From Topomyia yanbarensis (taxonomy: Eukaryota; Arthropoda; Insecta; Diptera; Culicidae), in NCBI RefSeq assembly GCF_030247195.1, contig NC_080672.1:4960001-5024000 (forward strand): a DNA stretch of 64,000 nt, written 5' to 3'. A program made the translations under genes and the position numbers. Numbering within the stretch: position 1 is the stretch's first letter; every line of letters begins with the position of its first letter. Below the pieces are notes generated by a model. The model was not told the DNA's origin. It saw nothing but the letters and a program-made list of their open reading frames with translations, and ran no database searches. Of the stretch, positions 1-64,000 are shown piece by piece.

Positions 1-179
1 GCGAACTTTCACACACTACCACTTCCTCGGTTCTCAATTAAACTTTAAGAATAGGCTCACTGTATAACACCCGCGAAATACCGTAGATATAGCGAGATGT
101 AAATATGAGCGCGTTGATTACTGTTCCGTGCTGACACAGTGGGGTTTTTCGTATTTGTATTTGTATTTGACAATAAATC
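1..179. other. Unassigned AT-rich DNA with a short TATTTG run
   Basis: No gene is seen here. Three near-tandem TATTTG units lie at about 152-169. On the minus strand they follow the RT relic at 180-940 and could be its simple-repeat 3' tail, as CR1/L2-type LINEs often end in short tandem repeats. That link is inference. Confidence 0.35.
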
Positions 180-940
180 TTATTGAAATAAGCCAATAAA
201 GATAATTATCCTAATTTAATCCTATAGTGGTTAGCTGTGTCGAAAGTAGCCTTAAGATCTGTGTAGACCGTGTCATCTGGAATTTACTGGATATTTTTTC
301 TGTGCAAAACGATGTGAAGCAGTTAGATTCGTCTCAACCAATCGAACCGGGAGGAATCCGTGCTGACAAGTGCTTAAGTAATGTCAACTAGCTGAAAACA
401 GTGACTCGTTGATAAGCGATTTGAAATTTTTTGACCCCACTCTCAGTGAAGTGATTTCCTGATAGTTCTCAATGTCGCTTTCTCACTTTTCTAATGTAGT
501 AGAAACATAACTGAATACATTCAATCATCTGGAATCTTTTTTTTGCTGGAGTAGGTACATCAATAGGATTGCTAAAATATCGGAACACACTTTTTCAGAA
601 CAGTTGAAAACATAACACATCGTCCTGGAGCATGAGACGATTCAGTTTTCCGTATTGCAGAGAGATCCGATTGTTCTGAAATGGTGAATACATCCACATC
701 CACCGCACAAACGGGAACATCACGGATCGCGTTATCGAGCTCGATAGCAGATGACGCATCAGTCGTGGAGATAATCGAGAAATAACTGCCAAATAGGGAG
801 CATTTTGCCGCCGTCTTAATCACAACTTCATCGTTACAGACCATCCTAGCCGAAAGACTCGCTTCCTTTCTCTTCGTATTATCAAAAGTCGAGAAGGCCT
901 TCGGTTTTCGTCGTAAGTTTTGTTGGATGCAGTTCACATA
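180..940 (-). pseudogene. Non-LTR retrotransposon reverse transcriptase fragment (CR1/L2 group)
   Basis: Reading the minus strand from about 937 gives the linker before the RT domain (CSLFGSYFS, then VDVFTISE and SHAPG), a typical approach to the first RT motifs in CR1/L2-type LINEs. It runs on through QHGFLPVR near 350 and reaches RT motif A, read as VYTDLKATFDTANH, near 230-270. The frame changes at least twice and the catalytic FADD region is missing, so this is a dead fragment. The encoded enzyme would copy LINE RNA at a nicked target. The clade is inferred from motif wording; another LINE clade is possible, but a LINE RT is quite sure. Confidence 0.75.
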
Positions 941-1536
941 TCCTTTGCACAGAAATCCTATAATATGGTCCCTTGGAACCCTTGAAAGACCGTTGAAAAT
1001 GGTGTATTTTCATCAATTTTCCTAAGAGAAACTGGGCAAAATGTGGTAAATTTTTGTCAATTATGAAAAAATTACGCATGTTTCAAAATGTCGTTATAAA
1101 TATCAGCTTGCAGTTTACTTTGTATTTTCTTTTGTTTTTACATCAATACTCGGCAATAAACTAATCAAACCATCTCAACTTTAAGAAAATTTCATATTTT
1201 GGTTAACTACAAACGTTTAAGGAATTTTAACTCGAGAGTATAATGACAGCGAACATTTTTTTCCTTCCTTCCTTAACAAACTTGACGAATTCACATAAAC
1301 TCGCCGGAATGAGAACTTGCTTTCGAACGATTCGTCTATTTTGTTTATTAAATCTGACTTACCATGTGACTAGTATACGGAAAAAATCCATTAATAAATT
1401 GATGAAAAAAGATCACGATTTCGTGAGCTGAACAATTTACGGAAACCGTGATGAAGTTCTTGAAATTATGAATAATAAACCTGGTATTCATAAAAATATT
1501 TGCGTTCCCCAAAAACTAGTTCGCCCTGAATACATA

Positions 1537-2887
1537 GGGGAATTGTGGGAAAAACCGACACTGTGGGTAAAACCGACACCCCACAACTTTTCCTAGAAAT
1601 CAAATTTTTATTCATTTCATAATGATACAATATTATTAGTACGTTTATTTAGAGCATTTGAAGAAAAATTGGATTTACGTTAGTGCGCCGAATGTCATAA
1701 AAATTAACAAAACATTCGACAGCAGCGTTCATACTCGTCTGGATGTAAAATTTCGTTGGTAGATTTTAAGGTTTTAACCGAACGAAAGTTTTTCAAATCA
1801 CCCCATTTTTCAGTACCTATTATTATCGGCCTGTCCTATGATCAACTAGGTGCATTGAAGACGAGTTTGAAAAATTCAATATTTTTAATTGCTTTTATAA
1901 AAAAATGTGCGCTGTTGGGGTAAAACCGACACCCTATGGTTAGGGTAAAACCGACACCCTGTTAAGATGGTTGTGTATAGTTGCGATTCATTTCAAAATA
2001 CTGGGGATCTTTGTGACACTTCAATTAGCCTATTAGAACACTATAGTATTAGCAGAAATGCACAGAAATACTTTTATTGTGTTTATTTCTTGTAAGTCTC
2101 TTTAAAAATCAAAAATTGGAATTTTTGCTTATCTGATTCTAACGAAGCTTTTGCTATTTCTGCAAAAAGGTCATCAAACCGAATTTCTAGTGTTCTCTTG
2201 GTTTGTCATAGACGAATTTTATCACAATGAGACAATGATATTATGTATACTCCAATAGATCGTTGATGATCAGCGTCCGAAAAATCAAATCTGAAAAGAT
2301 AGTTTTACTAAGAAGTGTGTGTGTCACTTATAAGTGAATGAATCCAATTAGCAGAACGTAGAACGCTTGAAAATCTTCTCTTATGAAATAAAATGACACT
2401 GGAGGTTGCAATGATGTGCGCAAGGATTATTTGGAAATACTCATATTAATAAATAATCCTATAGCATAAAATACTCTTATTTATAGTACTACGCTTTCGA
2501 ACTTTCTTCCCCTCACTACATGATGAAGCAATAAAAAGCACATATTTGCATCATACATACTCACACTTTATTAATCAAGCATATATCTCATGTTTAATAA
2601 AGATAAAGATTTTAATAAAGTGGAGAGAAAATAAATTAAAGGGGGTGTCGATCTTACCCCTATGGGGTGTCGGTTTTACCCGCAGTGCTTACAAAAAGTC
2701 ACTTTGTTTTCCAAGTTTTACAACCAATATTTTTTAATGAAATTAATTTTTTGAAGCGCTGAAAAAATTAAGTCTTGTTAAGAATTTTCTGAAGAAGAAT
2801 TCTGCATAAAAATTATAATTTTATTGGTTTTGTGGCAACTTAGAAAAAGTGTTAAGCTTAAGGTGTCGGTTTTAACCATAATTCCCC
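1537..2887. mobile_element. MITE family A copy 1 (TA target, GGGGAA termini)
   Basis: The ends are inverted: GGGGAATTGTGG at the left and the complement of GGGGAATTATGG at the right, followed inside by AAAACCGACAC on both sides. TA lies at 1535-1536 and 2888-2889. The matching repeat at 57660-57700 runs through the site without the insert and carries one TA at 57687-57688. That supports a TA duplication and hence a Tc1/mariner-like or other TA-targeting transposase. There is no long ORF, so the element is non-autonomous. A second copy lies at 52570-53881. Confidence 0.85.
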
Positions 2888-2999
2888 TACATGGCGTTAC
2901 ATGCGAATGTTTGGTTGAGTTACTGTGGTTGTTCCCTGCACATGTTTAGTTTTTGTTATGATTCTAGTTCATAATTTGGGAATACAGTTGATAATTACA

Positions 3000-3412
3000 C
3001 GATGTTCACGATTTCAGGAGCTTTTTCACGATTTTCTGATCGCGTTATCGTCATGAGTTTACCGTCGGATTTTTTTGGCCTAGTAGCATAACTTATGGTC
3101 ATGATTTCAGGATCTTAGTCATGATTTTCGTTATTTCTATTCACGTTATCGAGATATTTTAGTCATGACTAAAGTAATTCATGCTCATGGTTTCAGGATC
3201 ATAGTCACGATTGTTGAAGTTTCATTCACGAGTAATGTGATTTTTGTTCATGATTTCAGAATCTCAGTCATAATTTTCGTAATTCCTATTCATGTCATCG
3301 TGGTATTTTAGTCACAAGTAGAGTGATTTATGTTCATGTTTTCAGGATCTTAGTCACCATTTTCGTTATGTGTATGCACGTTATCGTGATCTTTTATTGT
3401 CGAGCTTTCAAA
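3000..3412 (+). repeat. Minisatellite, unit about 85-88 bp, 4-5 copies
   Basis: Units start with variants of TTCATGATTTCAGGATCTTA (about 3001, 3092, 3187, 3250 and 3337) and continue with a CACGTTATCGTGATATTTTA-like half. One unit is shortened. The array sits between segments of repeat family P. The small ORF at 3323-3553 falls partly in it and is not taken as a gene. Confidence 0.7.
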
Positions 3413-3644
3413 TTTGCCACGTGGAGAGATGTGACTCCTGTGCATGATATCAGCAGTTTTGTCATAATATTCGTAAGTTCACTTCACCGTATCGCAATTT
3501 GTTATATTTTGTTACTATCGGATTTTTCACTCGCAGTAACGTCACAATATTAACCGAATCATAATAAGTGTTAATGCATGGAAGAAAAATAATACCACGA
3601 ATAGTACGAAGTTTTGCGACACTGTTCACATACAAATATCACAA

Positions 3645-3895
3645 CAATGTGTGTGTTAACTATCCTATCTCCCACTAGCCGGTAGTGATTTACAGAAAAA
3701 AAAGATGTTTGCTTATATTTAAACAACTTCATGCAAATAACTTGGTTCACGGATTTAGGTGGGTGTTAGCTCAATTGACTTTCCAATGACCCACTTCGTA
3801 TACAGCGCCAGACATGTTCCGAGGTCATCGTTCCATCAACCAGCCCCGCCTTAATGTAATGTTTGTTTCAATTGGATTTTAACATAACAGTAATA
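3645..3895 (+). repeat. Dispersed repeat family Q, copy 1
   Basis: About 250 bp, from CTATCTCCCACTAGC to CAGCCCCGCCTTAATG and the following ATTGGAT block. It matches the reverse complement of 13337-13579 along its length with scattered substitutions. No ORF. Class unknown. Confidence 0.8.
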
Positions 3896-4257
3896 TTATA
3901 GCCGTTAGAACACTACAGCCACCATACTGACATATACCAATATAATTATGACGGTCACTTGGACATCAATTATGTGGTCCACTGTCAATTCAGTAAAACT
4001 CGACCTCTGGGGGTAACATCATAATTACCTCTGGATGTGCCGTAAATTTTTACTCAACTTTTACGTTTGAGATGGACGTCTGTTCTCTGTGCCTAAATCG
4101 ATGTTGCTTCTTAGTTTTGCACGATCCAGAGGGAACTTGACCTTAATCCCACTGCTCTGTCATCGATGTTACGTAATATTTGTTATGAAATATTTTTTGT
4201 TTGGGGTCATTCATAAACCACGTCTCTCATAAATGAAAAAAATAGCCAAGAATACAC

Positions 4258-5022
4258 TTCGTCGCTGTTGTGCTATCTTATGACAAGTGCCATTTAGCAC
4301 ATTTAGAGAAAAACGATTTTTAAGTTTGAGATTGAATATCTTCAAACTTATAAATGGTAGAAACAATTCAGTGAAGATAATTGATGCTTCCATTTATTCT
4401 GTTTTAATCTCTCAAATATTATGAAGATCGGTTGACTATTTCGCCAGTTTTAACCGAAAATGTAAACAAAAGTCGTACTCACACGTGATGACAAAATTTG
4501 TATGGCGTGTGATAATCGTGTATGGAAAATTTTCCATACAAATGAAGCATCAATTGTTAACTTTTTTCATATTTTTGGCTTAATTTGGTCAAGAAATAAT
4601 CGGTTAAATGCATTTTGAAAGAAATGAGTCAGGGAATCTAGAAAAAATATTTATCTTTGGTTGCAGTGTTGCCAAATATATACGCTATATTCCCACTTTA
4701 AAACTTAATCTGAATTTTTCTCACAATTCGTGTATTTTTATTTTGAAAATGATTATGCCATTGTGTTTCTCAGACAGTTGTACATATAAAAACATCTAAC
4801 ACATGAAGAAAACTTGTGCCAATCCCAACACATAGTCATTTTAAGTTAAAATCGCAGAATTTCTCAGCACGTTTCTCGCTATATCTCATTCATCAAGTAG
4901 AATCTCAATATTCTGAAAACGCCACTTTGTAGATTTTTTAGACAAGTAATGTGGCATATCTAACTCAGTTAACCCCAAAATGACGTTTGTTTTAAGATAG
5001 CACAACAGCAACGACTTGCCCT
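4258..5022. mobile_element. MITE with GCTGTTGTGCTATCTTA inverted ends
   Basis: GTCGCTGTTGTGCTATCTTA (about 4260) and the complement of GTTGCTGTTGTGCTATCTTA (about 4995-5014) form terminal inverted repeats some 765 bp apart. The 20-bp palindrome GTATGGAAAATTTTCCATAC (about 4519-4538) lies inside. I could not settle the target duplication, so the superfamily is open. No coding capacity. Confidence 0.65.
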
Positions 5023-5660
5023 TCAAGCCTATTGTAATTTGTTGTTGGTTTTATTATCCCCGCTCTACTAGTACTTCTCAAATTCATTTTAAGTTTTTTT
5101 CTCGGTAATATATGTTGCGTCACGCTCTCCAACGGTCAACCAGTTCCCGAATCCATGAATTATATTTCATGATTTTGTGAACTATTTCACGAGCACGAAT
5201 ACATTTGATTTGATTTGCCCATTTTGTGAACTATTTCACAGGCATGAATATTGAATCGTGATTAATGTTTAAGAAATCGTGAAGTAGTTCATGAGAATTT
5301 AATGGATTCATGGATCAATTTCTGAGTTTCGTGAAATAGTTCACGAGAAAATTCCCATACTGCTTTGGTTTTGTGAGCTAATGTTCCTAATTCTATGAAT
5401 GAAATTTGGTTTTAAGAATAATGTTCATAAAGTTGTGAACTAGTTCACGTACAGCAAATCGATTTGGTAACAAACAAAAACAAATATTTCCACTAATAAA
5501 AGCGTTATAAGGTTATTATTGAAAGGAAATTGAAGATAATGATAAAACATATCATTTTTGTTCATGGTCCTGGTTTCGCAACGTAAAAGCGAGATTGTTC
5601 CTGAACTTATGGTACTTTATTCAAGATTTTGGGGAAAAAAATCCGTGTACGCGAAGTGAA

Positions 5661-8600
5661 CCCCATAAAAGATCAGCCAGTTTAGAGTACAAATTTCAAA
5701 TAAGTTTGTTGTTTTCACACTATCCCCGCAAACCGGAATCAATAATAAGTACACAAGCAAGATTTCATTTTATAATTAAAAATGTTAAACCAGTTGTGCT
5801 TTAGATCAATGATTTATGGGGGTATGTTTCTGAAAACAACTTAAACCCACGGATCAAGTTTTGTATTCACTTCCATTACTCGAAGATACACGACTATTGC
5901 CTACTTGGGATTAACCAGCTAAAGGAAACAACACGTAGCAAATCAAACTAAGAAGGAAACCCATCCGATATCGGTGAGAAATTTTGCACCGAGCAGTCTG
6001 GCAAGGTTCTGGCTCATCTTGTCCAACCACCAGCACCACCACCATCCGGAACCTGTCTCTGAACGGTTGTTGATTCGTTGAACTTGGCCTATTATGACTA
6101 CATTGGGACCGGGTACGGGTACACGGGTCTTAAGGTGTGCAGTTCACGAAGCAGTGGATGCAGCTGTTAAATGGCCCGGTTTATGATGATGGGTGATTTA
6201 TCGAGGGAAGCAGTAAGAAAATCAATTTCTGAACAAACCCGACAGATTCTTGGGAAGAAGGCAGGCTAGCATTATGTAAAAGCCGCTAATGAGTCATGCG
6301 CAACTTTTCTGCTTTCTGAACTGGTACACAACACAACATAGTTGCGCCTAAAGTCATAAAATTAATTTACCTCATCTGTTGAAGGATACCTGCGCTGTGG
6401 GCACGTTTGTCTTCGGTTTGTCTGTCAGACGGTTGCTAGCCTCCTAGAGATGAGACGATCTTGAGAATTATCTAATCAAGCAAAAAAAAAAAGAAATAGA
6501 TGAAGTATTTGCCCTATGTGAATCTGCTGGAACATTGACCTTTGCTGGGGCAAAAGGAAGAATCACCAGCAACACATCAGCAGAGCAGGTCCGAGAGATC
6601 GTGCGGCTGACGATGATGATGAATTTCGTGCCTTGCCATGACCTTCAACTATCGATAGATTTTTCTTCTCCTGCCTAAAGTCTTGCTCATAATTCACGTA
6701 ATTGCTTTCGGTTTGGTAGCAAACGGGGTAAGCAAGAACACTCGGGTCTCAAGCTCTATGTTTGCTTCATTAGACGTGTTGTGGAGGCTCTTTAGGCAGA
6801 AGAAACCGCGCGTAATAGAACGTGCTTGATAGGATGCTTGGGCATTGGATTATTGGAAACTCTACGAAGATGAAGCTGTAATAATAATGGATTGAACCTA
6901 TCGATTATCTTGCCGATTTAGGACCGAAGAATGATTTTGGAATTTTTGAATTATGCCGCTCAGTATAGGAATTTTAGCTGAATCTATGTTCAAAGTGAGT
7001 TATAGAAGGATGTAGGTATTCATTCGAAACAATCTTGCTTTTTTAAGTCCAGGGTTTCGTTTTACTTTTATGGTAACGGACAATTACGAACAGCAGTATG
7101 GTCAATTGAATACCCACCAGTTAGGGTTCTTCAAAGGACAACCACAACGGAGCGAGAGAAAAAAAACCCACCCGCTTGACCATGACCAAGAATTGTTGTC
7201 CCTCAGAAGAGCAAATTCTTACACTTATGTGGTGCAACCAACACTCGGCTCAAGAATCTCGTTACAGAACCCCACCATCGAGAGGCACTGAATTGTGTGT
7301 GCATTATTACAGCATGCCATCCCGAGCCACACGAAAGTGAGGGCGAAAAGTCTCTTCTTTCAAGAGCCCTCCAGCAGCAACACAATCGCATTGGAGCACG
7401 ACGAGACCAGATCGGTCGAAGGCGGCGGCGGCGACCGGCATGCAGTGGCGGCGTGGCTTTTCCATGTCCATGTAGGCATACTCTTTCGCTTGTTTGGCTG
7501 TGTACGTACACCGGCCCCGGCCAGCAGTGTCTATTGCATCAGCATTAGGTTCTTCGTTGGACCGGCGGCGGCCGTTCGTCCACTCGCCATACCTCCGAAA
7601 CCATGTTCCCGGTGTACGTTTTACGGCGGCTGGCGGCCTCCAAAAGCCGGTGAGGAGCACACTGCCGCGCTGCTGATACCTAAAGTCAAGGATTCGTACT
7701 TTATTCTACTGCTTCTTCTCGTGCAGCATTGAACACACATCACACACTGCATCGCGTAAGGTCAATGGCAGACGAGAACCAGCGAAAGAGAGAGACAGAG
7801 AGAGTCTCGCCAGTAGTGCAGTGGTTGCAGTAACTGCATTTCAAGATCATTACAATTTCTTTTCCAAACAACCAAAAAGACATGATTCCAGTTTCAAACA
7901 AAAAAAAATCAATTTAAATATTATTTTTGAACTTTTGCGTTCAACCCATCATCAATCGAACACTGGTGAGAAAACATTCCATTCAAAATACAAAATCGGG
8001 AAACAATCTTGGCCAGTCTCGTATGACTTGTGGCAACCTGGACGCCTGGAGGCACGACTGGGTAAAGAAGCTCTTCTGCTAATGCATTATGTGCCACTCG
8101 GAGAAAAGGAAACGGAACAATACGATCTTGAGAGGGCTTGTAGGTATCGTTTCACTGGAAGGGGGGGGAGGGGTTCTTTAGGATGCAGCAAGTTGTAGAT
8201 TATCAACCGTGCATCAGTCGCTTAGTCATGTATCATTTTATTCATTATGCTGTTGTTATTTTCAATATTATAATAGCACAACTGCCTTTTGTCTGGGGTC
8301 TCTTGTGTTACTTGCCAAACGTGTTTGGCTGGTGGAGAATGCGGTGTGTTATGGTGCATTCTATCCTTTTTGGTGTCGTTTGGATCCCAGTGGAAAATCC
8401 AATTTGTGCTTTAAGCTGCAGTAGGTATAGATATAAGAAAGAAACCATGACTAACCTATAGCAGACAGTTAAACGAACGGACAAATAAACTACGGGAACT
8501 GGGAGTATCACATGTGCCTCATTCAACATAGCTCATCCCGAAAACGCATATAAATGTACATGCCAGAGGGAACACGAAGAACGTCAGGACTAGAACTATG

Positions 8601-9060
8601 GGATTCGTAAACTTGATAGCGAACGACATCCTCCTCGTGAGGTTGATGTGTGCTACGAGGTTGGGACGATGTACGGCAGTTGTACAAGGTAGGATTCTTT
8701 TTCTTTCCTTTCGATGAGTAGGATTTTGCTTCATCAGATGATGTTCTAGTGGGACGATCCACGCCCATCATAATCGTTGCGCGTTGATCGCTGTTCGCTA
8801 GTCTTGGGATGTGAAATATGTTTTATGTAATCATGGTCGATGACATGTAATCGTGGAAGAGGCAGCAAGAATAAAATAACCTGCCAGCCAGTCAGTTTGT
8901 TCTGTTGCGTGCCGTGACCTTTCGGTGCTATTTGCCCACGGGCTTCACGGGAGGATCGGTGGATTATGAAAGAATCAGAGGTATCAAGAGCAAGAGATAT
9001 GTTTATGGAATCAAATTATAATTAGTCGAGCGATAGTAATAATTGCGACCAAACTTGTGT
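5661..9060. other. Unique, partly GC-rich DNA without recognised gene
   Basis: This is the longest stretch without recognisable repeats. 7290-7680 is clearly GC-rich, with GGCGGCGGCGGCGACC near 7420, and open frames occur on both strands there, which is a composition effect. A GAGAGAGACAGAGAGAGTCTC run lies near 7788-7809, a GA-type motif common in insect promoters. Poly-G is at 8161-8168. The 92-residue hydrophobic ORF at 8183-8461 has no recognisable family. The best reading is non-coding, perhaps regulatory or a 5' UTR of a neighbouring gene, as inference only. Confidence 0.4.
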
Positions 9061-9065
9061 GACTT

Positions 9066-9336
9066 TTTCATATTTAAGGGGTTACATACCTTTTTACATT
9101 TCTTAGAAACGAAATGTATAGAATTCGCTCAAACTTTAAAAAAAATTTCCGAGGCCCGGAGAGCCGAGTCTTATATACCAATCGATTCAGCTCGAGGATT
9201 TGGGACAATGTCTGAATGTGTCTGTGTGTGTATGTTACGGATAAACTCTCATTCGTGTTTCTCAGCAATGGCAAAACGGATCTTATCCAAACCAATTTTA
9301 AATGAAAGGCCTATCACCCAGACAGAACGCTATTAA
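9066..9336 (+). repeat. GAGGCCCGG repeat family, truncated copy 1
   Basis: Contains GAGGCCCGGAGAGCCGAGTC at 9151, the ATACCAATCGATTCAG step, TGTCTGTGTGTGTATG and the AACGGATC/AAATGAAAGG module. It is directly followed by a second copy. Coding-like frames (9043-9336) are accidental. Confidence 0.75.
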
Positions 9337-10490
9337 ATGGTTTTGCCTTTCTCATATAAACAAAGGCTATGCAATCACTGTAAAAATCGACTTTTTAACC
9401 GAGGCCCGGAGGGCCGAGTTTCATACACCATTCTATTCAGTTCGTCGAGATCGGTAAATGTCTGTGTGTGTGTGTATGTGTGTGTCATTTAAACTCACAC
9501 AATTTTCTCAGAGATGGCTGAACCGATTTTCGCAAACTTAGTTTCATCTAAAAGGTATAACGCTCCCATAAGCTGCTATTGAATTTTTAGTTGATCCGAC
9601 TTCCGGTTCAGGAGTAACGGGTTGAAGAGTGCGGTCACACAGCAAATTCCCATATAAACTGGTACCACCATGATGTTCAAATGATGTAAAACATATTAAA
9701 ATTGATGTAACATTACTCTAGTTTGCGGGTCTAAATCACTAATGATCAATCAAAGCAGCTTTGACCACATTGCCAACCTATGACGGTTCATGATGCCCCC
9801 GGGGAACCCGCCAAGTTCCTAAACCAATATCACACCCATTCCAGAGCGAATTCTCTACCGATTTTTACAAACTTGATTTCAAATGAAAGATACAGTAATA
9901 CCATTGACTGCTGCTGAATTTCATTCGGTTCTGACTCTTGCTTCCGGAGTTACAGGGGTGTTAGTAAGGATACACTGGAATTTCCTATATAAATCGGTAC
10001 AATCGTAATACCTCAGAGGCTAAAAACTATTGAAATGGTCACCAAATTACTTCTAATCGCAGATCTAGATAACTGATTGCAAATCAAACATTCTTTGAAT
10101 ATATTGTCCACTATCGACGATTCCGGAAGTCCGGAATTCCGGGCATATTCCACAATTAAAGTCACATCGGTTCTTCGGTGATGACTGAACCGATTTTCTC
10201 AAACCAAATCTCAAATGGAAGGCAAAATATGCAGTTGAGTATTGCGTCGCCATCCCTCCCCCCGCCTTGCCCTTACACCTAACTCCTGCATCACTCCCCT
10301 CCCCTTGGACCGCATTTCCTTCATTCACCCCATATACCGGAATAAGATGAAGGATTTCTGACGCATCCTCCACTCCCACTCTACTAACCCCCCATTCTCT
10401 CCACTTTCAAACCCATTCCCCCAACATTTCAAAATATAATCACATGAAGACAACATTGAACTCATGCTGATTAAGCTAATTAAATATTAT
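9337..10490 (+). repeat. GAGGCCCGG repeat family, copy 2
   Basis: Begins with GGTTTTGCCTTTCTCATAT, then GAGGCCCGGAGGGCCGAGTT at about 9401 and a GT-rich microsatellite. Modules with AACCGATTTT and CAAATGAAAG recur near 9517, 9860 and 10190, each followed by a CCGACTTCCGG-like segment. A pyrimidine-rich block (about 10240-10420) resembles the purine-rich block of the minus copy at 35750-35890. Confidence 0.75.
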
Positions 10491-11446
10491 TCTTTTGCCT
10501 TTCTCATATAGAAAGGTTATGCAATTGCTCCAAAAACCGACTTTCTAACCGAGGCCCGGAGGGCCGAGTCTCATATAACATTCGACTCAGTTCGCCGAGA
10601 TCGCAAAATATCTGTGTGTATGTATGTGTGTATGTATGTATGTGTGTGTATGTGCGGATTTGTTAACAAAATGTCCACATCGGTTTCTCGGAGATGGCTG
10701 AACCGATTTTCACAAACTAAGATTCAAATGAAAGGTATAATATTCCCATAGGTTGCTATTGAATTTCATTTTCAACCGACATCTTGTTGCGGATTACGAG
10801 TTGAAGAGTATGGTTACAAAACAAAATTTGTTGATTTGTCCACATCGGTTTCTCGGAATTTTCTGAACCGATTTTGACAAACTTGATTTTAAATGAAAGG
10901 TCCATCAGCCGTTGAATTTTGTGTGGATCCGAGTTCTGGTTCCTGAATTACAGGGTGTTACGTACGATCACGCAGCAAATCCCGATTCTAACGAATTCTG
11001 CGATGAATGTAAAAAGGTGAATTTGTAGATCTAGGTCACCAACAGTCATTCAAAGTCTCTTTGGCCACACTGGCCACCATCGACGGATCCGGAAGCATCT
11101 ATATTCAGAATAACGGTTATATTGGTTTCTCAAAAATGGCTAGACCGATTTGATCAACTTAGTCTCAAATGAAAGGTGTTGCGTCCCCGGAAACTGATAT
11201 TAAATTCCACCTCCATCCGACTTCCGGCTCCGGAGTTACGGGTTGTGGAGTGCGATTATATAGAAAACTCCGATTCAAACCGATACCGCGATGAAAGCAA
11301 AAAGGTGCTCTTATATATACTTACCAAGTGTAATAAGAATGAAAGACATTTCCATAATGTTATATTGTACGAACCAGCTATTAAATCATAGTTTGGAGAA
11401 ATGAGAAAGGCACAATTGCACCTCTAGGTGGATTAAAACAGGTTTT
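10491..11446 (+). repeat. GAGGCCCGG repeat family, copy 3 with both ends
   Basis: Starts TTTTGCCTTTCTCATATAG and ends ATGAGAAAGGCACAATTGCA then CCTCTAGGTGGATTAAAACA. GCCTTTCTCAT and ATGAGAAAGGC are inverted, which hints at a terminal-inverted-repeat element. GAGGCCCGGAGGGCCGAGTC is at 10551. Internal modules repeat near 10690, 10860 and 11145. A GT/AT microsatellite is at 10611-10660. No ORF is convincing. Confidence 0.75.
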
Positions 11447-13336
11447 TGATTCTGATGTTTAGTTTCCAAGATATGAATGCTTGAAGGTGCAAAAATCGCG
11501 TTTTTGCAGATTTTTAAATTTTCTGCCAAAATTGACAACGTAACTGAACAATTCATATATTTTTAGAAAGGTTATACGAATACCATTCGAACAAGCTATA
11601 GATTGTTGAAGTCGGACTATTATCAAAAGAGATATTTAACATTAAATGCGGACGAAAGATTTTTATCATTTCCCATAGCCAGAAATAAGACCAAAAACAT
11701 TCAATGAATTATTAGCGCCAAAACGGATTATTTTAGGTCAATAGTATCTTCGGAGAATTTAAAGCATACAATATGCCCTTTCTTTTGGTCCTCCCATAGT
11801 TTGCGGAATTTTGCAGTGAAGTGTAATATGTTTGATGGGAAATCGAAGTTGGTCGCTCGGTAGGTCGTTTCTCCTGTTGTGTTGTGTGTTGGTGGGCAAA
11901 AGTATCGTTGGAATAGTGTAATTTGACGTAGTGATTTTATCGTCACATCACAATTATTTTACTATGTATGTGCGCGAGCTACCAAAAAAATGTTCCCACT
12001 TAGCATCGACAGCGCCATCTGAACTTGACTAGTTGATGCAACGATTTCACTGATTCCCAGTTAAACTCATTCCGGAACCGGTTCGGATATCTGAATGGAG
12101 TCAGTACCCGGTCAAAAAAAAATGCGGACTAAGATCGTCAGGCGATTTTAATAGTTTGATGTTTGACTCAACTCGCCTGTGCTAATTGCCCCTAGGAACA
12201 AATGCTATTTGCGAATGCGATTTAAAGGCAATTTCAATACTTAGACGACAAATTTTCTGGCGGCTGCAATGGACTTGGTTGTTTTTGCATTTTTCAAACA
12301 TGACGGTTAATGTTATCCACATTATTCATATTATTTATCTTATTAATTCAATATTTTTTTTTATTGTTTTATTCATGTTAATTGTTTCATTTGTTTTAAT
12401 CATTTTATTAAATTGTTAGTTTTTCCCAGTTCATATATTGTTCAGTTTCTTCATTTTATTAATTCGGTTTAGTCAGTTCTTTTAGTTATTGGATGACAGT
12501 TAGCTTGAAACAATTTAGTTTACTCTCTTAATTTCATAACTTTTTTTAATATTGTCTGATTTTCATTTGAGCTAATTTGATTTGTTTTATTAATTTGATT
12601 TATATGGATCATTCTATCCATTTTATGAATAACTTTTTTTTTTGTTTCATAATTGTTTTGATTTTTGGTTTGTTTTGTTATTGTTTTTTAATTTATTCAG
12701 TTTATTATACGTGTTATACGTGCAGGACTCGAGGCTGTGCTTGTCTCACATATAGTTGCTTGCCAGCTTTGCGTGCGTTTGGCAAATTAATGAATAATAC
12801 AACAGTTATATGTATGAGAGGTGTCTCATCCCACTGATGGGTGGATTAAATCGGTTTTATGTATACATGTGTGTATATATGTGTATGTGTTTATGTACAT
12901 ATAAATGTTCAAAAAATGGTTGCATTATACGCGGGATTGTTTTGTAGTGTACATATATAATCTATTAATGTGAAAAACTGATACTTCTGGATAGAAGTCA
13001 GATCTTTCTCCAATTACAGCTCCTAGGAGATCTCCAATGGAACAACTTACACAAGTCCAACAGGCAGTGACACCAGACTAGGAGAAACGGAAGCGCTCAG
13101 GAAAACACAGAGTCTATCGGTTCTTTTTTATTATTTCCCTTTTCTTTCTTAAATAAGCAGGAATTCAAGAAATGTGGATGAGAGTTAAAGGAGATATAAA
13201 TGGAAGATATGAATGAAGGTAGAAAACTGAAAAAATGGTAAGTTCTAGTACACATGTGTTATGTTATATATACAAATTGAACCATTATAATAAATACGCG
13301 TCGATTTCCTGCTTAAATGGAATCGAAAGTTTTACT
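11447..13336. other. AT-rich segment between repeats
   Basis: No gene recognised. 12300-12720 is T-rich low complexity with TTTTATT, ATTTTATTA and similar runs; ORFs there are hydrophobic by composition. ACAATATGCCCTTTCTTTTG occurs at 11768 and again at 13580 (22 bp shared in all). GGTGGATTAAA recurs at 12840, as at element ends elsewhere. Confidence 0.5.
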
Positions 13337-13579
13337 GTAATGTTACAATCCAATTGATACAAACATTACAGTAAGGCGGGGCTAGTTGATGGAACGATGA
13401 CCTCGGAACATGTCTGGCACTGTACACGAAATGGGTCATCGGAAAGTCAATTGAGCTAACACCTTCCTAAATCCGTGAACCAAGTTATTTGCATGAATGT
13501 TTAAATACATGCAAACATCTTTTTTTCTGTAAATCACTACCAGCTAGTGGGAGATAGGAAGGTTTACATACACACATAC
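13337..13579 (-). repeat. Dispersed repeat family Q, copy 2 (inverted)
   Basis: Reverse complement of 3645-3895. Shared blocks include GGCGGGGCTAGTTGATGGAA and GTAAATCACTACCAGCTAGT on this strand. It ends directly at the second copy of the 22-bp ACAATATGCC direct repeat. Confidence 0.8.
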
Positions 13580-13601
13580 ACAATATGCCCTTTCTTTTGG
13601 T

Positions 13602-15869
13602 ATTGTAATTTTACTGATTAATTCCTTTAAGAGTGAGATATTTTCATAAATTTTCTTGGAAGAGATTTTATTAAAATAATGCCTTCAGCAAATTTGTAGC
13701 TCTTACTTTTGCGAATAACTTTACTGAAGGCATCAAATACATATTTAGAATACTTTAAAAGTTATGGCTTGTTGTTTGTGGATTTCCCTTTGTCGCCTAT
13801 TTATTGTTCAATATAGTAATAATCCATTTAAATGAGCCAAATATTATTTCGATAAAGCGAATTTCGCATTTCATTTTTCTATCTACAACCGCTAGAATAA
13901 CCACCGAACAATTCCAAGTTGTCTGGAAGGAACTTGATCACTTATCGGTGCTAAAATTTTCATTTGCGCTAACCTTCTGACTTATAACCATCGGATCGAT
14001 CTGAAACATATCTCCGAGCAGTGGTGTAGCCAAGAGGATGCTTTGGGGTTTAAACACACCCCCCTCACTCAAAAAAAATAATTGGATTGATGTTAAATTT
14101 TTTTTTATGTTGCCTGATTTAATTCAATATTACAATGATAATTATCTGATCAGTACATTGATAACCTATTGTTTGAAACATTATGAGGACCCTTGAAAAA
14201 TTGTGGGAATGCGATCCTGATCTGTAACTGATCTATTGGTCTTGATCTCACAGTTGTCTAATACCATAAAAACATTCCAATAGAAATTCATTTCAGAGTT
14301 CTGAAATCAATCATAATCATAATCATAAGTTCCTATACTGCAATATGGATTAGGGTCATTTTTTAATAATAAGCGAAACTGGAATTGCTTTAATGTCTAT
14401 GAAACTTGAAACGAAAACGTTATAGAATTAATAGCTGATAAGGTAGAGTTACGGCTACACGACTTAGCGTCGCGTACGGAAAAAGGTAAACTTGTTACAC
14501 CTGATACTTGTAAAAATTTTTTTGGGTATTCCTGATGGTGTTCTTATCGTAAGGGTCTAGTTCGAAAGACCTATTTCCTCCCCACTTGTTACACAATTCA
14601 AAACACATCGAACTATCACTACACAAACCACACTACATACCTACCAAGAACAGATTCCTACGTGCCAGTTATAAAATCGAACGGCACACCATTGAAGATC
14701 TTGTGCTGCACTCAAATTTTGCCTTCACTCTTTAATATTTTTAATTATATCACAATCCGTCGTATGAATAGTAGCCGGTGTTCAGGCAGCAACGAATACT
14801 TGCTCCATAAAAACTGGTCTGGTTCCTCTAAACCAACACACAGTACTACCAGCAAACAAGCAGAAGACAAACAAGACCCCTAAGACCAACGGACAAACAA
14901 AAACATGCAATAGTGTCCCCAAAACATCAACAGCGATGACAGTGTGGACGAGTATGATAGGTGAATAGAAAGCGGACTAACTGACCTTCAAGTAGCAGAT
15001 GGCGAATCGGCAAATGGATTCTCTAAGAGAAAGAATATCTTCACTCGTAGTAACAAATTCAGTAAGCAGTACTGTAAATACAGAAAGGACTATTGAGCAA
15101 GCGTATAGAACTGTGTCAAATAAATGATGTAAACAAATATTAATTAACCTAATTTCATGGACATGAAAAACATCGAAAACTTGCATTACTTCCAACATTT
15201 GCTGAAAATGTTTTTATTTTGGGAATGCGTCGATTTGAGACGAAAATGTTATAGAATTAATAACGAGAAAACCACCTTCCAAAAGTGGGGGAATTTATGA
15301 AAAATGGCATTTTCCGTTCCGCCAATTTAGTATCTTCGATGATTTTACAAACGTTAAACAGCACATCAGTTGATAAAATAATTTTGGCGTATATCCTCCA
15401 AGAAGTATTTTGTGCGAATTTACTCTTCAAAGAAATTTAGTTCCAGACTTAATGTCTTCAGCAAAATTTTGCTATTACAAACCACTTTGTTGAAGATATG
15501 AAGGCTCCATGTGTTCAAGGCTATTTCTATTTAATTTTAAATTAAATTATTACGATTCCACTGTTTATGATAAATCTCTTCTATTGTTTATATACGATAA
15601 AATTTACATTTTATTGAAAGCTTGAGTTTGTGAAGCTCACAATAGAAAGCTATTTTAGAAAAAATTAAATTAATGAACACTTCGTAAAAATCATTTTATA
15701 ACTCGGTATACTCCATATACGTAGTATTCATGCCTACAATAAAGTTGTTTTAAATGAAAGTCTCAACAAATTCGCTAGGGACAGGAACTTGGTTACAAAT
15801 TTTTGAAAAACTGATTCTCCATAATTTTAAAACTTCAAATATGGCGGTTTCGTAATTATGCCATTTGGG
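13602..15869. other. Unassigned AT-rich DNA
   Basis: Small imperfect hairpins such as GCCTTCAGCAAA with its complement (13681-13736) and a related GTCTTCAGCAAA at about 15454 are seen. CAGTGGTGTAGCCAAG at 14022 looks like a hAT-type terminus without a visible partner. No gene is supported. The ORF at 14662-14883 has no family resemblance. Confidence 0.4.
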
Positions 15870-16221
15870 CAGTAAGTTAGATTTTCACCAAAAACCCGAT
15901 TTGATCAGCCCCCAATTTTATCAACCTCATATGACAATGCGTTTGATGGGCTCTAGCAGACAAACTAGGTTGAATTTGAGTAAATCCTTTCTTGACCTTG
16001 TTTTCCTTATCTTAAAGATGCAAATATGCAAAAATAAAAAAAAAATCATTTTTTTAAATTATTAAATAATCAGCAATAGTTATTAGACTACATCAAGGGA
16101 AGGGAAGAATATTTTAACAGCTTCAGTTTATTATGAAGAAGAAAATGTCGCGATTTAGTTAATGTCCCTATTTTGTCAGCCTAAAATACACCATGGGGAC
16201 GATAAAAACGGGACTTTACTG
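15870..16221 (+). mobile_element. pogo-like MITE copy 1 (CAG termini)
   Basis: Matches 38170-38578 in the same orientation. The right end is the complement of CAGTAAAGTCCCGTTTTTAT and is followed by TA (16222-16223). The left end reads CAGTAAG with an altered stretch before AACCCGATTTGATCAGCCCC. No TA precedes the left end, so that end has decayed. Non-coding; the ORF at 15865-16065 is incidental. Confidence 0.7.
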
Positions 16222-16246
16222 TATTGATTATTCACAGTAATAGGTA

Positions 16247-16317
16247 GGCGATAGAGGGTAACAGTGGAACTATGAAAACAATACGTTTTCATAGTTCCAC
16301 TGTTACCCTCTTTCCCC
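16247..16317. mobile_element. 71-bp palindromic mini-MITE or hairpin
   Basis: Arms 16253-16279 and 16285-16311 are perfect 27-bp complements (AGAGGGTAACAGTGGAAC at the outer end) around a 5-nt AATAC loop. The outer part continues with two mismatches to GGCGAT and its partner GGGGAA. TA flanks both sides (16245-16246 and 16318-16319). The GGGGAA terminus resembles MITE family A. It could also give a hairpin RNA if transcribed. Confidence 0.7.
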
Positions 16318-17725
16318 TACATCCCATTTTCTGAGGATATGTTCTTTTATTTGCATTGAACTACACCAATTTCTTCCAAAATTTTGCGAACCTAAATTAA
16401 TTGGTATACTTAAGAGTTTATATGTTGCATATAGAGAAAATTAATAAATTTTCAGCTTTTCCTACACAATATTACAAAATATTCTTAAGCAACTGTTCCC
16501 AAAAATTATGTAAATTATAAAGTATTTGAAAATTTTTAACAGAAGTGACGGAAGGTTATCGAAAAGTTTCGCGAAAAAGAAAATTTCAGTAATAATAATG
16601 ATTTTCCCTAACGGGTTTCGAGAGTTTTTTATTTGTTCTTTGGAATTAGGATTAGGGATAATAATTCAGATCAAAGATACTACTGGGAAGTCATTTTTAG
16701 AAAAAGTCGATATCGAAGTAAAATCTGAACTATGCATACATGTACTTCAGAAGTAGCGAGATCCGCGTTGGGAATTCTAGTAAACGCTATTGAGTATGAA
16801 CTTCAAATCTATTCGAAAATTTGTTTTTCGATTTTTTTTTGACTCAGCACAACATATATAACCCCTTTAGGAAATTTCAGTTTTCCCTACATTATTGATT
16901 GAAGAATTTATATATGTTATTAACGGATCATTAGCTTTCCATTAAATAAGTTTAATCTTTGAGATTTCTTGCAATGATATTGTCCTATGCTAATTTGAGC
17001 GATTCTCTGAGTCCTGCCACTATCCCATGTAGAACTTGTTATCAAAAACATCGCGAAGCATCAAATTCTGAATGTTCTCAATCGATATAATACCCGAAGA
17101 ATGCGATATGGGTTATAAGAAATGTATCATCACACTGTTAGGTGGATTAAAAGCGCTTTATTAAAAAAAAATCGAAATTTTTTATTGCTTTATCTGAAAG
17201 TGCTTGAGAATCCTTGAGAATATTTTCCCGAATTTTTATTAAGATCCGAGAAATAGATCGAAAGTTACAGCACTTCCAAGCGCGCTTCGTCTACCAAAAG
17301 CAGTGGTAACTTGAAATATTAAACTCGATGATCTCGATATTGTTACCGTTTGGAATCGTAAACCCTATGAAGCCCTGATAGGAGAAGCAAAAATCAAAAA
17401 AGCAGTCATACTAGCGTTCATGATGATTTTCATGTATATACGTATTAGGTTGGGCATGCATTTATGAGTTAATTATTATTGATATCATCTATAATATTAT
17501 ATTGTTGTTAATTGTAAAATCGATTATAGTCTAATAGGTTGAAAATTGTCAGAGAACTAGAAATAATTAAAATTAGGGATAAAATAAACTAAAATTAAAA
17601 ACTTCGTAGTAAAATGTAAAACGAGCAGTTCAAATAATTGTACTAAAACATACATTATATACACCACAAATGCACTGCACGAAAATTGCTGCACTATGCA
17701 CCTGAAAACATTCTAGAGAGCATTC
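16318..17725. other. Unassigned AT-rich DNA
   Basis: No gene or bounded element is recognised. TAGGTGGATTAAAAGCGC at about 17141 recalls the end motif of other repeats. The ORF at 16526-16756 has no recognisable family. Confidence 0.4.
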
Positions 17726-18470
17726 ATGGGGAGAAGCGGAGAGAGAGGATGCGGTAAGTCTTCTGTGCCGGGACGGAATCCGGACAAGCCTACTGACAAC
17801 TCCCCACTGGCGCTTATTTTTGACTCATCTGACTATACTTTGACTATTTCTATGAAGAAAGACATTTTTGGAATCCCGGATCAACCACGCTACGTTCCCA
17901 AATATTTTTAATAATAAAATATGAGACGACGACCACAATAATACGTTTTATACTGATGGATCAAATTTCGACGGGTTTATAGGCTTCGGTATCTTCAATG
18001 AAAATAGCTCAGTTCAAATCAAACTGCATTCATACCTGGTAACCTTAGCTTAGGCAGGTGGACGCTGTCTAGCAAGTATTTCGTACCCAACATCAGCTGG
18101 ACCGGACCTGATTATAACGGTTTAAAAGCAATAAATAATAACTTTTACAAATATGTCAACGACTAGTACACGAGATATGCGAAACCGCTTACCCTATATT
18201 CTCTTTTTGGGGTGAAGTAATAAAGAAACGGGGTCCAAAGTGCTGGACCGAGACGAGATGTTGGATACACGCAAAATATATGTGATTTGACAACCACAGC
18301 CTACCCCCGAGTTTAGATCGCGTTGCTTCATTCCGGGCAATGGGAAGATAGATTCCTTAGCTAAGATGGCCTTCGAAGGTGACATTTACAAAAGAGCGAT
18401 CCACTGGAACGATTTTTTTGTATTCCTTTTCAAATTGTAGCCTGCCTAAGGAACAAGAACTTGGAACAAG
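17726..18470 (+). pseudogene. Non-LTR retrotransposon RNase H relic
   Basis: The first part ends IPDQPRYVPKYF (about 17870-17910). After a stop, another frame gives TFYTDGSNFDGFIGFGIF near 17942-17995, the first catalytic aspartate motif of LINE-type RNase H. Further on, PGNGKIDSLAKM near 18335-18372 matches the last acidic motif, followed by EGDIYKRAIHWNDFF. At least three frame changes and several stops make it inactive. The RNase H would remove the RNA strand during target-primed reverse transcription. The exact clade (Jockey/I/LOA group) is not settled. Confidence 0.75.
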
Positions 18471-18495
18471 TTGAACCTAAGAGATTAAAAGACTA

Positions 18496-18806
18496 CACTC
18501 AGGTTTTTTTTTACGCGGGGGATACGAGCCGCGTAAATGAAAACCGCGTAAATTTCAAAATCCGCGTAAATGAAAACCGCGTAAATTTCAAAATCCGCGT
18601 AAATGAAAACCGCGTAAATTTCAAAATCCGCGTAAATGAAGACCACTTAAATTTAAGAATCCGCGATAAAGGGAACCTCATTGATGGATACCGCGTAAAT
18701 TCCAAAATCCGCGTAAATGAAAACCGCGTAAATTTCAAAATCCGCGTAAAAAAAACCGCGTAAAAAATACCGCGCAAAAAAAACCGCGTAAAAAAAAACT
18801 TGAGTG
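18496..18806. mobile_element. TA-flanked MITE filled with a 33-bp minisatellite
   Basis: Ends are CACTCAGGTTTTTTTTTACG and the complement of CACTCAAGTTTTTTTTTACG, with TA at 18494-18495 and 18807-18808. The inside is a tandem array of a 33-bp unit made of CCGCGTAAATGAAAA and CCGCGTAAATTTCAAAAT. The open frames on both strands (18461-18763 and 18511-18777) come from the array and are not genes. Confidence 0.8.
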
Positions 18807-19170
18807 TATATCAAACATTGACTTTTTAAAATCGAGGGGGATTGTAAAATATTAGATATGCAAGCGTAGTATGCATAGGATCGATGGAGTTAGATAGTTA
18901 GAAACGCGAACCGAGACAGTTGTGTGACAACGTATAGAGCAAAAACTATCAGAAGAGATTTTAATTTCCAGAAATAACCTGAGTCCTACACGTGGTTTGT
19001 GTAATCATAGTCCATGTGTTTTGAGGAGGTCTTTCGCCCGCATCCTCGCCACAAGCACACTCTTAGTAATATATGATTTTCAAGTTCAAGAATCAGGTGT
19101 AATGTTTTCACTTCTCCGTATTGAGACATGTATTGTGCTATTGGCTCACTGGAGGTGCCAAGACGTGTAC

Positions 19171-19405
19171 TGCCCATAAAAGCATAAGGGTCCCACTAAG
19201 ATTTTTGTCGGAAATGAGTTATCTGTTGGATTGTATTATGTGTCACCACTGAATCACAATGCACAAATTACCAGGTTTGTTTAGAAAATATCGAAAAAAT
19301 ACCAAAACATAGTGGTCCCACTCTTAAGGCTCAATGACAATGCAAATCTTGAGCAGCGCTTTTCTAGCCTTTTTTCAATATGGGACTCTTATGCTTTCAT
19401 GGGCA
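19171..19405. mobile_element. Short MITE with TGCCCATAAAAGCATAAG ends
   Basis: Inverted ends TGCCCATAAAAGCATAAG (left) and TGCCCATGAAAGCATAAG (right, complement), both followed by AG/GGTCCCA-like sequence. TGTA lies one base outside each end, a possible target duplication. Non-coding. Confidence 0.65.
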
Positions 19406-19484
19406 ATGTAGTCGTACCTCTATTTTGTCATCATCCATATACACAGAAACTATAGTTTTAACGCTCTTACGTGTTTGAAGTTTA

Positions 19485-19727
19485 CACACTCAATTCAGTT
19501 CGGTAATTTCCGCACAGCTGAACAGTCAGTAAAATTTTTCAACTGATAGCTCAGCAAAGTGGCGTTAATTTACTGATTTTCAGCGATATATTTACCGAGT
19601 TTATTCAAAACAAACACCACTTTTACTGAGATCTCGGTAAAAGCTTTGTTAGCTGAGTGCTCGGCTGTGCAAAACTCGGTAAAAGTAGCGAAAAAAGCTG
19701 GGATTCGGTAGAACAAGATTAAGTGTG
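19485..19727. mobile_element. TA-flanked MITE with CACACT ends
   Basis: Ends CACACTCAATTCAGTTCGGT and, complemented from the right, CACACTTAATCTTGTTCTAC; TA at 19483-19484 and 19728-19729. CTCGGTAAAAG is repeated inside (19635 and 19674). Terminal bases resemble the 18496-18806 element. Non-coding. Confidence 0.7.
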
Positions 19728-19729
19728 TA

Positions 19730-21533
19730 TCTACAAAGTGAAACAGTTGCTATGCTGTAATTTCTGCTATCGTGTTGAATGGTATCAGCACTGAATAGCG
19801 TAGGTGATGAGACTGGATAAAGGCGACTTCCGTAAGCTCAAGCTCCGAATTACGTAAACCATACCGAATCTCATATCAAATATTACAGATTTTCATGAAT
19901 AATATATGAGAACACATAAAATATCCCTGAATATTTTGATAAGTATCCGAAATATCCCGAAACTGATTGAAAAAGACCTTGTTGAGAAAATTCATATAAA
20001 AAATCGCATATATGTACGGTATGAGGTCAGTGATGATGATGATCGCTAGTTTTCGAGGTATTTCAGAGGGCGTAACATCCGATGTACTTCACTCCAAAGT
20101 TTTCTTCTGACTGGAGGGACAGGAAAACAGAGAAGAAAGGAACGAACGTATTTCGGAGAATAAAATCTCATCATAAAAGTGGAAGATATGGTTACTGGTG
20201 AGATTTTTCTTGTTATCGGATAGACTAAATAGATTAGGATTGACTCGGCTGTTTTCTTCTTAAAAGTTTTTGCAAAGGGTGTACAGAATCAAATTGAATC
20301 ACAAGAAAAGGTTCGTCTACATACACCCAATCAACCGAACGTTTTCAAACTTGGACATCGTAGAACTGAAATATCCAGATTTCCGAAGACTCTGTACAAA
20401 TGAATTGCCAGTGTTTAGAAAATGTAGATTGCTCTCGGTAGTCGGCTACTAAGCGTTAAAGTTTCCTTATTAAATCAGACCATTTTTCATTTTCGAGTCA
20501 TTGGGTAGCGTATGGCATGCAATTTAATGGTTTAAAATATAATTTCAGACTAATGTCAATCTGGACTGTATTTTATAGATGCCATTCAATCGGTCCAATT
20601 GTGGTCAATTTTATTTATTTTTTCACTAGTAATAGTTCTTTGAAGTAATAAGATCGGAATATAATTTTTGCAAAACAGTGAATTTGACTACTGCGATATA
20701 TTCTTTTAAAATAAATTAGCAAAACAAAATTTAGCGATCGATAATATCACTTTTAAATTAAAAGAAAAGTTTGTATGATCTTTTGTTTCTTTAAGAAATT
20801 GTTGAATCATGCGATACTCCGTGTACACTCAAGAAAGACCACCACTCGAGACCACCCTTCCAAGAAACGAGACATCGAAATAACATTCTCGCTTTTATCC
20901 TCACCTTAACAGTCAGGGATGCTACCGATGATCGAGCATCAAGATTCACACCTAGTTGATCACATTTTTCCAAGCTGTAATCACATCTACCGACCAACTA
21001 CCATCTGTAGCGCCTAGCCACCCAATGCACTTTTGCCCGAGCAGCAGCCGGTTGAGCCACAAGACAAGCAGAAGGTGCGAAGATTCCTACGCTTTTACAA
21101 GAGATCGCAGTGCAAAATAGCCTAACCTTTTTTCTTCGGCTCCTACGTGATCTTGCAAAGGCCAGGACTGGCCGTTTGTGGTAATTTTTTTTCCCAGGAA
21201 CTTGTTATTGTTATACTCCGTGCACCGTAAAAAGATCGTTCGTTGACATCTGAAATGAGCCTGAAAAAGCAAAGTATCATTGACTCTCCATCAGAAGAGG
21301 TCTTCCAACCGGGGAGAAAAAGATGCCGGAGGTTTAATTTCACGGTGAACTACTATAAAGCGTCTTCACACTTCTTAGACATTCAATTTATCAATCACAC
21401 CGAGACGTTAATCGTTTGTGGTTGTACTTTCTGGTTTTAATTTTACGCACAATTATTGACATTTAAGCGCTCCCTGCTCGTTAACACATTACTTACAACG
21501 GGAGGTGTTTGAACTGCGTCACCAAGAAGTATG
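19730..21533. other. Unassigned, apparently unique DNA
   Basis: No repeat or gene is recognised. Small ORFs (for example 20270-20452 and 21087-21343) have no family resemblance. Confidence 0.35.
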
Positions 21534-21569
21534 TATAAATAGTTAACCCCCTTCTGATTCACCATCAGT
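21534..21569 (+). promoter_or_regulatory. TATA box plus initiator candidate
   Basis: TATAAAT (21534-21540) is followed by TCAGTC (21565-21570), an arthropod initiator match, with 33 bp from the TATA start to the initiator A. The spacing fits an insect core promoter. The candidate coding exon at 22446-22550 lies downstream on the same strand. Short motifs do arise by chance, so this is moderate at best. Confidence 0.4.
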
Positions 21570-22445
21570 CCGGTTTCCCTGCGAGGCCAAGAATCCGTCG
21601 AGTGCAGCTGTTTGTTGTTGGTTAAGAACTTTCCAGTAGAACATGTTTGCAGACAGTATTTTCATTAGTCATGCTGGGGCTAGCACTGGAACTGAACGCC
21701 CGGAGATCATTGTCTCCGGTGTTTATGTGTGCTCCGGTTCTTTTTTTTTCTTCTATTTTTCAACAAGACCTCAAGAAAATAATATGTGTACTCGAGCCAA
21801 ACAATTGTGCGCGGTTGTTGCTCCGCGGCGTCGTCGGGCCACTTTTGACTTTAGAACAGCTTTGAGTTGAAGTTCAATCTTAATAAGCGTTTGCGGCTAC
21901 AGATTTACTGTTCTCCATCATCAAACAAATTAATAAATGGTCATATAGGTTTCTAGGTTTCAGAGGACATAAAGACACTACTAAGTGATTAGCTTTCGGA
22001 AAATTAACTAATGTAAATAATTCTTCAGTGCCAAAGCAGCACAAATAGGCTGCTACTCAACCTCAGCCAGCCTTCTTCTTGCAGCATTTCGCGAATCACG
22101 GCTGGAAGCATTTGGAGGCTCGTGCCAAGCGTATACTTGATGTGTGGAATGCTTACCTCGCCAGCCAGCCAACCAGCCACCTGGGTTTCGATCGGAACAG
22201 CCACCAGCCAGTGCCCGTACCTGGTTGGCTGGCACAACCACGCGACGATGGCAAGATTTATGCTAACAAATTTTTGGTATTGTTGAAGTTTGGCGAGTTA
22301 TTTGCATGTAGATAGACAGCGGCCTACGTGTACAAGTACATACTATTATTATGTGTGTATTATTATTATTATTGTTACTTTATTATTATTACTATTATTT
22401 GCCTTCACGCGCTACTGCTCAATCTGTAACGAGTGCTCGCCGACA
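21570..22445. other. Unique segment upstream of candidate exon; ATT microsatellite
   Basis: Partly GC-rich. GCCAGCCAACCAG (22164-22176) and its exact complement (22221-22233) could form a 13-bp stem. 22338-22399 is an imperfect ATT microsatellite. The segment may be 5' UTR of the exon at 22446, as inference. Confidence 0.35.
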
Positions 22446-22550
22446 ATGTCCAACTGTTTGAAAGTGAATTATGTGATTTATTTAGCGCTTATTGCCTTTT
22501 CTGCGTTTGGGATAGTTCTGGAATTCTGCTATATGCGAAATGGCTGGCCG
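22446..22550 (+). CDS. Candidate first coding exon, N-terminal membrane anchor
   Basis: The ATG sits in a good insect context (GACAATG). The frame runs 35 codons and stops exactly at a consensus 5' splice donor, CCG followed by GTGAGT at 22551, giving a phase-0 intron. The peptide begins MSNCLKVNY, has a hydrophobic stretch VIYLALIAFSAFGIVLEF (residues 10-27) and then CYMRNGWP. A short basic N-terminus with one membrane segment is typical of a type II Golgi or secretory-pathway enzyme, or of a signal peptide. No following exon is recognised in the window, as expected if the intron is long. The gene is not identified. The frame stays open past the donor, so a spurious ORF cannot be excluded. 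Confidence 0.4.
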
Positions 22551-22855
22551 GTGAGTCATCCGAACTTGGTGAACCGCAAACTGAATCGGGGCTTGTCTGT
22601 GCATATATTGACTTGTTTCGTAACCCATAGAGTTAAAGATAGTCAAAATGTAGAGCATCAGTTCGGTTTTCTAATCCAATTAAACTTTCTGAAACAATGG
22701 ATTTCGAATTCGCCTAATTTTATTTATTTATTTTATTGAAATCGTTTTGGTATTGAATTTCATTTCATATTCTCATTTTTGCAGTTTCTTCATTCGATTT
22801 ATTTTATTCATTTTGTATATTTGATTAGTTTTAAATATATAATTTCATTATAATC

Positions 22856-22912
22856 GTCCAACTGACAACAAGTTGGTGTCAGTTACCGACGAGTGGAACA
22901 CGAAACATTAAA
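22856..22912 (+). ncRNA. Hammerhead ribozyme, 5'-truncated copy C
   Basis: Core reads CCGACGA (22886-22892; the usual second U is C) with stem II GTG-GAA-CAC (22893-22901) and GAAAC (22902-22906). The inner stem I hairpin AACTGACA with TGTCAGTT is perfect. The upstream strand of stem III and the outer strand of stem I are missing because the element starts here, so self-cleavage is unlikely. Confidence 0.5.
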
Positions 22913-23149
22913 ATCCAACTTTTCAAAGTTAGGTTTTGTTGCCTTATGCGCAAATTAGTTAATCCATTCTTTTTCCTCTATGAAAAAGACTGTTTACATA
23001 CTCGCAGGTGTTTGGCTCTCATGCCAAAAGACAGTTTGTTTCCTTATACTCATCAGCGACCCAGAGCTTTTGTGCTTGGCTAACATGGACATCACTCGGT
23101 ACCAGCCATTTGCTTTAGATGTTCACACACGTTGTGTGAACTATTTAGA

Positions 23150-23256
23150 TTTATTGTCTAACTGACACCAATTTGGTGTTAGTTTTGAGACACCGTCTAA
23201 CTTAATTGACAGCAAGTTGGTGTCAGTTACTGACGAATGGAATACGAAACAATAAA
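23150..23256 (+). ncRNA. Type III hammerhead ribozyme fold, copy D
   Basis: In order: stem III strand TTTATTGT (23150-23157), cleavage-site C (23158, context GUC), stem I strand TAACTGACACC (23159-23169), an inner hairpin region, stem I partner GGTGTCAGTTA (23219-23229), core CTGACGA (23230-23236), a small stem II with a GAA loop (23237-23245), GAA (23246-23248), then ACAATAAA (23249-23256), which pairs with the first strand. Stem I is 11 perfect pairs and stem III 8. All strictly required hammerhead bases are present. Stem II is weak here (A against C at its base). Predicted cleavage follows 23158. Confidence 0.72.
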
Positions 23257-23262
23257 AATTCA

Positions 23263-24095
23263 AATTTTAACTAGATTGTCTGATTATAGTGTTAATTCGA
23301 TCATTGCAGTGAATAGAACTTTTTTTCGGGGAAATGGGGAGTCTAGGGCTAATCTCCTCTCAAATATTGACCTACCTCCGCGCAAAAAGACCAAAAGAAA
23401 CCAAAACTTGGAATCGACCTTCACGGGTTGGAACCAGTTTTGAAGGAATTGTTCATCTAGAGCCAATATATAATAACCTAAATTATTGCGTCGTTAGAAC
23501 CACCCCTGAGTCCATGGGAACAATCTTAATTTCAACAAAAAAAAAGTTTTTCTTCGGTTTATATTTCTGGTACTGTTCGCACTAGAATCAGTCAGCGAGA
23601 TGATTTTTGAAGGATTTATTCAAGGAATCTAGAAAAAAAAGTCTAGTTTTTATCGGCAGTGTTGCCAAATATGCAACTTGATGATTTTAAACTAAAAGTT
23701 CATTTTTCTCGTATTACCCATATCGGTTACTGCAGACTTTTTTACGCATAAATGACATGCTTCTCAGGATTCAGTTTGGATACTTTCCAGGGTTCAAGTT
23801 TTCTTAGCATTCCAATAGAATTCAGAATTTCGATTGTATCCTTTCTACGGTTTTTTTTCGTTGAATCTTGATGCAAAATTCTTGAAAAAAGCTTCGAGAG
23901 GTATGGTGGATTTCTTCTCAAGAAAGAATTCTGTTGAAGATAATGATTTATTCAAGATGCTGATAGAATCATGGTCCTATTTTTAATTAAATCTGGTGTA
24001 AAATTCTAATAAATATCCTGCTCTGAGTTCCAGTGGACTTAAACACAATATTGCTCTTCTCGCATTATCCCCTTCAACAATTGACTACTGTTCAG
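23263..24095. other. Unassigned AT-rich DNA
   Basis: No gene recognised. GAATCTAGAAAAAA and GCAGTGTTGCCAAATAT at about 23629-23675 recur at 4635-4679 in MITE DNA, so part of this is repeat-derived. Confidence 0.35.
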
Positions 24096-24099
24096 AATT

Positions 24100-24525
24100 C
24101 CAATGCCATCTTTAACCCCGCCAGGCCCATCACCACGTTTCTAAACAACTATAACTTTTGGTTTACACAACTTATGTTTACAACTACAAGTAAGGCTAAT
24201 AGCTGGGACTAAGATCTTTCATTTCAGCATTAAAAATTATAAATATTATCAGTAGAACAATTAATCTGATTGAGTTTCGCTGTAGCAGTGCTGCCATGGA
24301 TAGTTTCTGTTAACCCATTCATGCCCATGTTGTTTGTGGACAACAACGTTTTTAAACAGCCATAACTTTTGATTGATGCAAGATTTGCTCACAAAAACAA
24401 GTAAGGCTAATAAATGTGACTATTGGCTTTCATTTGAGTATTAACAGTTATAAGGATCAGCTCTAGAACTGAAGTTATTGTAATTCGTCTGATTGAACTC
24501 CAATGGAGCAGTGCTGCCAGGGACC
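24100..24525 (+). repeat. Diverged tandem duplication, unit about 220 bp
   Basis: Two units share, in order, CCATAACTTTTG/CTATAACTTTTG, CAAGTAAGGCTAATA, the CTTTCATTT step, TCTGATTGA and GCAGTGCTGCCA (24288 and 24510). No ORF. Confidence 0.65.
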
Positions 24526-25083
24526 GTTTACGTTTACGACGGAAAATTAATTTTTCATATAACTTCGTTATGTTGCAGTATTACTGAAATCTGATAAAAC
24601 TTATCAATTTACACTATGTTTGACTACGTTTTTCACGAGTTGGACTATTGTAAATACTCTAGGAGAATTGTACGGAGCATTGGAAGGTAAAAATTGAGCA
24701 GCTTCTAGCACTGCAAGGAAAGCACCTACCTTGCTGAAAAAAGGTTTTTCGAGTTTATTGACCCCATCATCTACGTAACCTTAGGTAGCCCTTCGCTGGT
24801 GACAAACATGAGTGGGGAGTTTGTGAAGACTACACGCGTCAGGTGATCCCTGACAATCCGGTCCGACATTGGTCAACTAAATGATGCAATAAGGACAATT
24901 TATTTATTTATTATTATTTATTATTTGCTTTATTCATTCATTCATTTTATTCATTTTATGAATTTTATTAATTTTATTCATTTTATTCGTTTTATTCATT
25001 TTATTCAATAATTATTCATGCCAAAAAGAATTTATAATACAATAGTTGTGTAGTACAAAACACAATATTTTCAAGTGATTTTG
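24526..25083. other. Unassigned DNA with TTTATTCA low-complexity tract
   Basis: 24898-25012 is an imperfect TTTATTCA/TTTTATTCA repeat. The rest shows no gene. Confidence 0.5.
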
Positions 25084-25650
25084 TCACAAGACGGCGGCTG
25101 TGCAGCCTTTTCTCGTATACGCTTCTTTTTGAAAAGGGTAAAGGCCAATAAAAAGAATTTCGATTTTTATTTCTACAATGGTGTAGCCCCTTAAATGTTC
25201 AAAGACAATGTACTTATGATCAGATAACGACGGTTCAAGCTCGTTGTGTACGAGCCAGTTCGCCAACTCATGCGTAATACCGTCAGATCAGAGAGTTGCA
25301 TCTATCATCTCTTCTCCGCCAGCTCGTGCAAATGTTGGGCGATATCAGATTTATGTAGATTTGTACTACTTTGTTATTCCTCGAATTGATATCTGAGCTG
25401 CACCAAATTATGTGATGGGCATTTGCGACCCTTTTGAAATCATCAGAAGGTTCATTATGCGGAAGATATGCCGAACAATAGAAGTATTTCCTGTTTAAGT
25501 TATCAAGTTGACCGTGACAGCACAAATATCGCGAGTTATGAGGTCGGATATAAGACATGCGCCAAAAGAAAAGTGCACAAGGCATTTCACATAGATTTGT
25601 CGCACCATTTTTGTTAAAAACTACGAAGATGGGCAAAATACTCTTACATA
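25084..25650 (-). pseudogene. Non-LTR retrotransposon endonuclease domain relic
   Basis: On the minus strand, NRKYFYCSAYLPHNEPS, DDFKRVAN, AHHIIWCSSDIN and finally LEPSLSDHKYIVFEHL mark an APE-type endonuclease. The SDH near the end is the conserved catalytic SDH of this family. The frame changes between 25283 and 25266, and an inner section with the GCDAN-type motif is shortened. The enzyme would nick the target for reverse transcription. The same family ends with ESSLSDEKYIVFDHFE at 35480-35545. Confidence 0.75.
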
Positions 25651-25854
25651 GAAGTTTTCTTATTGAAATTGGGTATTATGGACATGGCCATCATGTGAAT
25701 CTCACGATTTGCGAAGAAACAAACGTCCACTGTGTCGGAGATTCGTTCAACACAGCAAGGATAAAATCCACGAAATTCCGTGTGCGATTTAATGATGCCA
25801 ACCATTAAGTCCTCGGCATGGAGAAACACTTCGACTCGAGTACTCCTGTTTGCA

Positions 25855-26050
25855 GTCGCCTCTTACAACTTGAGATATGGAACCCAGTGGATCAATTCTT
25901 GATTGAGATACTTCAACCCGCCGAATGTCACACGCCCTCTATGCTGGTTTTGTCCGGAGAAAGATAACGCACTGTTATCGACGTCCTAGTGGACCATAAT
26001 TACATCTGTTGTTAGTCGCCTCTTATGACATGAGAACAGAAACCCAGTGG
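25855..26050 (+). repeat. Pair of 36-bp direct repeats
   Basis: GTCGCCTCTTACAACTTGAG at 25855 and GTCGCCTCTTATGACATGAG at 26015, each ending AACCCAGTGG. They are 160 bp apart and between two LINE relics, so they are probably LINE untranslated DNA. Confidence 0.55.
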
Positions 26051-26299
26051 TTATTTTTGCTGAAATCAGGGCCGGCGAAACATTTTTTCCGAGTGGCTAG
26101 TAAGATTCGGAGTGATTTCCACTCGTAGTTACGAAAGTTCAGACATGGTGTATGTGAGTAAAAGTGAAAATTTCCAGATAATACCTAGTTCTTATTTAGA
26201 AATATACATTGTTAACGGGCTGTGTGACCGACGGCTCAGCGAAAATGTGTCTGTTGATCACTGATACTACAAATGTTCCACAGCTAAGTACCAATTACG

Positions 26300-27000
26300 G
26301 GTACTCAAGCCTGCATGATAGTGTCGACTAATGGGAAGGTATCTTCGACAACAGACAGTCCCTCTGGCTCTGGCAAAATAATGCCAATAAATTTCCTTTT
26401 CGACATATATTATTCAACAGGCCCCTGGAAGGTCAACTTCCGAAACGAATATAACCCATTTACCATCATCGATATATCGTGTAAACTAACTAAACAACAC
26501 TCGGTCGTATACGAAGAAGTATTTTGTCTACGTACCCGCCTGGGAAGTAGAGATTGATGGTGTAGTCTCCGACAGGGGCCTTAATTGCGAAATATGTGGT
26601 TGGCATAGTCCAGAACCCTTTGCTTCAGTCAGTGCAAGCAAATGTGTTCAGCAAAAATCGAAGAGTATAAGAACATATTTTCAATCAGTCTCATGACGAG
26701 CCTTTCGCCGGATCTACACTTCCAAACTTTGTTCTTTTGAACGAGGCTCGTCTACCTGTTCGCCTTTTTGTGCCTCAAGGCAAAAAAATTGGGTTATACA
26801 GCTACCCAATATAGAAACGTAGAAACCACGGCTAATTTCTACGCTCCCTTATCCACTAAAGAGCGAGAGTCTCACAATACCATTGACGGAACATGTCCTA
26901 ATGTGCCTATAAATTTTCGAATAAAGAATAAGCTAAGCTGCTTCGTAACAGCCCGAGAGTGTCCTTTGATGGGCAATATTACAAAACCGAAGTAAGTGGC
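26300..27000 (+). pseudogene. Non-LTR retrotransposon ORF1 (gag-like) relic
   Basis: GPWKVNFRNEYNPFTIIDI and LTKQHSVVYEEVF, then in another frame VYVPAWEVEIDGVVSDRGL (about 26525-26582), resemble the nucleic-acid-binding ORF1 protein of mosquito LINEs. Later LPNFVLLNEARLPVRLFVP (about 26722-26778) precedes a degenerate region starting KKLGYTATQ where CCHC zinc knuckles would be; most cysteines are lost. Several frameshifts. ORF1 proteins coat LINE RNA. A relation to the family at 32780-35545 is possible but not shown. Confidence 0.65.
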
Positions 27001-30000
27001 TCCTCGTCTTTGAAAACTTAGAAACTAACAGGAATATTCTCACGGGAACCCCAAGTGTCGCTATATTTCATTCCCATTTAACTATTCGCCAGCGCCGAGT
27101 TAATCCTCGGTACCAGATATTGAAGTTGTTGGTTGTCAAGTCCGAATCAAAGGCAGACATTGTTCCCCTATACACCCCACCTTAGCTGGTTCAAGAAGAC
27201 TTCAACTCTCACGGTATGCCCTAGGGTTGTATTCACGTTGATAACCGATCTATCTTACTGCATGATATTCGCGATAATTTCAATATTATCATGATTACTC
27301 CACCACCTATTGATTTGAACAGCTACGCGTCCACTACATCCGAAACAATCGAATCAAAACAAGAAATTCCTCCGGTGGAAGCATACAAGATTTTTAGTGG
27401 CTTGATTATCGACACTGCGATTAAAGGTCAGACGAAGTGGGAGACCGTCCACTGCTGTTTGCGCCGGATCTCCACTTCGTGGTCGGTAGAGAGCACTCAG
27501 AATTGTGCGCGAAAAGGTCCAGTAAGGACTTTTTGAATGTCGGATCGTCCGATTTTTTCCGAATATATGCAACGTTAGAAACGCAAATGCAAAACGTAAT
27601 GAATGCAGAAAACGCGGTTATTGGCACCGGTTTGTCGACGGATTAACGAGAGACATTATGTTTCATCTGGTGGCTAGGTCCTACGTTGTGTATTTTATTC
27701 AACCGTTGATCGGAATACACGGAACCAAAAATCCTTTTTCGACGACACTCTCTCAAACACTCAAACAATTGATGTTTCGCGATGAAATGACAATACTTTA
27801 TTTAAACGCAATGATTGCTCTTTGAACATACAAATTTATCTGATAGCAAAGATGCTCGCGTTAAACATTGTAGTGCGCATATCGCTGTAGCGTTCGTTAG
27901 ATGATGACAGCTATGCATTGCTTCTATGCTAATTATTATGACAGTAGTGGTGAGGGTGCTGCATACATTCTCCCCATAAAACTGATGGTTTTATATTTAC
28001 CCTTCAACGACCATGTACACATCGTTACTGTTCCAGCGATGCTCTCCATTCGATGGAGCATGGAAAACACACTTTGCATTTGTAGAATGAAAATAAGCAA
28101 AGGGGAACAGTTAGGCATTAGAAGGTGATATTCATGAAAGATCGCGTAGCTTCAACGAGTTCTCCAGTATTTCGTAGAATAATGGAAGTTTAGGAATCCC
28201 AAAGGCACAAGCAAGCCTTGGTTCAAGGTCATGGATAAGGCTCGTGACTTAATTCCGATGATATCTCGGGTCCAGTCATTATACGTTGGATGAGCACCTC
28301 CGGTGTAGTGGGGTCGTGGAGAGCGGTCTCCGCAGCGAGTTTAGTTTCTTCTTTTCCCTTGATATCGTCTCTGCTACTCTGATGTTGAAATCAATTCCTC
28401 TTTTGCCTTTCTTATAATAAGCCTGATAGTGTTTCTCCTTGTATCAATTGTTAATCAAATAATAGTTCGTGCTAAAAAAACAAATTGTATATCTAAACAA
28501 GGGCCCGGGTCCCGGAGCAACGGCCCCGCCTCTCATCGGACCTAGTGACAACTTGTTGAACAGCAAAGTTAGACTGAAAAGACAATCAACCTCAAGCTGC
28601 TTCAAAAATGATAACAACCTCTTTTAAAAGGACCTCAATTGATAAAATTTTCTGGTTCATGATTCCAGGAGTTACGAAAGCTTAACTTAGCAATTCGCAG
28701 CCAATGATTATTTACCAAACGAGAAGCTTTTTGGTAAGTTGTTCCTTTTTAGCTCGTAGTCTGCCAGGGCGGTATTGCAGTAATTTTATCATCCATGACG
28801 ACGCAGCTCGTATTTCAGTAGCAAATTCTCGTAGATCAAGCGTTCTTTTGCTCTTATAGCCTCCAGATTTTGTTTCGCGTTACGTTTCAGTATAACTTGT
28901 GCCTTGAAACTTTTCAAACCTACCATCTTTTTAGCTTTCTAAGTTTATGTTTGCGAAACTCTGTGGCTACATTTTATAGTAATTTGCGCATACCGCTCTA
29001 CCGCTGGGCCTTTACGCTTCGATCAAAACACAAACCTGTCTAGATAAAAAAAAGTTGTGTCTTATGTTCAGCTTTTCAATAGTATCTTGGATTCTTCGAT
29101 ATCTTTATTTTGTAAAAAGTTGCAGTCCAAAATACAAAACCCGGTTCACAACCCAGTCCTCTCCCTACAAAACAACATTATTGGTTCTCTATCAGTCCAA
29201 GCCGGTTCGGTAATAGTGGAAGATGCTAAATCCGGCCATAACAGTCGCGAGACCTCAACGCAGTAGAAGTTACATTTAGGGGCATTTGTCCTTATACATA
29301 TGTACGTCGACGGTGCAGATCGCTTGCTAGACAAAGATTTTTTGACCAATTTGGACAGTTCTGTCTTAACTTTTCGGACACTCAAACCGCCCTGGCCTTA
29401 CTGTTACACATTTCCAGTCGCCACTATTGCTTTGTTTGGTTGTCTGATTCTCCTTGAACGTTTTGAACATGACCATATCATCGATATCTTGTTTCGAATA
29501 TAGATTTTAGTATGACTTTATGTTCATCCATGGTGCGGGACCCCAGTCTGCCCATGCGAAAAGACGGTTCTGTTTAGGTGTAGAATTCCAAATACCTTAA
29601 TAATCGCAGGTCCTTAACAAATCAAAGCTTCATAACGATAAAATACGCATAGGTAATAATAGTTGTAGTAGATCCATAAAGAACTAGCTTTCCACAGATG
29701 CGTCAAGCCTAAAACTAAATTCTCAGGTATCATTTTCTACAGTTACCCCATTCAACTTTCAAGCAATTAGGTTCGCCATTTAGCCACAATACAATGGGAG
29801 AAAACTTGTCAAATGTGGGCGAGCATGCGAGGAAAATTTCACACATCCCCTTTACATCAACAACCGAAAGCAGAAAATTATTTCTATTTCCCTTCTGTGG
29901 GATAAAGATACCTTGGTTTCCGGGGTACACAGCAAATAAGAACTTATGCAAAATTGAAAACCTTCAAACAGTTAAGCCAAGCATAGCACTAAAAAATAAA

Positions 30001-32779
30001 AATAAAAAAAAAAACAAGAAAGTCGCCATGGACCGGTGTGTCAGAAATAGTTGATTCGAAACGTCCCGCAGAATGTAACTTTTGCTGGTTGAGGGAACGA
30101 GCAGCGCGCATAAAGAACAGCGCTTTCCATCGTCATAATCATAAGGTATGTGGTACGGGATTGTGACTGACGTGTTGTAGATGGAATGAAATATGATGAT
30201 TGTTGAATGTAATAGGTAAGAATGCAGTCAGTTTCAACAACAAAAAAATAAAGTAAAGAACAAAAGCTCATCGTTCATGCACATCTCGTCGGCAACATGA
30301 CACTTGGTTTTGAATTTGAGGCAGGGCCACATGGGAACGAGATAAGCGACATAATAATAATATGCCACAGTGAGCCGACATGTTTCCTTTACACCGCCAA
30401 TCTTTCAGAGGAAGAGGAAATTGTGTAATCTTTTGTTTCGTCAAAAATATCTCGAGCACCATTTTACTGGGGCACTGTTCGTATGTATATGATAAATCTT
30501 TCCCACTTTTAACTATCGCTGAAAAGCAATTTCTATTGTTTCTTTTAGGGCAAACCTAGTCATCACAGACCATTGAAGTTATCCAGAGCTAGTTGGAAAC
30601 AGCATTTCAATGCATATAAACACGACAGTAACACTCATAAGACAACTAACAAAAGTACCGTTGGCAACATCGTGAATCATAAAAAATAATTATTTTGAAT
30701 TTCAATATTGTTCGATTGTTTTTGCCGATTTCCTCCTCATCTTCCTACACACCTTCCCCAAGGGTACCAGGCGGGGTCTTCCATTTCGATTGGACTGTGT
30801 GAACAAAACTAAAAAATAACACCGGTGACGAGACCTCTGTAATGGTCGACGAAACTGGCACCTTCCCATAAATTATCGATGTTTGTTTTCGTTCTATTTC
30901 CGTTTCGCCCATTATTGTTCGATTCCCTGCCTAAGATTTTCCAACCTCTCCAAAGCAGTTATTGGAGTGGATACCAAGGCGAGAGGCACATTACTGTTAT
31001 CTTTTTCACCTACACTTGCTGCACAGACCGTACTTACTGGATGGGTATGAAGGTTCCGCGGGTGTTAAAATTATGGGTTCAGCTCGTTTCATAGCAGCGC
31101 AGTGTAATTATTTTTCCAATTTACGCTAACTCTACATGAAACGGGAAGTTGACCCTAAAAAGTTCCAGTTTCGGCAACTTCAAATGTAGTGGTCTCATAA
31201 TGTGTTAAGGTGAATGCATTAACCGTGCTATCATCATTATTGTGTCATATTTCTGTTACTGTAAAAGCTTTTCAATTAGATATTTTTTGTAGGTTTGGTC
31301 TATTTGTAGTGCACTTTTTATATGACTCTACAGCTACACCCGCACTGCTCCGACATCCACTAAGAAAATGTAAATTTGATTTATAACCGAAAGTATGTCG
31401 GCGTTTTTTGGGTCAAACGAACATTGGGGTTAGTTTTTTTTTCTTCTCTATCTTAAGAATACCTAAACTAATTCTTGGAATTTCTCGCCTTCTTTCGCCA
31501 ATCTTGCGATTTCATAGCTGTCCTAAATAACCCCGGCAGTTACTGCTTTCGATCGGCACTGGATTGAAGCCTCGGGTCCTAATCGTAGCGATTGAATTTG
31601 CTGCCAATAAATCTGCAGAATGTTCCAAGAGGCTGAAATTCTTCGTCGGATGGTTTAATCGTTCGAGGTCAAATACTGCCTTCAGGGAGACAATTCTTCG
31701 CCATAGGACGATGGACGGCTCGCCACGTAGGACTTGCTATTCACCTCGCAACGCGGAAACATTTCGTAGTCCGAGACTGACGTGACACGGTGCCAAACGC
31801 GGTTACCAACTGCAGAAAAAGAAAAACACAATTTAAAATCAAAATAAACAACCGCTCTGCCACCTGACAGGCTCGTAATTCTGCAGCTCAAGTGAGTATC
31901 CACAAACGCATATATACCTATCGAATCAGCATCAGGAAGAATAAGGAATGGACTGTTGAACGGGTCGCAGTCTGAGTCTGCTGAGGAATGTCATCGTGCG
32001 GAAAAGACAGGCTACATCACAGATGCGTTTCTGCCTTCCTTCATCCAGGAACCGAGAAACGGTCAACAGTTTGGCCTGGCATACAGCTTTTTTATGCTTC
32101 ATGAATAAATATGAGGAGAAAGAACTCCTTTGTAGGCATGGGACTTATTGGGGAGACACTGCACCGATCACATTGCGATATACTCCACAGCAGCAGCGGA
32201 CCTATTCTACGTAGGTAGGTAGGTCACACTAAACTGAAAATGTTACAAAAAGTACATTTAAGGGTTGTATTGAGCTTTACTTGCACGTAGTCTATTTGCT
32301 GACCGGTAATTCGGCCGGATTCCATTTGGCGGAATGCTGATTGATCGAAAATTGGTGCAACTTTTGAGCATGGCACGCTGGGTTAAGAACCGGAATTAGT
32401 TAGACAAAAAAATAGATATACAAAATGTCATAATGGGCGTAAAATATTTTAATATATTCGAGATCTATTTTTAATTTTTTTTTTTATTTAATCTTCGGAA
32501 GTTGCGCTCCCTAAACGAGCAGCCGTTGGTGCTCAAAGACGATTAGAGTTTCTGAAGCACTCAAAGCACTGACAACTCAATGACAACACAATACAATCAC
32601 AACACAAAACAGTAAAAGTCATGGATTCTTCACTCCCGACGTAGTATGAACCCTACTGATAATTTTACCACACTGGACCAGCAAGAATAAAATATCCCTT
32701 AGTTTTCGCTCCCCATACTATATATATATATGGAGATCCAAAAATCCGTATATGCAATCGCATCACTGCAAGGCAGTTA
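27001..32779. other. Long stretch without a recognised gene
   Basis: Open frames occur, for example 27437-27646 (KRSSKDFLNVGSSDFFRIY inside) and 29057-29503, and may be decayed LINE ORF1 or other protein relics; I do not recognise them. A GC-rich patch GGGCCCGGGTCCCGGAGC is at 28501. A short TA run is near 32721. Nothing else bounded is seen. Confidence 0.35.
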
Positions 32780-35545
32780 CATATCAAATGATATGAAGTA
32801 CAAAGATCACACGAATAATACTCAGTACGCTAAATACTAGCCATGTGATTATTGAGCAATTGTGCTTCGAAAAATGCAGCAAATTCTTTGACATTTTCGG
32901 ACTCACATCCGGCAGAAAAGTGTTTGTTTGAACGCAAGTTTGTAAGCTACGCCAATGGTTGGCATGTTCGGATGCCACCCAAGAGCGAATCTTGTGCTTT
33001 ATCCAACTTATCGGCAGTAGTAGAACTGGTTTCATTTCCAGTAAACCGGTATGACCGGGTATCCATAGAAGGTAGATAGCATTCGAAATGCTAAGTTCTT
33101 CGATTTGAGTTCGACATGCGATTACTAATTTCGATCCCGAATCTGCCGAATTAAGCGCTTTCAGGGCAGCCTGACTGATATAGTAAAATAGAGTCTTTTA
33201 TCGCAAATTCCCTGTTGAAGTGCCGAGTGCACACCACACAGAATGGTGAAGATTTCTGCTTGGAATACGGTACAGTATCTACCAAGCGAATGAGACTGGT
33301 TTAATCTCATTTCACGACAGTAGACACCAGCACCGGCTCGGCCCTCCAACAAAAAACTGTCAGTATAACAAACTACGTATTCTTGAAGTTGTCGCTCCAT
33401 CCAGCCGGACAGCCATTCCTCGCGAGGAGGAATTCTCACATTGAAAGTTTTAAAAGGAAAGGTACATGTAAATGTAAGGTCACTGGGAGCAAATGTACAC
33501 GCACCTGAAGTAACCATTTGGGACCACAGTCTTGTGTGGCTAGTTCCACGATCTATTGGATTACTGTTCCAGAGTCCAGTAACCTTCAGACGATGTGCAC
33601 AAGAAAGTGCTTCTTGTTTCAGCAAAACATATAGTGGTTTTACGTTTAAGAGCGCCTCCAGAGCAGCAGTAGGTGTTGCCGCGAACGCACCACTCATCGC
33701 CATCAAGACCATCCTCTGAAGATGGTTTAACTTTGATTGTATTAATGCCAATACCGGTGATCATTATAAGATAATCATCGGCGAAACCATATGTCGGAAA
33801 CCCAAGCTCAACAAGGCATCGATGACAAGGTTCCATAGAATTGGTTCCATAGAATACACCACCTTGAGGACATCCACAGACATTCAGTTTCCTTATATAT
33901 ACTTGTATTAACAATGAGCACAGATGTCGGCTGCTAAGCATTGCGTGTATCCAGTTCATGATATATGAAGGTACTCCGTAACCTCGTGCTGCTTCCAAAA
34001 AGGGATTCGAAAGACACATTGTCAAAAGCACCTTCAAAATCAAGAAAAACTTCCAAGCTTGATTACTTTAGCGAAAAAACTTTTTCACAGTATTGTGAAA
34101 CAGGATGATAGTAAATATCCCCCGCTGATATGCATGTTGCATTTCATGCAACGGGTGCTCGCCCAAGCTAACATCCCATTTAAACGTTCCACTGATTTGA
34201 GAAGGAAGGAAGTCAGACTGATCGGTCTAAAGTTCTTTGCCTCCTCATAAGTGACACGGCCACCTTTGGGAATGAATTTTACAGTTATTTCGCGCCACAC
34301 GAATGATATGTGTATTAGAGTGGGACATGGTTATATGAAAAAAATAAAATTTGGCTCCGAGTAACTTTTTGAGTCCCATTTAGCTCCCAGAAGAACTCTA
34401 CAAATTTTCAGCTCGATCGGTGAAACTATATTTTTGCGCCCGCGGTTTAAAGTTTACATGGGATTTCGTATGGGGAAATTGTCTTCTGTAAATTAATTCT
34501 TCCAAGAGTTGCCCCTTACCTCTTAAAAATAAATAGATGTCTGATGTTTATAGGAAATTTGTCCAGGAAACAAAGTCTAGAAGACTGCAAAACGTTTTGA
34601 TGCTTGTGGAAAAAGTTATTAAACAAAAACCGATTGATGTTATGAAGATTGATGAAAATTTCACTTTTCATAGCATCACTGCTTCTGACAGTCTAATTAT
34701 ATACAAAAAGTTTCAACTTTCTCTTCTTATGTACAAAAGAAGCCTCAATTTATCCCTCCAAACCTTGCGATGTGGCCAAATAGTGTAAATAAACGATTTA
34801 GACTCATTAAGGGTGGATTAAAACAAAATTGCGTATAATTGGACAACCAACAGCAGTGGTGCTAGAAAAAATGAATATTTTATCAATCGTCAGAGCATCA
34901 ATCAGTTTCTGCTTAATAACTTTTTTCTCAAGCGTCAAATCGTTTTGTAGTTTTCGAGACTTTGTTTCTTTGTTAAATTTCCTTTAAAAGTCATTTAACG
35001 ATTTATTTTTAGGAAGTAATGGGCGACTCCCGGAGGAATTATTTTGTAAAAGTTAATTTTCCCATACAAAATCCCATGTAAACTTTAAACAGTGGGCGCG
35101 AAAATATAGTTTCACCGATCGAGCTAAGAATTTGCACAGTTGTTCTAGGACCCAAATGGTACCTAAAAAGTTGCTCGGAGCTGGAATCTAATTTTTGTCC
35201 CACCCTAATGTGTATCCTGTTGCAACATTACAAGTAAGAACTTAAAATATGCTTGAAGTGTTCATATCCTCTTTGTAGTAGAACTGAAATGATTCCATCT
35301 TTTCCCGGAGACTTATTTCGAGTCAAACGGCAGTTCACAATTCTACGAGCAAATGCCCAAGAATCAGAACTACCTGAAAGGAACTCAGGGGCGGTCGTTA
35401 GTGATGTCTCCGTACAGCCTGGAAAGTATGTATCAAAAAGACAGTAGAACACCAACAACTTCGCCACTCGAGTAATTACCATAAGTAGTTCGAAATGATC
35501 AAAGACGATGTACTTTTCATCAGATAACGACGATTCTATGGCTGG
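32780..35545 (-). pseudogene. Non-LTR retrotransposon RT and RNase H, split by a MITE
   Basis: Read on the minus strand: ESSLSDEKYIVFDHFE closes the endonuclease (35545-35490); NKSPGKDGIISVLLQRGYEH starts the RT (about 35290). After the MITE at 34316-35207 the frame resumes with VWREITVKFIPKGG and KNFRPISLTSFLLKSVERL. CGCPQGGV and YGFADDYLIMITG (33880-33760) are RT motifs B and C with both catalytic aspartates. CYTDSFLLEGRAGAGVY (about 33360) and WIPGHTG are RNase H motifs; the first would normally read TDGS. KIRSWVASEHANHWRSL near 33000 is the C-terminal tail. Multiple frameshifts. RNase H after RT fits the I/LOA/R1 group. Confidence 0.8.
34316..35207. mobile_element. hAT-like MITE inside the RT relic
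   Basis: Ends TAGAGTGGGACA and, complemented from the right, TAGGGTGGGACA; perfect 8-bp target duplication ATGTGTAT at 34308-34315 and 35208-35215. Arms of about 190 bp are inverted (GTTTACATGGGATTTCGTAT against ATCCCATGTAAACTTTAAAC). The 83-residue frame at 34537-34788 is unrecognised. Removing the insert and one duplication restores the RT frame. Confidence 0.85.
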
Positions 35546-35699
35546 TTATGTTCAATATAACTGTGAAAATATGAGAATATAATACCTTAGAACACATATA
35601 TACAAAGGCTCTTCATCCACCAACTTAATGAGCTATATGTCGACGCTGAAACAAGCAAAAAAAAATATCATACTTTAGCTTAATCAGCATTTGTTCAAT

Positions 35700-37860
35700 A
35701 GTGTCTTCTTGCTAACTTATTTTGGCAAGCGAAGTGGGTGGCTGAGGGGGATGAAAAACCCACAACCCAAAGCCACCACCCCACAGCTTATTTTGGTATA
35801 CCTGGTGGATGACGGCAATGGGAATAAGAGAGTTGTGGATCTGTAGGAGGTGTGATGGGGTGGTTATATGAAGGGGTGTGATGGAGAGGGAGTTGAGTGT
35901 GATCATCTAGATTCTAGATATCATGGTGGTACCAGTTTATATGGGGATTTACTGTATGACCGCACTTATCAGCCAGTATCTTCGGAACCGCATGTCGGAT
36001 CAGAATTCAAATCAATAGCATTCATTTGAGACTAAGTTTGATAAAATCGGTTCGGTCATCGCCGAGTAACCGATGTGCGATTGTTTGTCACATACATACA
36101 CACAGACAAACATACGCATACACATTAATCCGAACTCGTCGAAGTGGAACCTACACTTCATTCAAATGAATTCTGCAGTAATCAATGTGAATACTATACC
36201 CTCCATTTAAGTCTAAGATTGTGCGAATTGAGACAGCAATATATGAGAAACGGGTGTGAATCTAATTTCAGAACATGGCTCTTTCCCTAGATGTTCTATA
36301 ATCCTCAACGGTTATCAATGTGGTCAAAGAGACAATAATTTGCAATTAGTGGTCTGGACCAACAATTTCAAGCAATTAAGTACCCATCTAAATTAGTTTT
36401 GCATCATTTAGATATAATAATTCTAACGGTTAGTATGGGATTTTCGCATGGGACCGCGTACTTAAACCTGTAACATAGGAACCAGAACTCCGATTCCAAT
36501 GGAATTTAATAGCAGTAAATAGGGATGTTCTAACTGTCATTTCAGACTAAATTTGAGAAAATCAAGTAAGACATTTGTTAAGAAGCAGATGTGAATTCAA
36601 TTCAGAAACTTAGCCACTTTCTGGAAGCTTTCGGTTCCACCGAAGGTTTCCAAAGTAGTCAAAGTGGATTTGATTGTACATCAGTGAGTTGAAGTTATAA
36701 ATCCAAGTAGATTAGAACACATTTTATGAAGTTTTGTATAACATGCTGCTTCAGATTTATATGGGCATTTCATGCGTGACCACATTTTTCAACCCGTAAC
36801 TGCGGAACCGGAAGTCATAAGGGGCCATACACTAATTACGTAAGGGAATATGGGGGGAGGGGGAGTTTCAAAATATCTTTCGAATTCTTATCTAAGGGGG
36901 AGGGAGGGTTTGTCCTTTCTTACGTAATATCATAAACCAAGTATGAAAAATGAAATAAATATGGAAAATATTATTTTCATGAGAAAAAGGTCCTATTTCT
37001 TATTTCTGCCATGAACATGTATATTGCACAAAACGTGCATATATTGTACATCATGGTCAGGGAAGGGCGGACCTCGAATTAAAGTATTTTCCGGCAGGAT
37101 ATGATTCCTAAATTAGTTATGGAATATTATTGATTGCTGGCAGTGTGAGGAGCGACTTAATTGTCGATGGTGTTGGAGCAGTTACAACAATTTCTTGACT
37201 CTTGATGGTACATTGTTCTGTTCAGGAACTCGAGTCACCATATACCTTACAAGTTAGGAAACGTTGATACCGTGTTATTAGGCTAACATACTTTTTTTCA
37301 AATTTTCGCTTCCGCAAGGTAGCCGGAAAATGTTCTGTCATGCGATTGTCAAAGATCTTGTAGACCAAATATTTGCAGAGTGTGAACTGTATTTGACTTC
37401 AAGAAAATTCGTAGATAGCTATCTACGAATTTTCTTCGGAGCTACGCGTGCGATAAGCGTCATAGTTGGAACTCAGAATTAATTCCAACCAGAAGAGATT
37501 TTACATCACAAGGAGGGGGAGTTCACCAAAATCTTACGAACTCTTATCAGGGGGAGGGGGAGGTTGAAAAGTTCTAAAAAAGCCTTACGAAATTAGTGCA
37601 TGACCCCTAATTGAATAAAATTCAACAGCAGCCACTGGAAACGTTGTACCTTTCATTTGAGACTACCTTTGAGAAAATCTATTTGGCCATCTCCGAGTAA
37701 CCGATGTGCATTTGTTGGTCACCTGCATACATACATACACACACAGATATTTGTCGAACTCGACGAACTGAGTCGAATGGTATAAGAGACTCAGCCCTCT
37801 GGGCCTCGGTTAAAAAGTCGACTTTCGGAGTGATTGCATAACGGAGCTAGGCGAGGCATA
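35700..37860 (-). repeat. GAGGCCCGG repeat family, minus-strand copy
   Basis: The right side carries CTCAGCCCTCTGGGCCTCGG (about 37790) and GGTATAAGAGACTC, the complement of the family start. AACCGATGTG and TTTCATTTGAGACTA modules recur at about 36050, 36570 and 37660. The purine-rich block at 35740-35890 corresponds to the pyrimidine-rich block of copy 2. It is interrupted by the MITE at 36821-37607. Confidence 0.75.
36821..37607. mobile_element. PIF/Harbinger-like MITE (TAA duplication)
   Basis: Ends GGGGCCATACACTAATTACG and, complemented from the right, GGGGTCATGCACTAATTTCG, flanked by TAA at 36818-36820 and 37608-37610. A 3-bp TAA duplication and a GGGG terminus suit PIF/Harbinger. Subterminal purine-rich blocks with GGGGGAGGG occur on both sides. 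A 36-bp perfect palindrome lies at 37401-37436. Non-coding. Confidence 0.8.
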
Positions 37861-38169
37861 AAACTTGTTAAATAGGTCAATAATAACAACAAATTAACCT
37901 GAATCTATAAATATGGTTGATCACAATCATTTCAGCATCATTCGCTGCCGACACCCGAAAGAGAACACATCGCGACTCTTGCTTCTTGCGTTTGCGAATT
38001 TCTGTTTTTTGCAGAAATTTATCCGATTCCTATCAAACTTTTGCAATACTATAGAATTGCTATCACGATTTACGTACCGTCGAGTAGTCTTATTAAACTC
38101 GTGGCTACGTTTCTGATATTAACCAACTTTAGTCATTGATCTTGTCAGTCAGTCATAGGAATTGAAATA

Positions 38170-38578
38170 CAGAGGAGACCTGATTTTATCAGCCCCCGAT
38201 TTTATCTACCTTATCTATTTATCAGCTTTTTGACCCGATTTTATCAGCTTCATATGAAAATTGATAGTTGGTAGTTTAATGAGCTCTAGCATACGAACCA
38301 AGTATAATTCGAGTAAATCCTTTCTTGCACATATATTTCTTATCTTAGAGATCCGAAAATGCAAAAATAAAAATATTATTTTTTTTTTAATTTTGCGCGG
38401 GGAACTTAAAGTAAATAATCAGAAAAGGTTACAAGGCTATCTCTAAGGAACAAAGAAGAATATTTTAAGATCTTCGGTTTATTAAAAAGACAGAAAAATA
38501 TATGTCCCGATTTTATCAATATCCCTGTTTTATCAGCTTAAAATTCGCCAAGGGGCTGATAAAAACGGGTCTTTACTG
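38170..38578 (+). mobile_element. pogo-like MITE copy 2 (TA target, CAG termini)
   Basis: Left CAGAGGAGACCTGATTTTAT, right (complement) CAGTAAAGACCCGTTTTTAT, both then CAGCCCC; TA at 38168-38169 and 38579-38580. CAG termini with TA duplication fit pogo/Tigger-type elements. The motif GATTTTATCAGC recurs four times. No transposase. Confidence 0.8.
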
Positions 38579-38580
38579 TA

Positions 38581-39568
38581 TTGTGTTCCGGGAGCGTATT
38601 TGTTTATGGATTTGAACAGTTGGACAGTTGAAGCTAGGAATTTTCCGTAACAACCTTGTGCTTACTCGACACAATTCAGGTCTGAAATGATAACACACTT
38701 TCGACGTGATTAATATTGAAATGATAACGATACTTTCTTGCGTTCACTAATACCAAAATAGGGGACAAGGAAAATTTTAGAATATTATTTGCTGAAATAA
38801 TACTAAAAAATTGCCTTTTGAATAAAAAGAGAGATGTTCGGCTTCTTGAAAAAGACCGTAATTTTTGTCAGATTGCAGAATTGGGAACGTTTCACTATAC
38901 TTGGGAAAAAGTCGTAATTAAAGCACTTATATTAAATGAGTAAAAAAGATGAAGCATGTGCTCATTGTTCGATTCACATTGATTGATTTTTTCTTCTCTT
39001 TTTTTGCCAGATTTCTGATCATCTCTCTTTTTTTTATTAAAAATCTCAAAAAAAGAACGAGGGATGCTTCACTACGTGTTCAATAATCGAAACGTATCGT
39101 TGGTCTCTAAAACCACGTGCTTACGAGTAATTCAAAGGTGTGTACGGACTCGTCGGCTGACTTGAGCGAGTAGGCCTAGGCTTATTAGCCAGGGTAAGGA
39201 GTAAATACCTCTGTCCCATCCCAAAGGACCAAAGGAGTGACATTAACCTTCTTCGCCAAGTCACTCCCAACGATTTATTATATCCCATTTAAACTGAAAC
39301 GGTCGGTATGGTTGTCCTCGTTTCTTCCTCCTTTAAGATTCAAAATAATTCGTTAATTAAATTATTTATTAAATGAATAATTAAATTTCAGTCTAAGCCA
39401 ACTCTGCACAGTAGGCCTGGCCGTTTTAATATTTGCGGCATATGAAAATATGCTTCAAATATTAATTTGGCAAGAAAAACACTACAGAATAACAGCAGTT
39501 TTTTCCAGGATGCTTTTCAATACTGGCTGTGTAAGATTTCGAGTAAAATAGAGTAGAATAGTGTGCGA
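38581..39568. other. Unassigned DNA left of hAT element 1
   Basis: No gene recognised. T-rich runs at 38990-39060. GTGTGCGA at 39561-39568 is the left target duplication of hAT element 1. Confidence 0.4.
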
Positions 39569-40188
39569 CAGGCACGTAGCCAGAGGGGGGGGGGGCTAGG
39601 GGGCTAAAGCCCCTCCCGAAATTTTTCAAAGATAAATTTAAAAAACCCGCGACTTTTAGCAAAATTTGTTGCTCCTTTGGATTTGAACAAATTATTGAGA
39701 AAAAGCTGAAGAAGGCTATTCCTAACCACCAAAGACATTGGTCGCGAAATTCAGTGTTCTTTATGCTTTTGCTCGAGCCAGTGCGAAGCGAGCGACAAAA
39801 ATAGTAGCTTTTATATTGTGTGCCTTGTCGGAACAATAAAAGAAACTGTTACTATAATTGTCGAAATCAGTGAGTAGCAGAAGCAAGAAGGTGTGCTCCA
39901 GCCAAATACGATGATTATAAAATTATTGATGATTCCCATAGGACCGATCATTCATAATGTGGAACATTTCCTGAGGGTGTAAATGGAGGTTAGACTTTCG
40001 GAAGCCGACTTTATCGAGTTCTATCATGTCAGGCATTTAGCGCTCAACATATTAGCTATTCATTTCGCACAACATAAAACACATAGTTGTGTGTGACAAT
40101 GCTATAATTAAGATCCTTCAGTATATGAGACGATGAGAAAATCAATGTTCCGCTACAAGATCGGATACCGCTTACTCGCAGATTAATG

Positions 40189-40428
40189 TCACATTTGGTG
40201 AAATGGAAACCATTCGGAAGGGCAATTATTGAGGGCGAGAAGCAAGGAAGAAATCGCGAACATAAAGGCAGCAACTACGATAATGACACGGAAATGTACA
40301 ATAGCGAAATAGAAATAAGCAACTTCCCCCCAAGACATAGTTGGTGAGGAAAAAATATTTCCTCGCATCGTAAACAGGTCTCTACGTGCAATGGCTAAGC
40401 GCTTGCACGAGATCTGCCGGACTGCCAT
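40189..40428 (-). pseudogene. Possible hAT transposase C-terminal relic
   Basis: The frame QISCKRLAIARRDLFTMRGN then IFSSPTM parallels QISLKLLGIAREYLFTRRGN in element 2 (50812-50900, plus). An ARxYL step followed by GNI(L)SS resembles the hAT C-terminal dimerisation region with its middle deleted. Conservation between the two copies supports an ancestral coding role. The domain call is inference. Confidence 0.35.
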
Positions 40429-41728
40429 TTAAACTCGTTATATTATTTTTATTGTTTACATAAGGAAATATATAAAAGACCCACGACCCCGTTTGTTATT
40501 TTTAAATGATAAGTTTTTGAATTGCAACAAATTTTGAATTTCTGTATTAGGTCAGTGCACACTGTGCACTCTGTACTGTGCTACACAAACAGTATTTCAA
40601 TTTGTTTGAGAACGATTCAGCCGAGAAGAGAAGAAGTTTTTTTCGCGTCAATTTAACGCAATACCATTTTTATTGACACTTCATTTCATTTTTACGAGGA
40701 ATTCGTTCCGCACTAATACACTGTTCATAAGTAAATCAGTGATATCTGCAACAAACGTGTTAAAAAAAATCTTTTGAAAGTGGACGGGTCAAAAAGTAAT
40801 AAAACAATAAGCAATCACGAAGAGCGACTAAAATGTTGGGACTGATTGAATCTATTAGCCAATAAGTTAGGATAAGTGTTTCGATTTTATGTCTTCAGTA
40901 TGTGACAGTCTTCCGTTCTGTTTTTGCTCGTCATGGAATAAAATGAGAGAGATAATCTTAAATAAGAGAGAAATGAATGGAAAAAATCAACCAATCGAAA
41001 TGAACTCAAAATCACTCTTCTTTATTTTCTATACACTCAACACGAGTGGTTTCGGAATTGCGCTATGATCTTATAATTTCTTTATCCGTACAACTTTGAT
41101 GCGTTGGGTGCAACAACTTTAATTGAAACTTTTTTCCAAATAGTGGTAAAACAAACCTGTAATCATACAAACATTACAACTTTCTTCAAGAAGTCATACA
41201 TCTCTTCCAATCTTGATGACGATTGTAAAAAAATCGAGAGCTAATTATTTTTATTCAAAAACAAACCAATTACTGAGCAGATTAGTGTCCACATAATTGT
41301 TTAACGAATTGACATAAAGTTTTGCAAAAGTTTCACAGGAAACGGATAATTTGCTGTAATTTAAAAACAGACAACTCTAAAAGAAAGCCTCTTCGGCAAA
41401 TTAGATGTAAGTGCGTTGTGTTCTCTTTCATGTGTCGGAAGCAAGTGATGCTGCAATTATTAAACTCACCTATGTTTATAGATTCTAGTGGTGGTGTCAT
41501 CAATGTTATGTTTACCAAATTTTACGTAAATTAGTAGCATTCACTAATCAGTGCTAAGTAATTTTCTTTCGATTAGTGAACATGTTCTGAGCAGTTTCGC
41601 TCAGTAGATTAAATTCTGGGTAGTTTCCATTAGTAGATTAAATCATTGGAATATATATTTCACATTGTCCGAAAACCCAAGAATTCCGAAATAAAACCTT
41701 CAAATGTTTAAATTTAATATTTACTTAA

Positions 41729-42693
41729 CCCTAAACGTTGCATTTGCGTTTTCCTCCCTAGAACGTTGCACTGGGGTATAAATGTACCCCACGCATTTGA
41801 TCGCAATTTTCGCAGGTAAAAATGCAAACAAAAGAAATGTATAATACATAATTTTCTTCGCTTTTTAATTGCGAAAACAGCTGTGTAAGTGAAAGTAAGT
41901 AATTTGATGAATCAATGATACATAAATTGGTTTGAACCAAAAAAAGTGAAAATCACGCGTTTTGGACTTTTTTTTACAAAAATTACTAAAATTTTGCGAA
42001 TTTTCAACCGATTTGAAAAAAATCAATTGATTTAAAAAATTTGAAAGAATGATCTGGAAACGGTATAAAATAGAATTTCGATATTTTTGAAAAAGTGCAA
42101 TTATTTTGAGGAGTGAAAGTTTAAAAATCGAGTTTTGGAAAATACCACGAAATGGGGTGTAAATTGAAATGAAACAATATTTCTAACCAGTAATACATTG
42201 GTAACACGCAACGTTACTATTACAGCAGTTACTGTGCGCAAATTATACTTGCGAGCCATTGCTTTGAAAAACTATAAACAATAAAAATCAGCAAAAATGA
42301 GAACGATTTTTTGTTCCGCTTCAATATTAAATTAAAAAAATTAAATAAATGATTAAAAACGATTATATAATACTAATTGTTACTTACGTAGTAAAACAAC
42401 CAGTATTTAAACTGGAATTGTCATGAATCACATTTCCACTGACAGCACGAAACCCGACGAAACACTAACGGCAACCGTACACTGGGTACAAATGTACCCC
42501 ACGCCAACTTGGACACCTGCTTCCACAAAGGCTATAAGCAAACGGGCTATACCACCTTTTCCTACTCTTACTAGGAACACTAAATTGAATTATGGTTAGT
42601 GCCCCAGGTCGGTAAATGCCGAATTCTCGTTTTCGCACGGCTCCAAAGACGGGGGGGGGGGGTACATTTTTACCCCAGTGCAACGTTCTAGGG
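41729..42693. mobile_element. piggyBac-like MITE (TTAA duplication)
   Basis: TTAA at 41725-41728 and 42694-42697. Left starts CCCTAAACGTTGCATTTGCG, then CCCTAGAACGTTGCACTGGG about 30 bp further in; right (complement) starts CCCTAGAACGTTGCACTGGG. CCCTAGAA termini and TTAA are piggyBac hallmarks. GGTAnAAATGTACCCC sits at both ends. The homologous place in hAT element 2 (near 49490) has no insert. Non-coding. Confidence 0.87.
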
Positions 42694-43560
42694 TTAAGCT
42701 AGGTAATCTTCTCAAATTCCAACTGTTTTGCAAGATTGCTGAAAGTCAATAGAGCTAAGGTTCCTATTCTTGCTTTGTAGTGAAATCAGTAGTTTTTTGC
42801 ACTCACTTTACATTTTGACTTTTACTATAGTTTCAGGGATCTAGGAAAATCAGTCTACGATATTTTTAATTCGAAAGTTCAATGATATTAAAAATATCTA
42901 AAAAGAATCTACTTAAATAGATAGTTATTCTCAGTTGTCTGATAATATTGTCGAAGATAGGCTTTAACCCATTCCCCACGAGAGTCAAATAAAAACATGT
43001 GTTTTTCTCAGGATTGTTAGATTACGACATGATCAGTATCATTTAAATTGAAAATTTCATAAAGTTGAGTTAACGCAAACTTCGGATGAAGTCACAGAAC
43101 TAGTCATAGTAGCAAGGCACCTGATCATGAAAATAGGCGTTGAACCTATTTTCCGCATATACAAATCACCTGCCTTATCAGAAGATTTGAAGCAAATTTC
43201 GACATTCACTTTGTTCGGACATTCTTTGCAACGGTAAACTTGGATTTCACGCTGATATATTCCTATACATGGGGACAAGCTTGACGATGGTTTCGTTCTC
43301 ATGATTAGCAGATGCGTGTAAAGTTTCGTGAGACGGGTTTTTGCATATTTTTCTACTCATTCCAATTTAGCGTCTTCTACAAATTGTAAACGTGTAGTCT
43401 AGAATGCGTCGTATTTTCAAGCAGCCCTAAATACTTTGAACTCTTGAATATTCATTTTTGTAACTAGAGAAATTTCTAACTTGTAAATTAATAATAATCA
43501 AATTTAATTCGTCGATGCACTATAGCCTTTCTTGTAACAGACAACATATTTTTAAGGTTT

Positions 43561-43670
43561 TTTTTTTGTGTTTCGAATTCATCTCGTCAGTAACTAGCAC
43601 CATCTGGGTGTCTAGTTAGACGATGTATCTAATCTAGTACCCAAATTAGCACTAGTTAGACACAAAAAAA
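43561..43670 (-). ncRNA. Type III hammerhead ribozyme fold, copy B
   Basis: Complement of copy A with a few changes. Core CTGACGA is the complement of 43584-43590, GAAAC of 43570-43574, and the cleavage-site GTC of 43659-43661 (cut after the base opposite 43659). Stem III pairs TTTTTTTGTGT with ACACAAAAAAA; stem I pairs TAACTAGTGCT with GGTGCTAGTTA. Confidence 0.7.
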
Positions 43671-44246
43671 ATTCCAAACAGTTCACACGACACATGTGAA
43701 CGTTCAAAGCAACTGACTTGTCCCGAGTGATGTCCCGGGAAGCAAGCACAGAGGCTCAGATTTGCTGACGAGAAAGCGAAAATGAACTCTTGTCTTTTGG
43801 CTCGGGAGAAAAAAAAACTTAATTTAAGTTAGGTTTTGTGCCCTTAATGCACAAAGTGGTTCAGTCCAATTTTCCCTTATGGGAATTTAAGATTGCATAA
43901 TGCCAGGCATTTGGCTCCCGAGCCAAAAGACAAGAGTTCATTTTCGCTTTCTCGTCAGCAAATCTGAGCCTCTGTGCTTGCTTCCCGGGACATCACTCGG
44001 GACAAGTCAGTTGCTTTGAACGTTCACATGTGTCGTGTGAACTGTTTGGAATTTTTTTGTGTCTAACTAGTGCTAATTTGGGTACTAGTTTAGATATATC
44101 GTCTAACTAGACACCCAGATGGTGCTAGTTACTGACGAGATGAATTCGAAACACAAAAAAAAATAAAACTTAATTTAAGTTAGGTTTTGTGCCCTTAATG
44201 CACAAAGTGGTTCAGTCCAATTTTCCCTTATGGGAATTTAAGATTG
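43564..44246. mobile_element. Hammerhead-bearing inverted element (retrozyme-like), locus 2
   Basis: Order: inverted unit (43564-43807, minus sense), spacer S (43808-43901), unit (43902-44155, plus sense), spacer S again (44157-44246). The two units are near-perfect inverted copies, each with a full hammerhead fold. An 18-bp direct repeat CATATTTTTAAGGTTTTT flanks it (43546-43563 and 44247-44264). The minus-sense copy ends in A-rich sequence after GAAACAC. This fits LINE-type insertion of a multimeric transcript with 5' inversion. Confidence 0.7.
44052..44161 (+). ncRNA. Type III hammerhead ribozyme fold, copy A
   Basis: Stem III TTTTTTTGTGT (44052-44062) pairs with ACACAAAAAAA (44151-44161), 11 pairs. 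Cleavage-site C is 44063 in a GTC context. Stem I TAACTAGTGCT (44064-44074) pairs with GGTGCTAGTTA (44121-44131), 11 pairs including three G-U. Core CTGACGA 44132-44138; stem II GAT-GAA-TTC (two pairs); GAA 44148-44150. Against copy D (23150-23256) several pairs in stems I and III change on both sides, which supports the fold. Confidence 0.72.
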
Positions 44247-44416
44247 CATATTTTTAAGGTTTTTAGTGCCTATTGTCTTAGCTTTGGAATTGTTTTCACT
44301 AAGAACTTTTCATAATTACGCTCAGTTTCCAGTGACTATCTAAAGTTATCAGAATTAATACATTTATGCAATAATTTTAAAACCCCTCCCGAAACAAAAT
44401 CCTGGCTACGGGCCTG

Positions 44417-47223
44417 GTGTGCGAACTCATCGGCTAACACATACTGACAAACTAAATTCAAAAAGTTGATCTCAACTAACTCACTGAAGGATGCAACCAG
44501 TCGCAACATTTTAGTCACTCTCCGGAACTGCCTATTGACGTCTGTCGACTGCTTCGTTGCGTCGTATGTGAACTTCCGCGGACTGTAATTAGCTCTCATA
44601 GAGGGAGACTAAAATGCTACTGATAGTTGTAATTTTACGTTCTGTGTTGCAACATAGTGTAAGAATGATGATAGATACTGAAGTGTTGGGTTGTTAATAA
44701 TATTGTGGTTTTATCAGCATCAGCCGCATAAAATCAATAAAATTGGCATTGTTTTAAAAAGAAAATGACATTCTCGCCGGGTACGCTTGCACAATTGTGT
44801 AAGTGTTTATCTTGCCATTAAAATAACAAACATTATTCTGGCCAAAATGAAAACACTGTATGTTATCATCACTAGAATCGCTTATGATTTAAACGAGCAC
44901 CTGAATAAACATTGAACGATAATTTGTTCACGCGTGACTAACATTAGCGAAGAAGATTTTTGGAGTCTGTTCAGTCTACTATAAAATTTCGTCTCAATGG
45001 TTTGCTCAAACTTTTTCTAACGCATTCACGAGAAACATATTTATAAAGAGATGCTTGTTTTTTTTTTAATTCTGATAATTTTCGGGTAAGGGAGCCTTAA
45101 ACCCTCAAGCCGCCTCTGGCTTTGGACCCGTGACAAGGATTTGCTTTTTACCACATTGTTTTGTAAGATATCAGTGAAAATGTAATTGAAATTCTCCAGT
45201 CGGTTTCGGGATCGGTTGTTGCATAGGAGCCTAAGTTTTGAATCTAATTTTGGGTAGTTTTACTTTCCAAAGAAAAAATCACTACAAAGGATGAACCATG
45301 TCACATTGACAAGATCTTAATTCGGCATTTATTTTTAAATTTTTTTGCTAAATATCAGTTATTGCCAAAAACAACCATTTACAATAATTTCGTTATGCGA
45401 TTTGCGTTTCGACTTCGTCTCATCAGGACTAGCGCCAGATTGACGTTAGCTCCAAACAAACGGAGACACAATTTGTGTCCCTGAGAGTGAATTTGACACA
45501 AAACATAGATTACGCCACTTATTTCATACATTTATACGATAATAAAACCACTAATTTTATTGCACTTTTATAATGAACCGCCTTGGTATCTCCAGTGCAT
45601 TTATATTTTATGAAATTGCATCTCGGACACCTAGACGATTCAACATAAAAGCGCACTTTCACTAGTGAAGTTACACTTTCTCGCTGTTATCTTTTTAATG
45701 CAAATATGTCATATTATTCCCTATTCGAAAGGGCCACGGCCTCATGCTATTCGTACACGTCACATCCACATGACGTGCCTGTGGTGTGTCAATGATCAAC
45801 GTGGTGCAAACACAATGTGAGTAATTCTTCCATGTCCAGCTCAGCGCCACCAGTACCCGAGTAGACCTATTGGCTATTCTGCTGCGGCTAATTAAAAGCG
45901 ATTATAAATTTAATGGGCCCATGCAATAGTGATTAAGTTTTATGAGCACCAATCTGGTTGTTTTACGGAGGTTGTTCTAAATAGTTCACTTGATCTTTTT
46001 TGTTTAATGATTTATCCACAGCTACTAGATCGTTCTCAATTTTCTTTCTCTTTGATTGCTTGTAAATTACATACTGTCATTTGGAGCGAGGTTTTCATCT
46101 GTTGGCATATACCAGAAGTGTTTTGGTTGGTTGTTGTTATCGGTTAGTACTCGATTTGTTTTAGGATATGTTCATAGACGTCCACCTAAAACGTTGAAGT
46201 TGTGTAAATTGTGACCAACCACATATCAAATATGCGGATATTAAACCAAATAATTAAAGACTAAGTAGCCTTTGTCGTTTTATCCCTTATGATTTTGACG
46301 AACATTTATTATTGACTCTAATCACGAACTTGGCTCACACTTAACAGGTTTTGCTAAATGTCTCTAACAAAATCTACGTCCTTTATTTTGAATCCTTAAA
46401 CAACTATCACCCCCTATTGGCGCATCACAAAAAAACATTTCCGAAACACCGATCAATCAACACTCGCGTTTCGATCAATGAAAGACAATCTATCGATATC
46501 CTACATAATACACACCCACCCATCAAAGCAACCGAGTCCGATCAGCTTGCCCCCTGCCTCGATCGGTCCGGGCCGGTGGTGGTGAGACAATGCAAGGTTC
46601 GTCGCTACTGAGAGACAGCGCGCGCATTGATGTCTTTCTCCTCACGCTTGTTGTGCGCTGTCAATGCTAAATATTGCACTGCAGTAGCCAACAACAGCAT
46701 CTAAAACAGAGAATCGTCGAGTACCTACTTATCAGCGGGCAGCGATCTGGGCAGTGGTTTTAAATGTCGAATTTGCTGAAGGTTTTGATTTTCAGCGGAT
46801 AAAGATGTTTGTCTAACGTGGTTAAGTAGAGACACGGCAAGGATAGCAACAGTTATGTGGAAATGGACACGAAAAACGCATGGACTGTTTCTTCACGAGC
46901 GGAGTGTAATTGCTAGAGTTGCATGAATTCTAATTAAATCCCAAAAAAAAGTCATGTTCGTATTCGAAACATTTGCCACCCACGTCGTTTCGGTTTTGAA
47001 CCGCGACTGCATCCAACGGCTTCGTCGTAATTCACCCTTCTCGAGAAAATGTTAGTTCACATCTGGTAAAAGTCATCAGCACTCGGATCGGATCTCCAAA
47101 CGATCTCGGTGCTGTCTCTTTCGAAAGCTCTTCGGAGGGTTTTGTATACCGCACCACTAAACACTAATGTTTAGGTCCAACATAACTGGTGGCAGGCAGC
47201 ATCCAGTTGGGCCACCATCTGTC
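44417..47223. other. DNA between the two hAT elements
   Basis: Includes a hammerhead relic (45400-45520). AGCCGCCTCTGGCTTTGG near 45110 resembles a decayed hAT end. A GC-richer, apparently unique block at 46500-46760 contains GATCGGTCCGGGCCGGTGG. No gene is recognised; the ORF at 46351-46611 has no family. Confidence 0.4.
45400..45520 (-). ncRNA. Hammerhead ribozyme relic, copy E
   Basis: The minus strand gives a perfect core CTGATGA (opposite 45420-45426), stem II GAC-GAA-GTC and GAAAC (opposite 45406-45410). GCTAACGTC with GGCGCTAGT forms an imperfect stem I hairpin just upstream. TTTTGTGTC opposite about 45499-45507 could pair with ACGCAAA through one G-U pair. Base pairing next to the cleavage site is disrupted, so it is probably inactive. 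Flanks do not match the other copies. Confidence 0.5.
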
Positions 47224-47520
47224 CAGGCCCGTAGCCAGGATTTTGTTTCGGGTGGGGCTTAAAACTTTTTGTATGAAGGTGTTAACTGGAAACTGAATGT
47301 AATTGAAACAGTTACTAGTGAAAACATTTCCAAAACTGAGGCGGTAGACAATATGTTATCTGAAACAAGAAAGGCTATAGTATATCGACGAATTATTGGT
47401 TTTGAATTAGATTTTTATTATTAATTTACAATTTTCACCTTTGGAACATGCAAACGTCGTCTGGTGGGTGCCCCTATCATGTAACTTAGAGCCATCGATT
47501 TAAAGCTGTCCAGCGCAGTT

Positions 47521-48480
47521 TCATACTTTTATTTATTTATTTATTTCTTCGTCTTTGACTCTTTGTGCCATACAGACTGTTTCTTAAACTAGTCTAACTC
47601 TACTTGATTACAAATAATAATAAAACAAATAAAGAAACAACACTACACAACATTAAGCAATATTTCATAGTAAAATTTATAACAAAATTCAGCGTTGCGG
47701 CGGCTCCCAAATTTCGAATTTCTCGTAAAATTCTCGGAAACAGATTCTTTTTGGCCACGTCGATGGAGATAATGCAGCGTTTTTCAATCTCAATCCTACC
47801 TTGAATGAAATGTATGGCATCGATGACTGATCCTTCCATTCAGGTACTAGCTTTTTCACGATTGCATTATTTGTCCCAAGCGATTCGGCAACCAAGGTTG
47901 AAATATCTCTTTCATTCGCTGTATTTTTGACGCGAGTGAAGAATAACCAGCAAAGATTGTTTGATTCCGAAGCATTAGTCATTTCACGAACAACCCTACA
48001 CCCTTGTTGCAAACGAGTAGACGACATCAGCGGTATTGATTGGGCCAGTGGTGAAATTTCTTCAGGGAATCAAAATCTATCATCGCGCGAACGGGTAATT
48101 TCGGCAATCGATTCTTGAATAGCAGTTGTTGCATATTTCATATTCGACACTTCTTCAATAAAATCAGCACTGGGTTTTTCTGTTTGAGTGTCTACATTAA
48201 CAGACACAGTAGCAGCACTAGCAGGGGTAAGTGAAGCGGCATCGGCGATCGTTTCACGTTTATCTCGAAAAGTTTGAATCTTGCGAACATCGACCAGGGT
48301 CGTTGTACAGGGGCTACACATCCACCAGATATTCCTGTGCTTATTGCAGCTTCTTACCTCTGCTATTGTTAGTGTAGCACATTTGGCATGATATTGTTCC
48401 GAGCAGAATCCATCGCAGGCAATCATCTCGTCACCGGCCGCAATAGGCAGAGCACATTTACAACAAAACATCTTCAGCTA
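47521..48480 (-). pseudogene. LINE ORF1 with PHD-type zinc finger, no ORF2
   Basis: Starting at 48471 (minus), MFCCKCALPIAAGDEMIACD, then C and H residues and WWMCSPC form a PHD-like finger (CxxC, CDGFC, HAKC, WxCxxC; residues 3-55). This is known from ORF1 of CR1-group LINEs. After a frame change near 48050, LFFTRVKN, KLVPEWKD, YISFKVGL and WPKRICFREF continue the ORF1 C-terminal part to 47689. A few dozen bases on, the minus strand ends in a TAAA-type tail (47521-47545). ORF2 is absent, so this is an ORF1-only derivative or a rearranged copy. Confidence 0.7.
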
Positions 48481-48721
48481 GCACGACTTGTCCAATACTA
48501 GGCGGGTGGCGACTTACGTTCTGTAGCGTCTAATTGTATCACCGTATAGATGTAGTAGTGTCAAATGGCAGCAAATATCGATCGTTCGTTTTACAACGCA
48601 GAAAATCGACTTTTTATCATCAAATACTACCGATGATGCAAATATTTGATCTGGAAAGAGTGCACTTCAACTGGAGTCAAGAAAAGATAACACTAAGTAC
48701 AATGTAGAGAGCGATCACGCA

Positions 48722-49060
48722 ATGATTTTAAACGATAATCGACAGCAGCTCAGATCACAAACAAGCATACGACATGCGTTACGTCAATTGCCTTCGAACG
48801 ATCCGCTAAACCTGCCAACATACGAAGGCCGTTGTCGATTATTAGGATTGCACACCTTAGAACATCGTACACATGCGTCGCAGGCAACCTTCGTGTCGTT
48901 GTTTCTTCTGACTTAATATGATGTTCCCGATCTCCTATCACAAATCAACCTACGCTGCCAACGGACCGATACAAGAAATGACCCGTCGTTTCAACGATTA
49001 TATCGACATCTTCGGCTTCGTCATTAATTCTACACCGTTTCGTAACCGTTTTGTGCCCTT
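48722..49060 (+). pseudogene. 3' end of a CR1/L2-type reverse transcriptase
   Basis: IRHALRQLPSNDPLNLPTYE, then GRCRLLGLHTLEHRTHASQA and TFVSLFL match the C-terminal part of CR1-group RTs, well past the catalytic motifs. Two frame shifts follow; QINLRCQRTDTRN and FNDYIDIFGF recall the final lines of such proteins. It is opposite in strand to the neighbouring ORF1 relic. It may be a separate insertion or the 3' part of the same rearranged element. Confidence 0.65.
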
Positions 49061-49594
49061 TTAGGTCATTTCTTTTAAATTTAGTTCATTAAGACTCAGT
49101 GTCAGATGGACTTCAATTATTTAAATACAAATGCAAGAGAACGTCGAAATTCGCTACAAATCATCTGATGTGGCAGGCGATTTGTAGAAATGGCTTATTT
49201 ATATTATTTTCAATAATATAATACATTAAAGACTATTTTCGGCAATATTACCAGACAAGTGAGACCAACTAATTATTTATCTATTTATATCATTAGACAG
49301 GCTGATTTTTCTAGGCAATTAGATCCTTGAAACAACGGCAAAAGGCACATCAGTAATTTTGCTTGTTAACATGTGAAGTGTGTGCAAAAAACTACTCATT
49401 TCTCTACAAAGCAGAAATTAGAACATTCGCTCTATTGACATACAATCTTGCAAAACCATTGGGACTCGACAAGATTACCTTAATTAAGCAAATATTAGAT
49501 TTTTTTGACAATAATAATGGTTTTATGCCTGGCTAAATATTTCTCAAGCTAACTCCAATAAGACGAAGGTACTTTTTCGATATTTTTAACATCT

Positions 49595-50234
49595 GGGGGT
49601 ACGATAGGTTACTATATTCGAGAATAAATTAAACAATGTACACGTCTAGAAAATCACCGGTTCAACTTTTATTTGAAGGGAATTAATACTGCAGATTATT
49701 TAAAAATTAAATTGACGTCATTCAGGAAAGAAAATGAGATGTTGCAAATGATGTGTCCTCGTCGTCGTCAGAGTGTGTAATTGAAGTCGAATATTCCGGT
49801 CCGGCTCACTTGGTTGTTTAGTTGTGAGACGATCAGTAGTGACGTATAGTGCCCCCAAACGGCTGACCTATCGTGCCCCCAAGTATATGTTTCATGTTGA
49901 TGTCCGTATTTTTTTTTTCAAAAACAAAATTATCAAAAAATTAACACAATACTCGTGTTCAGCGTTAATGTTTACATAAGAAATAACCCACTTGACATTT
50001 GATGCATTGATTAAATGTACTGTACTGAGGACGAAAGACAATGCGTTTTCGCAGAACAATAACTAATACAGCTGATCCATGGTAACAGCCGATATGACTG
50101 TCGGCAACGATGTACTCTACCGTGTATCTAATTCACACAAGATGAGCAACGTCTGTAATAATGTAACTTTATCTTTGCTACATTATTTGCAGAGCCCTAT
50201 ATTATATTATTAGCCCTATACCTATTGTACCCCC
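49595..50234. mobile_element. MITE with GGGGGTACGATAGGT ends
   Basis: Left GGGGGTACGATAGGTTA, right (complement) GGGGGTACAATAGGTATA. Inside, TATAGTGCCCCCAAACGGC and CTATCGTGCCCCCAAG (about 49855-49890) repeat the end motif. Target duplication not settled. It lies inside hAT element 2. No ORF. Confidence 0.65.
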
Positions 50235-50805
50235 ATACCTATTTGACCGCATTCTACTCTACCAAAAATATGAAATCGAATTTGTTGGACTTATAAATTC
50301 AACCAGTCACAACATTTTAGTCGCAACAGTGTTTTAATATGGAACGGATTCCTCCCATGAAAATAAAATTAAATGTCAATGAAAATGATATTGCGTTAAA
50401 ATGACATAAAAACAAAAAAATGTCGTCTCAGCTATATCGTTCTCGATAAATTGAAATATTTTTTGCCTAGTGGGCTTGAATGTAATAGTTAGTATTTATA
50501 CTAAGAGTACAGAGTGCACAGACCTAATACAGAAATTCAAATTGGGTGCTGTTAAAAAAATTTGCATTTAAATTGAAAATAGAGTTGCCAATATTGAGTC
50601 TTACATCTGAGTTTTGTTAAACGTGACAATCAATTGGGATGAAGCGTACACTTTTGGAGAGTTTTAGATCTCAGTCGTCCATAATACTTCTACTATAAAT
50701 ATAAAAATTCGTTTAGTGGACTCGGTTCAATGCTTTAGCCAATCGGAGCAGTGGTTCTTTTATCTATTTCAATCTATTTACAACAATAAAATAATAAAAC
50801 GAGTT

Positions 50806-50904
50806 TTAATGGTTGTCCAGCAGATCTCGCTTAAGCTCTTAGGCATTGCACGTGAATACCTGTTTACGAGGCGGGGAAATATTTTATCCTCACAAACTGC
50901 GTAA
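50806..50904 (+). pseudogene. Possible hAT transposase C-terminal relic
   Basis: VVQQISLKLLGIAREYLFT then RRGNILSSQTA, the counterpart of 40189-40428 (minus) in element 1. See that entry for the domain argument. Confidence 0.35.
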
Positions 50905-52188
50905 AGGGGGTCATTCATATCTATCTCGCTATTGAACCCTTCCGTGTCATCATAGTGGTTGCTGCCTTTATGTTCACGAACAGATGAGTTCTTCCTTGCT
51001 TGTTGCCTTTACGAGTGTGAATTTTCTCAATTTACTGGCTGTAGCTTTTGAGATACTTGACACAGCTTTTGCCGTTGTCAATATTACCTGAACAGGTGCC
51101 ACAAATTTAATATATTTGGTGTTCAGCGGTTTCTGATCAGGGTAAACCATAATGTACCGTTTTTTACAGAACTAGAACGTAATAGTTTGTCCAAATACAT
51201 TAGTATTTGTAATTGGTTTGTCCTTGATATATGCAAAGAATACTATGTGTGATTGCACTACTGCATTATGTTTTGTACTGCACTGTACTGTACTTGTGCA
51301 ATCGGTATCTGATCTTGTAACAGAACATTGATTTTCTCACCGTCCATATATTTCAAGCTCTTAATTAAAACATTGTCACATACAACTAAGTGTTTTATAT
51401 TATTCAAAATGAATGGTTTAGTCTGGGCCAATTTGTTGAACGCGATGAGCGCTGAATGCCTGAGATAGTAGAATTTGATAAAGGCAACTATCGTAAGTCT
51501 AACCTCAAATTTCACCTTCAGAAAATTTTCCTCATCACGAATACTCGGTCTTATGCGGGTCATCAATAATCACAGTATTTGGCAGGAGTACCACTTCTTG
51601 CTTCTGCGACTTTCTAATCTCGACAGATTACTAGGGCAAGAAGTATAGTAGCAGTTTCCCTTGTTCTTAAGACAAGGCACACAATATAAAAGTAGCTATT
51701 TTTGTGGTTCGTTTTGCACTGGCTCGGGCAGAATTATAAACCACACTGAGCTTCGTGGCCATTGTTTCTGGTTGTTGGAAACAACAATCTTCTTTAACTA
51801 TTTCTCAATGATTTGTTCACACCAAACGAGTTACAAAATTGTTAAGTCGTTGATAATCATGTTTTTGAAACTTATTTTCAAAACATTTCGGGAGGGGCTT
51901 TAGCCCCCTAGCCCCCCTCTAGCTACGTGCCTGCATCTGTCGACGATTGTGTATCACTGTAGATGTAGAGGCTTAGCTCAATCAACAGGAGTGGTTCTCA
52001 GAGTCGTTGGAGTGCACTTCACCGAAAGGGGCATAAGTTACATCACTGGTGTTTTTGGTTTCCCTTCTGGTTGATGTTTCAAACTTTGGCAATAATGTTT
52101 GTGATCTGCGTTCGTTGATTAGCGTAATTAGTCTTTTGGAGAACACTCATGTTCGTTTGTTATCAATACGCACCTTTTAGATGTAGAT

Positions 52189-54678
52189 TAGACTGCCCAG
52201 AAAAATAATGAATTTTTGAAAACTCAATCGGCCCACCCCTGAGTCGATTCCTAGTCCCACCAGGAGTGTCTGCTCCAAATTTGAGCCAAATCGAACAAGT
52301 CTAGCTACCGGACCAACGTGCTTGAAGTTTGTATGGGATTTTTCGGCAATTTACATGGAGAAAACCCTCTTGCTCACATTTTCGCCACTAGGTGGCACTG
52401 TATACATCAGATTATCACCAAAAGTGAAACTTAAGAAGATAATTCTATTGTCTACAACTTTGTTGAAGACTGCAAAGCGATCCGACTCGAATAGGAAAAG
52501 TTATTAAACTTTTAACGAAGTGATGTCTGAGTCTGTTTTGCATGGGGCCTAGCAGTGCATGATAGTGTAGGGGAACTGGGGGCAAGTCCGACACCGTGGG
52601 TAAGCCCGACACCCCACGACTTTTCCCAGATATCAAATTTTGAATCATACAATAATAACAGGATATCATTAGTACGATTATTTTGAGCATTTCGAGACAC
52701 ACAGATGCCATATAGATTCATCCAACGTCAGAAAAGAAACAAAACATGCGAAAACAAAGTTGATGCGCACTTAGATGTTATTTTTAGTTGAAATACTTTA
52801 AGGTTTTAACAGCACAAAGGCTTTGGAAATCACCAGTATTTTTGCCGCACATTCTAATCTACTCTCCATATCATCATTTATCTGCGTTGAGGATAAGTTT
52901 GAGTATTCCAACACTGTTTATTGAGCATTTAACAAAAATGTGCACTGTTGGGGTAAGACCGACAGTTTTAGGAGGGGTAAGATCGACACGCTATTTATTT
53001 ATGGTTGATTTCATTTTTGATTCAATGCGAACGACTGGGAGTTGTTTATGGTATTCTGCTTTTATAACATCATGTTAATATTTGAAATATACGGAAACTC
53101 TGGTATTTGCATTTATTCCTTGTCAGTATTGTCTCAAGCCGACCAAAAAATTAATAATTAAATTGAGCACGATTCATAGTTTTATTATAAAACGAAAGGA
53201 AAAAGGATATTCTAATATGAGATTCTAAAATGATATTAAATAACAATTTCCATCGACTGCCGGATTGTTGATCAACAGAGTTCCGAAAAATCATAACACG
53301 AATCGGATAGCTTACTACAAAAGCGTATATTACTTCTAAGTGAATGAATCTTAGTAACAGGGGATATATTCTTCTTGCAGAACGGATCTTACTTCTTAGA
53401 ATGGTTACACAAGCGCTAATAAAGCTTGAAAAGATTAAGAGGGAAAATCTTTACCATAATACAAACCAAGTGTTGAACATTATTTATTCACACCTTCCTC
53501 TCTTCCTCTTGCTACGCGATGAAATTCCAGAAAGCATGCATTTGTATCACACATACTCATATACACATAGTTACACTTTATCACACATACACAACACATT
53601 TTCAATGAAAAAAATTGGACAAAAAGAAAGCTAACAAGGGCGACGCTCGTGCCACTTCGGGGTGTCGGTCTTACCCGCAGCGTTTTTAAAATGTTATTTT
53701 TCTCCATTTTTTAGCAACCAATAATTTTTAATGAATGCAATTTTTTGAAACGCTTGAAAAATTATATCTTGTTAAGAACCATGTAAACAAGGATTACGCA
53801 CAGAATATACAATTTTTGGAGCTTTTAGGTATTTTAGAAAAATGATTGCGCTTAAGGTGTCGGACTTGCCCCCAGTTCCCCTATCAGTACTAGGTTTTAA
53901 CAAACTAAACATTTTTATGGATTAATGATTAGATTTAGCTGGATAGTATGTTCGGAAGAATTGTAGTACATAATACGAGTTATGTTTTGGTTAGAAAATT
54001 TTAGTTCAATCTGTGACCGCATAGATGGCGCCAACACTAACTTTTCAACGGAGAGAGATAGAATATCGAGATGTTTGGAAGAATTACTGCAATATTCTTG
54101 TTCTACAACTTTGTAGAAGACACCTAGTTTCTATCTCTCTTCGTTGAAAAGTTAGTGTTGGCGCCATCTATGCGATCAGATGTGGAACTACAATTTTCTA
54201 ACCAAAACATAACTCGTATTATGTACTACTATTCTTCCGAACATACTATTCAGCTAAATCTAACCATTATTCCATAAAAATGTTTAGTTTGTTAGAACCT
54301 AGTACTGATACACTATCATGCACTGCTAGGCCCCATGCAAAACTGACTCAGACATCACTTCGTTAAAAGTTTAATAACTTTTCCTATTGGAGTCGGATCG
54401 CTTTGCAGTCTTCAACAAAGTTGTAGATAATAAAATTATCTTCTTAAGTTTCACTTTTGGCGATAATCTGATGTATACAGTGCCACCTAGCGGCGAAAAT
54501 GTGAGCAAGTGGGTTTTCTCCATGTAAATTGTCGAAAAATTCCATAGAAACTTCAAGCACGTTGGTCCGGTAGCTAGACTTGTTCGATTTGGCTCAAATT
54601 TGGAGCAGACACTCCTGGTGGGACTAGGAATCGACTCAGGGGTGGGCCGATGGGGGTCATTTTTTTTCTGTCACTCTA
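52189..54678. mobile_element. Palindromic hAT-like element interrupted by MITE A
   Basis: Arms of more than 500 bp are inverted copies around a centre near 54095, so without its insert the element is about 1.18 kb and almost wholly palindromic. Ends TAGACTGCCCAG and (complement) TAGAGTGACAG; perfect 8-bp duplication ATGTAGAT at 52181-52188 and 54679-54686. Terminal TAGAGTG and an 8-bp duplication match the MITE at 34316-35207. The mirrored ORFs at 52322-52507 and 54371-54556 encode nothing recognised. Confidence 0.85.
52570..53881. mobile_element. MITE family A copy 2
   Basis: Ends GGGGAACTGGGGGCAAGTCC and (complement) GGGGAACTGGGGGCAAGTCC; TA at 52568-52569 and 53882-53883. The opposite palindrome arm keeps the empty site with one TA (54309-54310). 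Diverged from copy 1 (1537-2887) but with the same layout, including the CCGACACCCCAC block. Non-coding. Confidence 0.87.
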
Positions 54679-54880
54679 ATGTAGATGTTAGGCATGGATT
54701 TGGGGTTTAGTTAAGCTGAACTGTTTTATTGAAAAACATATCGAAGAACCTTAGCGATAATCGATATAATCATACACATTATACTTCCATTATCGTCATT
54801 TTTTTCTGGGTTTATTTGGTTGTTGTACGTAACATTATTAATGACGATTTTGCTTGACCCCGAAACTGAGTCAGGTTCTA

Positions 54881-56919
54881 AAGGGTGCCCCATATCAAAT
54901 TGCATCACGGAAAAAAACGCTGTAGAAAATTACCTAGTGGACCGATCCTTTTCAAACTTTCAGAAAATAAAATATTTCCCATTAGAGAGCTTTCGGCGTA
55001 TTTATTTCATTGAACTTCAATACCATAACCGTACGCTCGTACCTGACACTTAACTCCACTCATTAGGTTCTGTACGGAAACCCACGTTTTCTTTATGTGT
55101 TTCTCAGATTTAACCTCCTTAGGATGCTTCCGTGGTGCCTGCTTCATAATTGTCCACTATTTTTCGATGGGCCTTAGTTCCGGTGCGTGGGGGGAGGCTT
55201 CATATCCTTGGGTACGAAAGGGACCCCGTTGGCTTCGTACCACTCCAGGACAACATTTGAATAGTTGCACGAAGCTAGATCCAGCCAGAAGATCGCAGGG
55301 CTCTCACGTTCCTTCAACAGAGAAAGCAGACGCTTCTGTAAACACTCCTTGACGTAGATCTCCCTGTTTACAGTCCCAGTAGTAACGAACGGCGCACTCC
55401 ATTTGCCACAAGGGCAAGTTGCTTGCCAAATCATGTATTTATAAGCAACTTTTGAAAGTTTCTGCTTCCTTTCTTACTTCGGAACATCAAACTTGTCCTG
55501 GGCGGACCATTAGCCCCGTAAGCTGCTGAAACTGCGCCTTGAAGTAAGTCTCATCATACATGATGTTCGAGGCTTCGTCAGCATCTGGGTGTACAATGTT
55601 CGCGCCCGTAACTTTCCCACTATATTTTTCCGTTCGTCACGGTTTGAAACCTTCTGCACTTTGAACGTATGCAGTCCCTCCCGGTCCTTGGCTCTCTGAA
55701 CGAAAGGCTTGGACATATTCAACTTTTTGTCCACATCCCTGACCAAAGCATTGGGGTTCCGTTTAAACGCTTTCACTTTGGTTTGGTAGTAACGTTCAAT
55801 CACACGACTCACCGTTGCACAGTGTCGCCTAGCCGGACAAAACCTCAAAATTTTATTTTAGATTGTTCATGATTTAACATTTTGCTCTGTTTCTAAACAG
55901 GTTGAATAGAGTCTTCTCAAAATATTAAGTCCCGAGGACGAGAGTACGACTTTTTACAGAACTTCAAAGGTGAAATAGATGATGAATTGTGAGGGAAACT
56001 TTTTTCAAACCTAAGTTATTCAAATGAATATATCTTTTTAATTAAGATTCCGATTGGGATCAAACTGATTTCATTTGAAAGGTTATTCGCTGGACTTATA
56101 GCTGCCATTCGATTTAGTCGATACAAGCCTTTCTTCTCGCTCAGACATGAAAAACAAATAATAAATCGAGCAATAGTTTACAGTTATAATGTTCAAAGTA
56201 ACTGTACTTTTTTTTTGAAACGGTTCGAAAAGATCGCTTGCTGTTCATGATACTTGAAAATTAGTGTAATTTCCGAAAATGAATATCTTGTTTTGCCCCT
56301 TTCTGCCTCGAGGTACAAAAAAAACGGTGATTTTTCATGATACGTCTGAAGGAGACGCATGGTAGTCTTTGACTACCCAGGGTTCGCAATAAAATTTATA
56401 GATGTGTCTTATCATTATCAACAATTGAAAAAATGTGTATTCTGCTAAAAATTCACTGCGCCTAATTTTTTGAAAATGAATTTTCGGAAATAGTGCACTT
56501 TATTACGAATATGTTGAATTTTCGAACCAACCTAAGTGCCAAAATTTTTAGGTAATAAAAAAACAAAAAATAAACATAAAATATGAATTCAGCGTCACAA
56601 AATTACACTAATGTGAAGTTTTCATGAAATTCGGACCACTTTTTGAGGTTTTACCCGACTTCTGTATGGAAGGTGATCACTGTGCGTTGACTGCACGATT
56701 CTGAATTGTTTCCCGATTAGAGAATTGAGGATTTTCCAGATGCTTACGCATAATCAATCCTCGACGTTGCTTCATCGAAATCGTTATCGCAAAACCGATA
56801 GCGATAAAAATACAGTGTAAACAATACACTCTAAACTATTTCTACCTAAATTAAAAAAAAACAATCGGTTATTTTCTACAGCGCTTCTTCCGTGATGCAA
56901 TTTGATGTGGGGCTCCTTT
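54881..56919 (-). mobile_element. ITmDD37E Tc1/mariner transposon, inactive
   Basis: Terminal repeats: left AAGGGTGCCCCATATCAAAT; right (complement) AAAGGAGCCCCACATCAAAT; both continue TGCATCACGGAA and CGCTGTAGAAAA. TA at 54879-54880 and 56920-56921. The transposase relic is on the minus strand (55007-55830). It inserted next to, or within, a copy of repeat family P. Confidence 0.85.
55007..55830 (-). pseudogene. ITmDD37E transposase pseudogene
   Basis: Minus strand: ATVSRVIERYYQT is part of the N-terminal helix-turn-helix DNA-binding region; LNMSKPFVQRAKDR, KVQKVSNRDE and RARTLYTQMLTKP follow. In another frame YDETYFKAQFQQLTG carries the first catalytic D. MIWQATCPCGKWSAPFVTTG and FWLDLASCNYSNVVLEWYEA carry the second D, and ELRPIEK (about 55172-55152) the E, with 37 residues between second D and E as in this family. 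A TAC-to-TAG change (55157-55159) stops it right after ELRPIEK. It continues WTIMKQAPRKHPKEV to a stop at 55007. The N-terminus and about 20 residues after YYQT are missing. Confidence 0.85.
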
Positions 56920-56921
56920 TA

Positions 56922-57815
56922 ATCCACACGGAATAAAACTGTTCCCAAAATCGTGAAAAAGTGCTTTGAATTCTGAAACAATCACGTTTTTACGTTACGA
57001 AAACAGGACCATGAACAAAAAACATGTGTTTTATTATTATTTTCAATTTCCTTTCATTATCGTCCGTATAACGCTTTTATTAGTTGAAATATTTGTTTTT
57101 GTTTTGTGAACTTAGTCTGGGTTTCCGCCATGTTATTACCAAACCGTTTTTCTGAGCGTGAATTAGGTTACAGCTTTATGAACATTATTCATGAAACCAA
57201 AGGTTGACTGATTCTTTTATCCTTAGATTTAGACATTAGTTCACTAAATCAAAACAGCCTGAATATTTACTCGTGAACTATTTCACGAAACTCGAAATTT
57301 TATTCATGAATCCATGCAGTCCTCGTGAAATAATTCATGATTCCTAATATATTAGTCACGATTCAATATCCATGCTAGTGAAATAATTCAAAAAATCATC
57401 GAATATTATTCATGTATTCGTGAACTGGTTCATGATTTCTAGTGCGTGATTTACGATCTACCTTGCGTGCTTGTGATATTTAGAAGATGTCCCAAACCAT
57501 TTTCAATTTTATGTACCATGGGCATGAAATTTTCGCGTGAACTGTGTCACAAAATTTGGAAACCATGATCATAGTTTAACTGTCGGCTGTGTATTCCCAA
57601 AATATGAACCAGAATCATAAGGAAAACAAAACGTGTCCAGTGAGCAACCACAGTAACTCAACCAAACATTCGAATGTAACACCATGTATATATTCGGGCG
57701 AAAAGTTTTTTGGAAACACAAATAGTTTCATGAATACGAGGTGCATTATTAATAATTTCAGGAACTTGATCGCAGCTTTTGTAAATCGCTCCGACAGCAG
57801 TAGAAATTACAACCC
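56922..57815 (-). repeat. Dispersed repeat family P, copy 2
   Basis: Reverse complement of segments at 1430-1536, 2888-3030 and 5130-5660. It keeps the uninterrupted site for the MITE at 1537-2887 (TA at 57687-57688). GTGAACTATTTCACGAA and related palindromes recur at about 57275-57430. The ORF at 57589-57837 has no family. Confidence 0.75.
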
Positions 57816-57820
57816 TATTC

Positions 57821-58884
57821 ATGTCATTTTTGCTTGAGATTTCAGTTTCGGTCCTGCTGTCATCTTCTTTTAATATAATTCTTGGAACAGAAAGTGGCTG
57901 GGATGAAAGCGTAAGAAGCGAAGAAATTTTTGAAAATCAATTTAATGTATTTCCGCATGACCGTAACTTGTCTCTTCGTAAGAAAAAGTCTGGAGGAGGA
58001 GTCATTATAGCCATAAACGCAGACTTTCCTTCAGAAGAAATAGAAACCATGAAACAAAGAATTTGAACATATATGAGCAAAAGCAGTAATATCAGGAGAA
58101 GTGCACAAATTCTCCTCTGTGTACTTTCCGCCTTAAAATGCTCACAAAAAAATCATTTGAACTATTTTTTGTAGAATCTATCATGTCAAACATGGACCCT
58201 GAAGTAAAACTGCATATTTATGGCGACTTTAATTAACGTAACACCAACTTCATCGTAGACATTGAAAACGAATCTATCTTACTCCCAGTCGTAGGAGAAA
58301 ATGAAACACTTCAATACTTTTTTGACAAAATGTCAGAATTTGGCCTGCACCAAATCAACCATGTAAAAAATAAACAAAATTCATATTTAGACCTCTTATT
58401 CACGAACTGCACTGAAAACTTCTGTGTTAATGCATCTTTAACTCCATTATGGAAAAATGAAGTATTTCACACAGCAATCGAATATTCAATTTTCTTCCAT
58501 CAAAACTCTTCCCCGAACGACTTGGAGTGTGAGGAAGTGCCGGAATACCATAAAACTGACTTCGAAGAAGTCAAACGTAGACTATGTAGAATAAATTGGC
58601 AAACTGTATTGAGTATAGAAGGAAATGTCAACGAAGCAGTGACTAAATTCTATTTAATTGTAACGAATTTAATCTCTGAAACAGTACCAGTAAAAAGAAG
58701 AAGAAGAACTCATGGCAGTCAACAGCCTGTGTGGTTCAACCAACATCTGAAAAATTTAAAAAATAGAAAGCAAAAGGCACAAATCGGCAAAACTATTTGG
58801 ATATTTGCTCCCAACTCGACAGAGCCATTAACACTGCACACGAAGAATATAATCGTAAAATCGAGAATGAAATCAAGACCTGTT
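57821..58884 (+). pseudogene. Jockey-type retrotransposon ORF2, endonuclease and linker
   Basis: ESGWDESV, FNVFPHDRNLSLRKKKSGGG then VIIAINADF, and further on HIYGDFN (about 58211-58231) are APE-endonuclease motifs; a stop follows GDFN directly. In 58330-58887 SEFGLHQINHVKNKQNSYLD, then LLFTN and the FHTAIEY step close the endonuclease, followed by HGSQQPVWFNQHLKNLKNRK of the linker. The ORF is broken by a frameshift near 58065 and by stops. It continues at 62933 after a 4-kb insertion. Confidence 0.8.
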
Positions 58885-58989
58885 TGACCAGCCGAAAAAG
58901 AAAAATCACGACAATGGCGCAGTGAAAACTCCCGAAACGTAAGTATAGAATATTTGAGATATTGCCAAAACTGAAAAGGTTTAAATTTT

Positions 58990-59338
58990 ATGTGCGAAAG
59001 GTCACATGAAAAAACCAATACATTGCTTGCGACAGGTCGAGCAAATGATATAAAATATATTACATAAGTCATTTGGTTTCCAACCAATGAGGTTATAGAT
59101 TTATGTGCGATAGGTCACATAGCAAAAACCACTGTATAGCTTGCGACAGGTCAAGCTGTATATAAGATCCAATAGTTATCGCTTGCGACAGGTCAAGCTA
59201 TTTAAATTTGTTTTAAAATCGTTTATTCCTTCATTGAGTGCGACAGATTTGTTTGCTTGCGACAGGTCAAGCGAGCTAAAAAAAGAGGTAATTAAATTAT
59301 ATATAAATGTATATGCAGCCCTTGGTGCGATAGGTCAC
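58990..59338 (+). repeat. Array of eight small hairpins with CGAYAGGT loop
   Basis: ATGTG-CGAAAGGT-CACAT (58990), GCTTG-CGACAGGT-CGAGC (59025), ATGTG-CGATAGGT-CACAT (59103), GCTTG-CGACAGGT-CAAGC (59139, 59181, 59255) and GTG-CGATAGGT-CAC (59325), plus a degenerate copy at 59236. Stems differ but stay paired; the loop stays constant. Spacing is irregular (35-78 bp). Confidence 0.75.
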
Positions 59339-59524
59339 TTAAAGGCTCAATGTCGAATAGATTCAATAGAGCAAGGTTCGAATGATAAAATATTGGGAAG
59401 GCTTTAGTGTTCAGAAAGCTTTTGTGCCACTGGTCAGACAGTTGTTAGACTTGATTGATAATTATTCATACATGTTATTAAAAGTTTTCGTATGTAATTT
59501 GGATAATGAGCGTATGCATTGTTG

Positions 59525-60464
59525 CACTTATTCCAGGAATGAGGATGCTAACGGATCAGGAACGACCGCGCAAAAAAAAAATCGAAAGTCTGTTAAATTG
59601 GAGAATTTGACCAAGAAACTACAAGCAGAGAAAGCAGAAATGATGGAGCAGCTTAAGCAACTGCAAGCCGAAATCGCAGATATGAAAACCGTTAGAAAGG
59701 CGAACCCAACCGCTATCGAAACAACCGAGAAAGATGACGTAGAAGATCGTAGTTTTGAATTTGAGATATTGCCGAGCGCGTCAAGCACTCGCCATGCAAG
59801 ATCTGTTAATTTGGAGGAGTCTCGTTTCTTATCTTCAGTGCACCAGTTGTCTGTATCATCAATTGTGATTCCAGAATGTAAACCGATAGAAGGGGATGAC
59901 GAAATACACCGGCGTACATTTGAAATGTGGAGGGACTTACTTATAGATTGCTTGGCTTTAGCTGGAATTGAAGACGAGGTGACAAAATTCATTGTCTTCA
60001 AAGTTAAGGCAGGTCCTCGCTTGCTTACAATTTTCAAAAATACAAAGTCTGATACTGAGGCTCCTGACGCAACCACCAGTCCTTTCTCGAATGCACTCCA
60101 CCGACTCAAACTATATATCGACGTACTCGCCACATTTGAAGCATTCCTGTTCATCTCCAAAGATCGACCGGTGCATCTGGAAAATTTTTATGTCATTAAG
60201 GATGCTAATCGCTCGCTGTTGGGCATATCTACTGCCATAAGGTATAGTGTACTGATGGTAGGAGTTGATGTACCCGTTCGTGTACAAGATTGCGATAGAA
60301 ATCCAATCAATAATGGAATCGTAGCGTCGATCGAGTTTAGTGAGCCGTTCCCCAAATTTAATATTCCACCTGTAAAAATCAGCTACGACAGGTGTGTTTG
60401 CTATGCCCACACTCGAATCAATGCTGGCAAAATTGAATGGCGCCACTTGGTTCTCAACAATTGA
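59525..60464 (+). pseudogene. Ty3-type gag fused to a pol remnant by deletion
   Basis: One open frame (from 59382) carries a lysine/leucine coiled-coil region (LTKKLQAEKAEMMEQLKQLQ), then FEMWRDLLIDCLALAGIEDE, VFKVKAGPRLLTIF and FSNALHRLK, which match the capsid start of mosquito Ty3-type gag. At about 60110-60125 the frame passes directly into pol-like sequence: FYVIKDANRSLLGISTAIRY and FPKFNIPPVKISYDR, the protease-RT junction. The rest of gag, zinc knuckles and most of protease are deleted. The frame shifts again into the RT at 60394. The true gag start is not clear. Gag would form the particle that packages the RNA. Confidence 0.75.
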
Positions 60465-61590
60465 TTTATCTAATGCTTTTTTTCATATAGAGCTAGATAA
60501 AGAATCCCGGCATCTTACGAATTTTTATACAGAATTTGGAGTATTTAGATGTGTTCGTCTACCCTTTGGATTGTGCAACGCGCCAGATGTGTTCCAAGAG
60601 GTGATGCAAAGAGTAATCTTGGGAGAATGCACTGGAATAGTTAACTATCTAGATGATATACTCATCTTTGGATGCACCAAAGAGGAACATGACGCGAATT
60701 TAGGCGCAGTGCTTGATCGTCTCAAACAGCATAATGTAAAGTTGAATAAAGACAAATGTGTCTTCGGTAGCCAATTGGTAAAATTTGTTGGGTTTACATT
60801 GAGCCCTAAAGGATGGAGTGTAACAGATGAAAAGATGAAAGCCATCAAAAGCTTTCGAAAACCATCATCATGTGCTGAGGTCAAAAGTTTCCTTGGGTTG
60901 GTGACCTTTGCTGACAGATTTATTCAAGGAAGAGCAGATTTAACAAAACATTTACGAGCCCTCGCGAATTCAGATAAATACTATTGGACCGATACCGAAG
61001 AGAAGGAGTTTAATTACCTGCAGGACAAAGCTTTGAAACAAATCCAAGTGCTTGGTTATTACAGCCTTACCGATGTAACCGAACTCTATGTTGATGCGAG
61101 TCCAATCGGTCTGGGTGCAGTCCTGGTACAATATAACACAGACAATATGCCACGCATAATTTCTTGTGCCTCAAAAGCGCTTACACCAACGGAGCAGAGG
61201 TACCCCCAAACCCAAAGAGAAGCATTAGCTGTAGTTTGGGGAGTGGAGCGCTTCACTTCGTATTTACTGGGAAGATCCTTTATCATTCGGACGGACGCGG
61301 AGGCAAATGAATTCATTTTCAGTACAACCCATAGGATTGGCAAAAGAGCTGTGTCACGCGCGGAGTCGTGGGCGCTACGGCTTCAACCATTCGATTTCAT
61401 AATAAAGGGAGTTAGGGGAAAAGAAAATCTCGCAGATACTTTGTCCCGTTTGATTCATAAATCACAGAAAGCGGAACCTTTCGAAGAAGACGACGATGGT
61501 CATATTGTGTATTCGCTGGATGCAGGATCGATGAGTATTACCTGGGATGAAATTGAAAAGGCATCAGAGGTCATAAATTTTGAAAAATAA
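60394..61590 (+). pseudogene. Ty3-type reverse transcriptase and RNase H, integrase missing
   Basis: 398 open codons. RT: FSTIDLSNAFFHIELD (D24), VRLPFGLCNAPDVFQEVMQR and YLDD (85-88), with catalytic aspartates kept. RNase H: YVDASPIGLGAVLV (D234), REALAVVW (E276), RTDAEANEFIF (D301; the usual H two residues on is E) and ENLADTLSR (D348). The frame ends 39 codons later at a breakpoint (EVINFEK, TAA) inside a 58-bp direct repeat, so integrase is absent. The N-terminal fingers are also deleted. The enzyme domain itself looks well kept, unlike most relics here, suggesting a fairly young insertion. Confidence 0.87.
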
Positions 61591-61626
61591 AATGGCTGAC
61601 CAGCCGAAAAAGAAAAATCACGACAC

Positions 61627-62003
61627 ATATCATGTGAGAACGAAAACCCATTAAGGATATTCATTACAATGCATTAGAACAGAGTCAATTACGGTTTTAA
61701 CCAGAATATTTTATTTTAAAATTTTTCCTTTTTGCTCATCATACCGAAAGGAAACATAACAAATGGTTTTAAAACCATGGCGAACAATGACAACCAACTG
61801 AAGCTTTTTAATAGCATTAGTAGTGCCAATATAAGGCTTTCAAATTTGACATTTGTGCGCTTTTGCTATATAATAGCATTAGTACTGCAGAAAAGAGCTG
61901 TCAATCTCTGCACAGTAATAGCACTATATTTCGCCTTTTCTGGCATAATATCAGCATTATATAAGTATTTAGGGCTTCAAGGCTTTTAAGGACAGCTTTA
62001 TTT
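61627..62003 (+). other. Unrecognised segment with hydrophobic frame
   Basis: The frame at 61732-61989 (85 residues) has hydrophobic parts FVRFCYIIALVL and LCTVIALYFAFSGIISALY. No family is recognised. It lies 5' of the CR1-type RT and may be host DNA carried along or decayed RT. Confidence 0.35.
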
Positions 62004-62874
62004 GTGGATCTAAAGCAGATATTAGGCTACGTTATAATGCTTGTTGGTTACTTGGGTATGTTTCAACTGCTTGCCAATATCAACGCTGACCTAACATCCA
62101 TCGAACGCTGGACAAAACACAATCTTCTATATCCGAACCCCAAGAAAACACAGGCGATCATATTTTGTCGAGAAGGAACTGTTACTCCAATAACAAATAT
62201 ACGTTTTTGCGGCGAAACCATTCCTCTGTCCAAGAAGGTCACTAACCTCGGTCTTCTAATGGACTGTAACCTTAAGTGGATCCCGCAAATCAACAGTGTG
62301 GTCGCAAAAGTTTTCGGTACTCTGAGCACATTCCGACGATTTGCAGCTGTTCTATCACTTCCTACGCGAAAGAAGCTGGTGCAGTCTGTGATCATGCCTT
62401 TCTTCACTTACGCAGACGTTGTCTACTACCCTGGGTTGTTAGAAACGCTCAAAGGGCAGCTTGATCGTTGTTTTAAAGCAGCAACACGTTTCACCCACAA
62501 CATTAAACGACGAGAAACAACAGCAATGGTACGCAACTCAATCCTGGGACACAGCCTACAAGAAAATTACCTGCACCGCATATGCTGCTTCATAAGGCAA
62601 GGATACAACGGTGAATCTCCTGAATACATCACACAACATCTGCAACTAGGTCGTTGCGAACGCACACGTAGTTTTTTGGTGCCCCACAACACAACCTCCA
62701 GCAGGAAAAGTCCAATAATCCATGGAGCACTCTTATGGAATAGACTTCCGCTAACTACAAGACAGCAACCAACGATGAACGGAAAAACGATTCATCAGAA
62801 AAAGTAGGCTATGGAATATAATTTCTTTCTTTCGGAAAATAATTTGTCGGCGTGCGGACGTGATTTGTAAAACC
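62004..62874 (+). pseudogene. CR1/L2-type reverse transcriptase, C-terminal part
   Basis: ADLTSIERWTKHNLLYPNPK then KTQAIIF, IRFCGETIPLSKKVTNLGLL, LKWIPQIN, VFGTLSTFRRFAAV, FFTYADVVYYPGLLETLKGQ, LDRCFKAATRF and LLWNRLPLTTRQ follow the order of the thumb and C-terminal region of CR1-group RTs after the FADD motif. It is truncated at the 5' side, so palm motifs are absent. One open frame of 267 codons remains to 62807. Truncation fits incomplete target-primed reverse transcription. It belongs to a different LINE group from the surrounding Jockey-type element. Confidence 0.8.
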
Positions 62875-62932
62875 GGTCATAAATTTTGAAAAATAAAATG
62901 GCTGACCAGCCGAAAAAGAAAAATCACGACAC

Positions 62933-64000
62933 TGTTCACAGAATTTCTTCAATTACGTGAAAACGAAATTGAAAAGTAGCAACTTTCCATCCCAAATGCA
63001 TTTTGACGGACATGTTGGAAATAACAATACTGAAATTTGCATTTTATTTGGAAAATTCTTTCAAGAAGTCTATACTTCATATTTCGAAATAGACCGCGAC
63101 CGCGACTACTTTTCATTTATACCTGAATTTTCAAATGACATTTCCGCCCAAGAACTATCTGAACACGAAATTACCAATGCACTAAAAAACTTAGACGCAT
63201 CAAAAGGACCAGAACCGGACGGAATAAAACCAATATTTTTTAAAAAATCTAGCAGAAGAATTCACTCTAGCATTACTACATATTTTCAACATGTCACTGA
63301 AAAATGGAATATTCCCAGAAATATGGGAATCATCCTTTTTAGTGCCAATTTTTAAATCAAGCGCTAAATCGGACATCCGAAACCATCGTGGGATTGCCAT
63401 TTTATCATGCATTCCAAAATTATTCGAAAAACTAGTAAATGACAAAATAATTCAGCAAATCAAAAACCAAATTACAAGCAAGCAGCATGGCTTTTATAAA
63501 GGCCGCTCAACTACATCAAACCTTTTAGAATTTGTAACATTTACTGTAAATGCAATGGACAATGGCAACCATGTGGAAACACTCTACACAGACTTTAGTA
63601 AAGCATTCGACCGTATTGGCATACCTTTATTACTCTTTAAACTGCAAAAATATGGCATAGAAAATAAACTATTGAAATGGCTCGAATCATATTTAACGAA
63701 GCGTAAACAAAAAGTTCACTTTCAGAATATACTCTCGGATCCAATTCCTGTTACCTCTGGCGTAAATGATATTTCCTTTATACTCAAACATCTTAGAGTG
63801 CTTATTAATGCAGACGACATGAAATTTTTCATGGAAATAGGAAATGTCAAGGACACTGAAATATTCCAAAACGAAATCAATCTATTCCACACGTGGTGTA
63901 GCAAAAGTCTACTCCAACTTAACGTAGAGAAATGTAACTCAATAACCTTCAGCAGAAAAATTTCAAATGTTCCCATAGACATACAGTTAGGCAACCAACT
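62933..64000 (+). pseudogene. Jockey-type reverse transcriptase, runs off the window
   Basis: Continues 57821-58884. NALKNLDASKGPEPDGIKP is the entry to RT. A slip in the T6A6 run at about 63236-63247 shifts the frame to FTLALLHIFNMSLKNGIFPE. DIRNHRGIAILSCIPKLFEK, HGFYKGRSTTSNLLEF and YTDFSKAFDRIGI (motif A, about 63595) follow. Motif B after VTSGV (63758) is deleted, joining NDISFIL directly. Motif C reads NADDMKFF (63807-63830): both aspartates are kept but the leading aromatic is N. LHTWCSKSLLQLNVEKCNS-like sequence continues to the end. Inactive because of the motif B loss. Confidence 0.85.

Follow-up and report, generated by a model that had tools for sequence, protein, structure and literature searches.

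A type III hammerhead ribozyme fold in a probable retrozyme-like element of the mosquito Topomyia yanbarensis

Does the stretch at 23150-23256 (+) of the Topomyia yanbarensis DNA analysed here (64,000 nt of contig NC_080672.1, hereafter the window) hold a hammerhead ribozyme, and what kind of sequence carries it? A first-pass annotation of the letters had read there a full type III hammerhead in mosquito repeat DNA. We find that the hammerhead fold is almost certainly real, and propose as the probable explanation that a small retroelement, non-autonomous and retrozyme-like, with a unit of 344-351 nt, carries the motif as its type III hammerhead. The fold, the tandem unit, a flanking repeat and an inversion are seen in the sequence itself.

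The motif, designated copy A2, was read using the established hammerhead numbering and consensus core, and has its parts in type III order (open stem III, GUC, stem I, core, stem II, GAA):

23150-23157 (+): 5' strand of stem III (TTTATTGT), 8 perfect pairs with 23249-23256
23156-23158 (+): GUC triplet, predicted cleavage after 23158
23159-23229 (+): stem I rod, 17 unbroken bp at the base and an imperfect rod above
23230-23236 (+): catalytic core CTGACGA
23237-23245 (+): stem II, ATG-GAA-TAC, degenerate, closing pair A-C
23246-23256 (+): GAA (23246-23248) and 3' strand of stem III

Along the strand this reads TTTATTGTC, a long palindromic stretch, CTGACGA, ATGGAATAC and GAAACAATAAA. The GUC, the core, the small stem II, the GAA and the 8-pair stem III all lie where the first-pass annotation had placed them and in the order it gave, and the type III topology with an open stem III that it described is borne out by the 8 perfect outer pairs and by a descriptor match. 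The 11-pair stem I of that description holds in part: stem I is present, with 17 unbroken pairs, and the figure of 11 fits a local hairpin alternative.

To gauge how often such a motif arises by chance, we used a type III descriptor composed after the motif was known (CTGANGA core, GAA, a NUH within 130 nt, stems I and III of at least 5 bp each, stem sum of at least 13), which accepts an unpaired stem II stretch of up to 9 nt, as in A2. The 64-kb window contains exactly three matches, with stem sums of 25, 25 and 26 and core C3 at 23230 (+), 44132 (+) and 43590 (-), the latter two belonging to a second element, B. By comparison, 1000 first-order Markov windows yielded five type III matches with a largest stem sum of 18, and a smaller null of 40 windows in which type I was also permitted yielded one match, of type I. 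No type I hammerhead is present in the window at the descriptor thresholds, and a type I reading of the motifs was rejected, there being by eye no GUC with a closing stem after GAAAC in A2 or B.

The first-pass annotation had looked to an Rfam covariance model for confirmation, and there it was disappointed, since no hammerhead match was obtained in the window. Such an outcome is one of the two conditions that the annotation had named as jointly refuting it, the second being a lack of cleavage. Using Rfam release 15, no family matched the whole window at gathering thresholds, and none of the four matches in 22500-23600 and five in 42500-46500 obtained at E up to 10 is a hammerhead. In the known type III model stem I is a short hairpin and stem II is longer, which likely explains this silence. 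The present motif has a stem I of about 70 nt and a stem II of 2-3 bp, in contrast to the roughly 6 and 4 bp of these stems in a typical type III hammerhead (PMC7936874). Our own covariance model was built from the three complete ribozymes (A2, and Bf and Br of element B) and so necessarily recovers them; it further matched two half copies, A1 (43.9 bits) and C (24.2 bits), as well as A2 on the reverse strand of its palindromic stem I (25.9 bits). The other 24 of its 30 matches all have E above 0.3. Pattern searches for relatives returned 0, 0 and 1 matches in viral contigs and none in bacterial and archaeal genome contigs. The single viral match, having no covariance-model match at E up to 1 and no Rfam match at gathering score, was taken as chance. 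ARAGORN found no tRNA genes.

The repeat that carries A2 is delimited as follows:

22855-23268 (+): element A by extent of similarity, both ends uncertain
22860-23203 (+): one 344-nt unit of element A, set by the period from copy A1 to copy A2
22886-22906 (+): copy A1, hammerhead remnant comprising the 3' half (CCGACGA, stem II GTG-GAA-CAC, GAAAC), mutated core, no convincing 5' half

A 54-nt stretch containing the core occurs a second time 344 nt upstream at 89% identity, and the A2 motif therefore closes one unit of tandem element A. The repeat context given by the first-pass annotation is thus correct in kind, although not as a long array: element A is an insertion of about 1.2 units in direct repeat, with a younger relative, element B, in the same window. 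Element A is the older of the two, A1 and A2 being identical in 54 of 64 columns. No target-site duplication of A was detected between 22740-22865 and 23250-23345 (8 nt exact, 11 nt with one mismatch, 14 nt with two).

Element B is better preserved and has a more complex arrangement:

43545-43562 (+): left flanking repeat, 18 nt, terminal TTTTT possibly element letters
43563-44246: element B, flanked by an exact 18-nt direct repeat
43563-43808 (-): inverted 5' segment, 246 nt, carrying type III hammerhead Br
43561-43670 (-): hammerhead Br, predicted cleavage at 43659
43809-44246 (+): forward segment, 438 nt, 1.25 units of 351 nt
44052-44161 (+): complete type III hammerhead Bf, stem III 44052-44062/44151-44161, C17 at 44063
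44064-44131 (+): stem I of Bf
44132-44138 (+): core of Bf
44139-44147 (+): stem II of Bf
44247-44264 (+): right flanking repeat, 18 nt, initial CATA possibly element letters

The unit of B measures 351 nt, the spacing at which a 91-nt stretch recurs in direct orientation at 99% identity, and the inverted arms match over 119 nt at 96% and 149 nt at 99%. The insertion totals 684 nt, or 1.95 units, so that its end and its start lie 15-19 nt apart on the unit, depending on whether CATA is counted. Element B is young, as its internal copies are identical in 82 of 82 body columns and its longer internal copies in 241 of 251, with gaps making up 8 of the other 10. The first 13 nt of the flanking repeat are found only at these two sites within the window, and any common 13-mer was obtained in 3 of 20000 draws of two 60-nt zones, close pairs skipped. 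The target duplication of B is 9 to 18 bp long. Of this, 9 bp are unambiguous, because CATA is also present in the unit where B ends and TTTTT could derive from a run of T letters in the inverted segment; the outermost stem III pairs of Br borrow T letters from the flanking repeat. The two segments meet at an A-run just after the ribozyme, where, as RNA, the inverted one ends and the forward one begins. Facing this A-run, the left flank closes with TTTTT, which could anneal to it. At the 3' junction, which lies away from the predicted ribozyme cut, B has CATA in common with the unit.

The units of A and B are identical in 254 of 363 aligned columns (BLAST, 70.8% over 343 columns) and have GC contents of 0.39 and 0.40, respectively. 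Their circular folds have z scores of -6.2 (A) and -9.8 (B) against 60 shuffles each, with 65 and 68% of positions paired. Judged on the element stretches themselves, no ORF of at least 120 aa overlaps A or B, and ORFs for a reverse transcriptase (RT) or GIY-YIG domain are absent from both at that length. Core words of the form CTGA-GAG...GAAA at the corresponding place of both units had hinted at ribozymes of two polarities:

23039-23056 (-): opposite-strand core words in element A
43942-43958 (-): opposite-strand core words in element B
43765-43781 (+): inverted copy of these words in element B

An opposite-strand ribozyme was nevertheless rejected, as a search with thresholds lowered to stems of 3 bp (stem III of 2 bp for type I) gave no candidate in A and two weak candidates in B.

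A third, different hammerhead remnant lies downstream of element B:

45395-45437 (-): copy C, 3' half (CTGATGA GAC-GAA-GTC GAAAC), no valid 5' half

Our covariance model matches copy C at 45395-45466 (-) with an E of 0.008, its 5' half being unacceptable by eye, and copy C was rejected as a full ribozyme, with no candidate in 45330-45560 (-). BLAST ties only its core stretch to element B. Elsewhere in the window, 40805-40904 (-) and 44438-44537 (+) have 100 nt in common at 72% on opposite strands and look like another dispersed repeat, the former copy having a core-like CTGAAGA...GAAAC near its start. A short tandem array of CCGCGTAAATT-type units with periods of 14-33 occupies 18529-18797 (+). 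The ORF at 60394-61587 (+) encodes RT and RNase H domains (Pfam), probably of the Ty3/Gypsy type, and matches a protein of Armigeres subalbatus at 88% identity over 98%; the best 120 of its 564 matches also include Aedes albopictus, Sabethes, Malaya, Wyeomyia and Topomyia. Taken by itself, this single mobile-element protein would place the window most likely in a culicine mosquito, perhaps Armigeres or a close relative of it, in line with the mosquito origin given in the first-pass annotation. A weak match to a PHD finger (E 0.0025), short of the Pfam cut-off, was obtained for the ORF at 48070-48471 (-).

The predicted fold is supported, short of proof, by covariation. We aligned five rows (A2, Bf, Br, C and A1) over 24 proposed pairs, and paired cells make up 82.6% of 115, compared with 34-47% after a shift of the partner by one to three columns. 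Six of the 24 pairs, two per helix, are changed on both sides, compared with 0 to 3 for shifted partners. Of 500 shuffles, 2 attained the paired fraction, 2 the covariation score and 1 the number of cells changed on both sides, but 60 attained the count of doubly changed pairs and 171 that of further pair types. The evidence stops short of proof because C and A1 are without a convincing 5' half and the rows represent only about three independent lineages. The invariant core CTGACGA and the GAA are intact in A2, Bf and Br, and A1 has CCGACGA. In stem II the GAA loop is constant in all five copies, and the arms vary: GTG/CAC (A1), GAC/GTC (C), GAT/TTC (B) and ATG/TAC (A2).

Energetically, imposing the hammerhead on five stretches (A2, Bf, Br, and shorter versions of A2 and Bf) gave folds 1.3-3.6 kcal/mol above the minimum free energy (MFE), tertiary contacts being left out of the energy. 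The stem I stretch of A2 can alternatively fold as three small hairpins. Separate hairpins were rejected as a replacement for the rod, which is better by 11 kcal/mol in A2 and 7 kcal/mol in B when only the first hairpin is imposed and the remainder folded freely. We also considered a second GUC, within a CGTC at the apex of stem I in A2, Bf and Br and before A1, and set it aside since it would leave a short stem I and, by eye, a poor stem III partner. In A2 and B the stem III of the outer GUC is perfect, unlike that of the apical CGTC; the latter may be a minor cleavage site.

Stem II is the weak point of A2. Its closing pair, 10.1-11.1, is G-C in four of the five aligned copies and A-C in A2, where the remaining pairs around the GAA loop are U-A and G-U only. 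A hammerhead stem II frequently has only two bp, with the closing pair among the most conserved positions and U-U tolerated there better than other mismatches (PMC3088659). Given the A-C mismatch, copy A2 may be weak or dead; it is the more damaged copy, and the better hammerheads are both in element B. Judging from sequence, we consider activity of the B ribozymes reasonably likely and that of A2 doubtful. With 2-3 bp and a GAA loop, stem II makes no evident contact with stem I, and cleavage could therefore be slow; a triloop would give little space for such a contact between the stem I and stem II loops.

How might such a unit have moved? We infer transcription, cleavage, circularisation and a helper enzyme from the arrangement of the copies. 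A copy with at least two tandem ribozymes would be transcribed, and each ribozyme would cut after its GUC, freeing unit-length RNA that could be closed into a circle or left multimeric. A reverse transcriptase lent by another element (LINE or Penelope-like) would then copy the RNA at a nicked target using microhomology priming. Reverse transcription that sometimes ran for more than one turn of the template would give tandem or 5'-inverted insertions with target duplications. Since B comprises 1.95 units, its template would have been multimeric, or a circle read nearly twice. An inverted 5' part such as that of B is typical of target-primed reverse transcription, and the arrangement is that of twin priming with microhomology, a process that produces a 5'-inverted copy with microhomology at the junctions (PMC2912911). 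In the human and chimpanzee data of that source, 5' inversion is common for L1 itself (639 of 2068 insertions) but was seen in one Alu and in 4 of 477 SVA insertions; its rarity among RNAs mobilised in trans disfavours twin priming for B. A Penelope-like enzyme, described as starting internally and extending both target strands (PMC11167929), would also fit B, and we favour neither a LINE nor a Penelope-like source.

This retrozyme-like explanation has to be weighed against others. The palindromic arms of a DNA foldback element or MITE might resemble a hammerhead by accident, as the arms of B are inverted (119 nt and 149 nt, 96 and 99%) and those of stem I are palindromic in themselves. A 9-bp target duplication, moreover, does not exclude a DNA transposon, and the sure duplication of B is compatible with one. 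That this duplication is 9 bp rather than 18 slightly lowers the probability of the retrozyme-like explanation and slightly raises that of its DNA-transposon rival. We still regard a foldback origin as quite improbable, because a repeated unit with one inverted segment explains the arms, given that the 91-nt stretch also repeats directly, because element A is a direct repeat, and because the hammerhead core is kept in two elements only about 70% alike. Very unlikely, in our assessment, is a dead relic, in which a former ribozyme would now be inert repeat DNA at both sites. The divergence of A1 from A2 (54/64 identical), the mutated core of A1 and the mismatched stem II of A2 would suit a relic, whereas the youth of B (82/82; 241/251) and the intact core of both its ribozymes argue against it.

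Penelope-like elements (PLEs) deserve consideration as more than a source of enzyme, since they combine hammerheads with a tandem or partial tandem layout, and their internal RT start and extension of both target strands would account for the inversion in B too (PMC11167929). The units could then be the non-coding remnant of a PLE fragment or parasite, with the hammerhead derived from the pseudo-LTR. This is improbable given that minimal type I is the form described for the hammerheads of PLEs (PMC7761336, PMC7229834), and that the 344-351-nt units are related over their length (254/363 columns) and overlapped by no ORF of at least 120 aa. The least probable alternative, which we consider very unlikely, is that the sequence was captured from an infectious circular RNA of viroid-like or delta-like kind and is not a genomic element. 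Toad and termite delta-like circular RNAs contain type III hammerheads in which helix I is long, and dipteran genomes contain structurally similar ones (PMC7936874); these resemble the present motif in topology, in a helix I much longer than usual and in the dipteran host; the unit also folds as a compact, highly paired circle. Delta-like RNAs are, however, about 1,500-1,700 nt long, far longer than the unit, and their 6-bp stem II, the loop of which pairs with helix I in a pseudoknot (PMC7936874), is absent here, where a stem II of 2-3 bp with a GAA loop is too short for such pairing. Delta-like agents further have ribozymes on both strands, whereas no acceptable antisense hammerhead is present in A or B, and the termite genomic hammerheads are reported in that source as isolated motifs, in contrast to a motif within a tandem retroelement unit.

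Returning to the retrozyme-like explanation, the closest parallels are the metazoan non-LTR retrozymes, described as low-GC tandem repeats of 150-450 bp with type I hammerheads and target duplications above 4 bp (Cervera and de la Pena 2020, PMC7229834); a Nematostella retrozyme has a 15-bp duplication (PMC4918200). Elements A and B resemble these retrozymes in their tandem units of 344 and 351 nt, low GC, highly self-paired predicted circle and lack of a long ORF, and B also in a duplication above 4 bp (at least 9 of the 18-nt repeat), none having been found for A. They differ in that their hammerheads are type III and that they have about 1.2 and 1.95 units per insertion. By this analogy, the element probably works like a non-LTR retrozyme as a type III variant and not as a standard member. 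Plant LTR retrozymes similarly have a type III hammerhead in a repeated non-coding unit and a ribozyme partly blocked in the predicted MFE fold, but differ in a unit of about 700 bp, GC over 55% and a 4-bp duplication (PMC4918200), compared with half that length, 39-40% and 9 to 18 bp here.

The Aedes aegypti repeat-type hammerhead (Perreault 2011, PMC3088659) is likewise a mosquito motif in an interspersed repeat with a weak stem. Its short loop III may pair in a dimer and its layout appears to be type I, in contrast to the open, longer stem III of our motif; one Aedes example showed no cleavage, and its authors propose that a dimer may be needed (PMC3088659). The mammalian discontinuous Clec2 hammerhead shares type III topology and an unusually large helix I, although it is a gene 3' UTR motif and not part of a mobile element (reviewed in PMC6155905), unlike the retroelement-like unit described here.

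The first-pass annotation considered a type III hammerhead with a long open stem III in an insect tandem repeat unusual. The topology alone is less so, given the type III hammerheads reported from Diptera in PMC7936874, which cites work in preparation on them. Elements with type III hammerheads in insects are also mentioned in PMC7761336, with reference to an earlier paper and work in preparation. In the literature examined we found no mosquito retrozyme with a type III hammerhead, and we make no claim that such an element is unpublished. The fold is real, ordinary in principle and unusual in combination.

Culicine mosquitoes may, as a tentative extension of these results, harbour animal retrozymes of a class that is still active and that combines a type III hammerhead with a stem I in rod form and a stem II close to the minimum, in which case element B would reflect reverse transcription that started inside a circular RNA, ran for nearly two turns and was primed from both target strands. 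In the sources cited above, animal retrozymes are described with type I and plant retrozymes with type III hammerheads, a division that a small animal type III element would break. The type III ribozymes found in delta-like RNAs of insects might then also have a relative in the genome. Insertion B, which is young and 5'-inverted, records how such an RNA was reverse transcribed, and with it the circular-template model becomes testable.
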